Assembly: GCA_944322585.1 (NCBI GenBank)
Contig: CALUPB010000005.1
Span: 1-64,000 of the forward strand
Reading direction: 5' to 3'
Source of the DNA: an uncultured Bacteroidales bacterium
GTDB taxonomy: Bacteria; Bacteroidota; Bacteroidia; Bacteroidales; UBA932
Length of the DNA stretch: 64,000 bases
The position numbers and the translations under genes were made by a program. This document shows, one piece after another, positions 1 through 64,000 of this stretch. Below the pieces are notes generated by a model. That model was not told where the DNA came from and searched no databases. It saw only the letters and a list, made by a program, of their open reading frames with translations. Every line of letters starts with the position of its first letter. The stretch's first letter is position 1.

Positions 1-21
1 GACCGAAATGGAGTTGGAAAC

Positions 22-336
22 ATGGAACAACAAACAGAAAAAGATATGACAGCACAACAAATTGTGGACAGGGAAATTCTGTATGAACAGAGTTATGTCC
101 TTAATGAACTGATTAGAGTGAACGACAGTCTTTGGGACAAGATTGAAAACTCAACCGAACTGGATGAGGTGTATGAATGGTGGTTGGTCACTCCCTACAT
201 GGCAGAACTACTAAAGGAAAACGGGGAGGTAATCTTCGCTGACTATGATTGCTATTGGTGGGGAAGAACTACTACTGGACAGGCTCTCTATATGGATTGG
301 GTGATACAGGAAATAGCCAGACAGACGGAGAGATAA
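22..336 (+). CDS. Mobile-element-type hypothetical protein (104 aa)
   Basis: Small acidic soluble protein with no signal peptide or membrane segment. The C-terminal half has a Trp-rich pattern (YEWWLVTPYMAELL, then WWGRTTTGQA near residues 72-85). This resembles a family of uncharacterised proteins commonly carried on plasmids and integrative elements, where the core is roughly V-x-D/P-W/Y-L-x-E-K-L-x-E-x-G-E followed by a WGRTTTGQ motif. Function is unknown. The start ATG follows a purine-rich GGAGTTGGAAAC stretch. It lies in AT-rich DNA with two other small helical proteins downstream, which fits an element cargo region. The family link is from memory of the motif and was not tested by a search. 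Confidence 0.65.
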   Translation: MEQQTEKDMTAQQIVDREILYEQSYVLNELIRVNDSLWDKIENSTELDEVYEWWLVTPYMAELLKENGEVIFADYDCYWWGRTTTGQALYMDWVIQEIARQTER

Positions 337-453
337 CAGCAACGGAACAACGGAAACAATGTATTCAAAGGAATATCCAACTTGATTTCTGAACTTTTTG
401 GAGATTGGGTTGGATATTTCGTTTATCTATAACCAATTAAAAATCAAAGGAAC

Positions 454-784
454 AATGAAAGAAACAACAGGCTACAACGGATTTACACCGTCAGACTATG
501 CGGAAGAATTGTACAGGGATGCAAAGGTCAATGCACAAAGGAAACAAAGGTTGCAAAGGAGACTTGACAATCTTGCAAAGGAACAGCAGCAGAACTTGAA
601 GCACCAGATGAAGCAAAGGATATTCAAGGCAGGTATCGAATACTATGAAGCAAGGGCAGAATACTGTCATTATCTGGCAGAGAGTGCATACGAAAGAGAG
701 TTCAAGATATGGACAGACATTATGCTGGACTTCATGGCTGAACTGGACAGGCAAACTGAAAATAAGACAGAATCGCCTATGTAG
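454..784 (+). CDS. Small helical hypothetical protein, paralog A
   Basis: 110 aa, basic, strongly helical and probably coiled-coil (KQRLQRRLDNLAKEQQQ). No signal peptide. An upstream in-frame ATG exists at 398, but 454 is preceded by AAAGGAACA at good spacing and starts at MKETTGYNG, so 454 is preferred. The C-terminal half (GIEYYEARAEYCHYLAE) matches the next gene (GIRYFDVRSEFYVYKVE) at the same distance from the coiled coil. The two are therefore tandem paralogs. Function unknown; probably mobile-element cargo. Confidence 0.6.
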
Positions 785-818
785 ATTCCAAATCAAGGAA
801 ATCAACGGAAAAATTAAA

Positions 819-1124
819 ATGAATAACCAATTAAATGTAAGCATTATGAGCAAGGAAATGAATTGGGACAATTTCGTTCCGACAAGAGAAATCAGAGAGT
901 ACGACATGAAATTACGGGAAAGTATCAGACAGAGAGAACAGGTGAAGCAAGATTTGGCTGAACTGGAGAAACGAGGTAAAGACCTGTTCTATGATGTTGA
1001 ACACGAAATGCTGGAAACAGGTATAAGGTACTTTGATGTCCGTTCTGAATTTTATGTTTATAAGGTGGAATATGAGTACATAAAGGCAGAGAGAGAATAT
1101 CTTGCAGGACAAGCCGATATTTAG
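819..1124 (+). CDS. Small helical hypothetical protein, paralog B
   Basis: 101 aa, charged and helical (REQVKQDLAELEKRGKDL). It is a diverged tandem copy of the gene ending at 784: both have a heptad-like charged helix, then G-I-x-Y-[FY]-[ED]-x-R-[SA]-E-[FY], then a helix rich in Tyr and Glu. The ATG at 819 (MNNQLNVSIMSKEMNW) is used; 846 (MSKEMNW) is an alternative. The stop is directly followed by the left arm of a 239-bp inverted-repeat-bounded block. Function unknown. Confidence 0.55.
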   Translation: MNNQLNVSIMSKEMNWDNFVPTREIREYDMKLRESIRQREQVKQDLAELEKRGKDLFYDVEHEMLETGIRYFDVRSEFYVYKVEYEYIKAEREYLAGQADI

Positions 1125-1125
1125 A

Positions 1126-1364
1126 TGCAATACCCCTCAATTTGAGTGCTGTTTGAAGAAAACTTTTATATCTTTGTGCTGTCTTTCGGAGCAATCTGGA
1201 GGACATACATACTGAAAGTGTTTTCGCACTGTCCTTGATAGGAAAATGTGGCAGTTTTCAAAACGTGAGGACAACGAACGGCACTCATTCTTGTTTAGAC
1301 TATGTGGGTAAGGGTTTATTATACCCTGCAATACCTCATATCTATTCGAGTGTGGGGTATTGCA
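1126..1364. repeat. 239-bp non-coding block bounded by 11-bp inverted repeats
   Basis: TGCAATACCCC at 1126-1136 is perfectly inverted at 1354-1364 (GGGGTATTGCA). Inside the right end a second copy of TGCAATACC (1327-1335) can pair with 1356-1364 to form a 9-bp hairpin. No convincing ORF lies inside. TATCTTTG near 1168-1175 looks like a Bacteroidota -7 element, so the block may supply a promoter to the gene at 1480. No target duplication is visible. It could be a MITE-like element or a structured leader. Confidence 0.4.
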
Positions 1365-1479
1365 TCGTTTATTCACGTTAAGGTTAGCCACAACCTCCTA
1401 TCAGATAAACGAAACAACCTCACACTTTCTTTTTGTTTATCAATATCTGTTGAGAGGTTGGACAGTGGAGGATAAACTG

Positions 1480-1980
1480 ATGGATATCCATACACTGAAT
1501 GACAAAGAAAAATTGTTCGGGTACAATGATATTGTGCTGTACTTTGAACTTCAAGTCAAAAATACGCCACAAGGATTTAACTATAATCGGTTACATAATT
1601 ATCTTGCAGCACATCAAATAACCATTAAGGAAGAAAAGGATATTATCAATTCTCCTTTTATGCAGGACTTTCAACAGAATCCTGTTTCGTTTTTCTGTTT
1701 CAAACCAGCATATCGAAATTCAGTACGATATTCTACTCTTGCTGCACTGCTATATCATTTGCGAAACTCATTTGCACACGCACTTGTAGAGATAACAATT
1801 ATAGGTAGGCAGCAATATTATTGTTTTAAGGACATAAGCCCGAGTTCAAATAAAAAACAAGGAGCCAATCCACAGATAACAATGATAGGACAAATTCCTA
1901 AATCTCTATTTGTCAACTTTATTGATGAAATAAAAGCAAATCGAAAGAACAAAAATCAAACAAATCAAATCAATAAATAA
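1480..1980 (+). CDS. Hypothetical protein with HEPN-like RNxxxH motif
   Basis: 166 aa, soluble, no signal peptide. ATG 1480 is chosen over 1360 because GGAGG lies 8 nt upstream and because 1360 falls inside the inverted-repeat block. Residues 90-101 read LLYHLRNSFAHA, which gives an R-x4-H arrangement (Arg95, His100) on a predicted helix, as in HEPN-fold RNases and their inactive relatives. The rest has no recognised domain. The C-terminus is Asn/Lys-rich low complexity. The stop abuts the next start (ATG 1982). HEPN membership is inferred from one short motif only. Confidence 0.5.
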   Translation: MDIHTLNDKEKLFGYNDIVLYFELQVKNTPQGFNYNRLHNYLAAHQITIKEEKDIINSPFMQDFQQNPVSFFCFKPAYRNSVRYSTLAALLYHLRNSFAHALVEITIIGRQQYYCFKDISPSSNKKQGANPQITMIGQIPKSLFVNFIDEIKANRKNKNQTNQINK

Positions 1981-1981
1981 T

Positions 1982-3637
1982 ATGAAAAAGACATTATCAA
2001 TGCTGGCACTTATGTCGGCAGTTCTGGTTTCTTGTACGAAATCGGAAATCAATGATGACAATGGCAATCCGCCAGATGAGCCTGTGTATGAAATCTCAAT
2101 CTCGCCCAAAGACTTGACTTTTGGAGCAGAGGGTGGAGACCAGACTGTTACGGTCACAAGTTCCGAGGATTGGTATCTTAACGGCGAAAGTGACTGGTGT
2201 GAAGTTTCCGCATCATACGGAAGCAACGGAGATAAAGTGACATTTTCTGCCGACCCTTATGAGAATACAAATGAAGAAAGGACAGCGACATTTACATTCT
2301 ACTGTGGGGATAAGGATGTAGAACTGGTTGTCACACAAGAAGCAAAGGTGTATTCTATTTCTGTAGAGCCGAAAGAACTGACATTTGAAGTAGAGGGCGG
2401 AGAAAAAGAAATTACAATAACAAGTTCTGACAATTGGAATTTAAGTTATGTTCCAGAATGGATAACCCTATCAGAAGATGGGGGAGAAAACGGTGCCATT
2501 ATTACTGTAACTGTTGAGTATAATGATGAAACAGATACTCGCTCTGGAGATATACTATTCATTTGTGGAGATAAAGATACGAAAGTAAGTGTCACGCAGC
2601 AGGCGGATGATAGTCCTATTATCCAATTCAAAGACCCGTATTTTCTTGATGCTTTGTTAGAAACTTATAGTGTTTGGTGGGATACTGTAAAATATGATGT
2701 TAATGTAGACAAGAACAATGACGGACAGATTTCTGAAAGTGAAGCGGCAAGTGTGGAAGTATTGGATTTAGATAAAGCACAAGACCAAAGTGGGAATGAT
2801 ATACGAAATATTGATGAATTAAGATATTTTACTGGATTAAGGTATCTTCATTTCGGTAATTGTCCTATTACAGAATTGGACTTAAACGCAAACACAAAAC
2901 TTGAAGAATTAGCATTATCGGACGGTAAAATTAAATCTCTTAATATAGAAGAATGCGTGGCCTTGATAAATTTAGATTGTTCCGCCAATCAACTGAATTC
3001 ATTAGAAGTAAATAGTACAGAGTTGACAAATTTACGGTGCGATAGTAATAGTCTTTCCGCACTTGATATCAACAACTGCACTGCATTGACATATTTGAGT
3101 TGCAATCATAATAGCCTTACTTCACTTGATTTAAACAGTAATACTGCATTGGAAGGATTGAGTTGTTATTATAATCATCTTTCCTCACTTGCTATCAACA
3201 ACTGTACGGCATTGACAAGTTTGAATTGCCAATATAATCAACTTACAACGCTTGATGTAAGCAATAATACTGCTTTGGAAGCGATATATTGCAATGATAA
3301 TAAACTTGTCCGTCTTGATGTAAATAACTGTACGGAATTGAGTACACTATATTGCGAAGATAATCAACTTACTTCACTGAACTTAAGCAATAATACGGAG
3401 TTATGGTCTTTATATTGTTACTCCAATGCCATTACATCTCTTGATTTGAGTAAATGTCGGAAATTGAATAGTTTATCTTGTGTGCATTTTTGGGGTTCTG
3501 GCGATAATCTAAATGTAGAATACGATACAAAATGTCCATTAGAATCATTGAAAATATACAAGTATCATACTATACAGGAATTGTCTATGGAAGCGACGAG
3601 GAGAGCCTATGGAAGTGTAATAGAATATGTTGAGTAA
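1982..3637 (+). CDS. Surface lipoprotein: two BACON domains, EF-hand-like loop, leucine-rich repeats
   Basis: 551 aa. The signal peptide ends in a lipobox (VLVSC, Cys18). Two tandem BACON-type Ig-like domains follow at about residues 37-122 and 123-208; each starts S-x-x-P-K-[DE]-L-T-F and ends V-x-V-T-Q-[EQ]-A. Residues around 240-255 contain a calcium-binding-like loop (DKNNDGQISESEA). From about 265 to the end there are roughly ten leucine-rich repeats of about 21 residues with the pattern L-x-x-L-x-C-x-x-N-x-L-x-x-L-[DN]-[LIV]. The architecture fits a protein displayed on the outer membrane, probably for binding protein or glycan. The underlying DNA repeats (about 3040-3460) come from the LRR coding and are not a separate element. 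Confidence 0.85.
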   Translation: MKKTLSMLALMSAVLVSCTKSEINDDNGNPPDEPVYEISISPKDLTFGAEGGDQTVTVTSSEDWYLNGESDWCEVSASYGSNGDKVTFSADPYENTNEERTATFTFYCGDKDVELVVTQEAKVYSISVEPKELTFEVEGGEKEITITSSDNWNLSYVPEWITLSEDGGENGAIITVTVEYNDETDTRSGDILFICGDKDTKVSVTQQADDSPIIQFKDPYFLDALLETYSVWWDTVKYDVNVDKNNDGQISESEAASVEVLDLDKAQDQSGNDIRNIDELRYFTGLRYLHFGNCPITELDLNANTKLEELALSDGKIKSLNIEECVALINLDCSANQLNSLEVNSTELTNLRCDSNSLSALDINNCTALTYLSCNHNSLTSLDLNSNTALEGLSCYYNHLSSLAINNCTALTSLNCQYNQLTTLDVSNNTALEAIYCNDNKLVRLDVNNCTELSTLYCEDNQLTSLNLSNNTELWSLYCYSNAITSLDLSKCRKLNSLSCVHFWGSGDNLNVEYDTKCPLESLKIYKYHTIQELSMEATRRAYGSVIEYVE

Positions 3638-3661
3638 TTAAACCAAATAAATTTCAAAATT

Positions 3662-3982
3662 ATGAGTGCATATTTTATCAAAAGTATCAAGCAAGGTTAT
3701 TCCGCAAATATCAAGGATGTTATTCTTGTAATTGACGGTAAGACAAGAGAAGAAGAGTTCTCACTAATAGATTATGGATATAGTGTGGATGACAACGCAT
3801 TTCTCATACTTGCTGCCGACAAAGAATCTAACACAGGAATTTTTACATTATCGCCTGTGCCGCTTGTACTTCTTAAAGAGGGAGCAAAATTAGAGTGGGA
3901 CGAGCCGAGAATATTCAAATTATTCTTTCCAAAACTTGCTGATATTAAAGATTTTGGGAGAATCTACGATGAAACTGAATGA
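3662..3982 (+). CDS. Hypothetical protein (106 aa)
   Basis: Soluble, mixed alpha/beta composition, no signal peptide or membrane segment. It starts 24 nt after the LRR lipoprotein stop, so is probably co-transcribed. No domain recognised. A partner role for the lipoprotein is possible from position only. A hairpin just downstream (3996-4021) would end the unit. Confidence 0.55.
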   Translation: MSAYFIKSIKQGYSANIKDVILVIDGKTREEEFSLIDYGYSVDDNAFLILAADKESNTGIFTLSPVPLVLLKEGAKLEWDEPRIFKLFFPKLADIKDFGRIYDETE

Positions 3983-3995
3983 TTAAAGTCAAACC

Positions 3996-4025
3996 GTCCC
4001 TCTGCTGCAATGTGGAGGGACTTTG
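3996..4025 (+). terminator. Stem-loop downstream of the LRR lipoprotein unit
   Basis: GTCCCTC (3996-4002) pairs with GAGGGAC (4015-4021). The stem can extend inward through TGC/GTG wobble pairs. It is followed by TTTGG, so the T-run is short. It resembles the hairpin at 6553-6576 in shape and loop. Confidence 0.45.
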
Positions 4026-4447
4026 GCATATGCACTCTTTACATCCCCTCCAAACAAGGGGATTTCCTATTTCATTATATATCATTCTGTTATCTATGCT
4101 GTAATTTCGTGAGGGGTATATAAAATGAAAAATCGGAAAAATATGGCGTAGGCTGGAGAATAACGAGATTAAGACAATTCAATTTATTGATTTACAAAGA
4201 ATATATGATTATGAAAACAAAACATTATTTCAACAGGCTGGATTATGGCTAAATGCTGTAATGAGCAGTCGAATCTATTGTGCAGAAACATTTTATTGCA
4301 CAGAATCAGTCAAGAATTACTAACCGCAAACGATGTTTGTACCTTTACCCCGATATTTACCCCAGTCCTTTTTCTTGTGTATGTCATATAAGTAAATATT
4401 GGTCGTTGAATAAATCAAAATCCTCTAATTCGCTGATAATCAGCCCT
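4022..4447. other. AT-rich non-coding stretch upstream of the tRNA-Gly locus
   Basis: No ORF with a plausible start or product was found on either strand. The reading frame at 4280-4579 runs through the tRNA and is not credible. TTTACCCC occurs twice close together at about 4344-4364. This may be a remnant of an integration end, but no integrase fragment could be read. Confidence 0.35.
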
Positions 4448-4557
4448 GCGGAAATAGCTCAGTTGCGTAGCCTTGAAAGACGAAGTCTTTTAAGGTCTTG
4501 GAGTAGCAATCCTTGCCAAGGTTGGGGTCGCGAGTTCGAGTCTCGTTTTCCGCTCCA
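4448..4557 (+). tRNA. tRNA-Gly(GCC)-like locus with hairpin insertion in the D-loop (possible pseudogene)
   Basis: The acceptor stem GCGGAAA (4448-4454) pairs perfectly with TTTCCGC (4547-4553), followed by discriminator T and encoded CCA (4555-4557). The T-arm (4530-4546) is intact. The anticodon loop TTGCCAA has GCC at 4515-4517. The locus is about 110 nt instead of about 76. The D-stem GCTC (4457-4460) can pair with GAGT (4501-4504), leaving a 40-nt D-loop. That loop contains an 11-bp hairpin: CCTTGAAAGAC (4471-4481), loop GAA, GTCTTTTAAGG (4485-4495). The anticodon stem carries one extra base (T4510). It may be a dead copy, an attachment-site scar, or a tRNA needing removal of the insert. 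Confidence 0.7.
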
Positions 4558-4560
4558 TAA

Positions 4561-4590
4561 AGAGATTACCTTCGGGTAGTCTCTTTTTTT
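4561..4590 (+). terminator. Rho-independent terminator after tRNA-Gly
   Basis: A 10-bp stem AGAGATTACC / GGTAGTCTCT with a UUCG tetraloop and a T-run directly follows. It begins 4 nt after the encoded CCA, which suggests the tRNA locus is or was a transcribed unit. Confidence 0.85.
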
Positions 4591-4650
4591 GTTCGACAAT
4601 TTCGAAAATACCCGGATAGATGAGGCAATGAAGAATCTTCTGTAAACAAG

Positions 4651-4680
4651 AAAGGGCAGGCGATAAAACCTGTCCTTTTT
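4651..4680. terminator. Bidirectional-looking hairpin ending the minus-strand small-protein pair
   Basis: AAAGGGCAGG (4651-4660) pairs with CCTGTCCTTT (4669-4678) with one G-T wobble and an A-rich 8-nt loop. It has a T-run on the plus side. It lies between the convergent tRNA-Gly locus and the minus-strand pair. Confidence 0.55.
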
Positions 4681-4701
4681 CGTAAGATGTAACACAGTGA
4701 A

Positions 4702-4809
4702 TTACTGTACATTGTGTGCTTTTTTCTCTTTCTTGTCCTGCACGGCAAAATAAATTGAGCCGACTATGGCAATGAGCAGGATAAAACCGCAAACGATTAT
4801 TGTATTCAT
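4702..4809 (-). CDS. 35-aa single-pass membrane protein
   Basis: MNTIIVCGFILLIAIVGSIY is one hydrophobic segment, followed by a basic tail (QDKKEKK). Its ATG overlaps the stop of the upstream frame (ATGA, 4806-4809), so it is translationally coupled to it. Tiny membrane proteins of this kind recur on Bacteroidales mobile elements; the exact family is not certain. No other start is available in this frame. Confidence 0.6.
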   Translation of the reverse strand: MNTIIVCGFILLIAIVGSIYFAVQDKKEKKAHNVQ

Positions 4810-4988
4810 TTCTCATTTGTTTTATCTCTTGTGAGCCATAAGCCCAGCAAAAGGGTTGCCACCACTGTTATCGCTACAATGACATAAGTCTATATATTCT
4901 GCATATCGCTGAATATGGATGTCAGCAAAATGGCTGTTGCCATATATTTGGCTATATCTAACAGCCAGTCTCCAAACTTTTTCCTCAT
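4806..4988 (-). pseudogene. Two-pass small membrane protein (DUF6722-like) with in-frame TAG
   Basis: The frame reads MRKKFGDWLLDIAKYMATAI, stops at TAG (4890-4892) after 32 residues, then continues TYVIVAITVVATLLLGLWLT and ends at TGA 4806-4808. The two halves fit the usual layout of DUF6722-type proteins (amphipathic N-terminus, two membrane helices, charged tail). The TAG could be a Trp TGG changed by one base. Upstream, TACCTTTG (5003-4996, minus) puts the predicted transcript start at about the ATG, giving a leaderless mRNA. Either a recent nonsense mutation or readthrough. The family call is from memory. Confidence 0.55.
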
Positions 4989-5049
4989 AGCAAGACAAAG
5001 GTAACCAAAATTACCGGAAAACAAAATAACCACTTAAAATCAAATCAAT

Positions 5050-5274
5050 ATGAGCAACGCAACATTTATCCCCTATCAAAGGCTCGAACTTCAGAGCATG
5101 AGTACAGAGCAACTTCTCAACATTATCCGGATAGCAGCAAACAACTATCCCGACACCTCCCTAATCCTTACTCCGAGAATAGACCAGAGCGGACAAGCCT
5201 ACTACTGGACTGGCTACAATCCCACCTGTACCGGCATTTGGAATACTGTCAAAAAGAAAAGGGACTATCTGTAG
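5050..5274 (+). CDS. Hypothetical protein (74 aa)
   Basis: Small soluble protein starting MSNATFIPYQRLELQSM with a helix (TEQLLNIIRIAANNYPD) and a Trp/Tyr-rich C-terminal half (YYWTGYNPTCTGIW). No recognised domain. Upstream AT-rich sequence (AAAATCAAATCAAT) is typical for a Bacteroidales leader. It is probably mobile-element cargo. Function unknown. Confidence 0.5.
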   Translation: MSNATFIPYQRLELQSMSTEQLLNIIRIAANNYPDTSLILTPRIDQSGQAYYWTGYNPTCTGIWNTVKKKRDYL

Positions 5275-5680
5275 AAGTCAAAAATAACGGCGCTATAAAA
5301 TCGAAAAAATTCATTTTATATACACCTAACAAGAATACCGCGACAATAATCCAATGAGTATCAATAATATATAATCAATAGATTGATTATAAAATACTTA
5401 CAGAAACTGACAAGAGGAATGCTGATTCGTACAAAGGATTGGCATTCCTTTTCATATCTAATGGGATGAGAGTGATTCGGGGATAAAGAACAGGTTGGAG
5501 ATATGCGTATTATCCAAATCTATCCTATTATATATAAGCAGGTTAATCCAAAAATTTACTTTGGAAAACTCATACTTTTTGCCTAACTTCATATAACGAT
5601 TCCAGACCATTAGATATATCCCGATTCAGTTAAAGAGATACAGTCACAGAAGATTCCAATAACAAAAAACAAGAAACGAA
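5275..5680. other. AT-rich intergenic stretch with hairpins
   Basis: No gene supported. A near-perfect palindrome ATAATCAAT-AG-ATTGATTAT lies near 5378-5396. A terminator-like hairpin AGGAATGC (5415-5422) / GCATTCCT (5442-5449) with TTTT follows. Nothing else stands out. Confidence 0.4.
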
Positions 5681-5848
5681 ATGAGAGAAATACCATTGAT
5701 ATGTACGACAACGATAGAAATACCTCTCATTCTCGAAATCCAGAGGACACGCAAGGTTTATATCTACGAGCCGAGGGAAGATAGAGACATTGAGATTCTT
5801 TATCTGCCTTACTTCGAGAAGCGAGACAGAAATAAGAACAAAAATTAG
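5681..5848 (+). CDS. Small hypothetical protein (55 aa)
   Basis: Starts MREIPLICTTTIEIPLILEI and ends with a charged tail (YFEKRDRNKNKN). The composition alternates hydrophobic beta-type and charged segments. No signal peptide. A purine-rich AAGAAACGAA precedes the ATG. Function unknown; the frame has ordinary codon use for the region, but it is short enough to be spurious. Confidence 0.4.
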   Translation: MREIPLICTTTIEIPLILEIQRTRKVYIYEPREDRDIEILYLPYFEKRDRNKNKN

Positions 5849-5950
5849 GTCAGACTGCCTATATATTAGGTGTGGGGATTCCAAATCCGGAGAAATGTGT
5901 TATATTTGACTTCGTCACATATACTGTTGCGCCTCGGTACAGCAAATAAA

Positions 5951-5989
5951 TTTGCTATACTCTCGGCTTCGGCGTATATTTGCTGAAAG
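5951..5989 (+). promoter_or_regulatory. Promoter of the MntA/HEPN pair
   Basis: TTTG (5951-5954), 20-nt gap, TATATTTG (5975-5982), then 7 nt to the ATG at 5990. The predicted transcript is leaderless. Copies of AGCAAAT / ATTTGCT flank and overlap both boxes (about 5941-5983), which could serve as an autoregulatory operator. Confidence 0.65.
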
Positions 5990-6289
5990 ATGAAACTGAT
6001 AGACAATCATATCAAGAACATAGTTTCCTTGTGCAAACGGTACAAGGTAAACAGATTGTTCGTATTCGGGTCTGTACTGACAGACAGATTCAATGACGAA
6101 AGCGACATTGATTTGGTCGTTGATTTCAAGAAAGACGAGGTGGAGGACTATTTCGACAATTACTTCGATTTCAAGTATTCTTTACAGGACCTGTTCGGGA
6201 GAAAGGTCGATTTGGTCGAGGAACAGTCCATAAAAAATCCTTATTTCCGGAAAAGAGTTGATTCTACAAAGCAGTTGATATATGGATGA
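5990..6289 (+). CDS. mntA: MntA-type minimal nucleotidyltransferase antitoxin
   Basis: 99 aa. The nucleotidyltransferase signature is clear: FGSVLTDRFNDESDIDLVV, i.e. G-S followed by D-x-D (SDIDLVV), and a later Asp in KVDLVEE (about residue 78) as the third catalytic acid. Members of this family antagonise HEPN RNase toxins, in characterised cases by AMPylating a Tyr near the toxin active site. The gene overlaps the next by 8 nt, the usual MNT-HEPN arrangement. The catalytic residues look intact although its partner is broken. Confidence 0.85.
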   Translation: MKLIDNHIKNIVSLCKRYKVNRLFVFGSVLTDRFNDESDIDLVVDFKKDEVEDYFDNYFDFKYSLQDLFGRKVDLVEEQSIKNPYFRKRVDSTKQLIYG

Positions 6290-6535
6290 AAATATAAACA
6301 AGCACTTGCACGACATACTGGATGCAATTGATGAGATAGAATCATTCTTCGGAGACAAACCAAAGTATTTCAACGAGTTCTGCAATGACCTGTGCTTGAG
6401 ACGGGCAGTGGAGCGGATGCAAGGAACTATATCATACATGGTTATGACAGTCTTTCAGCCGACATACTCTGGAGTATAGTTATCAACCACCTTCCGAAAC
6501 TGAAAGAAGAAGCACAGGCTCTACTGGAACAATAG
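6282..6535 (+). pseudogene. hepT: HEPN toxin, inactivated by internal deletion and frameshift
   Basis: The N-terminal part is a normal HEPN start (MDENINKHLHDILDAIDEI to RRAVER). The continuous frame then runs into unrelated residues and stops at 6479. In a shifted frame immediately after, the sequence reads ARNYIIHGYDSLSADILWSI and ends EEAQALLEQ at the TAG 6533-6535. This is the normal HEPN C-terminus with its R-x4-H catalytic motif (RNYIIH). Roughly 25-30 codons that usually lie between the two parts are missing, and the junction near 6416-6424 changes frame. The toxin should be inactive while the antitoxin remains intact. Confidence 0.8.
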
Positions 6536-6552
6536 ACATACTTAACGGTACA

Positions 6553-6580
6553 CCCTCTTGCAGTAATGTAGGAGGGTTTG
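6553..6580 (+). terminator. Terminator of the MntA/HEPN unit
   Basis: 10-bp stem CCCTCTTGCA (6553-6562) / TGTAGGAGGG (6567-6576), with GTAA (GNRA) tetraloop and TTTG after. It coincides with the end of the AT-rich accessory region. Confidence 0.6.
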
Positions 6581-6625
6581 TTGTATGATAACCCTGATAA
6601 GCATTTTAAAATTCATGTCAGATTG

Positions 6626-6655
6626 TTGCACGTATTGAAAAAAGTCATATATTTG
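6626..6655 (+). promoter_or_regulatory. Promoter upstream of the thioredoxin-MarR unit
   Basis: TTG (6626-6628), 19-nt gap, TATATTTG (6648-6655), the Bacteroidota -33/-7 pattern. The leader to the ATG at 6795 would be about 130 nt. Confidence 0.55.
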
Positions 6656-6794
6656 CAATATGTTTTCCATTGGAAAATATTTCTAAAGGAAAAATGACGG
6701 CGGGGTAGCTGCGACGACGGTGTATGAAAGATGAGGCGTCAGGTTGACAGGAGGAAGCTTTTTATTGATTTGTGAAACTTGAATTATTGATGAT

Positions 6795-7259
6795 ATGGTA
6801 AAGAATTTTTTATTGGCAGCAGTGGCTCTGATGGGGCTGACAGTCTGCGGCAATGCGCGGAATGACAATGATAATAACAATGAAAAAGGAAAGAAAATGA
6901 CAACGATTGAATTGACAAAAGCGGACTTTCTGAAGAAAGTGGCTGATTTCGAGACTAATCCGGATGAATGGAAGTATCTTGGCGACAAGCCGGCCATAGT
7001 GGACTTTTATGCATCGTGGTGCGGCCCGTGCAAGATGGTTGCCCCGATCCTTGAGGAACTGGCGGCAGAGTACGGGGACAGAATAATAATCTACAAGGTC
7101 AATACCGAAAAGGAACAGGAACTTGCCGGGGCATTCGGTATCCGTTCGATTCCGTCGCTGCTGTTTATCCCGATGGAAGGCCAGCCTCAGATGGCCGTGG
7201 GTGCAATGAGCAAGGCGGATTTCAAGAAAGCGATTGACGAAGTCTTGCTGAAAAATTAG
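6795..7259 (+). CDS. Exported thioredoxin
   Basis: 154 aa. A hydrophobic signal sequence (residues 4-17) ends at LTVC-GN; Cys18 may be lipidated although V at -1 is not ideal. An Asn/Asp-rich linker (about 21-30) leads into a thioredoxin fold with the canonical WCGPC at residues 75-79 and cis-Pro in SIPSLLF. It would reduce disulfides in the periplasm. It ends exactly where the MarR-family gene begins, so the two form one unit and the regulator may control it. Confidence 0.9.
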   Translation: MVKNFLLAAVALMGLTVCGNARNDNDNNNEKGKKMTTIELTKADFLKKVADFETNPDEWKYLGDKPAIVDFYASWCGPCKMVAPILEELAAEYGDRIIIYKVNTEKEQELAGAFGIRSIPSLLFIPMEGQPQMAVGAMSKADFKKAIDEVLLKN

Positions 7260-7625
7260 ATGGACAGACTGTGCAGAATCCGTGACATCCAGCATGCTGT
7301 CAATCATTTCGACAGGGAGTTCAGCCGGACATACGGAATATGCCTGAATGAAGGTATGGTGCTGTGCTCCCTGCTCAAGGCTGACAGACTGTCTGCGGGG
7401 GAGCTCGGGGAACTTCTCTGCCTGAGCCCGTCCAACACCTCGAAAGTGATCCGCTCGGCAGAAGGAAAAGGTCTTGTCGGACGGGTCTACGGGGACAGGG
7501 ACAGGCGTCAGATGTATTTTTCCCTGACTGAAAAGGGCAGACGACTGATTTCATCTGTCAGATGTGAGGACGTGGAGATGCCCCCTTTATTAGGTTGCAT
7601 AATAAAGGATATTCCCTCTGATTAG
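7260..7625 (+). CDS. MarR-family transcriptional regulator
   Basis: 121 aa, slightly short for the family. A winged helix-turn-helix occupies about residues 35-100 (LSAGELGELLCLSPSNTSKVIRSAEGKGLV, then the wing DRDRRQMYFSLTEKGR). The start is fixed by the adjacent stop of the thioredoxin gene. MarR regulators next to thiol genes often sense oxidants through cysteines; Cys6, Cys27, Cys36 and Cys55 are present but no sensing role is shown. Confidence 0.85.
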   Translation: MDRLCRIRDIQHAVNHFDREFSRTYGICLNEGMVLCSLLKADRLSAGELGELLCLSPSNTSKVIRSAEGKGLVGRVYGDRDRRQMYFSLTEKGRRLISSVRCEDVEMPPLLGCIIKDIPSD

Positions 7626-7668
7626 ACCCCGCCGCGACAGATATTGATATTGTATGATATGTGCAACA

Positions 7669-7702
7669 GGGACATGTGTTGTCAGCCGGTTGCCCATGTC
7701 CC
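7669..7702 (+). terminator. Hairpin after the MarR gene
   Basis: GGGACATG (7669-7676) pairs perfectly with CATGTCCC (7695-7702). There is no T-run, so it may be an attenuator or processing hairpin rather than a true terminator. Confidence 0.3.
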
Positions 7703-7788
7703 GAAAATCATAATAAGGTCTGCATTACGTATTCCGGCAGGTCGTCGGAAAATTGCAGGCAGTCATTTTGACAATAAACAGATAGGTT

Positions 7789-8232
7789 ATGTTGAATACA
7801 GGAGACAGGATGCCGGCGTTCCGGGTGCAGGATCAGGACGGCAATGAAGTTACTGACAAGGACTTCGAAGGAAAGAAGATCGTTCTTTATTTTTATCCCA
7901 AAGACAGTACGCCGGGATGTACGGCGGAAGCATGCAGCCTTAGGGACAATTTCGGTGAGCTCAGGGCAGCCGGATATGAAGTCTATGGCGTGAGCAAGGA
8001 CAGTGCGGCATCGCACACGAGATTCAGGGAGAAGTATTCCCTGCCTTTCACCCTGCTGTCCGACCCTTCGACAGAGATGCTCAGGGCTTTCGGAGCATGG
8101 GGCGAGAAGAAGATGTACGGCAAGGTTACGGAAGGGACTCTGCGCAAGACATTCATAATTTCCGAAACGGGTACGATAGAACGGATAATCGACAAGGTCG
8201 ACACGAAAAACCACGCTGCGCAGATACTGTAA
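7789..8232 (+). CDS. bcp: Thioredoxin-dependent thiol peroxidase (Bcp/PrxQ)
   Basis: 147 aa, full length. The peroxidatic motif is YPKDSTPGCTAEACSLRD, with Cys44 peroxidatic and Cys49 resolving, as in the 2-Cys PrxQ subtype. It reduces hydroperoxides in the cytoplasm using thioredoxin. Position beside an exported thioredoxin and a MarR regulator points to an oxidative-stress cluster. The C-terminus (KNHAAQIL) is complete. Confidence 0.93.
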   Translation: MLNTGDRMPAFRVQDQDGNEVTDKDFEGKKIVLYFYPKDSTPGCTAEACSLRDNFGELRAAGYEVYGVSKDSAASHTRFREKYSLPFTLLSDPSTEMLRAFGAWGEKKMYGKVTEGTLRKTFIISETGTIERIIDKVDTKNHAAQIL

Positions 8233-8277
8233 TTGCAGCGGACCCGATAATTATTGACAATCAAACTGACCCGTTTT

Positions 8278-11025
8278 ATGAAAATTTCCGTTATCGCCCG
8301 TGAAATGGGCAAATTGATGATGATTTTGTTCGGCATCCTGTTTATTGGATATCCGGTAATCGAATTGACTTCATTGATCCCTTCCGCTCCGGTGTTTACC
8401 ATAGAGCATGGTTTCAGTACTACGACAATCCCTGCAATCCAGTATGTCGCAGGCTGCATATTTACTATAGCGGAGATAGCGATTCTGGTGCTCCTCGCCC
8501 TCAGGCGGATGCAGTACGGGATACGGACGTTGGGATTGGCCGGAATAATCGTGGTGATAGCCAGGAATGTCCTTGTGTATGTGGCGCAGGCATTGTACTG
8601 GACCGGCGTAATGCCTGCTGTGATATATGGAAACATTATAAATATTCTGCTTCTTCTGCTAATAGCCGGTTATGCACTTTTTGCAGCCGGGACGCAGTGC
8701 CCTGTCGGACTGAAAGTGGCTGTTCCTGTATGCCTTTTTGCCCGGATACTGCTGTTCCCTGCAGGAGTTGGATTAGGCATTTTCTGGTTCCAGCCAATAC
8801 TGAATCTTTTGACAGGTCTTATTGCCTTTACTATAATATTCATGCTGATACGGTCGTGGCAGAAGAATCCCTGCCAGCCGGCGCCTGACACGTCCGGAAC
8901 ATCTCCTGTCTACGGCAATGGTGCGGTTCCCGGATATTCTGCTCCCGCTGCAGCAGATTACGGCAGGAAGTCATCCGCTTCAAAAATCGTCCTCAACATT
9001 GTCTGGCACATCCCGTTTGCGGGGTTTGCCCAAGGCATCTATTATTTCATAGCCGGATGCCTGTCAATGATAACCATAATCGGAATCCCTGTCGGACTCG
9101 GACTTATACAGTTTTCGAAATTCCTGTTCGCACCGTTTACATGTGAAATGGTGTCCCGTAAGGATCTTGCCCTGGTGACAGGAGATACCAGAAGTGCGGC
9201 AGGACAGGCATTTTCCGTCATTGCCCGTATTTTCTATTTCTTCCCGGGGCTCTTCAATGCGTTGGGCTGTATAGGAATGATAATCATATGCTGCGTAACC
9301 ATTATCGGTATCCCGTGCGGTATGGTGTGGGCACGGGCTCTCGGCACGATTTTCAATCCTGTGGACAAGGTCTGCGTGCCGGTGGCAACAGCGGACAGGA
9401 TAAGGCAGATAAAGGCTGGAATGGCTCCGGCTGCACAGCCTGCGTCTTCCGTCAACGGTGCTCCGCAGCAGGCGGGATACGCCTATAACGGACCGGCTTT
9501 CCAGCAGGGAGCCGCCGGTGGGGTAAATGTTTCACAGCATAAGGTCAGGGTATATACCGATGCACGTCTTGAAGAAATACTGTCCAATCCGGCAATGTAC
9601 AACAGCAACCTGGTGGAGAGTTGCCGTAAGGAGGCGGAGATACGCAAGTCGTCTGAAGAGTTCTTGCCACAGGTGACGGAAATGTCGGATGACGAAATAA
9701 TGCGTATATTGAGCTATCCTGATACATACAGCGAAGTGATGGTATATTGCTGCTACAAGGTGAATGCCGAAAGGCAGCGTATACGCGAAGAAGAGGCCCG
9801 TAAGGCTGAGGAGGAAAGGGAGCGTCAGGAGGCGGAGGCCGCTGCGGCAGCTGCAGCCCGCCGCAAGGCTCTGTGGGTAAAATACCGTCCGTATGTGGTC
9901 GGGACATTGGCCTTGGCAGCCGTTCTGGCTGTAATCCTTTATCTGATTTCGGACAGTCATCATTTTACGAGAGGGTCGCGGCTTATGGAGAAGCAGAAGA
10001 TAGAGGCGGCCATGGCTGCTCTCGGGCGGGTCTCCAATGAGAAATACAGGAATTATTCCCTTGCCAGATACCGTCTGTACAGATGCTGTCTGGTCGGGCA
10101 GGATTCCGCTAAGGCGGCCGAGGCTCTTCTTCAGGCTGTCGGGAATGAGAATGCCTGGGCATGCAAGACGGCTTGCAGGGAGTATGCCGGCCATGCGCTG
10201 GAGGGCACATTCAAGCCCTATATCAAGGAGGACAAAGCTGCCGTGGCGAAACTGTATTACCGGGCTCCGGACAGCGACAACAGGATTTTTGCCGGGAAAC
10301 TTTTCCTGGAGTTGGGGCAATATTCCATCGCACGGAATATTTTCGAGGACTATCCGTCTGAAGGTAGGGCTTCAGGCTATCTCGGGATAATGAGCCTGTA
10401 TGGCTGGGGAGGAATGGAACAGAATTTCGACAAGGCTTTCGAATATCTGAAAGAGGCTCCGGACGAGCTGCCGTTTGCCGTTCATAAAGGTGACCTTGTG
10501 CTTTATATGGGAGAATTCATGGATCCACAGTATGGCAGGACTTATCCATACCATGATTATATACAGTTTGTAGCGGAAGCGGATGTCTATTATGGCATTG
10601 CTGCGGATGCGGAGCCAGGCAACAGTTCATACCGCACAAGGAAAGAAGTGACTTCCGAGCTGCTCAGGACATATAAGACCGACAGGGCCATGGAGAATCC
10701 GTGGTCGAGAAGTACCCGCTGGAATGATTATTCATGCGGAAGCCAACCATGGAAAGGCCATTATTACGGGATGGCATACCATAATTCATACGGCAATCCC
10801 GTTACCTCCAACGGATGGGGCATAGCCAGATATGTCTATTCTTCCGATGACAGCAGAAAAATTGTCAGACTCATGAAATACAGCAACGGGCATGCTGCCG
10901 GGAGCAATGGCATTTCAATAGATACCGGATACACGATCATGGTAGGAAAAGTAAAGGATGATGCCGGAAACATTTCGTCCGGGACCATTATTTATCCTGA
11001 CGGGCGCGTCAAGACCGTAGGATAG
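8278..11025 (+). CDS. Large membrane protein with YccF-like and Sel1-repeat regions
   Basis: 915 aa. ATG 8278 is preferred over a TTG at 8254. Order of parts: six hydrophobic segments in the first about 190 residues; a Pro-rich linker; a YccF-like inner-membrane block (about 240-370) with its duplicated signature (IIGIPVGLG and IIGIPCGMVWA); a cytoplasmic helical stretch with a Glu/Ala-rich coiled coil (about 500-530); a single TM (about 540-560); a helical-repeat region with a recognisable Sel1-type unit (GIMSLYGWGGMEQNFDKAFEYL); and a Tyr/Gly-rich tail with beta-type repeats. Role unknown. The combination suggests a scaffold spanning the inner membrane. Confidence 0.7.
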   Translation: MKISVIAREMGKLMMILFGILFIGYPVIELTSLIPSAPVFTIEHGFSTTTIPAIQYVAGCIFTIAEIAILVLLALRRMQYGIRTLGLAGIIVVIARNVLVYVAQALYWTGVMPAVIYGNIINILLLLLIAGYALFAAGTQCPVGLKVAVPVCLFARILLFPAGVGLGIFWFQPILNLLTGLIAFTIIFMLIRSWQKNPCQPAPDTSGTSPVYGNGAVPGYSAPAAADYGRKSSASKIVLNIVWHIPFAGFAQGIYYFIAGCLSMITIIGIPVGLGLIQFSKFLFAPFTCEMVSRKDLALVTGDTRSAAGQAFSVIARIFYFFPGLFNALGCIGMIIICCVTIIGIPCGMVWARALGTIFNPVDKVCVPVATADRIRQIKAGMAPAAQPASSVNGAPQQAGYAYNGPAFQQGAAGGVNVSQHKVRVYTDARLEEILSNPAMYNSNLVESCRKEAEIRKSSEEFLPQVTEMSDDEIMRILSYPDTYSEVMVYCCYKVNAERQRIREEEARKAEEERERQEAEAAAAAAARRKALWVKYRPYVVGTLALAAVLAVILYLISDSHHFTRGSRLMEKQKIEAAMAALGRVSNEKYRNYSLARYRLYRCCLVGQDSAKAAEALLQAVGNENAWACKTACREYAGHALEGTFKPYIKEDKAAVAKLYYRAPDSDNRIFAGKLFLELGQYSIARNIFEDYPSEGRASGYLGIMSLYGWGGMEQNFDKAFEYLKEAPDELPFAVHKGDLVLYMGEFMDPQYGRTYPYHDYIQFVAEADVYYGIAADAEPGNSSYRTRKEVTSELLRTYKTDRAMENPWSRSTRWNDYSCGSQPWKGHYYGMAYHNSYGNPVTSNGWGIARYVYSSDDSRKIVRLMKYSNGHAAGSNGISIDTGYTIMVGKVKDDAGNISSGTIIYPDGRVKTVG

Positions 11026-11051
11026 ATCTGCCGGACATATGCGCAATATCG

Positions 11052-12221
11052 TCAATAGACGTAGGCACGGATGTCGTCTGCAGTGATGCGGCTGCCGGAA
11101 AGGATGAGCAGACGTTCCACTACATTGCGGAGTTCCCTGATGTTTCCGGTCCAGGTCTTGTCTACAAGCATCCGCATCGCTTCGGTATCGACTTCACGAC
11201 GGGCCATCCCCGTCTCGGAGCATATCTGGTCTATGAAATAGTTCACAAGCAGCGGAATGTCTTCTTTCCTGTCGTCAAGGGAAGGGACGGTGATGACAAT
11301 GACGCTCAGCCGGTGGTACAGGTCTTCCCTGAAATTACCTTTGGCTATTTCTTCCCGAAGGTTCTTGTTGGTAGCGGCAAGTACGCGCACATCCACATTG
11401 ATGTCCTTGTCGCTTCCGACGCGGGACAGTTTCTTTTCCTGCAGCACCCGGAGCACCTTGGCCTGGGCGGCCAGACTCATGTCGCCTATTTCGTCAAGGA
11501 ACAGCGTACCTCCGTCCGCCTGCTCGAACTTTCCCTTGTGCTGCTTTACGGCTGATGTGAACGCTCCCTTCTCATGCCCGAACAGTTCGCTTTCGATAAG
11601 TTCAGACGGTATGGCGGCACAGTTGACCTCTATATAGGGCATCTGGGACCGCATGCTTTTCTGGTGCAGAGTCCTTGCCACTAATTCCTTTCCTGTCCCG
11701 TTCGCTCCGGTTATCAGCACCCTGGCATCGGTAGGGGCCACCTTGTCTATCATTTCCCTTACCTTCAGAATCGGAGCGGACTCTCCTATCATTTCCTGTC
11801 CGTAGACTTTCTTCTTGAGCCTTGTGGTCTCGGAAGCAAGCCTTTCGGTCTTGGATATGAGGGTCACCTTGTCTGTGGCATTTTTGATGGTGATGAGTAT
11901 GCGGTTGAGGTCCAGCGGTTTCTGGATGAAGTCGAACGCACCTTTCTTGATGCATTCCACGGCGGTGTCGATGTCCCCGTGCCCGGAAATCATGACGACG
12001 GCGGCATCCACTCCCTCGGCGGCAAACCTGTCCAGCACTTCGATTCCGTCCATGTTGGGCATCTTGATGTCGCAGAAGATTACGCTGTATCTTTCTTTCA
12101 GGGCCATGTCCACTCCCTGGGCCCCGTCTTCGGCCACATCCACATCATAATCTTCGTCCGTGAGGATTTCCTTGAGTGAATTGCGTATCGCCCTTTCGTC
12201 GTCTATTATAAGTATTTTCAT
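11052..12221 (-). CDS. Sigma-54-type response regulator lacking a C-terminal HTH
   Basis: 389 aa. Receiver domain with phospho-acceptor Asp51 (FCDIKMPNMDG) and Lys101 (FIQKP). AAA+ core with Walker A GANGTGKE (172-179), GAFTSA in place of GAFTGA (219-224), Walker B TLFLDEIGD (239-247). The protein stops at about the end of the AAA+ lid (IRELRNVVERLL...ITADDIRAYVY). The Fis-type HTH that usually follows is absent. It may act without specific DNA binding, or depend on a partner. No cognate histidine kinase is in the window. Confidence 0.85.
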   Translation of the reverse strand: MKILIIDDERAIRNSLKEILTDEDYDVDVAEDGAQGVDMALKERYSVIFCDIKMPNMDGIEVLDRFAAEGVDAAVVMISGHGDIDTAVECIKKGAFDFIQKPLDLNRILITIKNATDKVTLISKTERLASETTRLKKKVYGQEMIGESAPILKVREMIDKVAPTDARVLITGANGTGKELVARTLHQKSMRSQMPYIEVNCAAIPSELIESELFGHEKGAFTSAVKQHKGKFEQADGGTLFLDEIGDMSLAAQAKVLRVLQEKKLSRVGSDKDINVDVRVLAATNKNLREEIAKGNFREDLYHRLSVIVITVPSLDDRKEDIPLLVNYFIDQICSETGMARREVDTEAMRMLVDKTWTGNIRELRNVVERLLILSGSRITADDIRAYVY

Positions 12222-12331
12222 TTCAGTATGATTTAAATCCGATGGTTGTTCCGGCTACTGTCCCGTATGGTTCCGGTGCGGCAAAATCCCGCGGGCTCAG
12301 TGCCGGCGGCACATGAATACAAATATCGGAC

Positions 12332-12356
12332 AAATTTCCGTCTTTACACAAATTTT
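12332..12356. repeat. 25-bp direct repeat, copy 1 (3' edge of the ATPase cassette)
   Basis: Begins AAATTTCCGTCTTTAC and is identical over 25 bp to 13904-13928. It lies at the 3' edge of the ATPase gene; two bases of the ATPase stop codon come from this repeat. The outer flanks differ (C before and A after here; A before and T after in copy 2), so the identity is exactly 25 bp. Confidence 0.9.
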
Positions 12357-13788
12357 ATCGGTCTTCCCTGAACAGATCGTCCAGGACAATCTCATTCTGA
12401 ACCATTCCTGACCACATGTTCGGTTTGAGCCCGTATGTCGTGACCATTGTGAGATAAAGGGCTTTCCTTGTCCTTGTCGTATGTCTGAACAGCTCTTTCC
12501 GCTCCTGCATTTCGTCATTGTATTTCTTTGTGATTTCGTATTGAGCGGAAGAGAATTTCATTTCGCAAAGATTGATGACCTGGTCCCTGCGGTCGATGAC
12601 AAGATCTATCTGGCCTCCTTTGTGGTCTTCTGAAGCCGTTGAACTCCAGGAACATACGGAACTTTGGATGCCGCTGATACCCAATCCGGACTTTATCTGC
12701 GGAATATGGTGCAGACACAGCTGTTCGAATGAATATCCGTTCCAGCTCCTTCGTTCCGGAGAGTCGATCATATTCGACCACAGGTGTTCATCATGTATTG
12801 TCCTCCCCTTGACGAATTTCAGGAAAAACAGTGTATAGAAATCCGACAACTGGTACATTACGTCCCGCTCCTTTTTCCCGAAAGCGGAATATTTCCTAAT
12901 GAAGTCACAGTTGCACAGATTGTCCAGCACCTGTGAAAAATTCCCGCCTTCAGGCATTTTCAGCGCGGACATCATTTCGGCCCGGGTCATACCTTTCGCT
13001 TTCCTGCTTAGCAGTTCCACCGTATTCCTGTAAATGGATGCATCCTTGAACAGAGACCGGAACAGAAATCCGTATTCGTCCCTCATTTCCGCGTTTTCCG
13101 AAAAGAACATCCGGTCTATGTTCTGGGAAAGACTGTATCCTTTCTGCAGCATCTGGAGATAATAAGGTATCCCGCCCATAATCATGTATGCCTCGGCAAT
13201 CTGATAGCGGTTCCATGCTATTCCCTTGGCCTTCAGAAAAGCTTCTGTTTCTGCAAGATCGAACGGGGCAAGTTTGATCCTGCAGGTTACGCGGTTGTGA
13301 AGTCCTCCGCGAGCTCCGATAAGATGCGAGATCATCCATGTCGTCGCCGAGCCGCAGACTATCATTTTCAGCCCCGGCTGTCCGGATGCCCAACTGTTCC
13401 AGAAAAGATCGAATGCCTTCATAAAGCCGGAACGGGGTGAGTCGAGCCATGGGAATTCATCCATGAAAATGACTATTCTGTCCTTTTTAAGCGACATGAT
13501 GTGTTGTCTGAGCTGGTCGAAGGCATCGAACCAGGAAGTCGCCAACGGATAAGGAAGGCCGGAAAATTCCCGCAACTGGCTGTTGAAGAACATCAGCTGT
13601 TCCTGTCTGGTCCCGTGGAATATTCCTGTCGTATAGAAGTCCAACCTGTCTTTGAAATAATTCTTTATGAGAAATGTCTTTCCTACCCGTCTCCTGCCGT
13701 ACACTGCAATCAGTTCGGCATTGTCTGAGTCGTAACGGTTTTTCAGGATGGCGCATTCCTTTGTGCGTCCTATAATCCGGGATGTCAT
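12355..13788 (-). CDS. AAA+ ATPase, archaeal-type ATPase / DUF234-like family
   Basis: 477 aa from MTSRIIGRTKE (ATG 13788; the longer frame from 13812 overlaps the promoter). Walker A is GRRRVGKT (residues 31-38). A Walker B-like IVIFMDEFPWL follows. The middle is a winged-helix-type region (RAEMMSALKMPEGGNFSQVLDNL). The C-terminal third has a nuclease-like pattern (GGQIDLVIDRRDQVINLCEMKF), i.e. a PD-(D/E)xK arrangement D...E-x-K. Such ATPases are widespread and multi-copy in Bacteroidales; their role is not established. The gene fills a cassette bounded by 25-bp direct repeats. Confidence 0.85.
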   Translation of the reverse strand: MTSRIIGRTKECAILKNRYDSDNAELIAVYGRRRVGKTFLIKNYFKDRLDFYTTGIFHGTRQEQLMFFNSQLREFSGLPYPLATSWFDAFDQLRQHIMSLKKDRIVIFMDEFPWLDSPRSGFMKAFDLFWNSWASGQPGLKMIVCGSATTWMISHLIGARGGLHNRVTCRIKLAPFDLAETEAFLKAKGIAWNRYQIAEAYMIMGGIPYYLQMLQKGYSLSQNIDRMFFSENAEMRDEYGFLFRSLFKDASIYRNTVELLSRKAKGMTRAEMMSALKMPEGGNFSQVLDNLCNCDFIRKYSAFGKKERDVMYQLSDFYTLFFLKFVKGRTIHDEHLWSNMIDSPERRSWNGYSFEQLCLHHIPQIKSGLGISGIQSSVCSWSSTASEDHKGGQIDLVIDRRDQVINLCEMKFSSAQYEITKKYNDEMQERKELFRHTTRTRKALYLTMVTTYGLKPNMWSGMVQNEIVLDDLFREDR

Positions 13789-13809
13789 ATATTTGTCATT
13801 ATTTGTCCG

Positions 13810-13817
13810 CAAATATA
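13810..13817 (-). promoter_or_regulatory. -7 element of the ATPase promoter
   Basis: TATATTTG on the minus strand (13817-13810), 21 nt before the ATG at 13788. No clear -33 TTG is present; a GTTACGGAT half-site (13829-13837) occupies that position instead. Confidence 0.5.
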
Positions 13818-13827
13818 CAAAAAATCA

Positions 13828-13898
13828 GGTTACGGATAACTGAAAATGAAAATAACTCATCCGTAACGCGTTGAAAAATCGGGTTACGGATGAGTTAT
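13828..13898. promoter_or_regulatory. Perfect 16-bp inverted repeat plus a third half-site upstream of the ATPase
   Basis: ATAACTCATCCGTAAC (13852-13867) is the exact reverse complement of 13883-13898, with a 15-nt loop. A third partial copy, GTTACGGATAACT, lies at 13829-13841, over the expected -33 region. It could be an operator for autoregulation, or a structural end recognised during movement of the cassette. Confidence 0.7.
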
Positions 13899-13903
13899 GT
13901 CTA

Positions 13904-13928
13904 AAATTTCCGTCTTTACACAAATTTT
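13904..13928. repeat. 25-bp direct repeat, copy 2 (5' edge of the ATPase cassette)
   Basis: Identical to 12332-12356. It lies immediately upstream of the cmk -7 element (13931-13938). Removing one copy and everything between rebuilds a simple cmk upstream region, as expected if the ATPase unit was inserted and duplicated its target. Confidence 0.9.
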
Positions 13929-13930
13929 TA

Positions 13931-13938
13931 TAATTTTG
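13931..13938 (+). promoter_or_regulatory. -7 element of the cmk-ispH promoter
   Basis: TAATTTTG inside TTTATAATTTTGCGC. The same 15-nt string occurs in the efp promoter (15687-15700 region). The sequence normally upstream is now the direct repeat. Confidence 0.6.
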
Positions 13939-13994
13939 CGCACTGACAGCATGTGACGGATTTTACGGCGCATCGGCTGACAACCGTGTACGCA

Positions 13995-14696
13995 ATGCAG
14001 ATACCAGACATCATAATAGCGGTCGACGGATACTCGTCGACAGGCAAGAGTACTTTCGCTAAAAGGATAGCATCGGAGTTCTCTTTCCTGTATCTGGATT
14101 CAGGAGCCATGTACAGGGCTGTCACCCTGTATGCAATCGAGCATGGCATAATTTCCCCGTCGGGAGAGATCGACCGTCAGGCTCTGTGCAGGGCCCTTCC
14201 GGCTCTTGACATACATTTCGAGGATACCGGCAACGGAAGCAGGACATATATCGGGGACAAGTGCGTGGAGAAGGATATCCGCACTCTGGCTGTCTCGGAC
14301 AAGGTGAGTCTTATAGCGGCGGTTCCCGAAGTCAGGAATTTCATAGATGACAGGCTGAGGGAGTTCGGCAGGAAGAAGCGTGTGGTCATGGACGGCAGGG
14401 ATATAGGGACGACAGTCTTTCCGGATGCGGAGCTGAAGATATTCATGACTGCCGATCCTGTAGTGAGGGCTCGCAGACGGGCGGACGAGATGAAGCGCAA
14501 AGGAGAGAAAGCGGACATACAGGAGGTGGCGAAGAATTTGCGGGAAAGGGATTTCATCGATTCCCACAGGGAGGTGTCGCCTCTTACGAAGGCAGACGAC
14601 GCTATTGTGCTGGACAATTCGGACATGACGATAGAAGACCAGATGAAATGGATAAGACAGATTATTTCCGACAGGTTTTCGTATGTACGGGTCTGA
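13995..14696 (+). CDS. cmk: Cytidylate kinase
   Basis: 233 aa from MQIPDIIIAVDG; the longer frame from 13953 would begin too near the -7 element. P-loop GYSSTGKS (12-19). Other family marks: LDSGAMYRAVTLYA, the NMP-binding VMDGRDIGTTVFPDAELKIFMTA, and the lid RARRRADE. It phosphorylates CMP/dCMP. ispH begins 12 nt after its stop, so the two are co-transcribed. Confidence 0.95.
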   Translation: MQIPDIIIAVDGYSSTGKSTFAKRIASEFSFLYLDSGAMYRAVTLYAIEHGIISPSGEIDRQALCRALPALDIHFEDTGNGSRTYIGDKCVEKDIRTLAVSDKVSLIAAVPEVRNFIDDRLREFGRKKRVVMDGRDIGTTVFPDAELKIFMTADPVVRARRRADEMKRKGEKADIQEVAKNLRERDFIDSHREVSPLTKADDAIVLDNSDMTIEDQMKWIRQIISDRFSYVRV

Positions 14697-14708
14697 CATG
14701 GAAAGAGA

Positions 14709-15653
14709 ATGGCTATGACGGTTGAAGTCGACAGTAATTCCGGATTTTGTGCCGGTGTCATAAGGGCTATAGACAGGGCGGAGGATTTTCTGGACCATCG
14801 CGAGGGGGCAGACAGGAAACTGTTTTCTCTCGGGGCGATAGTGCACAACGAGTCCGAACTGGAACGTCTCGGCGCAAAAGGACTTGTAACTGTCGACAGG
14901 GAGGATCTTTCCGAGATGCAGGATGCTTCGGGGGAGACGCTTCTTATCAGGGCCCACGGGGAGCCGCCGGAGACATATGCAAAAGCTGAGGCATTGGGCT
15001 TCAGGATAATAGACTGTACATGCTCGGTGGTACTGAAGCTGCAGAAAGACATCAGGACTGCATATGAAGTCCAGCACAGCGGCCTCAGGACGGGGCAGAT
15101 TGTCATCTTCGGCAAGATAGGCCATCCGGAAGTGATGGGTCTGCTCGGTCAGGTGGACGGAGACGCCGTGGTGATAGAAAACATGAAGATGCTGGAAGAT
15201 TCAGTGGCAAAGGGTATTATCGATCTTCAGCGTCCTGTAGAGATATTTTCCCAGACTACCAAAAGTCCTGCGGAGTATGCCTCCATCTGTTCCCGCCTTG
15301 AAGAGATGATGGCTTCTTTCAATGAGATGCCGATAACCCAGTTCAAGGGCCGGAACCTGCTCGTTGTGCACAATACGATTTGTTCCCAGGTGGCGACCCG
15401 TCATGCAAGACTGTCCAAATTCGCGCTTGATCACGATATAATAATTTTCGTCTCCGGCAAGGCGAGCTCCAATGGCAAGGTCCTCTGTGATTTGTGCAAG
15501 TCCTTGAACATCAGAACATATCATATATCTTCCAGTCAGGAGCTCAGGAAAGAGTGGTTCCGCAAGGAGGACAATGTGGGAGTCTGCGGAGCGACATCCA
15601 CTCCGAAATGGCTTCTGGAGCAGGTCGCTGAGACGGTACGGACTTTCCGCTGA
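14709..15653 (+). CDS. ispH: 4-hydroxy-3-methylbut-2-enyl diphosphate reductase
   Basis: 314 aa, the family's usual length. The three [4Fe-4S] ligands are visible: Cys14 (GFCAGV), Cys105 (DCTCS) and Cys225 (NTICSQVATRH). RAHGEPPE and SSNGKVLCDLCK match conserved substrate-binding segments. It makes IPP and DMAPP in the last step of the MEP isoprenoid pathway. In an operon with cmk. Confidence 0.96.
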   Translation: MAMTVEVDSNSGFCAGVIRAIDRAEDFLDHREGADRKLFSLGAIVHNESELERLGAKGLVTVDREDLSEMQDASGETLLIRAHGEPPETYAKAEALGFRIIDCTCSVVLKLQKDIRTAYEVQHSGLRTGQIVIFGKIGHPEVMGLLGQVDGDAVVIENMKMLEDSVAKGIIDLQRPVEIFSQTTKSPAEYASICSRLEEMMASFNEMPITQFKGRNLLVVHNTICSQVATRHARLSKFALDHDIIIFVSGKASSNGKVLCDLCKSLNIRTYHISSSQELRKEWFRKEDNVGVCGATSTPKWLLEQVAETVRTFR

Positions 15654-15666
15654 TTCCGAAGAAAAT

Positions 15667-15697
15667 TTTGCGGAAAACCGACAATTTTATAATTTTG
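15667..15697 (+). promoter_or_regulatory. efp promoter
   Basis: TTTG (15667-15670), 19-nt gap, TAATTTTG (15690-15697). A textbook Bacteroidota promoter that shares TTTATAATTTTGCGC with the cmk promoter. It overlaps the region just after the ispH stop. Confidence 0.75.
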
Positions 15698-15737
15698 CGC
15701 CCTGAAAACCTGACAATTATAATTAAAATTCATATAT

Positions 15738-16304
15738 ATGGCAACAACAGCTGATTTCAAAAACGGATTGTACATCAATTATAACGGCAAGCCTTGCTCT
15801 ATAGTATGGTTCCAGCATGTAAAGCCGGGAAAAGGCCCTGCTTTCGTGAAGACCAAGCTCCGCAATCTCGAGAACGGCCGTATCCTTGAGAACACTTTCA
15901 CCGCAGGAGCCAAGATCGAGACTATCAATGTCGAGAGGAGGCCGTACCAGTATCTCTATAAGGATGAGGACGGATACAACTTCATGCATGAGGAGACTTT
16001 CGAGCAGATCCATCTTGATGAAAACCTTGTGGAGAATGCAGACCTGATGAAGGAAGGACAGCACGTGGAAATGATGTTCCTTGCTGACGAGGAGAGATGC
16101 CTGACATGTGAGCTCCCTACTTATGTCGAGCTTGAAGTGACCTATACCGAGCCTGCCGTGAAGGGTGACACTGCCTCTTCCAACGCACTGAAGGAAGCCA
16201 CTCTGGAGACTGGAGCCAAGATCATGGTACCTCTTTTCATCAACCAGGGAGAAAAGATCAGGGTAAACACCACTGACCGCAGCTACGGAGAGCGCGTGAA
16301 ATAA
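15738..16304 (+). CDS. efp: Elongation factor P
   Basis: 188 aa, three OB-like domains. The modification loop reads HVKPGKGPAFVKTK with Lys32 at the tip. The C-terminal NTTDRSYGERVK is typical. EF-P rescues ribosomes stalled on proline runs. No lysine-modifying enzyme (EpmA/YmfI-type) lies nearby. It stands alone with its own promoter and terminator. Confidence 0.96.
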   Translation: MATTADFKNGLYINYNGKPCSIVWFQHVKPGKGPAFVKTKLRNLENGRILENTFTAGAKIETINVERRPYQYLYKDEDGYNFMHEETFEQIHLDENLVENADLMKEGQHVEMMFLADEERCLTCELPTYVELEVTYTEPAVKGDTASSNALKEATLETGAKIMVPLFINQGEKIRVNTTDRSYGERVK

Positions 16305-16398
16305 CGGCGGCTGGATCCGGGTATGTCTGACATTTGAAACAGTTTCCGTGACCTGCCAATGCCGTTGATATGACCCGTCAAGTTGAAGTTTCAGGCAT

Positions 16399-16443
16399 AA
16401 GAGGGATATTCCTGCATCAGGAGACAGGGATATCCCTCTTTCA
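16399..16443 (+). terminator. efp terminator
   Basis: AAGAGGGATAT (16399-16409) pairs with ATATCCCTCTT (16430-16440), 11 bp, followed by T-rich sequence. Confidence 0.75.
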
Positions 16444-16455
16444 TATTAAAAATAC

Positions 16456-16486
16456 TTTGCATTTATCGAAATAATAAGTACCTTTG
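16456..16486 (+). promoter_or_regulatory. Promoter of the phosphoesterase / PUL
   Basis: TTTG (16456-16459), 19-nt gap, TACCTTTG (16479-16486). The predicted start is just upstream of the ATG at 16514 that precedes the G9 tract. Confidence 0.7.
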
Positions 16487-16513
16487 TTGAAATCCGACAA
16501 TGAAAATACCATT

Positions 16514-17666
16514 ATGACTTTCAAATTCAAACCTGTTCGGGGGGGGGTATAACCATTTTATAGACTTCTCTTTCCGGCATCTGTCCTGTTGCCTGACAGT
16601 CTTTTTCCTAACCATCAGCCTCAATGCCCAGCACCGTGCCGACCGTGTGCATCTTGATAACGGGGATTCTTTTTCTTTCATTCTTCTCGGTGATCCCCAG
16701 GGCTATACCAAATACGACATCAACCAGCCTCTATTCGAGTTGTGTACGGCCTGGATAGCCGATAATATAGACAATCTGAACATCCGGGCGGTCCTGTGTA
16801 CAGGTGATCTCGTAGAGCAGAACGAGAATATCACCATGGACCGCAATATGCTGAACCAGACCAGCCGGGAGATGTGGGAAAGCGCATCACGTTCCATGTC
16901 TCGTCTTGACGGAAGGGTGCCTTATATCATTTCCTGCGGCAATCACGAATACGGTTATCGCAAGGCAGAAAACGGTACGACTCATTTCCCGGAATATTTC
17001 CCTTTTGAGCGCAACACCTGCTGGCGGGACTGCCTGGTCGCTGACTTCCCGAACAGGGAAGGTAAAGTCTCTCTCGAAAACGCGGCTTTCGAGTTCAGGG
17101 ATCCTGCCTGGGGCCCGGTGCTTGTCGTGGCAACGGAGTTCGCTCCCCGGGACGAAGTTCTGGATTGGATACGGGGGCTCATTTCTTCCGACAGGTTCAA
17201 GAATCACAGAGTCATACTTCTCACCCACTCTTTCCTTAGGGAAAGGACTGCCGCCAGGACTGACAACGAGTCCTACAGGCTGTCTCCTGCCAACTGGGGA
17301 CAGCAGATCTGGGACAAGTTGGTAGACAGCGCATCCAATATCGACCTTGTGATCTGCGGCCATACCGGGAAGCCGGGTGATTTCGAAGATTCCGTGGCTT
17401 ATCGCGTAGACAGGAACAGCACCGGAGTGAATGTACATCAGATGATGTTCAATGTACAGGTCCTCGGCGGAGGCTGGGAGGGCAACGGTGGTGACGGATG
17501 GCTCCGCATCCTGGAATTCATGCCTGATGGCAGGACAATCAAAGTGAAGACATATTCGCCTCTGTTCGGTATATCCCCGTCTACAAGACATCTTGCAAGA
17601 AGGACAGGAGCCTGCGACATGTTCGACATCGTTCTGGATGCACGTGGTGTCGCCGATACATTTTAG
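16514..17666 (+). pseudogene. Secreted metallophosphoesterase, signal peptide out of frame at a G9 tract
   Basis: ATG 16514 starts MTFKFKPVRGG and hits TAA after a run of nine G (16539-16547). With eight G the frame joins a signal peptide (LSCCLTVFFLTISLNAQ) and the whole downstream phosphoesterase, giving a 383-aa exported protein. As sequenced, only a GTG at 16647 could start the enzyme, and it would lack a signal peptide. Calcineurin-like motifs are intact: GDPQG, CTGDLVEQ, SCGNHEYG, LLTHSF, ICGHTGKPGD. It is either a phase-variable gene or a homopolymer sequencing error. It heads the PUL-like locus. Confidence 0.8.
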
Positions 17667-17729
17667 AAATTGATTGGATTCCTGTCGTCAACAGTATTCA
17701 ATCCAATAATTATTAATTACTAAACTATT

Positions 17730-19451
17730 ATGCTTATGTTGTACAGAAGGCTGATTTATCTGTTTTTGTGTGTCTCGGCCATGATGTATGTCTCGTGTGG
17801 GAAAGATGAGATTGATGTCCGGATGTCGGATGACCCGGGATATGCGTCTGCACCGCTTGTCTCTATCCAGGCCAAGGACGGGGACAGATGGATTGACGGC
17901 ACAATCGATCAGGAGACAAAAACTGTCTCCTTTGTCTTCCATTCTCTTGAAATCCTGACAGCTGTCGAGATGCGGACAGTTACCGATGAGACCTGGGGTA
18001 CTATGATAAGTCCCGCTTCGGAAGAATTCACTCTCGATCTCACGGAGAATCAAAGTCTTGTAGTCAATGACGGCGTGGATGACATCACATACGACATTGA
18101 CGCGTCCGTCTACCAGCTTGTCAAGAGTGCGCAGGCGACCGTGAACGGGGAGACGGTATCCGCGCAGATAGTCGGTTCCCTGATAAGTTTCAAGTTCACC
18201 ACCGTATATCTCATGAGCGAGTTTTCATCTCTGGATATAGACATCGAACTCGGTGAAGGGGCGCAGATAGTGTCTCCGTCATCATTCGAAGGGCTCGACC
18301 TTTCTTCCGGAAAGATGGAGATAAGGCTGAAGGATACGGCTGTAGACAAGGAGAAGACATATACATTGTCCGTAAGTACAGGTGATGTGATCACTCTGTC
18401 ACAGGGCTGGGAGGATGTGACGGCGCAATATGCCGGACAGTATAATCTTGCCCTGTCTCCGGAGATAAAGATCTATTCGAACAATTCCCTTGACGGGACT
18501 CCGGGAGCATATGTGTTGACTATACCTGCCGGAATGGTCGATCTGAAAGTCGTAGAGAAAGGTATGGTCACTCCTAATACGAACTGCAAGACGTCCGTCA
18601 TTCTCCGCGAAAACCGCGATTACAGCATCTTCATCCCTGTCCAGGGCCCTGGAGAATGGAGTCTGGACGGTGACGGAGCCAAGACATTTTACAGTTCTCT
18701 TGCTTTCGGACCTGACAACAGCGGAACGAAAAAAGTTCTCAGGGCTGACGGATTCGGAGATAACAGGAAGAAAATCTATGCTCCTGCGCTTGCTATCAAG
18801 GACGGCAAGGCGTACATATCCAATGCTTCTTCCGATGTCGCTAAAAACGAATTCTTGAGATATTCCGATGTCAAGGGGACGGATCCTCGGAACTGGTCTG
18901 ACATGGATGCGGCTTTCGGAGGTTATTTCCAGATTGTGGATAACGGGGCGAGCCTCATCAGCAGCGAAGGGTCGCAGGGATATGCCGTGTACAATTCATC
19001 ATACAGGGCCATCACTACACTGTGGCAGAATTTTACGAAATCATGGAAGCTCGGACCGATAACAGACCATGATGCCTTGAAGACAGGCCGTCTTGCCATA
19101 GGCTGTACCGAAAGGGGGGACCTGGTGATTTTCATGGCTGACAAACGCGTCAATACCCATAATCAGGGTCAGGGCAGGGATCTCGGTCAGGATGGCGCCC
19201 TGTCGGATACAAGGGGAGTGACCCTTTACCAGCTTGCTGCGTTGATGGCCGGCTTCGGCTGTTCGGATGCAATGACCATGGAGGACTACAACTGGTCTTA
19301 TGTGACCCTTCAGGACAATACCGACAGAGGGTATGACCTTGTGAAGACAAACAGCAGGTGGAATCTGACATCTTCCGACACTAATTATGATCCTACAAGG
19401 AAAGAGGAGTCGGCGGAACTCGGAAACATGTTTGTCGTATGTATCAAATAA
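17730..19451 (+). CDS. Surface lipoprotein with phosphodiester-glycosidase-like C-terminal domain
   Basis: 573 aa. Signal peptide ends MYVSC (Cys23). The first about 230 residues form beta-type repeats of the DUF5018 style seen in PUL lipoproteins. From about 275 to the end the sequence matches the NAGPA/phosphodiester-glycosidase layout (RLAIGCTERGDLVIFMAD, then GVTLYQLAALMAGFGCSDAM). The usual N-L-D-G-G-G-S/T motif is replaced by TMEDYNWSYVT, so it may bind rather than cleave. It lies directly before susC and is likely co-transcribed. Confidence 0.7.
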   Translation: MLMLYRRLIYLFLCVSAMMYVSCGKDEIDVRMSDDPGYASAPLVSIQAKDGDRWIDGTIDQETKTVSFVFHSLEILTAVEMRTVTDETWGTMISPASEEFTLDLTENQSLVVNDGVDDITYDIDASVYQLVKSAQATVNGETVSAQIVGSLISFKFTTVYLMSEFSSLDIDIELGEGAQIVSPSSFEGLDLSSGKMEIRLKDTAVDKEKTYTLSVSTGDVITLSQGWEDVTAQYAGQYNLALSPEIKIYSNNSLDGTPGAYVLTIPAGMVDLKVVEKGMVTPNTNCKTSVILRENRDYSIFIPVQGPGEWSLDGDGAKTFYSSLAFGPDNSGTKKVLRADGFGDNRKKIYAPALAIKDGKAYISNASSDVAKNEFLRYSDVKGTDPRNWSDMDAAFGGYFQIVDNGASLISSEGSQGYAVYNSSYRAITTLWQNFTKSWKLGPITDHDALKTGRLAIGCTERGDLVIFMADKRVNTHNQGQGRDLGQDGALSDTRGVTLYQLAALMAGFGCSDAMTMEDYNWSYVTLQDNTDRGYDLVKTNSRWNLTSSDTNYDPTRKEESAELGNMFVVCIK

Positions 19452-19471
19452 CCATTTATTGACAGAATTCT

Positions 19472-22400
19472 ATGAAACGTATAATGATATTGTTGCCGGC
19501 TCTTCTGCTGATGGCGGGTTCAGCCGGAACAGTCCGGGCGGAGATACCCGGTGAAGGGAGTCTTGCGGCTGTCCAGAATGTTTCAAGACGGATTTCCGGG
19601 AAAATCCTCGACCAGACGGGAGCTCCTGTAATCGGAGCGTCGGTAATGGTTCCCGGCACATTGCAGGGAGCCGTATCCGACATGGACGGGAATTTCTCCC
19701 TGGACGTGGAGGCGGGTGTTTCAGTCCTGGATGTCTCCTGTATCGGATATGCCTCTTACCGGCTTGAACTCGGTGACGGGAATGTATATGAAATCGTCCT
19801 TTCCGAGGACAGGGAACTTCTGGACGAAGTCGTGGTCGTCGGCTACGGCACCCAGAAAAAGGTCAACCTGACAGGTTCCGTGGCAAGCATGAGCTTCGAG
19901 AGCATCGGTACGACTTCCAGGCCTATGTTCAATGCCTCGCAGGCCCTTGCGGGAGCAATTCCGGGACTTCAGGTGATGCAGGGATCGGGTAATCCTTACA
20001 ACGAAGGATTCTCATATAACATCAGGGGTACCGGAACACTTAACTCTTCAGGTCCTCTTATCCTTGTCGACGGTATGGAACAGTCCATAGGCAACATCAA
20101 TCCTGCCGACATAGCTTCCATAACAGTCCTGAAGGATGCGGCATCCTGTGCGATCTACGGAAACAGGGGAGCGAACGGAGTGATCCTCGTCACGACCAAG
20201 AGCGGTGAAGAAGGCAAGGTCAGCATTTCCTATGACCTTACATTCTCCTATGACGAGCCGTTCAAGATTATCCACACTGTATCGAACTATGCGCAGTACA
20301 TGGAACTGATGAACGAGTCATCCTACAATGTAGGAGGTTCCGACCTTTTCTCTCAGATTACGATAAACCAGTGGAGGGAGGCTGAAAAGGATCCGAACGG
20401 CATCGCCGACAGCGGATATCCGAACTATGTAGCCTATCCTAACACCGACTGGTGGGATGAGATATACCAGAACAAATGGATGCAGAAACATTCCCTGTCG
20501 GTCAACGGCAAGAGCGGGAAGGTGGGCTACAACATGAGTCTGGCCTATATCAATAATCCAGGTATCATAGAGAACACCGGATACAAGAGATATTTCGGAA
20601 GAGTGAATGTCTATGCCGACGTTACCGACTGGCTCACTGTCGGTACGAGGATCTGGGGATATCTGACGGACAGGGAAAAGGGCAATGTGGGCTCGCTGAC
20701 CAGTCTCGATACCCAGAAGATGGTTCCGGGCGTCTATCCTTACTATAACGGAATGTATGGAGCCCCGGAGGCCAACGAAGAAGATCCTCAGTCGCATAAC
20801 CCTTTGTGGGACATGAATCTGACCCGCGGTTACAACAAGCATACACAGTTGTTCACCACATGGTATGCCAAGGTGAAATTCCTGAAATATTTCTCGTACG
20901 ACATCAACCTTTATTACAAAGACTACAGGGAAGAGCAGCAGTCTATAGATACCGACTATGGGAAATACAGTTTCTCCACAGACCAGTGGGTAGCGGCTCC
21001 GAAAGACCCGAAGGAACTCTATACCTATATGTATTACAACAGGGAGAATCACTACAAGCTGACCCAGCTGCTCAACTACCACCAGACTGTCCGGAGTCAT
21101 GACATAAGCGCGATGCTGGGATATGAGGAAGAACATTTCGTCCAGAGGAACGGGTCCCTGCAGAAGCTTGGTCTTCAGGATGCCTCCATCGGTGACCCGA
21201 GTTCTGCCGCCACTCCGTATGCATCGAGCGGCAGCGGCTACGAATGGGGAGCCCGTTCAGTGTTCGCGAGAGTCAACTATGCCCTCAAGGAGAGATACCT
21301 TTTCGAGGCGAATGTCAGGGTTGACGGGTCATCGAGGTTTGCCCCTGCATACAGATGGGGTGTCTTCCCTTCATTCTCGGCAGGCTGGAGGATAAGCGAG
21401 GAGCCTTTCCTGAAAAGTGCGCACTGGATTGACAACCTCAAGATAAGGGCATCCTGGGGACAGCTCGGGAACAACGCTATCGGCAACTATGAATGGCAGT
21501 CCACTTACGGTGCGGCCAACTATGTCCTTGGCAATACTGTAAACAGCGGAATTGCAATCACATCCATCGCCAATGTCGCCCTTGAATGGGAGAAGACATC
21601 CGTCGCCAATGTAGGTGTCGACTTCAGTTTCTTCAACAACAGGTTTACCGGTTCCGTGGATGCATATGACAAGCTCACTACCGGAATCCTCTACCGTCCT
21701 GACATGTATATGGTCATGGGAACGGCATCCGCTCCGCGTCAGAACATCGCCGATGTATCCAACAGGGGAATCGAGGTCGAATTGGGATGGAAAGACAGTA
21801 TAGGCAAGGATTTCTATTACGGGATTACCGCCAATGTCTCCTTCAACCGCAACCGTGTCACTAAATACAAGGGAGAGTTGGTGGCCGGATGGTCTGAAGA
21901 TACGGAAGGCAATCCTGTATATTCGACCAATATAGGAGATGTTTCCACGGGAAGCACTACAAGGGTCATCGAAGGGCACCAGATAAATGAATGGTATCTT
22001 CCTGATGTCTATAAGGGTTCCGGACGGTACTGGAATGCCGACGGTTCCGTAAACAAGGACGGAGGGCCGCGGGACGGTATGATCCGTACCGTGGATGACA
22101 TGAAATGGCTGAGAGCCATGGTGGAAGCGGGCTACACTTTCTATCCGAGCCAGAATATCGGTAAGGCAGGTCTCTGGTACGGGGAATATATCTATGCCGA
22201 CGCCAACGGAGACGGTATCTACGGGAACTCGTACGACAGCGTTTTCCAGGGTACGTCCACTACTCCGAAGTATAACTACGGTCTCCAGTTCTATGCGGGA
22301 TGGAAGGGTATCGATCTGTCCGTCAGCCTTTCGGGGGCAGCCGGATTCAGCATCTACTATTACAGGATGGCGTCCAATTCGAGTGCTACCATCTATGGAT

Positions 22401-22768
22401 ATACAATCGCGGAAAGCGTGGCTGAGGATCATTATTTCTTCGACCCGAAGAATCCTGACGATCCGAGGACGAACATCACTTCGAAGCAGCCGAGACTGAG
22501 CAACCTTTCCGGCAATGACCAGAGCAGCGCGTCTTCATCCCTGCATCTTGAGAAGGGGGATTTCCTCAAGCTCAGGAATGTAACCATAGGATACACTCTG
22601 CCTGAAAAGATTTCGAAGAAGATCAAGGCACAGTCCATAAGGGTGTTTGCATCCGGGGAAAACCTGTGCGCGATTACCGGATTTTCCGGAATGGATCCGG
22701 AAATGAGGGCTACTGCAGGCTATTCGACCATGAGGCAGTATGCATTGGGTTTAAATGTCACATTCTAA
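19472..22768 (+). CDS. SusC-like TonB-dependent outer-membrane transporter
   Basis: 1098 aa. Signal peptide; carboxypeptidase-like regulatory domain (ISGKILDQTGAPVIGASVMV, about 47-125); TonB-box/plug start at EVVVVGYGTQKK (about 123-134); plug with GTLNSSGPLILVDGM and SITVLKDAAS; then a 22-strand barrel ending in an aromatic-rich strand (QYALGLNVTF). SusC proteins import oligosaccharides captured by the SusD partner. It is followed immediately by susD, confirming the pair. Confidence 0.95.
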   Translation: MKRIMILLPALLLMAGSAGTVRAEIPGEGSLAAVQNVSRRISGKILDQTGAPVIGASVMVPGTLQGAVSDMDGNFSLDVEAGVSVLDVSCIGYASYRLELGDGNVYEIVLSEDRELLDEVVVVGYGTQKKVNLTGSVASMSFESIGTTSRPMFNASQALAGAIPGLQVMQGSGNPYNEGFSYNIRGTGTLNSSGPLILVDGMEQSIGNINPADIASITVLKDAASCAIYGNRGANGVILVTTKSGEEGKVSISYDLTFSYDEPFKIIHTVSNYAQYMELMNESSYNVGGSDLFSQITINQWREAEKDPNGIADSGYPNYVAYPNTDWWDEIYQNKWMQKHSLSVNGKSGKVGYNMSLAYINNPGIIENTGYKRYFGRVNVYADVTDWLTVGTRIWGYLTDREKGNVGSLTSLDTQKMVPGVYPYYNGMYGAPEANEEDPQSHNPLWDMNLTRGYNKHTQLFTTWYAKVKFLKYFSYDINLYYKDYREEQQSIDTDYGKYSFSTDQWVAAPKDPKELYTYMYYNRENHYKLTQLLNYHQTVRSHDISAMLGYEEEHFVQRNGSLQKLGLQDASIGDPSSAATPYASSGSGYEWGARSVFARVNYALKERYLFEANVRVDGSSRFAPAYRWGVFPSFSAGWRISEEPFLKSAHWIDNLKIRASWGQLGNNAIGNYEWQSTYGAANYVLGNTVNSGIAITSIANVALEWEKTSVANVGVDFSFFNNRFTGSVDAYDKLTTGILYRPDMYMVMGTASAPRQNIADVSNRGIEVELGWKDSIGKDFYYGITANVSFNRNRVTKYKGELVAGWSEDTEGNPVYSTNIGDVSTGSTTRVIEGHQINEWYLPDVYKGSGRYWNADGSVNKDGGPRDGMIRTVDDMKWLRAMVEAGYTFYPSQNIGKAGLWYGEYIYADANGDGIYGNSYDSVFQGTSTTPKYNYGLQFYAGWKGIDLSVSLSGAAGFSIYYYRMASNSSATIYGYTIAESVAEDHYFFDPKNPDDPRTNITSKQPRLSNLSGNDQSSASSSLHLEKGDFLKLRNVTIGYTLPEKISKKIKAQSIRVFASGENLCAITGFSGMDPEMRATAGYSTMRQYALGLNVTF

Positions 22769-22780
22769 ATGTTCAGGGGA

Positions 22781-24652
22781 ATGAAAAAGATTCATAAAAT
22801 ATTCGTATCGGCGGCAGGCGCCGTATTGTCTGCTGCCATGATGCTCATGACATTGGGCGGATGTGCAGACATCCTGAATCTGACTCCGACCAATACAGTG
22901 GCAAGTGCAAACGTATGGCAGGATGCCTCTCTTGCACGTTCGGCCGTGCTCGGAGTCTACAATGAATTCTATGCAAGATATTCATACGGAGGAGGAGACT
23001 GGTGGGGAGAGACTTTCGAGACATATTCTTCCGTGATGGACAATGACAAGAACTGGAGGGAGAACGTAACGGTCTGCTATGGCTCGGCCACCCCGTCTTC
23101 AGGGACATTTTCCAACATGTACAAGTATTATTACACATTCGTCTTCAGGGCAAATGATGTGATATCACATATCGATCAGGTTCCTGACATGGATGCCGAG
23201 GAGAAAGCCAGACTGAAGGCAGAGGCCAAATTCCTTAGGGGTTATGCCTATATGGTCCTTAACATATTGTGGAGGGGAGTGCCTCTGTATCTTGAATATC
23301 TGGACAATCCGGGTGACGCCAACCGTCCGAGATCCTCCGAGGAGCAGGTGTGGAATGCGGTTATAACCGATTTCACCGACTGCATCAATGAACCGTCCCT
23401 TCCGGACAAATATCCGGCCGGGAGCAATGATTACGGACGCGTCACCAAGGGGGCGGCCTACGCTTTCAGAGGACAGGCATACCAGTTCCTTGCCGCTGCG
23501 GCAGACAATCCCGACGAATATCTGAAGGCTGCGCTCAGCGACTTCGAGGAAATAGAAAAATTGGGCTATTCCCTGTATCAGGGAGCCGGTCAGGACAGTT
23601 ATTTTGAACTGTTCAAGCCGGCCAACGAACAATGTGACGAGATTATCTTCTCGATACAGTGTACGGTGCAGAACGGCATGGGCAATCCGAGAGCTATCCT
23701 TTACGGAAGCCGTGTGACCGGAGGTTCCGCTTGGAACAACTATCTTCCGAATCCTGCCTTTGTCGAGTCTTTCGAAAATGCCGACGGCTCCGTCTTCGAT
23801 TGGGAGGATTATTTCCCTGAATGGAACAGCATGACTCCGCAGCAGCGCAGCGTGTTTTTCCTGAGGGACGGCATGACAGAGGATGAGAAGACGAGGATGG
23901 AGGCATACGGGGCGGATATGACGAAATATCTCGACTCGGGCAACGAGGCCAGGATCCTTGCCGCATATTCAGCACGCGACCCTCGTCTGGCAATGTCTGT
24001 GATAACACCGTATGCGACATATGTGGGATCCTCTGCCGGGCTTGAGCATACTTATACTCTAAGATGGCCTTACCGTGGCTCCGACACCGCTGAACCTTTT
24101 GATATCAGGACAGATACCAATGACAAGTTTTATTATCTATGGAGAAAATATGTTCCGGAAGGTCTGGAATGTACCACCAGATGGGTCTATGAAGAAGACA
24201 TCCTTCTTTGCCGGTATGCCGAAATACTGCTCAGGAGGGCCGAATGTCTTAACGAGCTCGGAAGGACGGACGAGGCTGTGGATCTTGTCAACAAAGTGAG
24301 AGCCCGTGCAGGTCATGTGCTTCTGGACGATCCCCGGCACCCGGCTACCGCCGTAGAAGGTCAGGAAGATATGCGTGAACGGATCAGGAACGAATTCTAT
24401 TGGGAGCTTGGCGGAGAAGACAGCATGTACTTCAATGAACTGAGATGGGGCAACTGGATCGAGAGGAAGTTCTATGACCGCTCTTCCGGACAGACATCGT
24501 CTGCAGTCAATTCCAACGGACTCATGCAGATATGGGGTGAGACTACCTATAACTGGATTCTTCTCGGGGACTATGTACAGGTTTGGCCTATCCCTGCGAA
24601 GGAAAGGGAGATGAACCCGAGCCTTACCCAGAACCCGGGCTGGATGGATTAA
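22781..24652 (+). CDS. SusD/RagB-family nutrient-binding lipoprotein
   Basis: 623 aa from MKKIHKIF (an ATG 12 nt upstream is also possible). Lipobox LGGC (Cys28). SusD features: N-terminal NVWQDASLARSAVLGVYNEFY, helix-rich TPR scaffold with AEAKFLRGYAYMVLNILWRGVPL, and C-terminal LCRYAEILLRRAECLNELGRTDEAVDLVNKVRARAG. The last segment QVWPIPAKEREMNPSLTQNPGW is the standard ending. It partners with the SusC upstream. Confidence 0.95.
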   Translation: MKKIHKIFVSAAGAVLSAAMMLMTLGGCADILNLTPTNTVASANVWQDASLARSAVLGVYNEFYARYSYGGGDWWGETFETYSSVMDNDKNWRENVTVCYGSATPSSGTFSNMYKYYYTFVFRANDVISHIDQVPDMDAEEKARLKAEAKFLRGYAYMVLNILWRGVPLYLEYLDNPGDANRPRSSEEQVWNAVITDFTDCINEPSLPDKYPAGSNDYGRVTKGAAYAFRGQAYQFLAAAADNPDEYLKAALSDFEEIEKLGYSLYQGAGQDSYFELFKPANEQCDEIIFSIQCTVQNGMGNPRAILYGSRVTGGSAWNNYLPNPAFVESFENADGSVFDWEDYFPEWNSMTPQQRSVFFLRDGMTEDEKTRMEAYGADMTKYLDSGNEARILAAYSARDPRLAMSVITPYATYVGSSAGLEHTYTLRWPYRGSDTAEPFDIRTDTNDKFYYLWRKYVPEGLECTTRWVYEEDILLCRYAEILLRRAECLNELGRTDEAVDLVNKVRARAGHVLLDDPRHPATAVEGQEDMRERIRNEFYWELGGEDSMYFNELRWGNWIERKFYDRSSGQTSSAVNSNGLMQIWGETTYNWILLGDYVQVWPIPAKEREMNPSLTQNPGWMD

Positions 24653-24655
24653 GCG

Positions 24656-24674
24656 ACTGTTTTGACAAAACAGT
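24656..24674 (+). promoter_or_regulatory. Hairpin between susD and the GH43 gene
   Basis: ACTGTTTT (24656-24663), loop GAC, AAAACAGT (24667-24674). It may reduce read-through or protect the upstream transcript. It resembles hairpin motifs at 54662-54688, 28984 and 55299. Confidence 0.45.
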
Positions 24675-24686
24675 TTCTAAATAATA

Positions 24687-25772
24687 ATGAAGATGAAATA
24701 TATTCCTGTTTTTTGTGCAGCATTGATGTCCATGGCGATGTCATGCAAGGAGACGCCGGAGGATCAGTCTCCTGTCAAGGTCGATGACAAGTACAATACG
24801 ATGACTCTGCAGAATCCTGTGATAAGGAACAACTGTGCCGACCCGTCGATTATTGATGACAGGGAGAGGACCGGCTACTTCTATCTGTATTCCACGCAGA
24901 ACGGGGAAAGCGGCACTGCAGGAGTGGTCTATCTGCCGGTCTACAGATCCAGGGATCTTGTGAACTGGTCTCTGGTGGGCAATGCTTTCGGGGAAGACCG
25001 TCCGCAGTGGGTGCCGAATACGAGGGTATGGGCTCCGGATATCAACTATATTAACGGGAAGTATGTCCTCTATTATTCTCTCGGGGATTGGAATACCCCA
25101 TCCAACAGTGCCTGCGGCGTAGCCGTTTCGGACACCCCTGAAGGTCCGTTCGAAGACAGGGGAATGCTGGTGAACTATGCTACCCAGGGAGTCAGCAATT
25201 CCATAGATGCCAATTTCTTCGATGACGGGGATACGAAGTATCTGTTCTGGGGCAGTTTCGGACAGGATTCCGGAATATGGGCGATAGAGCTTTCCGATGA
25301 CGGGCTGAGTCTCAAACCGGGAGCGAAGAAGAAGTATATCTGCGGACATAATTTCGAAGGTACATACGTCCACAAACGTGACGGATATTATTATCTCTTC
25401 GCTTCCATGGGAGCCTGCTGCTCGGGAAAGGAAAGTACATATCATGTGGTCGTGGGCCGTTCCGAAAATGTGCTTGGCCCGTATTATGACCCTGACGGCA
25501 ATCCCATGGACGATGACAACTATTCCTATACGATACTGTCCAATCCTACGGACAATGCGTTTGCAGGAACGGGACATAATGCCGAAATCGTCACGGATGA
25601 TGCCGGACAGGACTGGATGCCTTATCATGCCTACTGGGAGGGCAACAACTATAACGGACGTTGCCTGAACATAGACCAGGTACGCTGGGTCGGAGGCTGG
25701 CCTATGTTCATGTCAGGGCATCCTACTGTCAAGGGTTCAGGTCCTAAATGGAACAAGGAACAGACACTTTAA
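24687..25772 (+). CDS. GH43-family glycoside hydrolase lipoprotein (endo-arabinanase-like)
   Basis: 361 aa. Lipobox MAMSC (Cys20). Five-bladed propeller marks: NNCADPSII with the catalytic base Asp52, SIDANFFDDGDTKYLFWGSF with the pKa-tuning Asp (about 172), and NFEGTYVHKRDGYYYLFAS with the general acid Glu (about 218). The combination S-I-D-x-x-F-F and E-G-x-Y/P-x-x-K/R-x-G-Y-Y-Y fits the arabinan-active side of GH43. Substrate specificity cannot be fixed from sequence. It follows susD and is probably a surface enzyme. Confidence 0.88.
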   Translation: MKMKYIPVFCAALMSMAMSCKETPEDQSPVKVDDKYNTMTLQNPVIRNNCADPSIIDDRERTGYFYLYSTQNGESGTAGVVYLPVYRSRDLVNWSLVGNAFGEDRPQWVPNTRVWAPDINYINGKYVLYYSLGDWNTPSNSACGVAVSDTPEGPFEDRGMLVNYATQGVSNSIDANFFDDGDTKYLFWGSFGQDSGIWAIELSDDGLSLKPGAKKKYICGHNFEGTYVHKRDGYYYLFASMGACCSGKESTYHVVVGRSENVLGPYYDPDGNPMDDDNYSYTILSNPTDNAFAGTGHNAEIVTDDAGQDWMPYHAYWEGNNYNGRCLNIDQVRWVGGWPMFMSGHPTVKGSGPKWNKEQTL

Positions 25773-25783
25773 CATACTGTATA

Positions 25784-26093
25784 TATGAGAAGTCCCGTAA
25801 AACTTGTTCCCGTCTTGTGTATGTGTGTCTTTTCACGGATGCTCCGACAGTCCGGCTCCGTCAGAAGACGCTTCTACAGGTGACGGAGGCGCGTACAGAC
25901 TTTCCATAGTTGAAGACAAGGTCGTTCTTGCCTCGGGATCCGGCAGGCTCGGATTCTATCTTACGGATGAGGAAGGCAGCTTCAAAGGTTCCGAGGAAGA
26001 TATCACTGTCTCCCTGTCCGTGTCTCCTGCACCGGTGTCGTCATACAACAGCATGTACAGGGCGGATGCCCGACTTCTTCCGGAAGGGGGGTG
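25784..26093 (+). pseudogene. Truncated, frameshifted PUL lipoprotein
   Basis: ATG 25784 gives MRSPVKLVPVLCMCVFS and then stops early. A neighbouring frame continues HGCSDSPAPSEDASTGDGG and a beta-rich segment (YRLSIVEDKVVLASGSGRLGFYL). Joined, they make a lipoprotein signal with lipobox HGC and the start of a surface protein. The frameshift lies near 25830-25845. The protein ends LLPEGG at a TGA contributed by the left end of the IS remnant (26091-26094). The 3' part of the gene is gone. Confidence 0.65.
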
Positions 26094-26264
26094 ACCCAAA
26101 AGAGATTTTGAGGTCGGCTTCTTTAGCATAACGAGAGGAGAGATCTGGGGCCGGCCCAAAAGGTTTGATAACTCTCTGAGAATCGAATATTCGAAAGAGG
26201 AACAGAGGTTGACATCACGGACAAACAAGGAAAAGGGGATGACTTTCATTTTTGAGTCATCCCC
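26087..26264 (+). mobile_element. IS remnant (MITE-like) with transposase C-terminal fragment, copy 1
   Basis: The left end GGGGGTGACCCAAAA (26087-26101) matches 13 of 15 bases of the reverse complement of the right end (26264-26250, GGGGATGACTCAAAA). Between them a frame from 26159 reads GRPKRFDNSLRIEYSKEE, matching copy 2 at 51321-51437. This looks like the basic tail of a transposase. One A fewer than copy 2 in the AAGGAAAA run (about 26228-26235) breaks the frame. The element truncates the upstream lipoprotein gene. Confidence 0.7.
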
Positions 26265-26285
26265 TTTGTTGGCTTTATTGCGATG

Positions 26286-27083
26286 TTACGATGCGCTGTT
26301 CCCGCTGTCCGTTTCATGTGCCTTGGCGTTTGCCCGCTCGGCACGGGTGAAGGCGTCGGAACGCTTGAGGACGAAGTTGGATCCGAGGTATTTGGTCCGG
26401 ACTTCTTCGTCCGCAGCCAGTGATTCGGGGGTTCCGCTCTGAAGGATATTCCCTTCGTACAGCAGGTAGGCCCTGTCGATGATGGCAAGGGTCTCGCCTA
26501 CATTGTGGTCTGTGATGATTACCCCGATATTCTTGTATTTCAGTTTGGCAATGATATACTGTATGTCTTCCACGGCTATCGGGTCCACTCCGGCGAACGG
26601 TTCGTCCAGAAGGATGAACTTGGGGTCGATGGCAAGGGCCCTTGCTATTTCGCAGCGTCTTCTTTCTCCTCCGGAAAGCTGGATACCGAGGCTTTTGCGG
26701 ACCTTGTGCAGATTGAATTCGTCGATAAGCGACTCTAACCTTTCCTTGCGCTCAGCCTTGGTGTAATGTGACATTTCCATTACAGACATCAGATTGTCCT
26801 CCACCGACAGCCGCCTGAACACGGATGCTTCCTGGGCGAGGTATCCAACCCCTTTCTGGGCCCTCTTGTACATCGGGAGATTCGTGATTTCTTCGTCATC
26901 AAGGAATATCCGGCCGGCATTCGGGACAATGAGTCCTGTAATCATATAGAAGCTCGTCGTTTTCCCGGCTCCGTTGGGCCCGAGGAATCCCACGATTTCC
27001 CCCTGTTCCACTTCCATGGAGACACCCTTTACCACTGTTCTCGGTCCGTATTTCTTGACTAAATTCTCGCACCTGAGTTTCAT
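26286..27083 (-). CDS. lptB: LPS export ABC transporter ATP-binding protein
   Basis: 265 aa. Walker A GPNGAGKTTSF, Q-loop, ABC signature LSGGERRRCEIARAL, Walker B FILLDEPFAGVDP and switch His (ITDHNVGE). These match LptB, the cytoplasmic motor that drives LPS transport with LptFG. A short Ala/Glu-rich tail (about 245-265) extends past the usual end. It lies 20 nt after dnaX, so the two may share a transcript. Confidence 0.95.
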   Translation of the reverse strand: MKLRCENLVKKYGPRTVVKGVSMEVEQGEIVGFLGPNGAGKTTSFYMITGLIVPNAGRIFLDDEEITNLPMYKRAQKGVGYLAQEASVFRRLSVEDNLMSVMEMSHYTKAERKERLESLIDEFNLHKVRKSLGIQLSGGERRRCEIARALAIDPKFILLDEPFAGVDPIAVEDIQYIIAKLKYKNIGVIITDHNVGETLAIIDRAYLLYEGNILQSGTPESLAADEEVRTKYLGSNFVLKRSDAFTRAERANAKAHETDSGNSAS

Positions 27084-27103
27084 AGCTGATGACTGTTTAC
27101 ACG

Positions 27104-28972
27104 TTATTTTATGTCCAGACCGAAGTCCTTCACGAGGTTTTTCACTTCATCGTTCCTGTCCATAAGGTCCCTGGCCTTTTCGCTCGGCATATAGGCGACC
27201 GGAGCACGTTCCTGCTCTTCCATCACATCCACATCCAGCTTTACTGTAGAGCCGGTCAGCCTCTGGAAATTGCCCTCAAGATCGCGGAGGCATTTTTCTG
27301 CAATCCAGTCTTTCTGCGCAGAGTTGAATACCTTGAATGTGACCTTTTTCTCCGGCCCGTCCATTGAGATTTCGAGCGAGGCGGAACTGATGGTGTTTGC
27401 CAGTCTCGGTTTAGAACTGTAGAGACTTGCCAGTTCTTTCCATTTCTCTTGTATGGTTTCTTCCGTCAGTTCTGTTGCGGGGGCGGCGGTCTCGGCTACG
27501 GGTTCCTGCTTTTGTTTCTCTTCTGTCATTGCCTTGATGGAGAGAGCCGCTCCGGCCGGTCTTGCCCTTCTTTGCTGCGGCCGGGTCTCCTCAGCGGATT
27601 GTGCCTGCATGGCCGGTTGCGGGCTTTCTGTCCGGGGTGTCGGTTGAGGCTGCACTTCCACGGCAGAAGCCGACGGTCCCGCTCCATGCTGTACTGTACC
27701 CTGATGAGTCGGTTTGTCCGCAGTTTGCGGTTCAGCTGCCTGTTGCGACTGCCCCTCTGCGGTCGGTTGAGTCTGTCCGCTGTTCCGGTCCCGCCCGGGC
27801 AGTGTCCCTGATGTTCCGGTCTGTGCTGAAACGGCCTGGCCGTTCTGTTGTGCTCCGATTGTCATTTGTCCGGCCAATGCTCCGGACAGGGTACTCAGCC
27901 TCATCAGGGCGAATTCGATGTGAAGTCTCGGATTGATGCTGCTCCTGTAGCCTGTTTCACAGGCCGTCGTGATGGCAAGCGCGTCGTAAAGGAATTTCAG
28001 CGGACACCTGTCAGCCTGTTCCCTGTATCTCTTTTTCAGAGAGTCCGGAAGTTCCAACAAGGCTTCCATCCCTCCGCTCTTGCTGACCACGAGATCCCTG
28101 AAATGGGAGCTCAGTGCCGCCACGAAATGCAGGGCGTTGAACCCTTTCGTGAGTATTTCGTCGAATGTCAGGAAGGCTTTCCTGTAGTCTCCCGCCAGAA
28201 AAGCGTCCGTCAACGAGAAAGAATATTCGTAATCGAGGACATTGAGGTTTTTCAGGACGTCCTGGTATTTGACTTCCGTCCCGCAGAACGCTACCGTTTG
28301 GTCGAAAATCGTAAGGGCATCCCTCATTGCCCCGTCTGCCTTGTTCGCAATGACATGCAGGGATTCGTCGTCTATCTTCACCCCTTCCTTGTCCGCGATT
28401 GTCCGGAGCTGTCTTACGATATTGTCGACGGTTATCCTGTTGAAATCGTATGTCTGGCAGCGTGACAGGATTGTCGGCAGAATCTTGTGCTTTTCTGTTG
28501 TAGCGAGGATGAAGATGGCATGTGCCGGAGGTTCCTCAAGTGTTTTCAGGAATGCGTTGAACGCAGACTGCGACAGCATGTGGACCTCGTCGATGATGTA
28601 GACACTGTATTTCCCCACCTGGGGAGGGATACGGACCTGGTCCATGAGGGCCTTTATGTCATCGACCCCGTTGTTGGAAGCGGCATCGAGTTCATGGATA
28701 CAGTATGAGCGTCCTTCGGCAAAAGACCTGCATGACTCGCACTCTCCGCACGGCTCCATGTCCGGAGACGGGTTGGAGCAGTTTATGGCTTTGGCGAAAA
28801 TCCTGGCCGTGGTGGTCTTGCCGACGCCGCGTGGCCCGCAGAACAGGTATGCATGCGCCAACTGTCCCCTGATGATGGAATTCTTCAGGGTCCTGGCAAT
28901 ATTGTCCTGGCCGATAAGGGTCTCGAACGTCTCTGGCCTGTATTTTCGTGCTGATACTATATACTGTGTCAT
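27104..28972 (-). CDS. dnaX: DNA polymerase III subunit gamma/tau
   Basis: 622 aa from MTQYIVSARKYRPETF. A TTG at 28981 is rejected because it falls inside the -7 element. AAA+ clamp-loader core: Walker A GPRGVGKTTTA (about 44-54), zinc-binding CxxC cluster (PCGECESC), DEVHMLSQSAFNA, sensor LATTEKHKI. After about residue 365 comes a Gln/Ala/Thr/Pro-rich low-complexity linker of about 110 residues, then a C-terminal domain. No slippery A-run suited to a gamma frameshift was noticed. Confidence 0.95.
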   Translation of the reverse strand: MTQYIVSARKYRPETFETLIGQDNIARTLKNSIIRGQLAHAYLFCGPRGVGKTTTARIFAKAINCSNPSPDMEPCGECESCRSFAEGRSYCIHELDAASNNGVDDIKALMDQVRIPPQVGKYSVYIIDEVHMLSQSAFNAFLKTLEEPPAHAIFILATTEKHKILPTILSRCQTYDFNRITVDNIVRQLRTIADKEGVKIDDESLHVIANKADGAMRDALTIFDQTVAFCGTEVKYQDVLKNLNVLDYEYSFSLTDAFLAGDYRKAFLTFDEILTKGFNALHFVAALSSHFRDLVVSKSGGMEALLELPDSLKKRYREQADRCPLKFLYDALAITTACETGYRSSINPRLHIEFALMRLSTLSGALAGQMTIGAQQNGQAVSAQTGTSGTLPGRDRNSGQTQPTAEGQSQQAAEPQTADKPTHQGTVQHGAGPSASAVEVQPQPTPRTESPQPAMQAQSAEETRPQQRRARPAGAALSIKAMTEEKQKQEPVAETAAPATELTEETIQEKWKELASLYSSKPRLANTISSASLEISMDGPEKKVTFKVFNSAQKDWIAEKCLRDLEGNFQRLTGSTVKLDVDVMEEQERAPVAYMPSEKARDLMDRNDEVKNLVKDFGLDIK

Positions 28973-28978
28973 AAACGG

Positions 28979-28986
28979 CAAAGTTA
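28979..28986 (-). promoter_or_regulatory. dnaX -7 element giving a leaderless transcript
   Basis: TAACTTTG on the minus strand, 6 nt before the ATG at 28972. With a start site about 7 nt after the box the mRNA would begin at or next to the ATG. Confidence 0.5.
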
Positions 28987-29125
28987 AGAAACTGTTTTGA
29001 ATTTTTTCAAAAAATTTTTTCCGGTTCTTTCCGGGCTGCCCGTACCTTCTTTTTCAGTCAGAGAGCTATGCTATCCTTTTCAGAAAGAAAGATCGGCCAA
29101 TCTCGAAAATACAGCATAATCTTTG

Positions 29126-29133
29126 TACCTTTG
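29126..29133 (+). promoter_or_regulatory. -7 element for the secreted protein / M16 unit
   Basis: TACCTTTG, about 44 nt before ATG 29177. No clear -33 TTG upstream, so moderate support only. Confidence 0.4.
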
Positions 29134-29176
29134 CTGCGGGCGGAGGCTCATGCCGTGCCTGAAAAGTTTGTATATA

Positions 29177-30019
29177 ATGAAAAGAATATTTGTACTGGCG
29201 GCGGTTGTCCTGATGCCTGTGCTGATGCATGCCCAGGCACAGATAACCACCAAGAAAATGAAACTCGAGGATTTTCCGGAGAAAGTCACGAAGGTCGTCC
29301 TGTCGGGAAACATGTTTTTTGACGGAGCATTCGAGGATGCCGTAAAGAACCGCTGGGTGATCTCGCCTTTCGAATTCTGTACCAAGGAGGAATTCGAAGC
29401 CCTCAAGGGCAAGGAGGACTATTATTTCCTGATGACAGTCCTCGGGCAGTTCAGGAAAGAGACCGAGCCTGGGCTTGAGATGCTGTCCCTTGTCAAGGGA
29501 GGCAAGGGCTCCGATCTGAGCCTCGACAAGATGCTTGAGGTGGTCACAATCCCGGTATGCTCTGCGGAATATCCTTCCGGGAGGGAGATAGTGTATTTCC
29601 CTGCCCTCATAGATATCATTCAGGAACATGTCCAGGCGTCCATGAAGAGGGACCTGAATGCCTACGGCGGTTTGGAGACCAATTCCGCCAATCTTGACCT
29701 TTCAAGAAAGAAAAGGGTGGTCATAGCGGACAGCGACATAAGTCCTTCTGTCAGTCCGGAGCAGCTTCAGATGTTGGACAGGAATGACATAGAGATTGTG
29801 CCCGAAGAGGAGGCGGATGCCCTGATGGAAGCAGGTGCCGCCAACACCCTGGTCAGTTATACCGTGACTCCTCATGATGCAGGAGCAGGTTCATTCTGCT
29901 ATAAGATGCTTATCGACGCCCGGACACATAAGCTGTACTATTACAGGAAGCACAGGATTTCGAAGAATGCGGCTCCCGGATTTCTTCCGGAAGACCTTGC
30001 GAAGATTGCAAGACGATAG
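29177..30019 (+). CDS. Conserved exported protein of unknown function
   Basis: 280 aa from MKRIFVLAAVVLM, with a signal peptide cleaved after MHAQA. The rest is a soluble mixed domain (LEDFPEKVTKVVLSGNMFFDGAFEDAVKNRW near the start; TPHDAGAGSFCYKMLIDA near the end). I do not recognise a family. It ends 4 nt before the M16 protease gene, so the two are probably translated from one message and may act together. Confidence 0.75.
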   Translation: MKRIFVLAAVVLMPVLMHAQAQITTKKMKLEDFPEKVTKVVLSGNMFFDGAFEDAVKNRWVISPFEFCTKEEFEALKGKEDYYFLMTVLGQFRKETEPGLEMLSLVKGGKGSDLSLDKMLEVVTIPVCSAEYPSGREIVYFPALIDIIQEHVQASMKRDLNAYGGLETNSANLDLSRKKRVVIADSDISPSVSPEQLQMLDRNDIEIVPEEEADALMEAGAANTLVSYTVTPHDAGAGSFCYKMLIDARTHKLYYYRKHRISKNAAPGFLPEDLAKIARR

Positions 30020-30023
30020 GGAT

Positions 30024-31328
30024 ATGACAATAGGGAGAAGTGAATGCGGGGTGCAGTATGCCGTCAGGAGAAGCAGCAGTGCAGTGGGATACTGCGCATT
30101 GAGTATAAGGTGCGGCACCCGTGATGAAGCCGGATATGAGAACGGTATGCGGGACAGGAACGGATATCACAGCGGGATAGCGCATTTCGTCGAACATACT
30201 CTTTTCAAAGGGACGGCAAAAAGAAAGGCGTCAGCCATAAGTTCATGTCTCGACCGTCTGGGAGGGGAACTCAACGCCTATACTACAAAGGAAGAAATAG
30301 TCATTCATGCCACTGTCCTTAAAGAGGATCTGCACAAGGCGGCTTCCCTGCTTTTCGAACTCGTGACATGTCCCGTGTTTCCTGAAGATGAGGTGGCTAC
30401 GGAGAAAGGGGTTGTCATAGACGAAATCAATTCCTATAAGGATTCCCCTTCGGAGGAGGTCTATGACCGGTTCGAGGAGCTGCTTTTTGAAGGACACCCT
30501 CTTTCCGGGCCGATACTCGGGACTGTGGCTTCAGTAAAGAAGATCGGCAGGGCAGAGCTTGTAAGATTTGTCAGAGAGAAGTTCCGTCCGGAAAACATGG
30601 CCTTTACCGTGGTCGCGGATATTCCTGAAGACAGGATGGAGAGATCTGTCAACAGACTCGTGACCCGTTATTTCGGAGGATCGGGAACCGGCTCTTCGGA
30701 CAGTCCGGCCTTCGCGGACAGGTCCGGTCGGATACCGGGAGGCCATTGTCAGCTCCGTAGTTGTGGAGTGAAAGCACATCATTTCGATATCGTGCAGAAC
30801 AGGAGAAACCATCAGGTCAACTGCGTGATTGGAGCGGCGGCACCGTCCCTGTACGATGACAACAGGCTTGCCGCCGTGCTGCTGTCGAATATGCTCGGCG
30901 GTCCGGCATCCAATTCGATACTCAATTCAATATTGCGGGAAAAGAACGGCTGGGTCTATGGTGTCGAATGCTCCTATACGCAATATTCGGATACCGGGAT
31001 AATGGCGATCTGCCTCGGCTGTGAAAGGGAAAATCTTGATAAATGCCTGCGGACCATTGAGCGGGAAGTGGAGAAGCTGAAGTCGGCTCCTGTTTCCGGA
31101 CGACGGCTCCGCGCCGCAAAGAAACAGCTTCTCGGACAGCTCGCCATCAGCGGAGACAATGGGGAGACCCAATGCCTTTCCATGGGTAAGTCCCTTCTTT
31201 CCTATGGCAGAATCCTGACGCAGGAAGAGAGCCGTGACCTTATTGAATCCGTAACTCCGGCCCAGTTGCAGGATGTCGCCTGTTCCGTCTTCGGCAGCGG
31301 ACGGCTTTCCCGCCTCATCTTTACCTGA
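30024..31328 (+). CDS. M16-family zinc metalloprotease
   Basis: 434 aa. Inverted zinc motif H-x-x-E-H is present (HFVEHTLFKG), with the distal Glu ligand in the EEVYDRFEE region. The C-terminal inactive-like half has the R/Y pair region (NGWVYGVECSYTQYSDTG). No signal peptide, so a cytoplasmic processing peptidase is likely. A Ser/Gly-rich insertion (about 215-245, GSGTGSSDSPAFADRSGR) separates the two halves. Confidence 0.9.
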   Translation: MTIGRSECGVQYAVRRSSSAVGYCALSIRCGTRDEAGYENGMRDRNGYHSGIAHFVEHTLFKGTAKRKASAISSCLDRLGGELNAYTTKEEIVIHATVLKEDLHKAASLLFELVTCPVFPEDEVATEKGVVIDEINSYKDSPSEEVYDRFEELLFEGHPLSGPILGTVASVKKIGRAELVRFVREKFRPENMAFTVVADIPEDRMERSVNRLVTRYFGGSGTGSSDSPAFADRSGRIPGGHCQLRSCGVKAHHFDIVQNRRNHQVNCVIGAAAPSLYDDNRLAAVLLSNMLGGPASNSILNSILREKNGWVYGVECSYTQYSDTGIMAICLGCERENLDKCLRTIEREVEKLKSAPVSGRRLRAAKKQLLGQLAISGDNGETQCLSMGKSLLSYGRILTQEESRDLIESVTPAQLQDVACSVFGSGRLSRLIFT

Positions 31329-31346
31329 TGTCCGCTGTGACTGAAG

Positions 31347-32828
31347 TCATCGGAAGGAGAAGCGCAGTCCGAATTCAAGGTTGAAATTGAATGGACGCTC
31401 CTTGTATATTGTCGAGACATCGCTCCCGTCATTGAAGAAGTAGCTTACGCCCGGCTCCACATAGAAGCCGACGAGCGGGGTGAAATGGACTTCGGCTCCG
31501 AGCGCGGCGTTGAGAGACCACTGGAGCGGCTTGATCTGTATGTCGGACCTGGATTCTGAGATGACATTCCCGTCGGACATGTAATCCGTGTCGGCCCGTC
31601 CGGAAACGCATTTCTCCATCATGCCTCCTGCATTGGCATAGAGGGATATCCACCGGGTCTGGAGAAAATCATAGCTTATCTGGAGCGGTATTCCTATGTA
31701 ATGGAGTTTCTGCTCGGTGTGGAGTGAATGGTGGCTGTCGCTGGAATTTATCGAAGACGACAGCAGCGAATATGTAAGTCCTGTCTCGACACCCCATCTT
31801 TTCGTGAAGTCGTACCTGAACGATACGCCTGCCCTCACGGGCTGGCGGTGCCTGATTTCTGTATTGCCAGAAGAGGTTGCCGGGGCGGAAGAGCTTTTCA
31901 GCACTACTGCGCTCGAGGATTCGATCAGTTCTTCCACATTCTGTCTGGAGAGCAGGACCGAGGCCGTTGCAGGCCCGGCGTATCCTGCATAACTTGAAGA
32001 TGCCCCGGCCACATTCGACACGGAAAGTCCGGCATGGATTGTACCGTGTCTCCGGGGTTTTTCAGGACGTTCCGCATCTACAGTGCGCTCCCACCTGTCA
32101 TCACTGTCCTGTATCCCGGTGCTTTTCATGTCATTATTCTTGCCTGCCGTTTCCGGCTCTGGCATGTTCCCGGTGCCTGCAGGCTCCATGGAGGCAGGCT
32201 TGCCGGGGCCGTTTCCTCCGGCCCGGCCGTCTTCGCCGTGGCTGTTTTCTCCGGCGGGTTCATCCTGACCGGCCACGTTATCGGCTAAAAGCCCGGCGGC
32301 AGAAGAAAAGCCGCTGTCTGCATATGCGTATGTATCCCGGGCTGCATCTGTGTCCCTGGACGCGTCCGGGTCATGGGCCGGCTCCGTATATGAGCCTGTG
32401 TCCGGTGCCGTGCCGGTGTCAGGAGCCTCGGGTGCGGGGACATCCTGCGGGTCATTCCCGGGAGTTACGGCTGCAATGGGGTTGTCCTGGAGATGGACAG
32501 CGGATGGTGATGTCCTGAAGCTGAAATATGCGACAAGGAGAATTGCCGCCGCAGCCGAAAGGGCTGTGATGAGATAGCCGGCCCTTTTCAAACGCGGCCG
32601 GACTGTCCTGCGGCCTGATTTTTCCGGCCCGGATACCGTTTCCGCGGCTGCTCTGACAGGAGATGCATGGTCTCCGTCTGCCGCAGCCACACTGCGTGTC
32701 CTGTACTCCGCAGGTGCTGTGCCGGCATTGTCCATGGCTTCAGAAATAGCCTCCCATAGCCCTTCGGGCCCGGCTTCCTGATAATCCTGCATCTTCTCCC
32801 GCAGTTTTTCTGTCCATTCTTTGCCCAT
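31347..32828 (-). CDS. Anti-sigma-factor / outer-membrane beta-barrel fusion
   Basis: 493 aa from MGKEWTEKLREKMQDYQE; ATG 32843 would add five residues. The N-terminal about 30 residues (EKMQDYQEAGPEGLWEAI) are the cytoplasmic motif found in Bacteroidales proteins paired with ECF sigma factors. One TM (GYLITALSAAAAILLVAYFS, about 85-105). A long Asp/Pro/Gly/Thr-rich periplasmic linker (about 110-270). Then a PorT-like barrel (VSFRYDFTKRWGVETGLTYSLL to NFNLEFGLRFSF). It overlaps the sigma gene region, so they are coupled. Confidence 0.8.
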   Translation of the reverse strand: MGKEWTEKLREKMQDYQEAGPEGLWEAISEAMDNAGTAPAEYRTRSVAAADGDHASPVRAAAETVSGPEKSGRRTVRPRLKRAGYLITALSAAAAILLVAYFSFRTSPSAVHLQDNPIAAVTPGNDPQDVPAPEAPDTGTAPDTGSYTEPAHDPDASRDTDAARDTYAYADSGFSSAAGLLADNVAGQDEPAGENSHGEDGRAGGNGPGKPASMEPAGTGNMPEPETAGKNNDMKSTGIQDSDDRWERTVDAERPEKPRRHGTIHAGLSVSNVAGASSSYAGYAGPATASVLLSRQNVEELIESSSAVVLKSSSAPATSSGNTEIRHRQPVRAGVSFRYDFTKRWGVETGLTYSLLSSSINSSDSHHSLHTEQKLHYIGIPLQISYDFLQTRWISLYANAGGMMEKCVSGRADTDYMSDGNVISESRSDIQIKPLQWSLNAALGAEVHFTPLVGFYVEPGVSYFFNDGSDVSTIYKERPFNFNLEFGLRFSFR

Positions 32829-32835
32829 GTTGTCT

Positions 32836-33384
32836 TCAGTCAATAGATTTTCTGTATTCCCGTATCTTGTCCGCCAGGATTTTTCTCGCCCTGTGGAACT
32901 GGGATGCTGATGTGCTTTCCGTAATCCCGAGCATCCCTGCTATTTCCCTGTGGCTTTTTTCTTCGAACACGAACAGGTTGAAAACTGTTCTGTAGCCGTC
33001 CGGAAGCTGCCTTATCATGTCCTGCAGGACCGGTTGCGGGATATCATCCACTTCCGGTTCCTCCCCGTCTGCAATATCGGGTATCCTGTCCTCCGGAACT
33101 GTGGATATTCTGCCTGCATTCTTGAGATATTTCAGCGCTTCATTCACTACAATTCTGGCCATCCATGCCTTGAGGGATCCTTCCCCCCTGTATTCGAAAC
33201 TCCCCAATGCGGAAAATATCTTCACGAAACTGTTCTGCAGTACATCGTCCCTGTCGTCATTGTCAGCAAGGTATCTCGAACAGACGGCAGTCAGATACCC
33301 TATATTACGGCTGTACAGGTCTGCCATGGCAGACCTGTTTCCCCGCATTGCGGCATGGACAAGTTCTTTGTCTACGTTTCCCAT
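32836..33384 (-). CDS. ECF RNA polymerase sigma factor
   Basis: 182 aa. Region 2: AMADLYSRNIGYLTAVCSRYLADNDDRDDVLQNSFVKIF. Region 4: PDGYRTVFNLFVFEEKSHREIAGMLGITESTSASQFHRARKIL, the promoter -35 HTH. The stop lies next to the start of the anti-sigma/barrel gene, indicating a sigma/anti-sigma pair. No anti-sigma-controlled promoter can be assigned by eye. Confidence 0.93.
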   Translation of the reverse strand: MGNVDKELVHAAMRGNRSAMADLYSRNIGYLTAVCSRYLADNDDRDDVLQNSFVKIFSALGSFEYRGEGSLKAWMARIVVNEALKYLKNAGRISTVPEDRIPDIADGEEPEVDDIPQPVLQDMIRQLPDGYRTVFNLFVFEEKSHREIAGMLGITESTSASQFHRARKILADKIREYRKSID

Positions 33385-33467
33385 CAGCCTGCATTGCCCT
33401 CAATTATCTTGCCAGCCGCTTCCGTTCAGCCGTACGCATTATTGTTTGATGCTTGATGCGTAACTTC

Positions 33468-34286
33468 TTATATTAAATTCAACTTTGCCTCCTGTCCGGG
33501 TTCTGAAGAGCCTCCTTCGTTAAGATCCCCCTCTCCGGAGCCGTCACCTGTGTCTCCGGAGGCGCCGGAACCTCTTGTGCAGTAGTTGAAGGTAGCCGAT
33601 TTCGGGCCGCTGTACGAATTCCATTTGAGTGTCAGTTTGACAGTCTCACCTCCGGTGTCCGGAAGTCCGTATGTCCCGTCCAGACGGAAAGCCGCAAATC
33701 CCTCTGCCAAAGTGCCGTAATTGTCCCCGTCGGCATCGTGCTTGAATTCCACCACATACTTTTCCGAATCTTCGGCGGCTTCAGGATCTCCAGTGTAGAC
33801 GAGATTGACCCAGTGCTTGCCTCCGTATCCGGCCGTCTTTGTGGCGAAGTCGATGGTGAAATACCCGTCCTCGACAACTGTCCAGCCCCTCAGGATCTCC
33901 ACAGGGTCGGTCCCGTAGGTCTTGTCTATGTCTTCTACGTCATTGGGTGCCATCTGTTTTGTGAGCAGGCTGTCGATCCAGTTGATGCTGACGGCATAGT
34001 CGTATTCCCCGCTGTCATCGTTCGTGTAGTTGTAATTGACGAATGCACGCACTTCCTTTTCCTTATACGGTGATTTTGTGATATTTACCGGCTTCAGGGT
34101 TGTCTTGTCGTCAAGCTGCATATAGAAGGATGAACCTTCCGCGTCAAGCGGCTTGACTGTCACCACTGCGCTCGGGAAATAATAGCTCATGTCATATCCT
34201 CCGTCGTCCTTGTGGCACGACCATGATATGAATGATGTGGCTGCGATTGCCGCAGCTGCCGTAACGGCCTTGAAAATAGTTTTCAT
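33468..34286 (-). CDS. NigD-like lipoprotein
   Basis: 272 aa from MKTIFKAVTAAAAI. Lipobox ISWSC. Two-part fold typical of NigD-like proteins: an N-terminal OB-like part (PSAVVTVKPLDAEGSSFYMQLDDKT) and a C-terminal beta-sandwich (VEDGYFTIDFATKT to FAAFRLDGTYGLP). An acidic Gly/Ser/Glu-rich tail (about 245-272) is extra. Function of the family is unknown. It lies just upstream of the sigma gene on the same strand but with its own gap. Confidence 0.75.
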   Translation of the reverse strand: MKTIFKAVTAAAAIAATSFISWSCHKDDGGYDMSYYFPSAVVTVKPLDAEGSSFYMQLDDKTTLKPVNITKSPYKEKEVRAFVNYNYTNDDSGEYDYAVSINWIDSLLTKQMAPNDVEDIDKTYGTDPVEILRGWTVVEDGYFTIDFATKTAGYGGKHWVNLVYTGDPEAAEDSEKYVVEFKHDADGDNYGTLAEGFAAFRLDGTYGLPDTGGETVKLTLKWNSYSGPKSATFNYCTRGSGASGDTGDGSGEGDLNEGGSSEPGQEAKLNLI

Positions 34287-34388
34287 AATATTCAATTGTT
34301 TTACGTTTGTATTCTGTTTCACTTTCCACATAATTAAATCGCGTTTGCGGAAAATCTTGCACGGCAGGATAAAAATTCGGGCGGCTTC

Positions 34389-34419
34389 TTTGAAAAATTA
34401 AAAACTGCGTCTAAATTTG
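34389..34419 (+). promoter_or_regulatory. tpx promoter
   Basis: TTTG (34389-34392), 19-nt gap, TAAATTTG (34412-34419), then 22 nt to the ATG. A strong match to the Bacteroidota consensus. Confidence 0.75.
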
Positions 34420-34441
34420 CTGTCACTAAAATTTCAAGGAT

Positions 34442-34942
34442 ATGGCATCAGTTACATTCAAGGGGACTCCCGTCCGGCTTGGCGGAGAGCTTCCAAAGGT
34501 AGGGGAAACCGCCCCGGAGTTCGGTGGGGTCAAGGGGGATCTCAGTGTCGCCCACTTGAGCGATTTCAAAGGGAAAAGAGTGATTATAAATGTTTTCCCG
34601 AGCCTGGACACTCCTGTCTGTGCCGCTTCCGTGAGACGGTTCAATGCGGAGGCAGCATCTCTTGACAATACTGTGGTGCTCTGTCTCTCGAAGGATCTGC
34701 CGTTTGCGCAGTCGAGATTCTGTACGACAGAGGGTCTTGACAGGGTCATTCCCCTTTCTGAATTCAGATGCAAGTGTTTCCCTGAGAAGTACGGGCTCGT
34801 TATGGAAGAGGGCCCGCTGAAAGGCCTGTTCGCCAGGGCAGTGCTCGTCGTTGACGAGACCGGCACTGTCATTTACGGGCAGCTCGTCCCAGAAGTGACG
34901 GACGAACCGGACTATGAGGCGGCACTTTCGGCACTGAAATAG
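34442..34942 (+). CDS. tpx: Thiol peroxidase (Tpx)
   Basis: 166 aa. Peroxidatic Cys60 in SLDTPVCAASVRRFN and resolving Cys94 in AQSRFCTTEGLD, the atypical 2-Cys Tpx arrangement. Full length, with no signal peptide. It precedes the cytochrome bd genes, consistent with oxygen and peroxide handling in a microaerotolerant anaerobe. Confidence 0.95.
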   Translation: MASVTFKGTPVRLGGELPKVGETAPEFGGVKGDLSVAHLSDFKGKRVIINVFPSLDTPVCAASVRRFNAEAASLDNTVVLCLSKDLPFAQSRFCTTEGLDRVIPLSEFRCKCFPEKYGLVMEEGPLKGLFARAVLVVDETGTVIYGQLVPEVTDEPDYEAALSALK

Positions 34943-34984
34943 GATATAGTCGGGATTTTCAAAAATTAACGGTTTCCGAGTCTT

Positions 34985-35227
34985 ATGGCGGCTTTCAGAC
35001 CCGCGGAACGTCTGCTGTCCGTATGGCGTTTCTATGCGGACGGTTTCAGGAACATGACCTGGGGCCGTCCGTTGTGGGGGCTCATCATCCTTAAGCTGAT
35101 AATCCTCTTTGCCGTATTGAGGGTATTTTTCTTCCAGCCTGTGCTTGCAGGGAAGACAGATGAAGAAAAGAGCGAGCATGTGGGCGTAGAGCTTGCCGGA
35201 AGGGCGCGGCCGGACGGGAATCTTTAG
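34985..35227 (+). CDS. DUF4492 small membrane protein
   Basis: 80 aa. The N-terminal FYADGFRNMTWGRPLWGLIILKLIILFAVLRVFFF has one membrane helix and matches the DUF4492 family, which is regularly found directly upstream of cydA in Bacteroidales. It may aid assembly of cytochrome bd. The last 20 residues are hydrophilic and poorly conserved. It ends 79 nt before cydA. Confidence 0.8.
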   Translation: MAAFRPAERLLSVWRFYADGFRNMTWGRPLWGLIILKLIILFAVLRVFFFQPVLAGKTDEEKSEHVGVELAGRARPDGNL

Positions 35228-35306
35228 CGGCGGGCCGTTCCCGTGCGGGGAAGATCCGATATTGTACCCGGCGTCGGATGCGGGAACCGGAATTTGTGTT
35301 AATGCA

Positions 35307-36848
35307 ATGACAGAAGCAGCTTTGATTGACTGGTCGAGGGCGCAGTTCGCCCTGACGGCATGTTACCATTGGTTATTCGTCCCGCTTACGCTCGGACTTG
35401 CCGTTATAATGGCAGTGATGGAGACGGTGTATGTGGTAAGGAAGGACGAATTCTGGAAAAGTGCTGCCAGATTCTGGCAGAAGATATTCGGGATCAATTT
35501 TGCCGTCGGCATCGCCACCGGCATTATCCTGGAGTTTGAGTTCGGGACGAACTGGAGCAACTATTCCTGGTTCGTGGGGGATATTTTCGGAGCTCCGCTT
35601 GCCATAGAAGGCATTCTCGCATTTTTCATGGAAGCGACATTCGTCGCCGTAATGTTTTTCGGATGGGACAAGGTGGGCAGACGGTTCCATCTGGCCTCCA
35701 CCTGGCTGACGGGCATAGGTGCGACCATTTCGGCCCTTTGGATACTGGTGGCCAACGGATGGATGCAACATCCTGTGGGGATGGAGTTCAACCCGGATAC
35801 TGTCCGGCATGAAATGGTGGATTTCTGGGCTGTCGTGTCCAATCCCGTGGCTGTCACCAAATTCTTCCATTCGGTGCTCAGCGGCTGGATGACCGGGGCG
35901 GTGTTCGTCATAGGGGTCAGCTGCTGGTATCTGATGCGGGGCAGGGAACAGCGCTTCGCAAAGGCAAGCATCAGGGTGGCGTCTGTTGTAGGCATCGCCG
36001 GTACTGTAGCCGTGATGTTCACTGGAGACCGTTCCGGCATTCACGTGGCGGAGTATCAGCCCATGAAACTGGCGGCTGCCGAAGGCCTTATGGAAGGAGG
36101 GACACGCGCTCCGTTTTCCCTGGTGCCCGGCATCGAGATTCCCGGGATGCTGTCCATTCTGGCTACTCATGACATAGACGGGTATGTCCCGGGCATCAAT
36201 GACCTTCTTGACGGGTACACTGCGCCCGACGGGACTGCGGGACTGTCGGCCGAAGCCAAAAAAGAAAGGGGCGACCTTGCGCTGAATGCGTTCAAGGTTT
36301 ACAGGGAGAATCGGGACACAGATCCGGAAGCGGCGGCTGCGGCGAGGAAGGTGCTGGAGGAGAATGTGGAATATTTCGGATACGGGTATATCCGGGACAG
36401 GGAAGAGCTTGTCCCTCCGGTATGGCTGGTCTACTGGCCGTTCCGGCTTATGGTCGGGCTCGGATGCTTCCTGCTCCTGCTGATGTCCGCCGTGCTGTGG
36501 CTTGAATACAGGGGGAAGATAGAACGGTTCAGATGGCTGCATGCGGTTGCCCTCTGTTCGATACCTCTTGTCTATATAGCGGGGCAGTGCGGCTGGATTG
36601 TGGCGGAAGTGGGGCGGCAGCCATGGGCCATCCAGGACCTTCTGCCGGTGAGCGCGGCTGTGTCAAGTCTCAGTACGGGGTCGGTGATAACCACGTTCTG
36701 CATATTCGTGGCAGTGTTCACCCTTTTCCTTGCAATTGAGATACGTATAATGATAAGGGCAATCCGCAAGGGGCCGGAGGCTGTTCCGGCAGAAAATCCT
36801 TCAGCCGGTCCGGAGACAGGCAGGACATTGACGTCCGGACAGGATTGA
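35307..36848 (+). CDS. cydA: Cytochrome bd quinol oxidase subunit I
   Basis: 513 aa from MTEAALIDWSRAQFA; the longer frame from 35193 overlaps DUF4492. Heme-ligand His21 (TACYHW), a second His region (MTGDRSGIHVAEYQPMKLAAAEGL), and GRQPW in AEVGRQPWAI. The Q-loop is of the short type (about 300-370). It oxidises quinol and reduces O2 in the inner membrane together with CydB. Confidence 0.95.
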   Translation: MTEAALIDWSRAQFALTACYHWLFVPLTLGLAVIMAVMETVYVVRKDEFWKSAARFWQKIFGINFAVGIATGIILEFEFGTNWSNYSWFVGDIFGAPLAIEGILAFFMEATFVAVMFFGWDKVGRRFHLASTWLTGIGATISALWILVANGWMQHPVGMEFNPDTVRHEMVDFWAVVSNPVAVTKFFHSVLSGWMTGAVFVIGVSCWYLMRGREQRFAKASIRVASVVGIAGTVAVMFTGDRSGIHVAEYQPMKLAAAEGLMEGGTRAPFSLVPGIEIPGMLSILATHDIDGYVPGINDLLDGYTAPDGTAGLSAEAKKERGDLALNAFKVYRENRDTDPEAAAAARKVLEENVEYFGYGYIRDREELVPPVWLVYWPFRLMVGLGCFLLLLMSAVLWLEYRGKIERFRWLHAVALCSIPLVYIAGQCGWIVAEVGRQPWAIQDLLPVSAAVSSLSTGSVITTFCIFVAVFTLFLAIEIRIMIRAIRKGPEAVPAENPSAGPETGRTLTSGQD

Positions 36849-36881
36849 CGGGGCGGTGCCCAACCTTAATACTGAATGCAT

Positions 36882-38024
36882 ATGGATTATATATTCTTGC
36901 AGCAATACTGGTGGTTCATAGTCTCTCTCCTCGGAGGGCTGCTTGTCTTTCTGATGTTTGTCCAGGGGGCTAACGCGATGATATTTTCAGTCGGAAAGAC
37001 GGAAGAGGAGCGCTCGATGGCCGTAAATTCAACCGGACGCAAATGGGAGTTCACCTTTACGGCCCTCGTGACTTTCGGAGGCGCGTTCTTCGCCTCGTTC
37101 CCTCTTTTCTACAGCACGAGTTTCGGCGGGGCCTACTGGCTGTGGATTCTTATTCTGGTAAGCTTTGTCTTCCAGGCGGTTTCCTATGAGTTCCAGACGA
37201 AGCCGGGGAATCTGCTCGGAAGGAATACGTTCCGTATATTCCTTGTAATCAACGGCTGCCTCGGCCCGTTCCTCATAGGCGCAGCGGTAGCCACATTCTT
37301 TACGGGATCGGATTTCACTGTCGACAAGGATGCAATAGGGAACGGTGTCGCACCGGTCATAAGCAGCTGGGGGAACGGGTGGCATGGCCTTGATGCTCTG
37401 GCGAATCCATGGAACATAGTCCTCGGGCTTGCGGTGATGTTCCTGGCGCAGGTGCTCGGGCTTCTTTATATGACCGGCAATATCGACGACGATACATTGC
37501 GGGAGCGTATGAGAAAGCGGCTGTGGGCAAGTTCTGCCTTTTTCCTTGTGTTCTTTGTGGCTTTTCTTGTGCATATCATGACCTGCCCGGGATATGCGGC
37601 CTCGCAGGACGGGACGACGGTAATGGAACCTTTCAAATATTGGCACAATCTGACCGGGATGCCGGCCGTCATGGCTGTTTTTGCAGCCGGAGTGCTTGCT
37701 GTCCTGTATGGCATAGCCAGGACTCTTGCCTGCGGAAAGTACCGCAGAGGAATCTGGTGGGCCGGGGCCGGGACCGTGCTGGCTGTCGTCTCCCTCTTCC
37801 TGATTGCCGGTTACAACGGGACCGCCTACTATCCGTCCACTGCCGACATTCAGAGTTCCCTGACCATATTTAACAGCTCTTCCAGCCCGTTCACTCTTGA
37901 GGTGATGACTTATGTCTCGTTTATAATTCCGTTTGTCCTTGCATATATAGCATATGCATGGCGGGCGATGGATCGCAGGCCGATTACGCGGGAAGAGATA
38001 GGGTCGACTGATGACAAGTATTGA
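36882..38024 (+). CDS. cydB: Cytochrome bd quinol oxidase subunit II
   Basis: 380 aa from MDYIFLQQYWWF (ATG 36876 is an alternative). Eight or nine hydrophobic helices. Conserved start QQYWWFIVSLLGGLLVFLMFVQGAN and the FNSSSSPFTLEVMTYVSFIIPFVLAYIAYAWRAMD end. It forms the bd complex with CydA 33 nt upstream. Its stop overlaps the beginning of the methyltransferase frame. Confidence 0.94.
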   Translation: MDYIFLQQYWWFIVSLLGGLLVFLMFVQGANAMIFSVGKTEEERSMAVNSTGRKWEFTFTALVTFGGAFFASFPLFYSTSFGGAYWLWILILVSFVFQAVSYEFQTKPGNLLGRNTFRIFLVINGCLGPFLIGAAVATFFTGSDFTVDKDAIGNGVAPVISSWGNGWHGLDALANPWNIVLGLAVMFLAQVLGLLYMTGNIDDDTLRERMRKRLWASSAFFLVFFVAFLVHIMTCPGYAASQDGTTVMEPFKYWHNLTGMPAVMAVFAAGVLAVLYGIARTLACGKYRRGIWWAGAGTVLAVVSLFLIAGYNGTAYYPSTADIQSSLTIFNSSSSPFTLEVMTYVSFIIPFVLAYIAYAWRAMDRRPITREEIGSTDDKY

Positions 38025-38047
38025 TTGACGGGCCGGAGGCGGGACAG

Positions 38048-38815
38048 ATGCATATGGATTTATACCGTTATATCAAGGAGCACTGCACTCCGCAGGGGGA
38101 GGCTCTCGACTGGGTGGAGCGTCAGACCAATATCCGGACAAACCATTCCCGGATGCTGTCGGGTGCTGTCCTGGGACGTTTCCTTACGATGATGGTCCGG
38201 ATGGTCCGCCCGGCAAGAATTCTTGAGCTCGGGACCTTTACCGGATATTCTGCCATCTGTCTTGCCTCGGGACTTCCGGAAGGGGGGCATCTTGACACCC
38301 TTGAAGTGAACGACGAACTCGAGGATCTGATACTCGAAGGATTTGAAAGGGCCGGACTGTCGGACAGGATTACCCTGCATATCGGAGATTGCAAGGAGAC
38401 ATTGAAACGGTTCCATGCAGTCCTGTTGCAAGGGAAGAATACAATGACTCTGCGCCCTGGCAGGGATATCATGGACGGGGGACGTGATCCGGGCATTGAC
38501 GGCCACGGTGATGGGGCTGCCGCAGAGACGGGGGTGTCTCAGGACACGGACGGGCTATATGACATGGTATATATAGATGCCAATAAACGGGAATATCCCG
38601 AATATTATGATCTTGTGTTCCCTCTTGTGCGGCACGGCGGATATATCCTTGCCGATAATGTGCTCTGGGACGGGAAAGTGTATGAGGATAATGTGCCGGA
38701 AGACCGGCAGACACAGGGAATAGCCCGCTTCAATGATATGGTCGCAGCCGATCCCCGCGTCGAATCGGTCATCATCCCTCTCCGCGACGGCCTCAACCTT
38801 ATCAGGAAACTCTGA
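38048..38815 (+). CDS. Class I SAM-dependent O-methyltransferase (methyltransf_3 type)
   Basis: About 255 aa from ATG 38048 (MHMDLYRYIKEH). The SAM-binding motif is ILELGTFTGYSAICLASGLPEGG, the acidic residue lies in LDTLEVND, and YDMVYIDANKREY carries the metal/catalytic Asp; LVRHGGYILADNVLWDGKV follows. This is the caffeoyl-CoA / catechol O-methyltransferase-like family. A Gly/Asp-rich insertion of about 35 residues (TLRPGRDIMDGGRDPGIDGH) sits before the YDMVYID strand. Substrate unknown. Confidence 0.88.
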   Translation: MHMDLYRYIKEHCTPQGEALDWVERQTNIRTNHSRMLSGAVLGRFLTMMVRMVRPARILELGTFTGYSAICLASGLPEGGHLDTLEVNDELEDLILEGFERAGLSDRITLHIGDCKETLKRFHAVLLQGKNTMTLRPGRDIMDGGRDPGIDGHGDGAAAETGVSQDTDGLYDMVYIDANKREYPEYYDLVFPLVRHGGYILADNVLWDGKVYEDNVPEDRQTQGIARFNDMVAADPRVESVIIPLRDGLNLIRKL

Positions 38816-38874
38816 CATGCAGATGAAATCAGCAGTTCCTCTGGAGCCGGAGTATAGAGATCCGGCAACGGATT

Positions 38875-40185
38875 CTACTGTCGGTTGATGCAGGCTCCGA
38901 GGGCGTTGAGACGCAGGTCTATGTCTTCGTAGCCGCGGTCGATCTGTTCTATGTTGCCGATGATGCTGGTGCCCTTGGCTGACATCGCCGCAAGCAGGAG
39001 TGCGATGCCGGCGCGGATGTCGGGGGAGAGCATGTTGCCTGCCTTGAGCCGGAAATTGTGGTCATGTCCGATGACTACAGCCCTGTGAGGGTCACAGAGG
39101 ATAATCTGGGCCCCCATCTCGATAAGCCTGTCAACGAAGAAAAGACGGCTTTCGAACATCTTCTGGTGGATGAGGACACTGCCTTTGCATTGAGTGGCCA
39201 CCACAAGCATTACACTCAGCAGGTCAGGGGTCAGTCCGGGCCACGGAGCATCAGAAATGGTCATTATGGAACCGTCGAGGAAGGATTCTATGACATAGCT
39301 TTCCTGCTCGGGGATGAAAATGTCGTCTCCCCTCTGTTCGAGGTTGATCCCCAATCTCCGGAAACATTCCGGGATGATGCCGAGATTGTGGTATGATACG
39401 TCCTTTATGGTGATGGAGCTGCGGTTGAGGGCTGCCATGCCTATGAAGCTGCCGACCTCGATCATGTCGGGCAGAATGGTATGCCGTGCACCGTGCAGTT
39501 TGCCGACACCTGTAACGGTCAGCAGGTTGGAGCCGATTCCGTCTATTTTCGCTCCCATGGAGACGAGCAGTCTGCACAGTTGCTGGACATACGGCTCACA
39601 GGCGGCATTGTAGATGGTTGTCTTGCCTTCCGCCAGGGTCGCCGCCATGATTATGTTCGCTGTCCCGGTTACGGATGCCTCGTCCAGGAGCATGTACTGT
39701 CCTTCCAGATGCCGGCCTTGAGGCAGATGCAGGAAGAACGCTTTTTTTGTCTCGTCGTATGTGAGTTCCGCACCGAGATTGAGCATTCCCGTGATATGGG
39801 TGTCGACACGGCGCCTTCCTATCTTGTCTCCTCCAGGTTTCGGGAAATAAGCCTGTCCGAATCTTGCCAGAAGAGGGCCGACCACCATGACGGATCCTCT
39901 CAGGGCAGCGCATTTCCTGACAAAGTCATCGCTTGCTACGTAGTCCGTGTCTATGTCATCGGCCTGGAATACGTATTTCCCTCTTTCCATGCGTGTCACT
40001 TTCACACCCATCCCTTCCAAAAGGATTATCAGGTTCCTGACATCGAGGATTTCCGGAACATTGGATATTGTGACCTGCTCATCTGTAAGCAGGCAGGCGC
40101 TGATGACCTCAAGCGCCTCGTTCTTTGCGCCCTGAGGCCTTATCACACCGCTCAGTTTATGGCCGCCTTCTATAACAAAATTCAT
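38875..40185 (-). CDS. murA: UDP-N-acetylglucosamine 1-carboxyvinyltransferase
   Basis: 436 aa. Conserved KN (21-22) in RPQGAKNEALEV and the catalytic loop PGGDKIGRRRVDTH. The loop residue that is Cys115 in E. coli (GGCxIG) is Asp120 here. Asp at this position keeps enolpyruvyl transfer but prevents alkylation by fosfomycin in other bacteria. It carries out the first committed step of peptidoglycan synthesis. It lies 41 nt downstream of murB on the same strand. Confidence 0.95.
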   Translation of the reverse strand: MNFVIEGGHKLSGVIRPQGAKNEALEVISACLLTDEQVTISNVPEILDVRNLIILLEGMGVKVTRMERGKYVFQADDIDTDYVASDDFVRKCAALRGSVMVVGPLLARFGQAYFPKPGGDKIGRRRVDTHITGMLNLGAELTYDETKKAFFLHLPQGRHLEGQYMLLDEASVTGTANIIMAATLAEGKTTIYNAACEPYVQQLCRLLVSMGAKIDGIGSNLLTVTGVGKLHGARHTILPDMIEVGSFIGMAALNRSSITIKDVSYHNLGIIPECFRRLGINLEQRGDDIFIPEQESYVIESFLDGSIMTISDAPWPGLTPDLLSVMLVVATQCKGSVLIHQKMFESRLFFVDRLIEMGAQIILCDPHRAVVIGHDHNFRLKAGNMLSPDIRAGIALLLAAMSAKGTSIIGNIEQIDRGYEDIDLRLNALGACINRQ

Positions 40186-40226
40186 TTTTCTTCAGGTTTA
40201 TATAGCTTCTTAATGTCCGGAACATG

Positions 40227-41630
40227 TCAGACATGCTCCACTTCGGGAGAGAGTACAATGCCGAATTTTTCCCGTACGGATGAGACTATCCTGTTTTCCA
40301 ACGCAATGATTTCATCCGGTACAGCCTTTCCTGTGGCGTTTATTATCACTAACGGCTGTCTTTCGTATACTCCCACGTTGCCTTCCCTGTATCCTTTCCA
40401 CCCGCACTGTTCTATCAGCCATGCTGCCGGGATCTTGACGAAGCCGGAGCCCATGTCATAGTGAGGGACGACATAATCTTTGCCGTAATCGAGTCCGGCG
40501 ATTGACATGACTCTGTCGTAGTCGGACTTCGGCACCACCGGATTCTTGAAAAAACTGCCTGCACTGCCTGTTTCGGACGGTTCCGGCAGCTTTTCTTTCC
40601 GGATACCTGTAATCACTTCCCTTATCAGGGCAGGAGTCAGTCCCGCATCGTATTTTTGTCCGTATGCAATCGCTTCATTGTCAAGGGTGTCAGGAGCATT
40701 GGCGGATGCAGCCATCGGGAGCTTGGCCCGGCAGACATTCCCGGCTCCGCTGTTTTCAACCGCGCCAGTTTCTGCCTGAGTGGCTCCGGTTCCGGCTGCG
40801 GACATTACTGCAGAACGGAGATGGCCGTAATCGAGCCGTGGCTGCGGTGTGCGTGACAGCCTGAATACTACGGAAGTGACTATGTAACGTCCTTTCCTGT
40901 CTCTTTTGAAAAGGGAATCCCTGTAGTCGTATCCGCATTCGTCGCAGCGGAATGACACAGGCTTGCCAAGCACCATGTCGTAGCAGTTCACGGTCTCTAT
41001 CACATCCTTGGCTTCCACTCCGTATGCGCCGATGTTCTGGACGGCTGCCGCTCCGGTCTCTCCGGGGATATGCGACAGGTTTTCCACGCCCCACAGTCCA
41101 TTCTCGGCAGCCCATGCGCAGAAATCATCGAACACCGTCCCGGCCCCCACTTCCACCATGATATCATTTTCCCCGCCTGTGCCATGTGCCCGGCGTCTCT
41201 CTGATTGTCCGCCATTCTGCCGTATCTCGTAGTCCCTTCCTGAATTGTCTGCATTTCCCGAGTCCGTCCGGCTGCCGTCCGGTCCTGTCTGCTTCTCCGG
41301 CTGCCAACCAGCCCTGCCAGCTTCTCCGGCTCCGGTCTTGTCCGATTTGCCTTCAAGGATGTTTATGAACCTTATATTGGAATGCAGTATTGTTCCCGGA
41401 AAATCTTTCGTGAACAGCAGGTTGCTTCCTCCACCGATATGCAGTACCGGCACCGGAAGAGTATCCCGGTTTCCCGCGGCCGTACTGCCGGCGGTCCGGT
41501 GTGCTGAAAGCAGATCACGGATATAGTCGAGATCGGCTACACTGTCATATTCAACCATGCAGGCCGCTTTCACCTTCATCCTGAAGGTGTTGCGATCCGT
41601 AATGTCTGTGTCGTATCTGATATCAGTCAT
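40227..41630 (-). CDS. murB: UDP-N-acetylenolpyruvoylglucosamine reductase with large insertions
   Basis: 467 aa from MTDIRYDTDITDRNTF, against about 330-340 usual. FAD-binding parts are present: LHIGGGSNLLFTKDF, then GVENLSHIPGETGAAAVQNIGAYG, and GSAGSFFKNPVV with the catalytic Ser, ending with an AAWLIEQCGWKG segment. Two hydrophilic insertions, about 60 residues (EGKSDKTGAGEAGRAGWQPE onward) and about 40 residues (SAAGTGATQAETGAVENSGA onward), fall between core elements. It should be active if the inserts loop out. Confidence 0.93.
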   Translation of the reverse strand: MTDIRYDTDITDRNTFRMKVKAACMVEYDSVADLDYIRDLLSAHRTAGSTAAGNRDTLPVPVLHIGGGSNLLFTKDFPGTILHSNIRFINILEGKSDKTGAGEAGRAGWQPEKQTGPDGSRTDSGNADNSGRDYEIRQNGGQSERRRAHGTGGENDIMVEVGAGTVFDDFCAWAAENGLWGVENLSHIPGETGAAAVQNIGAYGVEAKDVIETVNCYDMVLGKPVSFRCDECGYDYRDSLFKRDRKGRYIVTSVVFRLSRTPQPRLDYGHLRSAVMSAAGTGATQAETGAVENSGAGNVCRAKLPMAASANAPDTLDNEAIAYGQKYDAGLTPALIREVITGIRKEKLPEPSETGSAGSFFKNPVVPKSDYDRVMSIAGLDYGKDYVVPHYDMGSGFVKIPAAWLIEQCGWKGYREGNVGVYERQPLVIINATGKAVPDEIIALENRIVSSVREKFGIVLSPEVEHV

Positions 41631-41662
41631 CGCAGTCTGCTTTCCGGTACATACAGGTGTTG

Positions 41663-43924
41663 TTATCCTATCTCGGCGCCGTTGGAGAGGGTCTCGGCCG
41701 GGGTTATGAACCTCATCTTGCCGTCTCCCTGACGGGCCATCAGGATCATTCCCTTGGATTCGATGCCGCGTATCCTGCGCGGGGCGAGATTGGCGAGGAT
41801 GCATATCTGCTTGCCGACCATGTCTTCAGGAGAATAGAATTCAGCTATACCGGATACGATGGTGCGGATGTCTATTCCCGTGTCAATGGTCAGTTTCAGG
41901 AGCTTGTCGGTCTTGGGCACCCTTTCGGCTTCGAGGACAGTCGCCGTACGGATGTCCATCTTCTCGAAATCCTCGAACGAGCATTCCGCTTTCTGCGGAG
42001 CCGTTTTCTTGGCTTCCTCTGCTGCTGCGGCTGCCTGTCTTGCTTTCTTGGCGGCTTCAAGTTTTGCCACCTGGGCTTCTACTACAGCATCCTCAATCTT
42101 GGAGAAAAGAAGGACTGCCTCACCGAGCTGATGGCCTTCCGGAAGGACAGACGTGCCGAGCGTGTCCCATGAAAGAACAACCTCCGGCGTTCCGGTTCCG
42201 GCAATCGTCCCGGAGACTTCTGATCGGATGGCAGAAGTGTGACAGGATGCATCTGCGGTGCTGTCTGACCCGATCCGGACATTATCGGAAGCCGGAACGG
42301 TGTGCAGGGCGGCGGATTCTCCGTCTGCAAACATGTTTGTCCTGATGCTTCCGTCCTCTCCTGCCCTGTGGTCATACCCGGCACTGAACCCTACGTTCAG
42401 TATTCTGCGCAGCCTTTCGGCAGAGAACGGGAGGAACGGCTCGAACGCAACGGCGAGGTCTGCACATATCTGGAGAGATACGTTCAGAATGGATGCGGTC
42501 CTGTCCATGTCGGTCTTGGCTACCTTCCATGGCTCCGTGTCGGTCAGATATTTGTTGCCGATACGGGCGATATTCATTGCCTCCTTCAGGGCTTCCCGGA
42601 ACTTGAAATGCTCTATGTTGTCGGCAATCGCGTCGCGTATCGGCGCTATCTGCGCCAGAGTCTCCGTATCGATGGACTCCGGTTTCAGGTCGGCTGGTAC
42701 CCGTCCGCCGAAATATTTGTGTGTCAGCACGACAGCCCTGTTGACGAAGTTCCCGAAAATAGCCACCAATTCGCTGTTGTTGCGGGACTGGAAGTCTTTC
42801 CATGTGAAATCGTTGTCCTTGGTCTCCGGGGCATTCGCGCAGAGAACATATCTCAGGACATCCTCCTGTCCGGGGAATTCCTGCAGATATTCATTGAGCC
42901 ATACGGCCCAGCCTCCCGATGTGGATATCTTGTCTCCTTCGAGGTTGAGGAATTCGTTTGCCGGGACATTGTCCGGGAGCACATAGTTCCCATAGGCCTT
43001 CAGCATGGACGGGAAGACTATGCAGTGGAACACTATGTTGTCCTTTCCTATGAAATGGACGAGCCGGGTGTCATCCGATTTCCACCATTTCCCCCATGAC
43101 TGCGGGAGCAGTTCCTTTGTATTGGATATGTATCCTATAGGAGCGTCGAACCATACATAGAGCACTTTGCCTTCGGCCCCTTCCACCGGTACCGGGACAC
43201 CCCAGTCGAGGTCGCGGCTTACAGCCCGCGGCAGAAGCCCTCCGTCTATCCAGGACTTGCACTGTCCATAGACATTGGTCTTCCACTCCTTGTGCTCCTC
43301 GAGTATCCATTCTTTCAGCCACGGTTCATATTGATCCAAAGGAAGATACCAGTGCTTCGTCTTCTTCTTGACCAGGGCACAGCCGCTAAGTGCGGAGTGG
43401 GGATTGATCAGTTCGTCCGGAGACAGGGTACTGCCGCATTTCTCGCACTGGTCTCCGTAGGCTTTCTCATTGCCGCATTTAGGGCATGTTCCTATGATAT
43501 AGCGGTCGGCGAGGAAAGTCTTTGCCTCCTCGTCGTAATACTGCTCGCTTTCCTTCTCGATGAACTTGCCTTCATCGTACAGTTTCCTGAAGAATTCCGA
43601 AGCGGTGGCCCCGTGCATGTCAGAAGATGTCCTTGAATATATGTCGAAATTGATCCCCAGACCCACGAAAGAGTCCTTTATTATTCTGTGGTATCTGTCC
43701 ACTATATCCTGCGGGGAGCATCCCTCTTTCCTTGCCTTGATTGTAATCGGGACGCCATGCTCGTCGGAACCGCATATGAAAAGCACGTCCTGTCCTTTCA
43801 TCCTCAGATACCTGACATAGACGTCGGCAGGAATGTAGACTCCTGCGAGGTGTCCTATATGGACAGGCCCGTTTGCATATGGTAACGCACATGTTACTAA
43901 TGTCCTCTGAAAATCCTTATTCAT
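41663..43924 (-). CDS. metG: Methionyl-tRNA synthetase
   Basis: 753 aa, against about 680 usual in the order. HIGH motif VHIGH (21-25), a zinc knuckle ([18 protein letters not shown]), KMSKS variant DKISTSG. After the anticodon-binding helices comes an unusual Ser/Ala/Asp-rich stretch of about 70 residues ([20 protein letters not shown] onward). A coiled-coil and the C-terminal EMAPII-like tRNA-binding domain follow ([20 protein letters not shown]). Second gene of the dnaG-metG-murB-murA run. Confidence 0.95.
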
Positions 43925-43954
43925 AACTGCAATGTTTTATTGTCTGATATATAA

Positions 43955-46012
43955 TTATTTTCTTATAAATCTCCTGCCTAACCGCTCGTTCAGCATATTT
44001 CTGGTCCTGTACATCCTGTTCAGAGATGACATGACTTCTTCCGCTCCGGCCGTGTCTTCCGGCGGTATGGAGGCAAGTCTGTCCGAGTATTCGCGGATTA
44101 TCTTGTCTATTCTCTTTATCTTGTATATGATCACTGCCCGGGGCACGAACATCACCAGCTGGGTGGCTTCCGATGTAAGGGAATCCCGGTAATTCTGTAC
44201 CGTGAGGTCGTATTTCGGGATTATCAGGTCTGCCGCAACCTTTGCAATATCCCGCTCGGGGCTGTCCATGAGCCGTTTGGATATCTGGTCCTGGTCGAGT
44301 CCGTTGCCGTACATGTCGAAATAGGCATCATACACCCTGCGGTAGACATCATTGCTGAAAATTTCCCCGTCATCGGCCAAAGAGCAGTCGATGAAGTCCG
44401 CGACTGTCATCGGTTCGTCAGTGTGCAGGTCCGAGTCCACATCGAAGGCCAGCGGATCTTCCCCGTTATTGAGGATGAACCCGAGCAGTTCCCGTTCGCT
44501 CGGTGCGAGATACGGGTCATTCATCATAGGGTCGGACGGTGTGACTGCCGGGCCTCCGGCTGTGTCCGTCACGGTCTCTGCCTGTGTCCTGCCGACGTCC
44601 TGTCCTGCCGTTCCGTCATTGTCCGTCCGGGCTCCTGTGTCCTGAGAATTGCCTGTCCCGTGCTCCCGGTAACGGCTTTCCCTCTCCTGCCTTTTCCGCT
44701 CCTCGATGAGCATGTCGCTTCGTGTGCCCCTTATCCTTTCGAACAGTATCTGGGATTCTATATTGAATCTGGCGCTGCAGGTCTCGACATATACGGAACG
44801 TTTCACTGCATCCGGTATCATCGCGATGGTGTCCGCTATGTCATTGATCAGGTTGGCCTTCTTCAGGGGGTCGTTGCCGGCTTCCCCGAGCAGCAGGTCG
44901 GTCTTGAAGCTTATGAAGTCCTGCTCGTGCTCCGCAATGAAGTCGCTGACCTCGTCCAAGGTATGTTTCCTGGAGAAGGAATCCGGGTCATCCCCGTCCG
45001 GGAGCAGCACCACCTTGACATTGAGCCCTTCTTTCAGCACAAGCCCGATACCTCTCAGCGCGGCATGGATTCCGGCCGGATCCCCGTCATAGATGATGGT
45101 TACGTTTTCGGTGAATTTCCGGATAAGCCGTATCTGTTCGACAGTCAGCGATGTCCCGCTCGAAGCCACCACGTTGGTTATTCCGAGCTGGTGCATCGAT
45201 ATCACATCGAGATACCCCTCGACCAGCAGGCATTTGTCCTGCCGCGAAATCTCGTTCTTGGCGAAATATATCCCGTACAGGGAGCGGCTTTTTATATAGA
45301 TTTCGGTTTCCGGTGAGTTTACGTATTTGGCGACGGTCTTGTCCGTCTTGAGAGTGCGTCCTCCGAATGCTATGACACGTCCGCTGACTGAATGTATCGG
45401 GAACATGACCCTGTCGAAAAAACGGTCCGCAAGCGAACCGTCGCTACGCTTGACACTCAGTCCGGTATCGATAAGGAATTCTTCCCTGTATCCGGCGTCC
45501 CTTGCAGCCTTTGACAGGGAATTATGGCTGACAGGAGCCCATCCGAGACCGAATTTGTCGATGGTGGCGTCTTCAAGTCCGCGTGATTTGAAATAGGCGT
45601 AGCCGATACTGCGTCCTTCAGGGGTCTTCAGCTGTTCCCTGAAGAATTTCCAGGCGAATTCCGACACTAACAGGAGGCTTTCATTCCTCTGTCTCAATGC
45701 GATTTCTTCGGCACTTTCCTCCTTTTCGATGACTTCTATGTGATATTTCTTCGCGAGGTATTTCAGGGCTTCCACATAGGACAGGCTTTCGTGTTCCATC
45801 ACGAAGTTGACGGCCGTACCGGCCTTCCCGCATCCGAAGCATTTGTATATCCCCTTTGCAGGGGAGACGTAGAACGAAGGCGTCTTCTCGTTATGGAAAG
45901 GACAGCACGCAGTATAGTTGGCGCCGCGTCGCTTCAGGGTGACGAAGTCGCCTACCACATCCACAATCTGTGTCGCATCAAGTATCCTGTCTACAGTTGC
46001 CTTGGGAATCAT
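43955..46012 (-). CDS. dnaG: DNA primase
   Basis: 685 aa. CHC2 zinc finger (Cys37, His40, Cys58, Cys61). TOPRIM domain with KCLLVEGYLDVISMHQLG and NVTIIYDGDPAGIHAA. A disordered linker (about 430-490) leads to the DnaB-interaction domain. It makes primers for replication. It is 30 nt upstream of metG and likely co-transcribed. Confidence 0.95.
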   Translation of the reverse strand: MIPKATVDRILDATQIVDVVGDFVTLKRRGANYTACCPFHNEKTPSFYVSPAKGIYKCFGCGKAGTAVNFVMEHESLSYVEALKYLAKKYHIEVIEKEESAEEIALRQRNESLLLVSEFAWKFFREQLKTPEGRSIGYAYFKSRGLEDATIDKFGLGWAPVSHNSLSKAARDAGYREEFLIDTGLSVKRSDGSLADRFFDRVMFPIHSVSGRVIAFGGRTLKTDKTVAKYVNSPETEIYIKSRSLYGIYFAKNEISRQDKCLLVEGYLDVISMHQLGITNVVASSGTSLTVEQIRLIRKFTENVTIIYDGDPAGIHAALRGIGLVLKEGLNVKVVLLPDGDDPDSFSRKHTLDEVSDFIAEHEQDFISFKTDLLLGEAGNDPLKKANLINDIADTIAMIPDAVKRSVYVETCSARFNIESQILFERIRGTRSDMLIEERKRQERESRYREHGTGNSQDTGARTDNDGTAGQDVGRTQAETVTDTAGGPAVTPSDPMMNDPYLAPSERELLGFILNNGEDPLAFDVDSDLHTDEPMTVADFIDCSLADDGEIFSNDVYRRVYDAYFDMYGNGLDQDQISKRLMDSPERDIAKVAADLIIPKYDLTVQNYRDSLTSEATQLVMFVPRAVIIYKIKRIDKIIREYSDRLASIPPEDTAGAEEVMSSLNRMYRTRNMLNERLGRRFIRK

Positions 46013-46045
46013 GCCGTCCTGCCTCGGTTCTGCGTGTAAACTGCC

Positions 46046-46663
46046 TTATTTGACCTTTTCGTAGTCCACATCCTTGGCTCCGGACATTTCTTCTTTGGCA
46101 GAGTCGCCTTCCCGGGATTCGGACTCAAATGCTTTCATCGCCCGGTTCATCTTCCATGTAGCGACGAATTCCGACACTCCGTATACGAGGACCACGATGC
46201 CGGACAGCAGGACAAGGACATCCCTGGAATCCGAAGGCTTTGTCAGCAGGATTATGCCGCCAATCATGCACAGTACAGGAAGTACGAATATGCCTGGCCC
46301 GCTGTTCACGACCCTTGAAGCGCTTATGAGGATGACAAGCTGTGCTATTCCGAATACAAGGGCCAGTATCCCTATAAGGATGAGCAGGATGTCAGCCACT
46401 TCCTTCGGGAATATGAACAGGACCACGCCTATGGCTATGTCCACTACGGCATTGGTTATCATCAGACTCAATGCTCCACGCTGTCTGTTGATGATGCCGT
46501 AGATGAGGGAGACGATGCCTGATGCTATCAGGAATGCCGCCAGGACCTTGACCACGAGCGCCAGGGCTCCGGCCGGATTCATTACCATGATAAGTCCGAG
46601 TATGATGGCTGTGAAAGCGCGGAGCCAGCCTCCGAACTTGTTGCGGAATCCGAATGTAATCAT
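46046..46663 (-). CDS. HdeD-like (DUF308) membrane protein
   Basis: 205 aa from MITFGFRNKFGG; the longer frame has no supported start. Six hydrophobic segments paired as in HdeD (AIILGLIMVMNPAGALALVV, LMITNAVVDIAIGVVLFIFP). A charged cytoplasmic tail of about 35 residues (FESESREGDSAKEEMSG). The family is linked to acid stress in enterics but is uncharacterised here. It lies 33 nt upstream of dnaG. Confidence 0.85.
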   Translation of the reverse strand: MITFGFRNKFGGWLRAFTAIILGLIMVMNPAGALALVVKVLAAFLIASGIVSLIYGIINRQRGALSLMITNAVVDIAIGVVLFIFPKEVADILLILIGILALVFGIAQLVILISASRVVNSGPGIFVLPVLCMIGGIILLTKPSDSRDVLVLLSGIVVLVYGVSEFVATWKMNRAMKAFESESREGDSAKEEMSGAKDVDYEKVK

Positions 46664-46746
46664 GTCTTTAAGAATAAAATGTTTTATAAAACAATACCGT
46701 GCTGTGTCCGACACTGCACAATCTGCAAAATTAGGAAAAATTTGGT

Positions 46747-46754
46747 TATTTTTG
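46747..46754 (+). promoter_or_regulatory. -7 element for the PHP phosphatase gene
   Basis: TATTTTTG followed by CGCC, 26 nt before ATG 46781. No clear -33 element. Confidence 0.45.
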
Positions 46755-46780
46755 CGCCGTATTTCAAGGATGGTGAAAAT

Positions 46781-47605
46781 ATGATCCTTTACGACAATCA
46801 TAACCACAGCCAGTTTTCGTTCGACGGAGGACGTACTACTGTGGAGAAATCCGCCGTAGCGGCAAGGGAACACGGTCTTGCCGGCCTGTGCTTTACTGAC
46901 CATTGCGATTTCCATGTGCCGCCGATGAAGGCAGAATTCGAGCATCTGGTAAAAGAAGAATTCGACGTGGCGTCCCAGCAGGCGGAGATAGATGCCGTAT
47001 CTTCACGGTTAGAAGGGATCCGCATCTTCAAAGGAATAGAGATAGGTCTCTATCATTCATGCAGGGAACGGATAAGGCAGCATCTTTCTGCCTGGAAATT
47101 CGACCAGGTAATAGCGTCCGTCCATTATATAGATGACACGGATCCGTTCTACGGGGGCTATTACCGTGACAAGGACTGGAAACAGGCATACGGACATTAT
47201 CTTGAGACTCTGTACGGGGAAATGACATGGCTCGGAGATTTCGACGTGATGGGACATTATGACTATGTGGCCCGCTATGCCCCGTATCCTCAGTCAAGTA
47301 TACTGTACAGGGATTTCAGCGACATCTTCGACCCTATGCTTGCTTATCTTGCACATGAAGGCAAGGCTGTGGAAATCAACACGAAGACATATCAGGACTA
47401 TCACGGCAGGACGCCTGTGCTTGACAAGGACATACTGCTCAGGTTCAAGGAATTCGGAGGGGAATTCATCAGTCTCGGATCGGATTCCCATGACCCGGAC
47501 CGGACAGGGGACAAGTTCGGATATTACGCTGAGTTTGTCAAGGCGCTCGGCTTCCGTTATCTTACACATTTCGAGGCCCGCCGTCCTGTCCCGCTCCCTG
47601 TATAG
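46781..47605 (+). CDS. PHP-domain phosphatase, histidinol-phosphatase (HisJ/HisK) type
   Basis: 274 aa from MILYDNHNHSQFSFDGG. Metal-binding motifs: DNHNHSQFSFDG, FTDHCDFH, GIEIGLYHSCRER, VIASVHYID, GHYDYVARYAP, and SLGSDSHDPDRTG. This set matches the HisJ type. It may dephosphorylate histidinol-P or act as a broader phosphatase; no his genes lie nearby. Confidence 0.88.
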   Translation: MILYDNHNHSQFSFDGGRTTVEKSAVAAREHGLAGLCFTDHCDFHVPPMKAEFEHLVKEEFDVASQQAEIDAVSSRLEGIRIFKGIEIGLYHSCRERIRQHLSAWKFDQVIASVHYIDDTDPFYGGYYRDKDWKQAYGHYLETLYGEMTWLGDFDVMGHYDYVARYAPYPQSSILYRDFSDIFDPMLAYLAHEGKAVEINTKTYQDYHGRTPVLDKDILLRFKEFGGEFISLGSDSHDPDRTGDKFGYYAEFVKALGFRYLTHFEARRPVPLPV

Positions 47606-47682
47606 ACTGCCTTTCTTTGCTGCAGTCTGCTATCCTTCCGACAATTGAGGCCAACTTCATGACATCTGAATTCAAGCATGTT

Positions 47683-49881
47683 CTAATTGGCCACTTCGCA
47701 GAGGAATTTTATCCGGACCAGCCGCACGTCTCTTTCGTCATAGTCGGTGCCGAGTTCTTCCATTGCCTCTGCAATTGAATCCGATTCCGCCTCATTCCGG
47801 AAATAACCGTATATGTCCTCTACGGTGTCATCGTCCAGATTTTCCGCGATGTAGTAGTTGATGTCGAGTTTTGTCCCGGAATATACGATAGCCTCTATTT
47901 CGTCTATGAGCTCATCCATTTCGAGCCCTTTGGCCTCAGCGATGTCCTCCAAAGGAAGTTTCCGGTCTATGCTCTGGATTATGAACACCTTGTTGGCCGA
48001 CTTGTTGACAGTGGACTTGACCACAAAATCGTCCGGTCTGTCGATGTCGTTTTCCTGCACATACTTTCCTATCAGTTCAATGAATTCTTTCCCGTATTTG
48101 CGGGCTTTCCCGTCCCCGACTCCCTGGCAGTTCTTCAGTTCGTCATATGTGACAGGATACATTATGGACATGTCTTCGAGCGATGCGTCGCTGAATATTA
48201 TCCATTGCTGCAGTCCGAGCCTTCTGGCGACAGACTTTCTCAGATCCTTCAGCATCGAGAGCAGCATCGTGTCGCCTCCTCCTCCTCCGCGTGCTCCGGC
48301 AGGATAGGCTTCGTCATCGTCATCTTCGCCTTCGACGAATTCCCGTTCTTCCGTAAGCATCAGAGTATGCGGATGTTCCAGAAATTCTTCTCCGCTCTTC
48401 GTCACGGAAATGAGCCCGTATGATTCAATTTCCTTGTCAAGCAGATGCAGTATAAGCCCCTGGTGTATTACCGCACACCAGAAACGCATCGTATGGTCGG
48501 AGCCGGCACCGAAAAGTCCGAGTCTGTCGTGCCTGTATGACTTTATCAGAGAGTTGGTCACTCCGGCAAGGATATTGGCGAGATGTTCGGTCTTGAAATG
48601 TTCCGGCATTGACTGGATGAGTTCGATGACGAGGCACATTTCCTCCTGTCCGTCGAACTGTTTCTTCGGATGTATGCAGTTGTCGCAGGCTCCACAGTTA
48701 TCCTTGTCGTAGGTTTCCCCGAAATAGTTGAGCAACAGCTTTCTCCGGCATTGGTTGGACTCTGCGTAAGCGACTGTTTCCTGCAGAAGCTGCTTGCCGA
48801 TCTCCTGTTCCGCAACAGGTTTCCCCTGCATGAACTTTTCAAGTTTCTGGATATCCTTGTAGCTGTAGAATGCTATGCAGATGCCCTCCTTGCCGTCCCG
48901 TCCTGCCCGTCCTGTCTCCTGATAATAGCCCTCTATGCTTTTCGGGATGTCGTAATGGATGACGAACCGTACGTCAGGCTTGTCTATTCCCATGCCGAAG
49001 GCTATGGTGGCTACGATGACATCCACTTCTTCCGACAGGAACATGTCCTGGTTTTCCGCCCGTGTCTTCGCATCCAGTCCCGCGTGGTATGGCAGGGCAC
49101 GTATGCCGTTTACATTCAGAAGTTCAGACAGTTCCTCCACTTTCTTGCGGCTCAGACAGTATATTATTCCTGATTTGTGCGGATGCTGTTTGATGAACCT
49201 GATGATTTCCCTTTTCGGATCTGATTTGTCCCGGATTTCATAATATAGGTTCGGTCTGTTGAAAGAAGACTTGAATACCTTCGCGTCCGTCATTCCGAGA
49301 TTTTTCTGTATGTCACTCTGGACCTTGGGTGTTGCAGTGGCAGTCAGGGCTATGATAGGGGCGACGCCGATGTCTTCCACTATCGCCCGGATTCTCCTGT
49401 ATTCCGGTCTGAAGTCGTGACCCCATTCGGATATGCAGTGTGCTTCGTCAATGGCATAGAAGGAGATTTTGATTTCCTTGAGCAGAGCGATATTCTCCGG
49501 TTTGGTGAGGGACTCCGGAGCTACGTACAGCAGTTTGGTCACGCCTGACAGGAGGTCATTCTTGACTTCCGTTATCTGCGCCTTCGACAGGGAGGAATTC
49601 AGGAAATGCGCGATCCCTTCCTGACCCGACACGAATCCGCGTATCGCATCTACCTGATTTTTCATGAGGGCTATGAGAGGGGAGACGACTATGGCTGTCC
49701 CCTCCATTACAAGAGCCGGCAGCTGATAGCAGAGAGACTTGCCTCCTCCGGTAGGCATGAGGACAAAGGCATTGTTACCTGCAATCAAATGATTGATAAT
49801 CTCTTCCTGACCCTCTTTGAAAGAGTCGAACCCGAAGAATTCTTTCAGTTTCTCTTTAAGAGCTGCCGAATCAATTGCCAT
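47683..49881 (-). CDS. recQ: ATP-dependent DNA helicase RecQ
   Basis: 732 aa from MAIDSAALKEKLKEFF. RecA-like lobes with MPTGGGKSLCYQLPAL, DEAHCISEWGHDFRPEY and QETGRAGRDGKEG. Zinc domain CRRKLLLNYFGE...CGACDNC. RQC winged helix, then an HRDC domain (AARRLGLQQWIIFSDASLEDM). A Gly-rich spacer (ARGGGGGD) precedes the HRDC. The C-terminal about 120 residues extend beyond HRDC. A second RecQ-type protein is encoded at 56.9-61.9 kb. Confidence 0.94.
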   Translation of the reverse strand: MAIDSAALKEKLKEFFGFDSFKEGQEEIINHLIAGNNAFVLMPTGGGKSLCYQLPALVMEGTAIVVSPLIALMKNQVDAIRGFVSGQEGIAHFLNSSLSKAQITEVKNDLLSGVTKLLYVAPESLTKPENIALLKEIKISFYAIDEAHCISEWGHDFRPEYRRIRAIVEDIGVAPIIALTATATPKVQSDIQKNLGMTDAKVFKSSFNRPNLYYEIRDKSDPKREIIRFIKQHPHKSGIIYCLSRKKVEELSELLNVNGIRALPYHAGLDAKTRAENQDMFLSEEVDVIVATIAFGMGIDKPDVRFVIHYDIPKSIEGYYQETGRAGRDGKEGICIAFYSYKDIQKLEKFMQGKPVAEQEIGKQLLQETVAYAESNQCRRKLLLNYFGETYDKDNCGACDNCIHPKKQFDGQEEMCLVIELIQSMPEHFKTEHLANILAGVTNSLIKSYRHDRLGLFGAGSDHTMRFWCAVIHQGLILHLLDKEIESYGLISVTKSGEEFLEHPHTLMLTEEREFVEGEDDDDEAYPAGARGGGGGDTMLLSMLKDLRKSVARRLGLQQWIIFSDASLEDMSIMYPVTYDELKNCQGVGDGKARKYGKEFIELIGKYVQENDIDRPDDFVVKSTVNKSANKVFIIQSIDRKLPLEDIAEAKGLEMDELIDEIEAIVYSGTKLDINYYIAENLDDDTVEDIYGYFRNEAESDSIAEAMEELGTDYDERDVRLVRIKFLCEVAN

Positions 49882-49936
49882 AATGAAAAATAATTTCATC
49901 TAAATTATAACAATATTTTTGGCAATACAAATTTTA

Positions 49937-49967
49937 TTGGCTTTTTTAGTCGTTTACCGTATATTTG
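49937..49967 (+). promoter_or_regulatory. Promoter of the FKBP / DUF3127 unit
   Basis: TTG (49937-49939), 20-nt gap, TATATTTG (49960-49967). The leader to ATG 50062 is about 90 nt. Confidence 0.65.
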
Positions 49968-50061
49968 CAGTTTGAAATTGCTGAAAGGAGGCGCGATACT
50001 TTCGCTGCCATCGCCGGAAGCCGTGATTTGATTGACAATAAACCAATTAAATGAATAGACA

Positions 50062-50838
50062 ATGAAAACTCTCAAATTTATTGCAGTAGCTGCAGCTGCC
50101 CTTGTCCTGGCAGCATCCTGCAAGTCCAACACAGACGGTGTAGAGATGGAGGCCCAGCTCCCTACCAGAGCGGAAGTCGATTCTGTAAGTTACCTTATCG
50201 GTATCCAGTTCGGATATTTCATAAAGGCCAACAATTTCGGAGAAAATCTCAGCGACCTCAATTTTGCCGAGATCAAGAAAGGAATGAATGACTTCATCCA
50301 TGCAGAAGGGAACATGCGTGACGCCGGCTTCAATGACCAGTTCAAGGTAAGTCCGGATCTTGTGAACCAGCTTTTCAACGCATTCATCTCCAAGAGGAAT
50401 GCATATGCTGCCGAACTCAACCAGAAGAAAGGGGAGAAGTTCCTTGCCGAGAACAAGCTAAAGGACGGTATCGTCGTTACCGAGAGCGGTCTTCAGTACA
50501 GGATCATCGAGGATGGCAATGATGTGAAACCGGGACCGAAGGATACCGTATATGTACACTATACCGGTACCCTTATCGACGGTACGCAGTTCGATGCAAG
50601 CGACAGGACCAAGGATCCGGTCAGGATGATGCTCAACAGGGTTGTCAAGGGATGGACCGAGGGTCTTCAGCTTATCGGTGAAGGCGGTCATATCGAGCTT
50701 TATATCCCTGCTGAACTCGGATACGGTTCGAGGGCAATGGGCGAGATAGGACCTAACTCTACGCTTATCTTCGATATAGAGCTTTCCAAGGTAGGAAAGG
50801 TGCCTGCCGAGGAGGAGAAGGACGCTGACAAGAAATAG
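50062..50838 (+). CDS. FKBP-type peptidyl-prolyl isomerase lipoprotein
   Basis: 258 aa. Lipobox LAASC (Cys20). N-terminal FkpA-type dimerisation helices (DSVSYLIGIQFGYFIKANNF, about 40-120), then the FKBP domain (VYVHYTGTLIDGTQFDASDR to FDIELSKVGKV). FkpA-like proteins fold proteins in the periplasm; the lipobox suggests membrane anchoring. DUF3127 starts 8 nt after. Confidence 0.93.
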   Translation: MKTLKFIAVAAAALVLAASCKSNTDGVEMEAQLPTRAEVDSVSYLIGIQFGYFIKANNFGENLSDLNFAEIKKGMNDFIHAEGNMRDAGFNDQFKVSPDLVNQLFNAFISKRNAYAAELNQKKGEKFLAENKLKDGIVVTESGLQYRIIEDGNDVKPGPKDTVYVHYTGTLIDGTQFDASDRTKDPVRMMLNRVVKGWTEGLQLIGEGGHIELYIPAELGYGSRAMGEIGPNSTLIFDIELSKVGKVPAEEEKDADKK

Positions 50839-50846
50839 CCCGGGCC

Positions 50847-51281
50847 ATGTCTCTTGAAATTGAAGGCAGGATAGTGCGGAAGCTGAATGTGCAGTCCGGC
50901 ACTTCAGCCCGCGGTGCCTGGGAGAAACAGGAGTTCGTGGTGGAGATACAGGAGGGAAATTTCCCGTCCCAGGTGTGCATGAACGTGTGGGGAGCGGACA
51001 AAGTCAGGGAACTGGAGAAATACCAGGTCGGCGACAGGGTGAAAATAGCCTTCAACCTCAGCAGCAGGGAGTACAACGGACGGTGGTACACCGATGTAAG
51101 GGCTTGGAGGATTGACCCGGCAGGCTCTCCTGCACAGGGCGGACAGACTGGTCCGGCAGGTTATGCCGGCCGGCCTGATGCTGCCGGCAGTCGGCAGGAC
51201 TCTTATCAGGGCGGAGCGGCACCGATGCCTACAGTGGATGACATGCCGGCAGACCTTGCCGATGATGACCTTCCTTTCTGA
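50847..51281 (+). CDS. DUF3127 protein with an SSB-like C-terminal tail
   Basis: 144 aa. DUF3127 domain of OB type in residues 1-95 (LEIEGRIVRKLNVQSGTSARG, FPSQVCMNVWGADKV, VKIAFNLSSREYNGRWYTDV). A flexible Gly/Pro/Gln-rich linker (about 98-128) is followed by DDLPF as the last residues. An acidic tip ending in Pro-Phe is the protein-docking tail of bacterial SSB. The layout OB fold / disordered linker / acidic-PF tip suggests single-stranded nucleic-acid binding. This is inference; the domain's function is unknown. Confidence 0.8.
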   Translation: MSLEIEGRIVRKLNVQSGTSARGAWEKQEFVVEIQEGNFPSQVCMNVWGADKVRELEKYQVGDRVKIAFNLSSREYNGRWYTDVRAWRIDPAGSPAQGGQTGPAGYAGRPDAAGSRQDSYQGGAAPMPTVDDMPADLADDDLPF

Positions 51282-51311
51282 CACTTCAGACAAACCGTTC
51301 CGGAAATGTGA

Positions 51312-51437
51312 GGGGGTGACTTAAAAGTGAAAGTCATCCCCTTTTTCCTTGTTTTTCCGTGAGGCCAACCTCAGTTCCTCTTTTGAATATTCGATTCTCA
51401 GGGAGTTATCAAACCTTTTGGGCCGGCCTCTTTCTTT
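51312..51437 (-). mobile_element. IS remnant with transposase C-terminal fragment, copy 2
   Basis: Minus-strand frame 51437-51321 reads KERGRPKRFDNSLRIEYSKE to GDDFHF and a TAA stop, directly followed by the inverted-repeat end (51312-51326 region, GGGGGTGACTTAAAAG). It matches 26087-26264 over about 115 bp in the opposite orientation. The other end of the element is not recognisable here. An in-frame TAA precedes KER, so only the tail of the transposase survives. Confidence 0.7.
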
Positions 51438-51492
51438 TTATAGTATTTTTCGGAAACATGATAAGGGTGGTGGTGTTCTCCGGCGGCGTGGA

Positions 51493-52071
51493 TTACAGCA
51501 GGGCAAGAATGGCGGCTTCAAGTTCTTCGAGGGTTGGGACCGGATTGTCTGTGAAGATAGAGCGGATGATGCCGTCACGGTCGGAGATATAGATCCGCGG
51601 AACGGCAAATGTGGCGAAAAGATTATAGATTTCCCGGCCTTCCTGAGGGGAGTATGGAAGGGTGTATCCGTTCGCGGCCCAGTATCCGGCTATCGGTTCA
51701 GCACCTTCTTCCCTGCTGATGCACAGGAACCTGACCGGGTTCTGTGCCATTTCAGAACTCATGTCATTGTCTGTTTTGCCGTTTGTGGCGTTCCCTGATA
51801 TCTGTCCCGTGACGCCGTATCTGTCATACAGTTCCTGGACAAGAGGCAGCGTCTTCTGGCAGTCCGGACATTCCGTGTGGAAAAATACAATGCATGAGAC
51901 GTTCCCGAGCAGGTCTTCCGTGCTTACTGTTCTTCCGTCATCCAGGGTTACGGAGAATTCCGGAAGCCGCTCTCCGACAGTCAGATCAGCTCCCTGAGGT
52001 ACCTTGTCCTTGATACAGGCCGGTGCAAGGCATAGAATGAGGCCTCCGATCAAATTCCTGATAAATTTCTC
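51493..52071 (-). CDS. TlpA/AhpC-TSA-like thiol-disulfide lipoprotein
   Basis: 192 aa from MEKFIRNLIGGLILC. Lipobox LAPAC. Thioredoxin-like fold with active site HTECPDCQKTLP (C-P-D-C). An insertion (QISGNATNGKTDNDMSSEMA, about 105-130) lies between fold elements. The cis-Pro segment is FAVPRIYISDRDGIIR. Probably a periplasm-facing reductase. Confidence 0.85.
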   Translation of the reverse strand, partial: EKFIRNLIGGLILCLAPACIKDKVPQGADLTVGERLPEFSVTLDDGRTVSTEDLLGNVSCIVFFHTECPDCQKTLPLVQELYDRYGVTGQISGNATNGKTDNDMSSEMAQNPVRFLCISREEGAEPIAGYWAANGYTLPYSPQEGREIYNLFATFAVPRIYISDRDGIIRSIFTDNPVPTLEELEAAILALL

Positions 52072-52146
52072 CATAATATTCAAAGTATATTGCATAAAGT
52101 GTCCCGGTTGTCAGGTCATGTCGTCAATGCTGCCCGGGAGTGTGGG

Positions 52147-54594
52147 TCATCTGATACTGTCTGCCGGTATCTTTATTGAATTCCCGCCTGCTTTTAACCG
52201 GTATTCCGATCCTTTCCAGACAAAGGTTCCCGATGTACCCTCCGGAAGGGATATTTCCGCTGTAAGACGGCCGGTCCTTGAGACATGATAGTCGGCTGAG
52301 ATTGTGCCGGCAGGGTGCGGAATTGAGCCCGAAGCTTCAGTGAGTCCTCCGAGAGCCGGGGCGATCCTTATCTTCGAGAAGCCCGGGGCATCGGAATCTA
52401 TCCCGAGCAGGATACGGAAAAACTCCACATTAAGACTCGCGCTCCAGGCGTGGCAGTCCGAGCGTGACGGTTCCGGCTGTTCGGCCCATGTGGTCAGGCC
52501 CAGGGCGAGCTGGTCGCGCCACAGCTGCAGCTCTTCTGTCAACCGGTCTCCTCTTCCTGCCTTTTTCATTGCCTGGAACAGGTAATATCTGAAATATACC
52601 GTGCACTGTATCAGAGAACTGTCTTCTGTCAGCCGGTCGAAAAGGGCTGTCGCTTCGTCACCGGAGATGACCCCTGCGAGAATGGCCAGGACATTGGCGT
52701 GCTGCGAGAAGCTCCTGTGGTCATGGGTGTCTGCGAACAGTTCCCGTCGGCTGTCCCAGTATTTGGCGGCAAACCCGTCCCTCATTGTCTCCAGAATAGT
52801 CCTGTAATGTCTTCCCATTTCTTTTAGCCCGAAGGCCTCCTCCATTTCGGCAGCGGCTGACAGGGCCAGCATATACTGGAGGTCGAGAACGGCGGAGTTC
52901 CCGTCCTTTTCGCGGACAGGTTCCCCGTCCGGAGTCCCGCACCAGTCCATAAAACACCAGAACGGGATGTATCCGAGACTCATGTCCGGCTTGAGATAGG
53001 ATTCGAACCATGCCAGCACGGTCCTGTATGCAGAGAGGAGTGATTTGAGATATGCTTCATCCCCTCTGTACATCCAGTAGTCGTGCCCCGAACATATCCA
53101 CCAGAGGGAGAACGGAGGAATGAACTGATGCAGTGAAGAGGGATAGCGGCTCATCGTTATTCCGTCAGGGGTCATGGATCTCAGGCCCTGTTCCAATGCG
53201 TTGCGCACCATTTCGTCGTTCCGGGTGTTGTACATGGTTATCATTGCCTGGATGCGGGTGTCACCGAAGTACTGGAGCTGTTCATAGTACGGACAGTCCA
53301 TATATGTTTCGTTCGCGCACAGCCGGGCTGTCCTCCATCCGGTTTCGAGTATAGTCCCGGCATCCGGCAGTCCCGGTGCATTGAACTCCGATTCCCGCCT
53401 GAGAGGATACATCGATGTTACGGCATACAGGTCATCGACCGTGAGCGGTTCGTCACCGGTCGTAATATCGAGCCGGATATATCTCCAGGTCCTCCACCAT
53501 AATGGCGTGAATTCCCTTCCCTGTCCTCCGTCGGCGATTATCCTGTCGGCATAGCCGATGAAATGTTTGCCTTCCGTTTCGTCCCTGTCGCCCTTATCCG
53601 ACCGGCTTCCTTCCTTGTAGAGAGCCTCTGCATATCCGATTCCTATTTCGGCTCCGGCCCCTCCGCTGAATTTCACTGTAGGATAGCCTGTGGTCAGGAC
53701 TGAATTGTCGAGCAGTATGGTCGCCTTTGTCCCTGCCGGCACGGTAAATTCGGCCGGATGCGAAGGGAATCTTTCAGGAATCTCCACTCCGCTGCCCATC
53801 CTGAGGCTTTGTAGCCGGAACGGTTCCATCTCCACATGCTGTATTGGAGCCGGTACAAGCTGCCAGCCTGGATAGTCCCTCGCTCCCTTGGCCGCTCCCG
53901 TGATGATTTCCCTTGCCTGTGGCCATCCGGAGTCATCATACTCTATGGCCTCCCATCCCCATGGATAGTCTGCTGCATAGAACTGTTCACAGGCTCCGGC
54001 GGCATAGTATCCGGAAACAGGTCGTGTATATGGGGAATAAGCAGTATTCCGTAAGCATTTCCAGCTGCCTCCGGTATTGACAAAGTCTTCGGCAGCCGTG
54101 TTGCCTTGCAGAATAAATCCCGTCTTGCCGAAACTCATCTGTGCCAGAGGTGCCGAAGAGGCAAAATTCCATACCACAGCGGCAATGGTATTGTCTCCTT
54201 CATGCATATATGGAGCAAGGTCGAATGTCGTATAGTTCCAGTTGCAGACATCCCCGTAAGTCGGCCCGAGTCCGACGAAATGCCCGTTTACATAGAGCTT
54301 GAACCTGTTGTCCGCCGAGACATGGACTATGAAGTCTTCCGGTATGGAGTCAAGACTGAAGGTCTTCCTGAAATGGCAGACGGTGTAGCTGTTCTCGGCC
54401 ATGTCAGGAATGGAAATCCATTTTGCCGGCCAGCGGGTGCCGTACAGTCTCGTGTCGATTCTGCCGGAGTCCCAGCCGGGAAGTCTCACCTGGCTCCAGG
54501 AGACGGTTGAAAGGCAGGTCAGACACAGGACAGCAGGGAGGATCCGTCTTTTTACGATATGGACAAAGAGGTCGGGTCGCGAGGTTATTTTCAT
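52147..54594 (-). CDS. GH78-family alpha-L-rhamnosidase-like enzyme
   Basis: 815 aa. Signal peptide (about 1-34, ending VSWSQ). N-terminal beta-sandwich domains with ADNRFKLYVNGHFVGLGPTY and a rhamnosidase-N type segment. A large (alpha/alpha)6 barrel with ETYMDCPYYEQLQYFGDTRIQ (about 430-446), where Asp and Glu match the catalytic acids of the family, and WSASLNVEFFRILLGID near the end. C-terminal beta domain. It removes alpha-L-rhamnose from glycans, to judge from the family. No SusCD pair is adjacent. Confidence 0.85.
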   Translation of the reverse strand: MKITSRPDLFVHIVKRRILPAVLCLTCLSTVSWSQVRLPGWDSGRIDTRLYGTRWPAKWISIPDMAENSYTVCHFRKTFSLDSIPEDFIVHVSADNRFKLYVNGHFVGLGPTYGDVCNWNYTTFDLAPYMHEGDNTIAAVVWNFASSAPLAQMSFGKTGFILQGNTAAEDFVNTGGSWKCLRNTAYSPYTRPVSGYYAAGACEQFYAADYPWGWEAIEYDDSGWPQAREIITGAAKGARDYPGWQLVPAPIQHVEMEPFRLQSLRMGSGVEIPERFPSHPAEFTVPAGTKATILLDNSVLTTGYPTVKFSGGAGAEIGIGYAEALYKEGSRSDKGDRDETEGKHFIGYADRIIADGGQGREFTPLWWRTWRYIRLDITTGDEPLTVDDLYAVTSMYPLRRESEFNAPGLPDAGTILETGWRTARLCANETYMDCPYYEQLQYFGDTRIQAMITMYNTRNDEMVRNALEQGLRSMTPDGITMSRYPSSLHQFIPPFSLWWICSGHDYWMYRGDEAYLKSLLSAYRTVLAWFESYLKPDMSLGYIPFWCFMDWCGTPDGEPVREKDGNSAVLDLQYMLALSAAAEMEEAFGLKEMGRHYRTILETMRDGFAAKYWDSRRELFADTHDHRSFSQHANVLAILAGVISGDEATALFDRLTEDSSLIQCTVYFRYYLFQAMKKAGRGDRLTEELQLWRDQLALGLTTWAEQPEPSRSDCHAWSASLNVEFFRILLGIDSDAPGFSKIRIAPALGGLTEASGSIPHPAGTISADYHVSRTGRLTAEISLPEGTSGTFVWKGSEYRLKAGGNSIKIPADSIR

Positions 54595-54661
54595 GGCATA
54601 TATGTTATCAGCCGTAAATTTACTGAAAAATTATGCAGGAAAGACGAAAGACGGCGATTAA

Positions 54662-54690
54662 GAAGCTGTTTTGTCAAGACAGCTTCTGAA
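54662..54690. terminator. Hairpin between divergent GH78 and PepSY-like genes
   Basis: AGAAGCTGT (54662-54670) pairs perfectly with ACAGCTTCT (54680-54688), loop 9 nt. It sits upstream of both genes, so termination is not its obvious role. Related motifs lie at 24656, 28984 and 55299. Confidence 0.35.
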
Positions 54691-54748
54691 ATTGATGGAA
54701 AACGTGTACGGTTTTTTCACGTTTCAGATTGATTTCAGAATGTGCCTG

Positions 54749-54756
54749 TATTTTTG
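54749..54756 (+). promoter_or_regulatory. -7 element of the PepSY-like gene
   Basis: TATTTTTG, with a TTG at 54729-54731 (17-nt gap, slightly short). 33 nt before ATG 54789. Confidence 0.5.
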
Positions 54757-54788
54757 TCGCCGGATTAACATTCAAACATCATACAACC

Positions 54789-55250
54789 ATGAAGACATTA
54801 TTGAAAAAGACAGTATTTGCCCTTACAGCTCTTGTAGCTGTGTCGCTTACAGTTACCGGATGCGAAGACGAACATAAGATCAAGGCGGAGAAGCTCCCTG
54901 AAGCAACCCGGACTTTCATATCTCAGTATTTCTCCGGATTGGACATAGTGACGGCATACAAGGACAGGGATGACGGGCTCATCAGCTACGATGTCCGTCT
55001 GTCCGACGGTACGGAGATAGATTTCGACGAGGCCGGAACCTGGACGAGTGTGGACTGCAACCTTTCTCCTGTGCCTGACGGTATTGTCCCGGAGCCGATT
55101 CTTACGCATCTTGGAACATACGTGGAAGGAGGGACTCAGGTCTTCAAGATAGAGCGGATCCTCGGGGGATATGAGGTAAAGATTGCCGACGGACGCGAGC
55201 TTATCTATGGTTCGGACGGTACCTTCGTAAGGGTAGACTCTGACAGATAG
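54789..55250 (+). CDS. PepSY-like (DUF2874) lipoprotein
   Basis: 153 aa. Signal peptide with lipobox TVTGC. Two PepSY-like repeats: LPEATRTFISQYFSGLDIVTAYKDRDDGLISYDVRLSDGTEIDFDEAGTW-type in the first half and VPEPILTHLGTYVEGGTQV to DGRELIYGSDGTFVRVD in the second. Each has the helix-three-strand layout. Periplasmic, possibly a protease or beta-lactamase-inhibitor-like fold. Followed by a very strong terminator. Confidence 0.8.
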   Translation: MKTLLKKTVFALTALVAVSLTVTGCEDEHKIKAEKLPEATRTFISQYFSGLDIVTAYKDRDDGLISYDVRLSDGTEIDFDEAGTWTSVDCNLSPVPDGIVPEPILTHLGTYVEGGTQVFKIERILGGYEVKIADGRELIYGSDGTFVRVDSDR

Positions 55251-55323
55251 CCTTCGCAACCCGCATTTGCCCGTACCGGGCATGTCGTTACGGGGAACTT
55301 AAGAAACAGTTCCTGAAAATTAT

Positions 55324-55373
55324 GTCAAGGCCTCCGGAAGTTTTGTATGGCTTCCGGAGGCCTTGACGTTTTT
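55324..55373 (+). terminator. Strong terminator after the PepSY-like gene
   Basis: 17-bp perfect stem, 55324-55340 pairing with 55351-55367, with a 10-nt loop and a T-run. Confidence 0.9.
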
Positions 55374-55404
55374 GCAATTTTTATAAATAAAAATACTTGG
55401 TGCC

Positions 55405-55435
55405 CTTGATGTTGATACTATATTTAGTATCTTTG
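55405..55435 (+). promoter_or_regulatory. Promoter of the MATE exporter gene
   Basis: CTTG (55405-55408), 19-nt gap, TATCTTTG (55428-55435). Confidence 0.65.
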
Positions 55436-55510
55436 AAAGATTATATTGACATTCACAGACCGCATCCGGGCGGTTCCGAATGGACTTGCAGGTAAGACCG
55501 TAACTCTATA

Positions 55511-56923
55511 ATGAGGACTGAGGCTATATTGCTGGAGATGGTGAGACGTGGCAGGCCGTTGTCGTGGGGACAGCGGCTTGCTCTCATTGTACGGCTCAGT
55601 ATACCGTCGATGCTTGCCCAGCTCTCCTATATCGTAATGGTGTATATCGATGCCTCCATGGTCGGCAGTCTCGGGGCGGAAGCCTCGGCAGCCATAGGAC
55701 TGATGTCCACGAGTACATGGCTTTTCGGAGGAATCCTTTCTGCCGCATCGGTCGGCTTCAGCGTCCAGGTGGCGCACCTTATCGGAGCCGGCGAATTCAG
55801 AAGGGCACGTGATGTCCTGAGGCAGTCTTTTGCCGCGACTTCGGTGTTCGGTGTCGGAGCCATGTGTATTGCCTGTGCGATAAGTCCGTTCCTGCCGGGA
55901 TGGCTCGGAGGTGATGAATCCATTTCCGGAATGGCTTCCGAATATTTCATGATATTCGCCTTTTCGCTGCCGTTCATGCAGCTTAACAGGCTGTCGGGAA
56001 GCATGCTCCAGAGCAGCGGCAACATGAGGGTTCCGAGTATGCTTAACGTGTTCATGTGCATTCTGGACATCATTTTCAATACCATATTCATTTTCCCTAC
56101 GCGAGAAGTCTCATTCCTGGGAATGTCCTTCACCATGTACGGGGCCGGGATGGAGGTGGCAGGAGCCGCCCTCGGTACTGCGCTGGCGATTTGCGTGACA
56201 TCCATCCTGATGTCGTCTTACCTTTGCTTCAGGTCGAAGGAGCTGTCCCTGACACAGGACAGGACAAGGTTGAGGATGGAAGGACAGGTACTCCGGAAGG
56301 CATTCCATATCGGAGCCCCGATAGGTCTGGAGCATACGATCATGTGCGGGGCGCAGATAGCATCCACGATAATAGTGGCCCCTCTCGGCAATATCGCCAT
56401 TGCCGCGAATGCGTTTGCCGTCACGGCGGAGAGCCTCTGCTATATGCCGGGGCAGGGTATCGGGGATGCTGTCACGACTCTTGTCGGGCAGAGTGTGGGT
56501 GCGTGCCGCCGCGACCTTACAAGGAAGTTCGCCAATATGTCGGTCGGGCTCGGGATGGTGGTGATGACTCTGATGGGTGCTGTCATGTATCTGGCCGCTC
56601 CAGTCATGATGGGGATAATGACGCCTGTCCAGGAAATCAAGGATCTGGGGGTCTCTGTCCTGAGGATAGAGGCATTCGCGGAGCCCATGTATGCCGCTTC
56701 GATTGTGGCCTACTGTGCCTTTGTCGGCACCGGAGACACTCTGATACCGAGCTGTATGAATTTCTTCAGCATTTGGGTAGTCAGGCTCAGCCTTGCAGCT
56801 GTCCTTGCCCCGGTCCTGGGGCTCAAGGGAGTCTGGATCGCGATGTGCATAGAGCTCTGCTTCCGTGGCTCCATCTTCCTCTACCGTCTCATCCGCGGCC
56901 GCTGGCTCGACAGGATAAGGTAG
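55511..56923 (+). CDS. MATE-family efflux transporter
   Basis: 470 aa, twelve hydrophobic helices in two repeats. MATE marks: IPSMLAQLSYIVMVYIDASMVGSLGAEASAAIGL in helices 1-2 and GAPIGLEHTIMCGAQIASTIIVAPLGNIAIAANAF in the second half. Exports cationic drugs or metabolites with Na+ or H+. Its stop nearly meets the end of the convergent fusion helicase gene. Confidence 0.92.
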   Translation: MRTEAILLEMVRRGRPLSWGQRLALIVRLSIPSMLAQLSYIVMVYIDASMVGSLGAEASAAIGLMSTSTWLFGGILSAASVGFSVQVAHLIGAGEFRRARDVLRQSFAATSVFGVGAMCIACAISPFLPGWLGGDESISGMASEYFMIFAFSLPFMQLNRLSGSMLQSSGNMRVPSMLNVFMCILDIIFNTIFIFPTREVSFLGMSFTMYGAGMEVAGAALGTALAICVTSILMSSYLCFRSKELSLTQDRTRLRMEGQVLRKAFHIGAPIGLEHTIMCGAQIASTIIVAPLGNIAIAANAFAVTAESLCYMPGQGIGDAVTTLVGQSVGACRRDLTRKFANMSVGLGMVVMTLMGAVMYLAAPVMMGIMTPVQEIKDLGVSVLRIEAFAEPMYAASIVAYCAFVGTGDTLIPSCMNFFSIWVVRLSLAAVLAPVLGLKGVWIAMCIELCFRGSIFLYRLIRGRWLDRIR

Positions 56924-56926
56924 GAT

Positions 56927-59900
56927 TCAGTTGTTCCCTCCGGGGCGTGTGAGGTAGTCTGTCCTATCGGGAGCGTTCAATACGAGATGAAGTTCCGGCA
57001 GTACTACCATGATGGCTTTCTCCATGTCTTTGCCTTTCCACCATACGATGAAATTCACTTTGGCCTCCGCAATTGAATAGTTCTGGTCAATGAAGCCTGC
57101 AAGTTCCTTTTTGAAGTCATTCGAGAACCGGACTACGGTATTCCCGTATTTGTCCCGGCATCCGTTGTTGTCTGCCTTCAGGATGTCTCCGCTTTCCAGT
57201 GCGGATATAGGGCGTTGTCTGTAGGCGCAGTCGCTCAGCCAGATGTCCTTGTGACCGAGAAGCAGGATACGCTCTCCAGTCTGTCCGTAATCTGCCCGAT
57301 TGTACCTCTTTTCCATCCCCGGGATTTCTATCCTGTCGAGGAAAGATGAGTTTGAATGTATTGAAAGGCTGTTTTTCGCCCTTGTCATGGCGACGTACAG
57401 CAGACGCTTTTCAGCATCCGTATCCTGACGGAAACCGTTCAGGACAAGGAAGACGTTGTCGAATTCCTTTCCTTTGACTTTGTGCATGGTGGACACTGTT
57501 ATTATGGAAGAGTCGGTATCGGAAAAATCTTCCAGTGAGGATTCGTTTACGAATGTCTCGAAATCCGACTTGTATTTCGTCTTGCGGGAACAGCCTTCAA
57601 AGTCCGTGACGATATTGTGACAGATGTATAGTTTGTCGCTTCTGCCGAACCTGCTGTACAGACCGGATTTTGCGTTTGACCAGTCTTCATCGGCGATAGT
57701 CGCCCCTTCATCATGGATATGAAGGTTTTCCATGAAATAATGGAGTTCGGCGAGGTTGCGCAAGTTGAAACCGTCGTTGGACTGTATCAGTCTGGCCGGT
57801 ATTCCGCGTTTCATCAGGAGTCCGGTTATTTCAAGCGCTTCATCGTTGGTTCGGGTCAGAACAGCAGTAGAACCGGCCGGATGCATCGCAATTATGTCCT
57901 CCACGACCGGGACTGCCAGATGCCGGCTCGTGGTATAGCGGGTCAGTCTGAGATTTCCGGTTTCCTGGCTGACAGGCATAATCTGATTTTGTTTCAGACG
58001 GTGGCTTATGGACATGGCATACCTGTTTGCGAATTCCACTATGTTTCGTCCGCTGCGGAAGTTTTCCACCAGTTCATATTTCACGGTTCCTTCGCTTCCG
58101 AGCAGTTCTTCCATATATTTGGAATCGGATCCGCGGAACGCATAGATGTTCTGGTCATCGTCTCCCACGGCGATGACTCTCATGTCTTCATTGATGTCCA
58201 TGAGCTCCCGGACAAGGGTGTATTCGTCCGAGTCCATATCCTGGGCTTCGTCGATTACGAGCACGGTCTTGGTAATCCTGCTCCTGTCGACTTCTCTTGC
58301 TCTGATTTTTTCTAATGCTTGTCTTACAACCTGTTCCGACATATCAAGGCTTCCGATACGTCCGAGCAGATCGAAGCAATAGGAATGGAAAGTCTTTATT
58401 TCGACGAATGCGGCTGCATTTCCTATCAGACCGTATAACCGTTGTTTGAATTCGGTCGCTGCCGCACGGGAAAATGTGAGCATCAGGAGCTGCTCATGCC
58501 TGACATCCTCCATAAGCAGAAGGGATGCCAGCTTGTGTACCAGGACTTTGGTCTTTCCGCTGCCCGGCCCGGCTGCCACGACTATGATCCTGGCCCTGTT
58601 GTCCTTGATTATCTGAAGCTGTGCCGTAGACAACTCTCCGAAAAGTTGTATGAATTTGGCCGGAGTGATATTACGGGAGATTTCCGTCTGCCTTCCCCTG
58701 AAATATTTGTCGAGAAAGAACGGATAATTCATCTGGAAATAGTCTTCCACGAACTGCAGGGCATCCTTGTAGTCGCCGATCATTTTTCTGGCATATTCCC
58801 CGACTATATGTATCTGCTGTATCCGGTTTTCATAGAATTTTCCGAGATTCCGGTATTCTTCCAGCCTGAATTTTTTCCGGTTGTCCATTTCCAGGCGTTC
58901 CAGCTTCATGCTGTTGTATATGACAAGGAAACCTCCTTCAATCTTGATTGCCCCTATTCTCGACAGATAGAAAAGAGCATCCTCCACGTCATCGAAGGAG
59001 ACTTTCATGTCGAATGCTCCCAAAGAGTTCTCATATGCCTCCTTGACAGCAAGTACGGAGAATTCCACCAGTGTTTCCTCCTGTCCTGAAGAATTCACGG
59101 ATGCTTTCTCGTATAGGTAATTGATGATGAAGCCGGACAATACATGCCTTGCATTGATTTTGTCTGCGAAATTGTCCTTCTGCGTGATACATTTGACATG
59201 GACCTGATTCCGGGAGGCCGACATTCCCGATTTTCTGATCCAGCCCTTGACGGCCCAGAAATTTAGGAGGGTCATTATATTTCCGGTATTTACATATTTC
59301 AGTCCGGCTTCCTCCGCCTTTTCGTTCAATGTCTTCAGGTCGAGGAATGAACCGGCTTCGTCTATATGGGGATACAGGAATGACTCTACTTCATTGAAGG
59401 TTTTCAATATGCGCATCGACCTGTTTTCTGTCTCTCCCTTGTAGATATATGCGGTCATATCCTTGGAATCGGCCAGGATTTTCTCTTCCCGGAGAAGGTT
59501 TATGGTATGTATGACATCTCCTTTAGGGATTCCGAGCCGGTCGCTCAGATAATCGACTCTGGATTCTGCATTATCCTTGTCCCATTGTCTGCTCCGGCTT
59601 GAGATGAGACTTCGGATTATCCGGATTGCGCGGGTTCTGTCTCTGTCATCGAACCTGACGGCAGCATTGATCTTGTCAATAGCTTCCTGTGCGGTTCTGG
59701 CAAGGATTCCGGTCGCGTAAACCCGCGGCATGTTCTGTCCGCGTTTCAGGTATCCGGCCTGTTCCAGGGAAGCGATTGCTGTCCGTACCCTGTTTTCCAC
59801 GTCTGCCACTCCGTCATCCCAGCCGGCTTTTCTGGCAATTTCGAGAGCGGACGCGGACATTGATGCCCGGAATCTGGTCAATCCCTTTATCGCGGACCAT

Positions 59901-61861
59901 ACCTGCTGGATTTCCTTGACTGTTATTTTGGTCTGATTCAGCAATATGAAATGCTTGGACAGGTCTTCTTCATTGAACAGCACGTAGCAGTCGGCTTCGA
60001 TGTTTTCATCGCGTCCCGCCCGGCCGGCTTCCTGTACGTAGTTTTCCAGAGAGTCCGATATCTGGTAATGGACGACCAGACCGACATCGCTCTTGTCCAC
60101 TCCCATTCCGAATGCCGATGTCGCCACTATAATTCGGACTTCACCTGCCATGAAACCGTTCTGGTTCCGTATCTTTTCGTCGGGATCCATCTTGCCGTGA
60201 TATGGTCTGGCCGCGAATCCGTCCTGTTCCAGCCGCCTTGCCAGATCCTCGGCCTTGCGGGTCCTTGTGACATATACTATGACAGGGCAGTCCCTTTCCT
60301 CAATCAGGCTCCTGAGCGCCTGATATTTCGCCTCTTCGTCCGCTTCAGGAAGCACAGTATAGTGAAGGTTAGGTCTGGATACGGATGCTGTAAACAGTTC
60401 CAGCTCCAGATGCAGCTTGTCCTTGAAATATTTTCGGATATCCTCAATGACCTGTGGCTTGGCAGTGGCAGTAAAGCAGGATACGGGAATACTCCACTGG
60501 AGATGTTTCTCGTCCTGTATCATTTTTATGAAATCCGCTATATAGAGATAGTCCACCCTGAAATCCTGTCCCCATGAAGAGAAGCAGTGCGCTTCGTCAA
60601 TGACGAATCTGGCCACTTTTCGTCCGAGAATGAGTCTTTCGATGGATTTCGACCTGAGGGATTCCGGTGAGATGTACAGTATTGATGCCGTTCCGTTCTC
60701 TACCCTTTCGAAAGACTTGGCTCTTTCTATGGGATCCAGCAGTCCGTTGATGGTAGCGGCTTCCGTGATGCCTTTCTTTTCGAGATTGTCGACCTGATCC
60801 TTCATCAGCGACTGAAGAGGGGATATCACGACAGTCAGCGCCCCCGTGTTTTCCCCGGCCATCAGGGCCGGCAGCTGGAAAGCGAGGGATTTCCCGCCTC
60901 CCGTGGGGAAGACGGCAAGCAGGGATTTGTTTTCTATGGCTGTACTGACGGCCTTTTCCTGCAGCGGTTCTCCTCCATAGCTCCTGAACGAGCTGAACCC
61001 GAACCATTTTTGCAGTCCTTCATGGATATCCAGTCTTCTGTTGCAGTAAGGACATCCGTCAATACATGGAGTGCTGCGGAGCAGGAACATAAGATGCTCT
61101 GTTTCGGGAAAATTGTGCAGCACCCATGCCGGGGTTATGGAGCGGACGGCCTTGTCGTTTTCCATAGCTTCTGTCAGGGCCAGGCAGTATGCGAGGGCAA
61201 TCGGATGTCCGGCAATCATTGCCTCAATGTTGGCGTTGGCGCATATTGCATCCATGAAACGTTCCCGTATCAGACTGGCTGTCGTTTCAGTCTCTCTGCT
61301 GTAATGCGGGCTGTCTCTCCTGAACATGGACATCAGTCCCATCATGCGGGACTGTAATGGCATTGTTCCTTTTTCGGAATTTCGGTTGTCATATCCGGCG
61401 ACCTTGAAAAAATTCCTGAATTCTCGACTGTTGCCTAATAGATTGAAGTATATTGCCTTCAGTCCGTCATCTAATCTTGAGAAAGCAGTCAGTTCATCAT
61501 TGAAAAGGTCTTTTGCCTTTATCGAGTCGTTCAGAGGGTTGTTCAGTTCGTCTGTCTGGAGCTTGTCGTCCTTCAGAAGTCTGTGGTACGGTTTCTTCGG
61601 GAACATCAGAGGTGACAGATAGAGGGTATCGATGGCCTTGTCCGGATGAATTCCGACATCATGCAGCGTCTGCCCGATATATTTCAGGTCATGGTTCAGG
61701 ATGTTGTGTCCGCATATGTAGTCAGACCCCTGCAGAAACCTTGCGAAGTCTTTCATCGAACTGCCGTGAAAAGTCGGACCGTCGGAGCGGATGCCTCCTA
61801 TATCCTGGATTTTCCTGCCTTCCCGGTCTGTTTCCGTGTCGATAAATGCAATTATGGGCAT
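56927..61861 (-). CDS. Exonuclease-RecQ-UvrD fusion helicase
   Basis: 1644 aa from MPIIAFIDTETD. Parts in order: DEDD-type 3'-5' exonuclease (DTET at 8-11, GHNILNHDLKYI); a CxxC zinc ribbon near residue 268 (CIDGCPYCNRRLDIHEG); a RecQ core with Walker A FPTGGGKSLAF near 320, DEAHCFSSWGQDFRVDY near 420 and QEAGRAGRDENIEAD; a winged-helix and linker region of about 450 residues; then an SF1A UvrD core with AAGPGSGKT near 1094, VIDEAQDMD near 1204, GDDDQNIYAFRGSD, and MHKVKGKEFDNVFLVLN. The third exonuclease Asp is not obvious. Likely DNA repair or recombination. Confidence 0.9.
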   Translation of the reverse strand: MPIIAFIDTETDREGRKIQDIGGIRSDGPTFHGSSMKDFARFLQGSDYICGHNILNHDLKYIGQTLHDVGIHPDKAIDTLYLSPLMFPKKPYHRLLKDDKLQTDELNNPLNDSIKAKDLFNDELTAFSRLDDGLKAIYFNLLGNSREFRNFFKVAGYDNRNSEKGTMPLQSRMMGLMSMFRRDSPHYSRETETTASLIRERFMDAICANANIEAMIAGHPIALAYCLALTEAMENDKAVRSITPAWVLHNFPETEHLMFLLRSTPCIDGCPYCNRRLDIHEGLQKWFGFSSFRSYGGEPLQEKAVSTAIENKSLLAVFPTGGGKSLAFQLPALMAGENTGALTVVISPLQSLMKDQVDNLEKKGITEAATINGLLDPIERAKSFERVENGTASILYISPESLRSKSIERLILGRKVARFVIDEAHCFSSWGQDFRVDYLYIADFIKMIQDEKHLQWSIPVSCFTATAKPQVIEDIRKYFKDKLHLELELFTASVSRPNLHYTVLPEADEEAKYQALRSLIEERDCPVIVYVTRTRKAEDLARRLEQDGFAARPYHGKMDPDEKIRNQNGFMAGEVRIIVATSAFGMGVDKSDVGLVVHYQISDSLENYVQEAGRAGRDENIEADCYVLFNEEDLSKHFILLNQTKITVKEIQQVWSAIKGLTRFRASMSASALEIARKAGWDDGVADVENRVRTAIASLEQAGYLKRGQNMPRVYATGILARTAQEAIDKINAAVRFDDRDRTRAIRIIRSLISSRSRQWDKDNAESRVDYLSDRLGIPKGDVIHTINLLREEKILADSKDMTAYIYKGETENRSMRILKTFNEVESFLYPHIDEAGSFLDLKTLNEKAEEAGLKYVNTGNIMTLLNFWAVKGWIRKSGMSASRNQVHVKCITQKDNFADKINARHVLSGFIINYLYEKASVNSSGQEETLVEFSVLAVKEAYENSLGAFDMKVSFDDVEDALFYLSRIGAIKIEGGFLVIYNSMKLERLEMDNRKKFRLEEYRNLGKFYENRIQQIHIVGEYARKMIGDYKDALQFVEDYFQMNYPFFLDKYFRGRQTEISRNITPAKFIQLFGELSTAQLQIIKDNRARIIVVAAGPGSGKTKVLVHKLASLLLMEDVRHEQLLMLTFSRAAATEFKQRLYGLIGNAAAFVEIKTFHSYCFDLLGRIGSLDMSEQVVRQALEKIRAREVDRSRITKTVLVIDEAQDMDSDEYTLVRELMDINEDMRVIAVGDDDQNIYAFRGSDSKYMEELLGSEGTVKYELVENFRSGRNIVEFANRYAMSISHRLKQNQIMPVSQETGNLRLTRYTTSRHLAVPVVEDIIAMHPAGSTAVLTRTNDEALEITGLLMKRGIPARLIQSNDGFNLRNLAELHYFMENLHIHDEGATIADEDWSNAKSGLYSRFGRSDKLYICHNIVTDFEGCSRKTKYKSDFETFVNESSLEDFSDTDSSIITVSTMHKVKGKEFDNVFLVLNGFRQDTDAEKRLLYVAMTRAKNSLSIHSNSSFLDRIEIPGMEKRYNRADYGQTGERILLLGHKDIWLSDCAYRQRPISALESGDILKADNNGCRDKYGNTVVRFSNDFKKELAGFIDQNYSIAEAKVNFIVWWKGKDMEKAIMVVLPELHLVLNAPDRTDYLTRPGGNN

Positions 61862-61925
61862 TGTCCGTCTTACTGTACATTCAGAAGCTACTGGCAACTT
61901 CCAAAAAAACTGTCTGCTTCAGATG

Positions 61926-61947
61926 TTGTCTGAAACAGACAAATTTA
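61926..61947 (-). promoter_or_regulatory. Promoter with overlapping 17-bp palindrome upstream of the fusion helicase
   Basis: TTGTCTG-AAA-CAGACAA (61926-61942) is a perfect 7-3-7 palindrome. It overlaps the minus-strand -7 element TAAATTTG (61947-61940). Further partial copies (CTGTCTG near 61909-61915, CAGACAAC near 61957-61964) flank it. The layout fits a repressor operator on the helicase promoter. Confidence 0.55.
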
Positions 61948-61985
61948 ACGATTTTCCAGACAACACCGTATATGATGAAGCAATT

Positions 61986-62384
61986 TTATCGCAGCTGAAA
62001 AACACATGGGAATGTATATGTAACTTTTACCGGCCTTCCGTCCAGTATTCCAGGCGTCCATTTCGGAGAACTTGATACGACCCGTACAGCCTCCTGGTCA
62101 AGGGATGGGTCTACACCACTGAGAACACTTACATCAGAAACAGACCCATCAGCGTTTATAGTGAACTTCAGGATTACACGTCCATGTACAGCGTTCTCTT
62201 TGGCGAGTTCAGGATATACGAGTCTTTGATTTACCCAAACGGCAAAAGCATTGGCGTCGCCTCCCATAAATGAAGGGTTTGCATCTAATACTACGGTTTT
62301 AGTTTGATTTTTAGTATAGCATACAAATTCATAGTCTGAAAACTTGATATTTATAGTCCCGCTATAATTTATAACATATTCCAA
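61986..62384 (-). CDS. Orphan TonB C-terminal domain protein
   Basis: 132 aa. Residues about 45-130 are a TonB C-terminal domain (NQRLVYPELAKENAVHGRVILKFTINADGSV to ALDGRPVKVTYTFPCVF-type ending). There is no N-terminal membrane anchor, proline-rich linker or signal peptide. The first 40 residues are AT-rich coding and look unrelated. It may be a truncated gene, possibly affected by the repeat array upstream. Confidence 0.6.
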   Translation of the reverse strand: MEYVINYSGTINIKFSDYEFVCYTKNQTKTVVLDANPSFMGGDANAFAVWVNQRLVYPELAKENAVHGRVILKFTINADGSVSDVSVLSGVDPSLDQEAVRVVSSSPKWTPGILDGRPVKVTYTFPCVFQLR

Positions 62385-62935
62385 TGTATTAAAATTACCG
62401 TTTGAATTAATTATCCGTCAAAATATCCGAAGCTCATTTACCATGTTTCCACAGACAGGAAGTATGAATGTTCATGCTTACTGACATACTGTGTGAACAG
62501 TGACACACCTGGGAATTGATCCGTTGTACAATTCATTGAATTAGAGTAAATTATGTTCTATTCTGAATTCCAGGTGTAACATATCTGTGCACACCTGGAA
62601 CTGCCGATGTGCCTTTGGCTGCCGTAGGAGAGCGATTCTCTCTTCCAGGTGTGCCGGAAACTGTTACACCTGGAAGAGACGAAACCATGTAAACATATGT
62701 CCCATATGTGATTATGCGTATTGCCCAATTCCAGGTGTGCACAGGACAGTTTTTCAGTGCCAATTAGAAGCCGTGTCGCAAAACAGCTTTATATCCGACG
62801 TCATGACCCATATCCCCGTCAGAGGTAGGTATCCGTCCGGATATGCATGGCCTTGAATAGATTGGCACATTGTCCATTTTCAGAACGGAATGCCAGTCCA
62901 TTTCTGCAAGATTTCACAGGTCAGGCATACCAATC
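62385..62935. other. 551-bp gene-free stretch containing the inverted-repeat array
   Basis: No ORF supported on either strand. The left 115 bp is AT-rich upstream sequence of the TonB-domain gene. The middle 240 bp is the alternating repeat array. The right 190 bp, to the MATE stop, shows nothing recognisable. Confidence 0.6.
62505..62744. repeat. Array of six alternating ACACCTGGAA half-sites
   Basis: Copies: forward 62505-62514 (one mismatch), reverse 62568-62577, forward 62591-62600, reverse 62643-62652, forward 62666-62675, reverse 62729-62738. They bound three segments of 73, 62 and 73 bp, separated by 13-bp spacers each time. Same-orientation copies are 86, 75, 75 and 86 bp apart, so the array is symmetric about its centre. 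Copies 3 and 6 match over 16 bp in inverted orientation (62585-62600 and 62729-62744). Copies 4 and 5 match over 13 bp (62640-62652 and 62666-62678). Copies 2 and 5 match over 14 bp. The segments between are unrelated. Confidence 0.85.
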
Positions 62936-64000
62936 TTATAGAGGGGATTTTGCGGATACAGATTCTTTCCAGACAGTTTGTTGACGGGTTCTGAAATAAT
63001 ATACGGTTCCGACGAGGTCGGCGAGAGTCCAGCCGATCGGGATGGACCACCATATGCCGAGCTCCCCGATGCCGGCTATCGGAGCAAGGGCGAATGACAG
63101 GGCTACCCTTGTCCCGAGGGAAAGGACAGTCAGAATGACCGACATGCCCGGGCGGCAGATTGCCCTGTAATAGCCGTAAAGCATGAAAAGAAGGCCTATG
63201 CCTATATAGAAAGCGCCTTCTATGCGAAGGTATTCTTTTCCTATCCGTATTATCTCCGTCTCGGCTTCGCTGACGAAAATCCTCATCAGAGGGTCGGCAC
63301 AGATGAAGACTATGGCTGATATGGCGACAGAGAATGCGGCCATGATGCAGACAGCCCGGATGATACCCTTACGTATCCTTTCATGTCTGTCGGCTCCGTA
63401 GTTCTGGGCCACGAATGTCGAGAAGGCATTGCCGAATTCCTGGACCGGCATATATGCAAACGAGTCTATCTTCACCGCCGCCGCAAATGCTGCCATGACG
63501 GCTGTGCCGAAACTGTTGACGAGTCCCTGCACGGCCAGTATGCCGAGATTCATCACTGACTGCTGGATACAGGTGAGGGAGGAAAACGTTCCTATGTATT
63601 TCAGTACTTTCCAGTCTGGCCTCCAGTATTGCCGTCCCGGCCTGAATTCGGGCCTTGTGACTAGAACCTGTATGCAGAGTCCTATACCGGAAACAGCCTG
63701 TGATATGACAGTGGCGGCAGCTGCACCCTGTATTCCCCAGCCGAAGGAAAGGATGAAAAGAAGGTCAAGCCCGATGTTGAGCAGAGCCGCTCCTGCAAGC
63801 CATAGCAGGGGAGTGACGGAGTCGCCCACGGCGCGGAGCAGGGCAGCAGAATAGTTGTAGAGGAACGTGAATCCGATGCCCCAGTAGATGATCCACAGAT
63901 AGTCTTCCATGAGGGGCTGGACGTCAGCCGGAACCTGAAGCCACCGGAGGATCGGGCCGAGTGTGCTGAAAGCCAAGATTACGAGCAGGACGGTGACGCC
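62936..64000 (-). CDS. MATE-family efflux transporter, 5' end beyond the window
   Basis: At least 354 residues, stop at 62936-62938; the frame stays open to 64000. Hydrophobic helices with MATE-like signatures (GIGFTFLYNYSAALLRAVGDSVTPLLWLAGAALLNIGLDLLF and AFAAAVKIDSFAYMPVQEFGNAFSTFVAQNYGA). The C-terminal charged tail (TRQQTVWKESVSAKSPL) is complete. A second MATE gene is at 55511; the two are not close copies. Confidence 0.9.
   Translation of the reverse strand, partial: GVTVLLVILAFSTLGPILRWLQVPADVQPLMEDYLWIIYWGIGFTFLYNYSAALLRAVGDSVTPLLWLAGAALLNIGLDLLFILSFGWGIQGAAAATVISQAVSGIGLCIQVLVTRPEFRPGRQYWRPDWKVLKYIGTFSSLTCIQQSVMNLGILAVQGLVNSFGTAVMAAFAAAVKIDSFAYMPVQEFGNAFSTFVAQNYGADRHERIRKGIIRAVCIMAAFSVAISAIVFICADPLMRIFVSEAETEIIRIGKEYLRIEGAFYIGIGLLFMLYGYYRAICRPGMSVILTVLSLGTRVALSFALAPIAGIGELGIWWSIPIGWTLADLVGTVYYFRTRQQTVWKESVSAKSPL

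Follow-up and report, generated by a model that had tools for sequence, protein, structure and literature searches.

An array of six alternating half-sites in a Bacteroidales genome is one copy of a dispersed 234-bp element that probably belongs to a RAYT-like transposase

What kind of element is built from six short half-sites that alternate strictly in orientation and bound three segments? Such an array lies between open reading frames (ORFs) in the window analysed here, a stretch of 64,000 nucleotides from an uncultured Bacteroidales bacterium. An earlier interpretation made from the letters alone (the sequence-only reading) proposed a small site-specific recombination array (mini-shufflon), a chain of protein sites, a non-autonomous repeat family or a three-hairpin RNA. 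Here we find that the array is one copy of a dispersed 234-bp element. We consider it likely that this copy is a non-autonomous, REPIN/BIME-like repeat belonging to a RAYT-like Y1 (HUH) transposase. Transposases of the RAYT class, which act on single strands, are widespread and seem to have been domesticated.

A scan of the window located five half-sites that are exactly ACACCTGGAA and a first half-site, ACACCTGGGA, that carries one mismatch; the positions and alternation proposed in the sequence-only reading are therefore correct, its six copies being five exact ones and one with a mismatch. The measured coordinates reproduce the proposed segments of 73, 62 and 73 bp, the 13-bp gaps and the spacings of 86, 75, 75 and 86 bp. 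With up to one mismatch allowed, the window contains 12 half-site matches, six of which make up the array; 100 shuffles averaged 3.67 matches and all stayed below 12. The element follows the pattern ACACCT-N61-AGGTGT-N13-ACACCT-N50-AGGTGT-N13-ACACCT-N61-AGGTGT and comprises the following parts, given in window coordinates together with the longer shared context.

62505..62738, unstranded: six-half-site element, 234 bp (six-site pattern matched at 0 mismatches; family alignment)
62505..62514, plus strand: half-site 1, ACACCTGGGA, one mismatch (window scan)
62515..62567, unstranded: outer segment 1, 53 bp (mirrored conserved positions across the family)
62568..62577, minus strand: half-site 2 (window scan)
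62568..62600, unstranded: junction block J1, half-sites 2 and 3 plus the 13 bp between them (single-stranded DNA (ssDNA) hairpin, z -5.52; 1.07 bits in the loop across 47 copies)
62591..62600, plus strand: half-site 3 (window scan)
62601..62642, unstranded: central segment, bounded by half-sites 3 and 4 in opposite orientation (inverted in some copies at other loci, not in the window copy)
62643..62652, minus strand: half-site 4 (window scan)
62643..62675, unstranded: junction block J2, half-sites 4 and 5 plus the 13 bp between them (ssDNA fold, z -3.83; 1.17 bits in the loop across 47 copies)
62666..62675, plus strand: half-site 5 (window scan)
62676..62728, unstranded: outer segment 3, 53 bp, which mirrors segment 1 (mirrored conserved positions across the family)
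62729..62738, minus strand: half-site 6 (window scan)
62442..62958, unstranded: longer context common to copies C2a, C2b, C3a and C10 of the same genome (C2b 248232-248722 versus window 62958-62442, 78%)

Pairing in the window copy extends beyond the sites themselves: half-sites 4 and 5 pair over 14 bp (100%) and half-sites 3 and 6 over 19 bp (95%), lengths that match or exceed those claimed previously, and the block of sites 2 and 3 pairs with the block of sites 4 and 5 over 33 bp (82%). The ORF at window positions 61986-62384 (minus strand) encodes a TonB C-terminal domain alone (PF03544), and its absent N-terminal part is on the side of the repeat.

The own genome of the window spans 2.87 Mb in 33 contigs and contains exact ACACCTGGAA 50 times, on both strands. 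As 42 of these 50 occurrences fall in arrays or array remnants of the six-site family, the half-site is not a common repeat with random spacing. Seven full copies are present in this genome: the window copy, C2:82596, C2:248426, C3:64189, C3:69011, C3:70442 and C15:3709 (contig and position). Five have exact spacing, and segment 1 lacks 1 bp in C3:69011 and C3:70442; four reduced copies are found on C10, C24, C26 and C4. Twelve copies from four species, found without a spacing requirement (10 with exact spacing, 2 off by 1 bp), align nearly gap-free over 251 columns. A search of 400 genomes of the genus with the six-site pattern (36 letters, up to 3 mismatches, exact spacing imposed on every copy) returned 47 copies in 7 genomes, and the reversed control returned 0 in every genome. 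These copies are distributed as 13 in genome G250, 10 in G228, 7 in G568, 6 in G561, 5 in G265, 1 in G271 and 5 in G000, which is the window's own genome and whose two 1-bp-shorter copies fall outside this count. CRISPR arrays, iterons and chance were considered and ruled out on the basis of this recurrence at exact spacing with no reversed-control match; for CRISPR and iterons, the sequence-only reading had come to the same view.

Among 199 genomes of the family, the exact junction block TTCCAGGTGT-N13-ACACCTGGAA was found in the window's own genome only, and one outside record, a metagenome-assembled ‘uncultured Bacteroidales bacterium’, contains a related arrangement. No plasmid matched the element (blastn ‘distant’), and viral contigs contained no exact match of a two-unit pattern. 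The gene arrangement was classed by ORF heuristics at 37 of the 47 copies: 11 convergent, 7 divergent, and 13 and 6 in the two co-oriented arrangements. None of the 47 copies has an open frame across the whole tested stretch, the longest being 417 nt (ORFs rather than gene annotation).

Information over the 47 copies is highest in the site cores (1.6–2.0 bits) and junction loops (1.07 and 1.17 bits), lower in the three segments (0.69, 0.84 and 0.64 bits) and lowest outside the element (0.29 and 0.17 bits). The junction block, which the sequence-only reading had put forward as the possible unit of a chain of protein sites, is the best conserved part and may be bound by a protein, either the RAYT or another. 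Complementarity about the mirror axis (0.54) is the highest of all axes tested, the next being 0.47 and 0.45. With the sites excluded, the left half matches the reverse complement of the right half at 0.446 within a copy and 0.452 between copies; the mirror symmetry is thus a property of the family and not a matching of the two halves within each copy. The cassettes had been described as unrelated, which is how they look in the window copy but not in the family, in which mirrored conserved positions are kept across the 47 copies.

In the window's own genome, a 291-aa Y1 transposase ORF is located on contig C3 between two full copies, at distances of 179 bp and 142 bp; these are the two copies with the 1-bp-shorter segment 1. 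Relatives of this RAYT occur in 339 of the 400 genus genomes, and the closest are those of G568 (61%), G228 (58%) and G561 (58%), followed by a next best of 39–40%. In G228 and G561 the RAYT gene is enclosed by two full six-site copies; in G568 the 3' copy is full and the 5' copy is truncated to a 32-bp match with site 1. In G000, G228, G561 and G568, the copies that flank the gene are direct repeats, each copy itself being quasi-palindromic. Dispersed copies and an adjoining RAYT-like transposase gene in four genomes support the non-autonomous repeat family that was among the original proposals. A repeat common to both sides of the gene was detected at 18 of the 28 RAYT loci (out of 39) that entered the test, with the best match direct at 15 and inverted at 3, compared with 1 of 62 pseudo-gene positions in the window. 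Half-site letters vary between RAYT lineages, a pattern that would fit co-evolving RAYT specificity. G250 and G265 yielded nothing closer to this RAYT than a 32% match (13 and 5 copies; genome completeness 91% and 96%, respectively), and G271 yielded no relative of it (1 copy; 77% complete).

The AlphaFold2 model of the 291-aa RAYT has a mean pLDDT of 86.9 and a pTM of 0.83. A Foldseek search with this model returned 4er8, a RAYT bound to a REP hairpin, as the best match (E 7.1e-4, TM 0.52 by target), and matches 1–29 were Y1 transposases throughout. A profile of 27 RAYTs searched against PDB sequences also had 4er8 as its best match (E 0.0022; the first row of that alignment was shifted by one codon and included the stop), and a single-sequence PDB search with the RAYT gave nothing relevant. 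Residues H51, H53 and Y110 are invariant in the alignment of 27 RAYTs, and the proteins of the clade, 288–305 aa in length, contain NHVH and the tyrosine motif YVYRNP/YVYKNP. Scores against existing families were 21.8 for Pfam Y1_Tnp (cut-off 23; 23.6 in the genome search) and 31 for NCBIfam REP_Tyr_transpos (cut-off 80). The dN/dS of the G228/G561 pair is 0.13, and dS is saturated in every other pair.

PMC3116915, PMC2817692 and PMC8266576 describe REPINs and BIMEs as alternating short inverted sites with regular spacing, a palindromic whole and a fixed-length, poorly conserved spacer, occurring in dispersed copies and around a Y1 HUH gene. The six-site element shares all of these features. 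It further resembles REP/RAYT systems in that the HUH motif and catalytic tyrosine are kept (27 of 27) and in that the gene is flanked by cognate repeats, on both sides in G000, G228 and G561 and by one full and one truncated copy in G568. However, six half-sites form one 234-bp unit, whereas a REPIN has two REPs, and inverted centres and unit losses among the copies set the element apart from REPINs and BIMEs. Three classical features of REPs are absent. A GT[AG]G foot was found beside site 1 in 3 of 47 copies, at the other five sites in 0 of 47 and on the cassette side in none. REPs are around 20–50 nt long and often present in hundreds of copies, compared with 234 bp and 1–13 exact-spacing copies per genome here; and the gene-flanking repeats of REP/RAYT systems are inverted (Nunvar 2010), whereas six-site copies flank the gene directly. 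The element is therefore filed as a variant of the RAYT-linked kind of repeat that works like a REPIN/BIME, and not as a REP proper.

PMC6006769 reports that Bacteroidetes RAYTs adjoin atypical structures found by eye, and that TnpA_REP subclass 2.6 (Bertels group 5), mostly from Bacteroidetes, has atypical flanking structures without GT[AG]G and with copies elsewhere. The six-site family resembles this subclass in its atypical flanking structures without GT[AG]G and further copies in the genome, and NHVH fits NH[LIV]H; compared by description only, the subclass has a median of 179 aa and YIH[QN]NP, whereas the present clade has about 290 aa and YVYRNP/YVYKNP. TIRtrons (TIRYT), according to PMC3733652, carry a Y1 gene between long terminal inverted repeats that are unrelated to GTAG REPs. 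They share with the present loci a Y1 gene flanked by long non-GTAG repeats, and differ in that the flanking six-site copies are direct and each internally palindromic. The open-licence literature searched contained no description of the six-site element. The family provides a defined, alignable RAYT–repeat example, with one clade, a near-fixed unit length, alleles with and without the RAYT, and natural deletions and flips; it makes RAYT recognition of non-GTAG repeats, and the rearranging as well as the moving of repeats, directly testable.

In the reading that we favour, the 234-bp unit (around 238 bp with its GC ends) is a quasi-palindrome of two inverted halves around a centre, and each half combines a junction block and a 53-bp arm with an outer half-site. 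When the unit became single-stranded, for example at a replication fork, inverted half-sites would pair; the RAYT encoded by the copy-flanked gene would recognize the sites, bind the hairpins, nick by its tyrosine and move or copy the unit. We infer from sequence that the RAYT probably moves the element, and it may be the RAYT, rather than replication or repair, that makes the deletions and flips. Whole units would be lost between same-orientation half-sites and the centre would flip between inverted half-sites 3 and 4, because any half-site could pair or recombine with any other.

All five mapped joints of unit deletions lie between same-orientation half-sites (C10 q344/q430; C24 q206/q367; C26 q269/q430; C4 q206/q292 and q344/q430). 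The centre is inverted between some copies, so orientation is not the same in every relative. The clear case is copy L226 of G250, the centre of which is inverted relative to several relatives; compared with L221, its centre scores 0.48 direct and 0.93 inverted, its outer arms 0.85 direct and 0.49 swapped, and its junctions 0.96 versus 0.50. Copies L247 and L242 have weaker centre inversions (outer arms 0.54–0.58 direct versus 0.41–0.44 swapped; junctions 0.73–0.92 direct versus 0.42–0.58). The orthologous pair L227 (G250) and L240 (G228), with a left flank identical at 287 of 299 positions, shows a partial inner flip of around 26 bp that raises the matches from 180 to 192 of 234. In a block-flip scan, 21 of 313 pairs gained at least 12 matches. 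One of these gains was centred on segment 3 and the other 20 on the mirror axis, 17 of the 20 ending at 85/86 and 149/150; the 20 axis-centred pairs represent a few lineages (L226, L247, L242 and L227/L240) and not 20 events. Outer segments give few signs of flipping: the inverted comparison was better by at least 0.15 in 1 of 544 pairs for segment 3 and 5 of 511 for segment 1. By position-weight scoring, the centre and the outer arms disagreed in orientation in 25 of 47 copies; pairwise tests are preferred, as these scores are mostly small and the centre is nearly palindromic. The inversion breakpoints are placed to within the arms and no finer. For J2, 34 of 306 pairs score better inverted. 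The J2 loop of L224 and L236 seems inverted relative to other copies (23% direct and 85% inverted against some).

For these rearrangements, we give roughly even odds to an account in which the deletions and flips arose at short repeats through slippage, gene conversion or template switching by DNA polymerase, the RAYT was uninvolved and the array is a fossil repeat that replication goes on rearranging; this account competes with the rearrangement part of the favoured reading only. Spacers are known to become inverted by template switching at inverted repeats, and switching between short inverted repeats is reported both to homogenize arms and to invert spacers (PMC8604942). Arms of 10–14 bp are present in the array; columns 104 and 147 (site 3 versus site 4) are complementary in 47 of 47 copies (G-C in 42, A-T in 5), as arm homogenization predicts; and the flip of L227/L240, confined to around 26 bp of the inner part, is what switching at a hairpin tip might give. 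However, the inverted centre is at least 42 bp, compared with spacers of 2–5 bp in the yeast genes treated in PMC8604942, and template switching leaves the dispersal, the near-fixed 234-bp layout and the adjoining gene unexplained. Gene conversion between oppositely aligned copies is another known alternative for the flips. That the RAYT of this clade remodels its own element, excising units and inverting the centre through paired ssDNA half-sites, seems rather unlikely to us; if true, it would constitute an HUH-driven invertible, modular DNA element, a kind of rearrangement undescribed for tyrosine- or serine-recombinase arrays. A shufflon consists of inverted recombination sites that bound coding cassettes, served by a dedicated recombinase. 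It is very doubtful that the present array is of this type, with switchable cassettes under a dedicated tyrosine or serine site-specific recombinase, even though its inverted sites bound segments in strict alternation, its central segment occurs in both orientations (clearly in L226, more weakly in L247 and L242, and as a partial flip in L227/L240) and deletions fall between direct sites. In four genomes the arrays adjoin a gene for a Y1 HUH transposase, the cassettes are non-coding and 42–53 bp in length, the outer segments show little flipping, and a non-systematic reading of the loci noticed no recombinase gene. The mini-shufflon proposed earlier finds partial support in the deletions and centre inversions, and none for a dedicated recombinase.

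Two other alternatives concern the nature of the unit, and the first turns on its ends. It is unlikely that the array is the interior core of a MITE of another transposase, with a mobile unit of around 535 bp bounded by TIR-like ends (TTATCCGCAA...), although C2a, C2b, C3a, C10 and the window have 300–530 bp in common, similar inverted ends are seen by eye around the longer segment, and the flanks of the G228 copies L238 and L239 agree over 81 and 108 bp. The longer context is missing from the copies around the RAYT gene and from that on C15; in G561, the copies on either side of the gene match at 99% within the unit and not beyond it, their flanks having no detectable similarity; and information over the 47 copies drops from 0.6–2 bits inside to 0.17–0.29 bits outside the terminal half-sites. 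Target-site duplications, which would mark a MITE of a DDE transposase, do not exceed those of shuffled partners (at least 4 bp in 4 of 47 copies versus a mean of 2.9 and a maximum of 7), and an exact 3-bp duplication at offset 0 occurs in 0 of 47. The second alternative, a structured RNA or transcription terminator with three hairpins, we regard as extremely improbable. The RNA of both strands does fold far better than shuffles (z -7.45 and -6.86), as does the ssDNA of the window copy (z -8.27), but strong ssDNA or RNA folding is expected of any such inverted repeat array. Rfam has no family in the element (one weak, unrelated match lies elsewhere), copies occur in all four gene arrangements, and co-variation beyond column composition is at background over 47 copies (z -0.95 for the mirror axis; the J45 block ranks 628 of 27025), so that the three-hairpin RNA of the sequence-only reading finds no backing. 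The 12-copy alignment had hinted at co-variation for half-sites 4/5 and 3/4, and not for 2/3, 1/2, 5/6 or 1/6; this candidate for a paired structure was dropped, the hint having gone at 47 copies.

No clean empty site was found for any copy in the genome search. The single copy on G250:C25 has a left flank like that of the 3' copy and a right flank like that of the 5' copy of G561/G228, and no RAYT match was found in the 1.6 kb read at this locus. This flank pattern implies that the RAYT plus one copy is a present/absent segment between direct copies, and either gain or loss of that segment is possible. The homology between G250:C28 (L227) and G228:C17 (L240) consists of the left flank and the element and ends 5 bp past the right end of the element, as if a rearrangement had joined there.

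Several other repeats were noticed. A second family forms 73-bp tandem arrays with junctions CCAGGTCTG-N11-CAGACCTGG in G000 (loci L020-L028), several of them at contig ends (C15:4001-4491; C26:1-341; C12:1-396; C23:40980-41233; C31:3571-4002; C5:160233-160435; C1:265870-266085); the C26 array is fused to a six-site copy. Locus L078 (G000:C2:1-2600) has a second RAYT-like ORF of 339 aa with a 73-bp-family array directly 3' at the contig start and another around 1.3 kb away, beyond another ORF. TIR-like ends (TTATCCGCAA...ACCC), read by eye around the longer shared segment and other short repeats (window 62405-62966; L018 2785-3325 and 3360-3500; L027 290-480), suggest a separate MITE-like family. 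One six-site copy lies between two copies, 93% identical, of an 879-bp segment that contains a gene whose product, judged by eye, is AraC-like (L018 1640-2520 and 3420-4300, equivalent to G000:C3:62844-63722 and 64621-65499). In another species (L095, G215:C4), a RAYT-like gene is followed at 2321-2450 by a 52-bp tandem repeat with CCAGGT/ACCTGG half-sites 23 bp apart.
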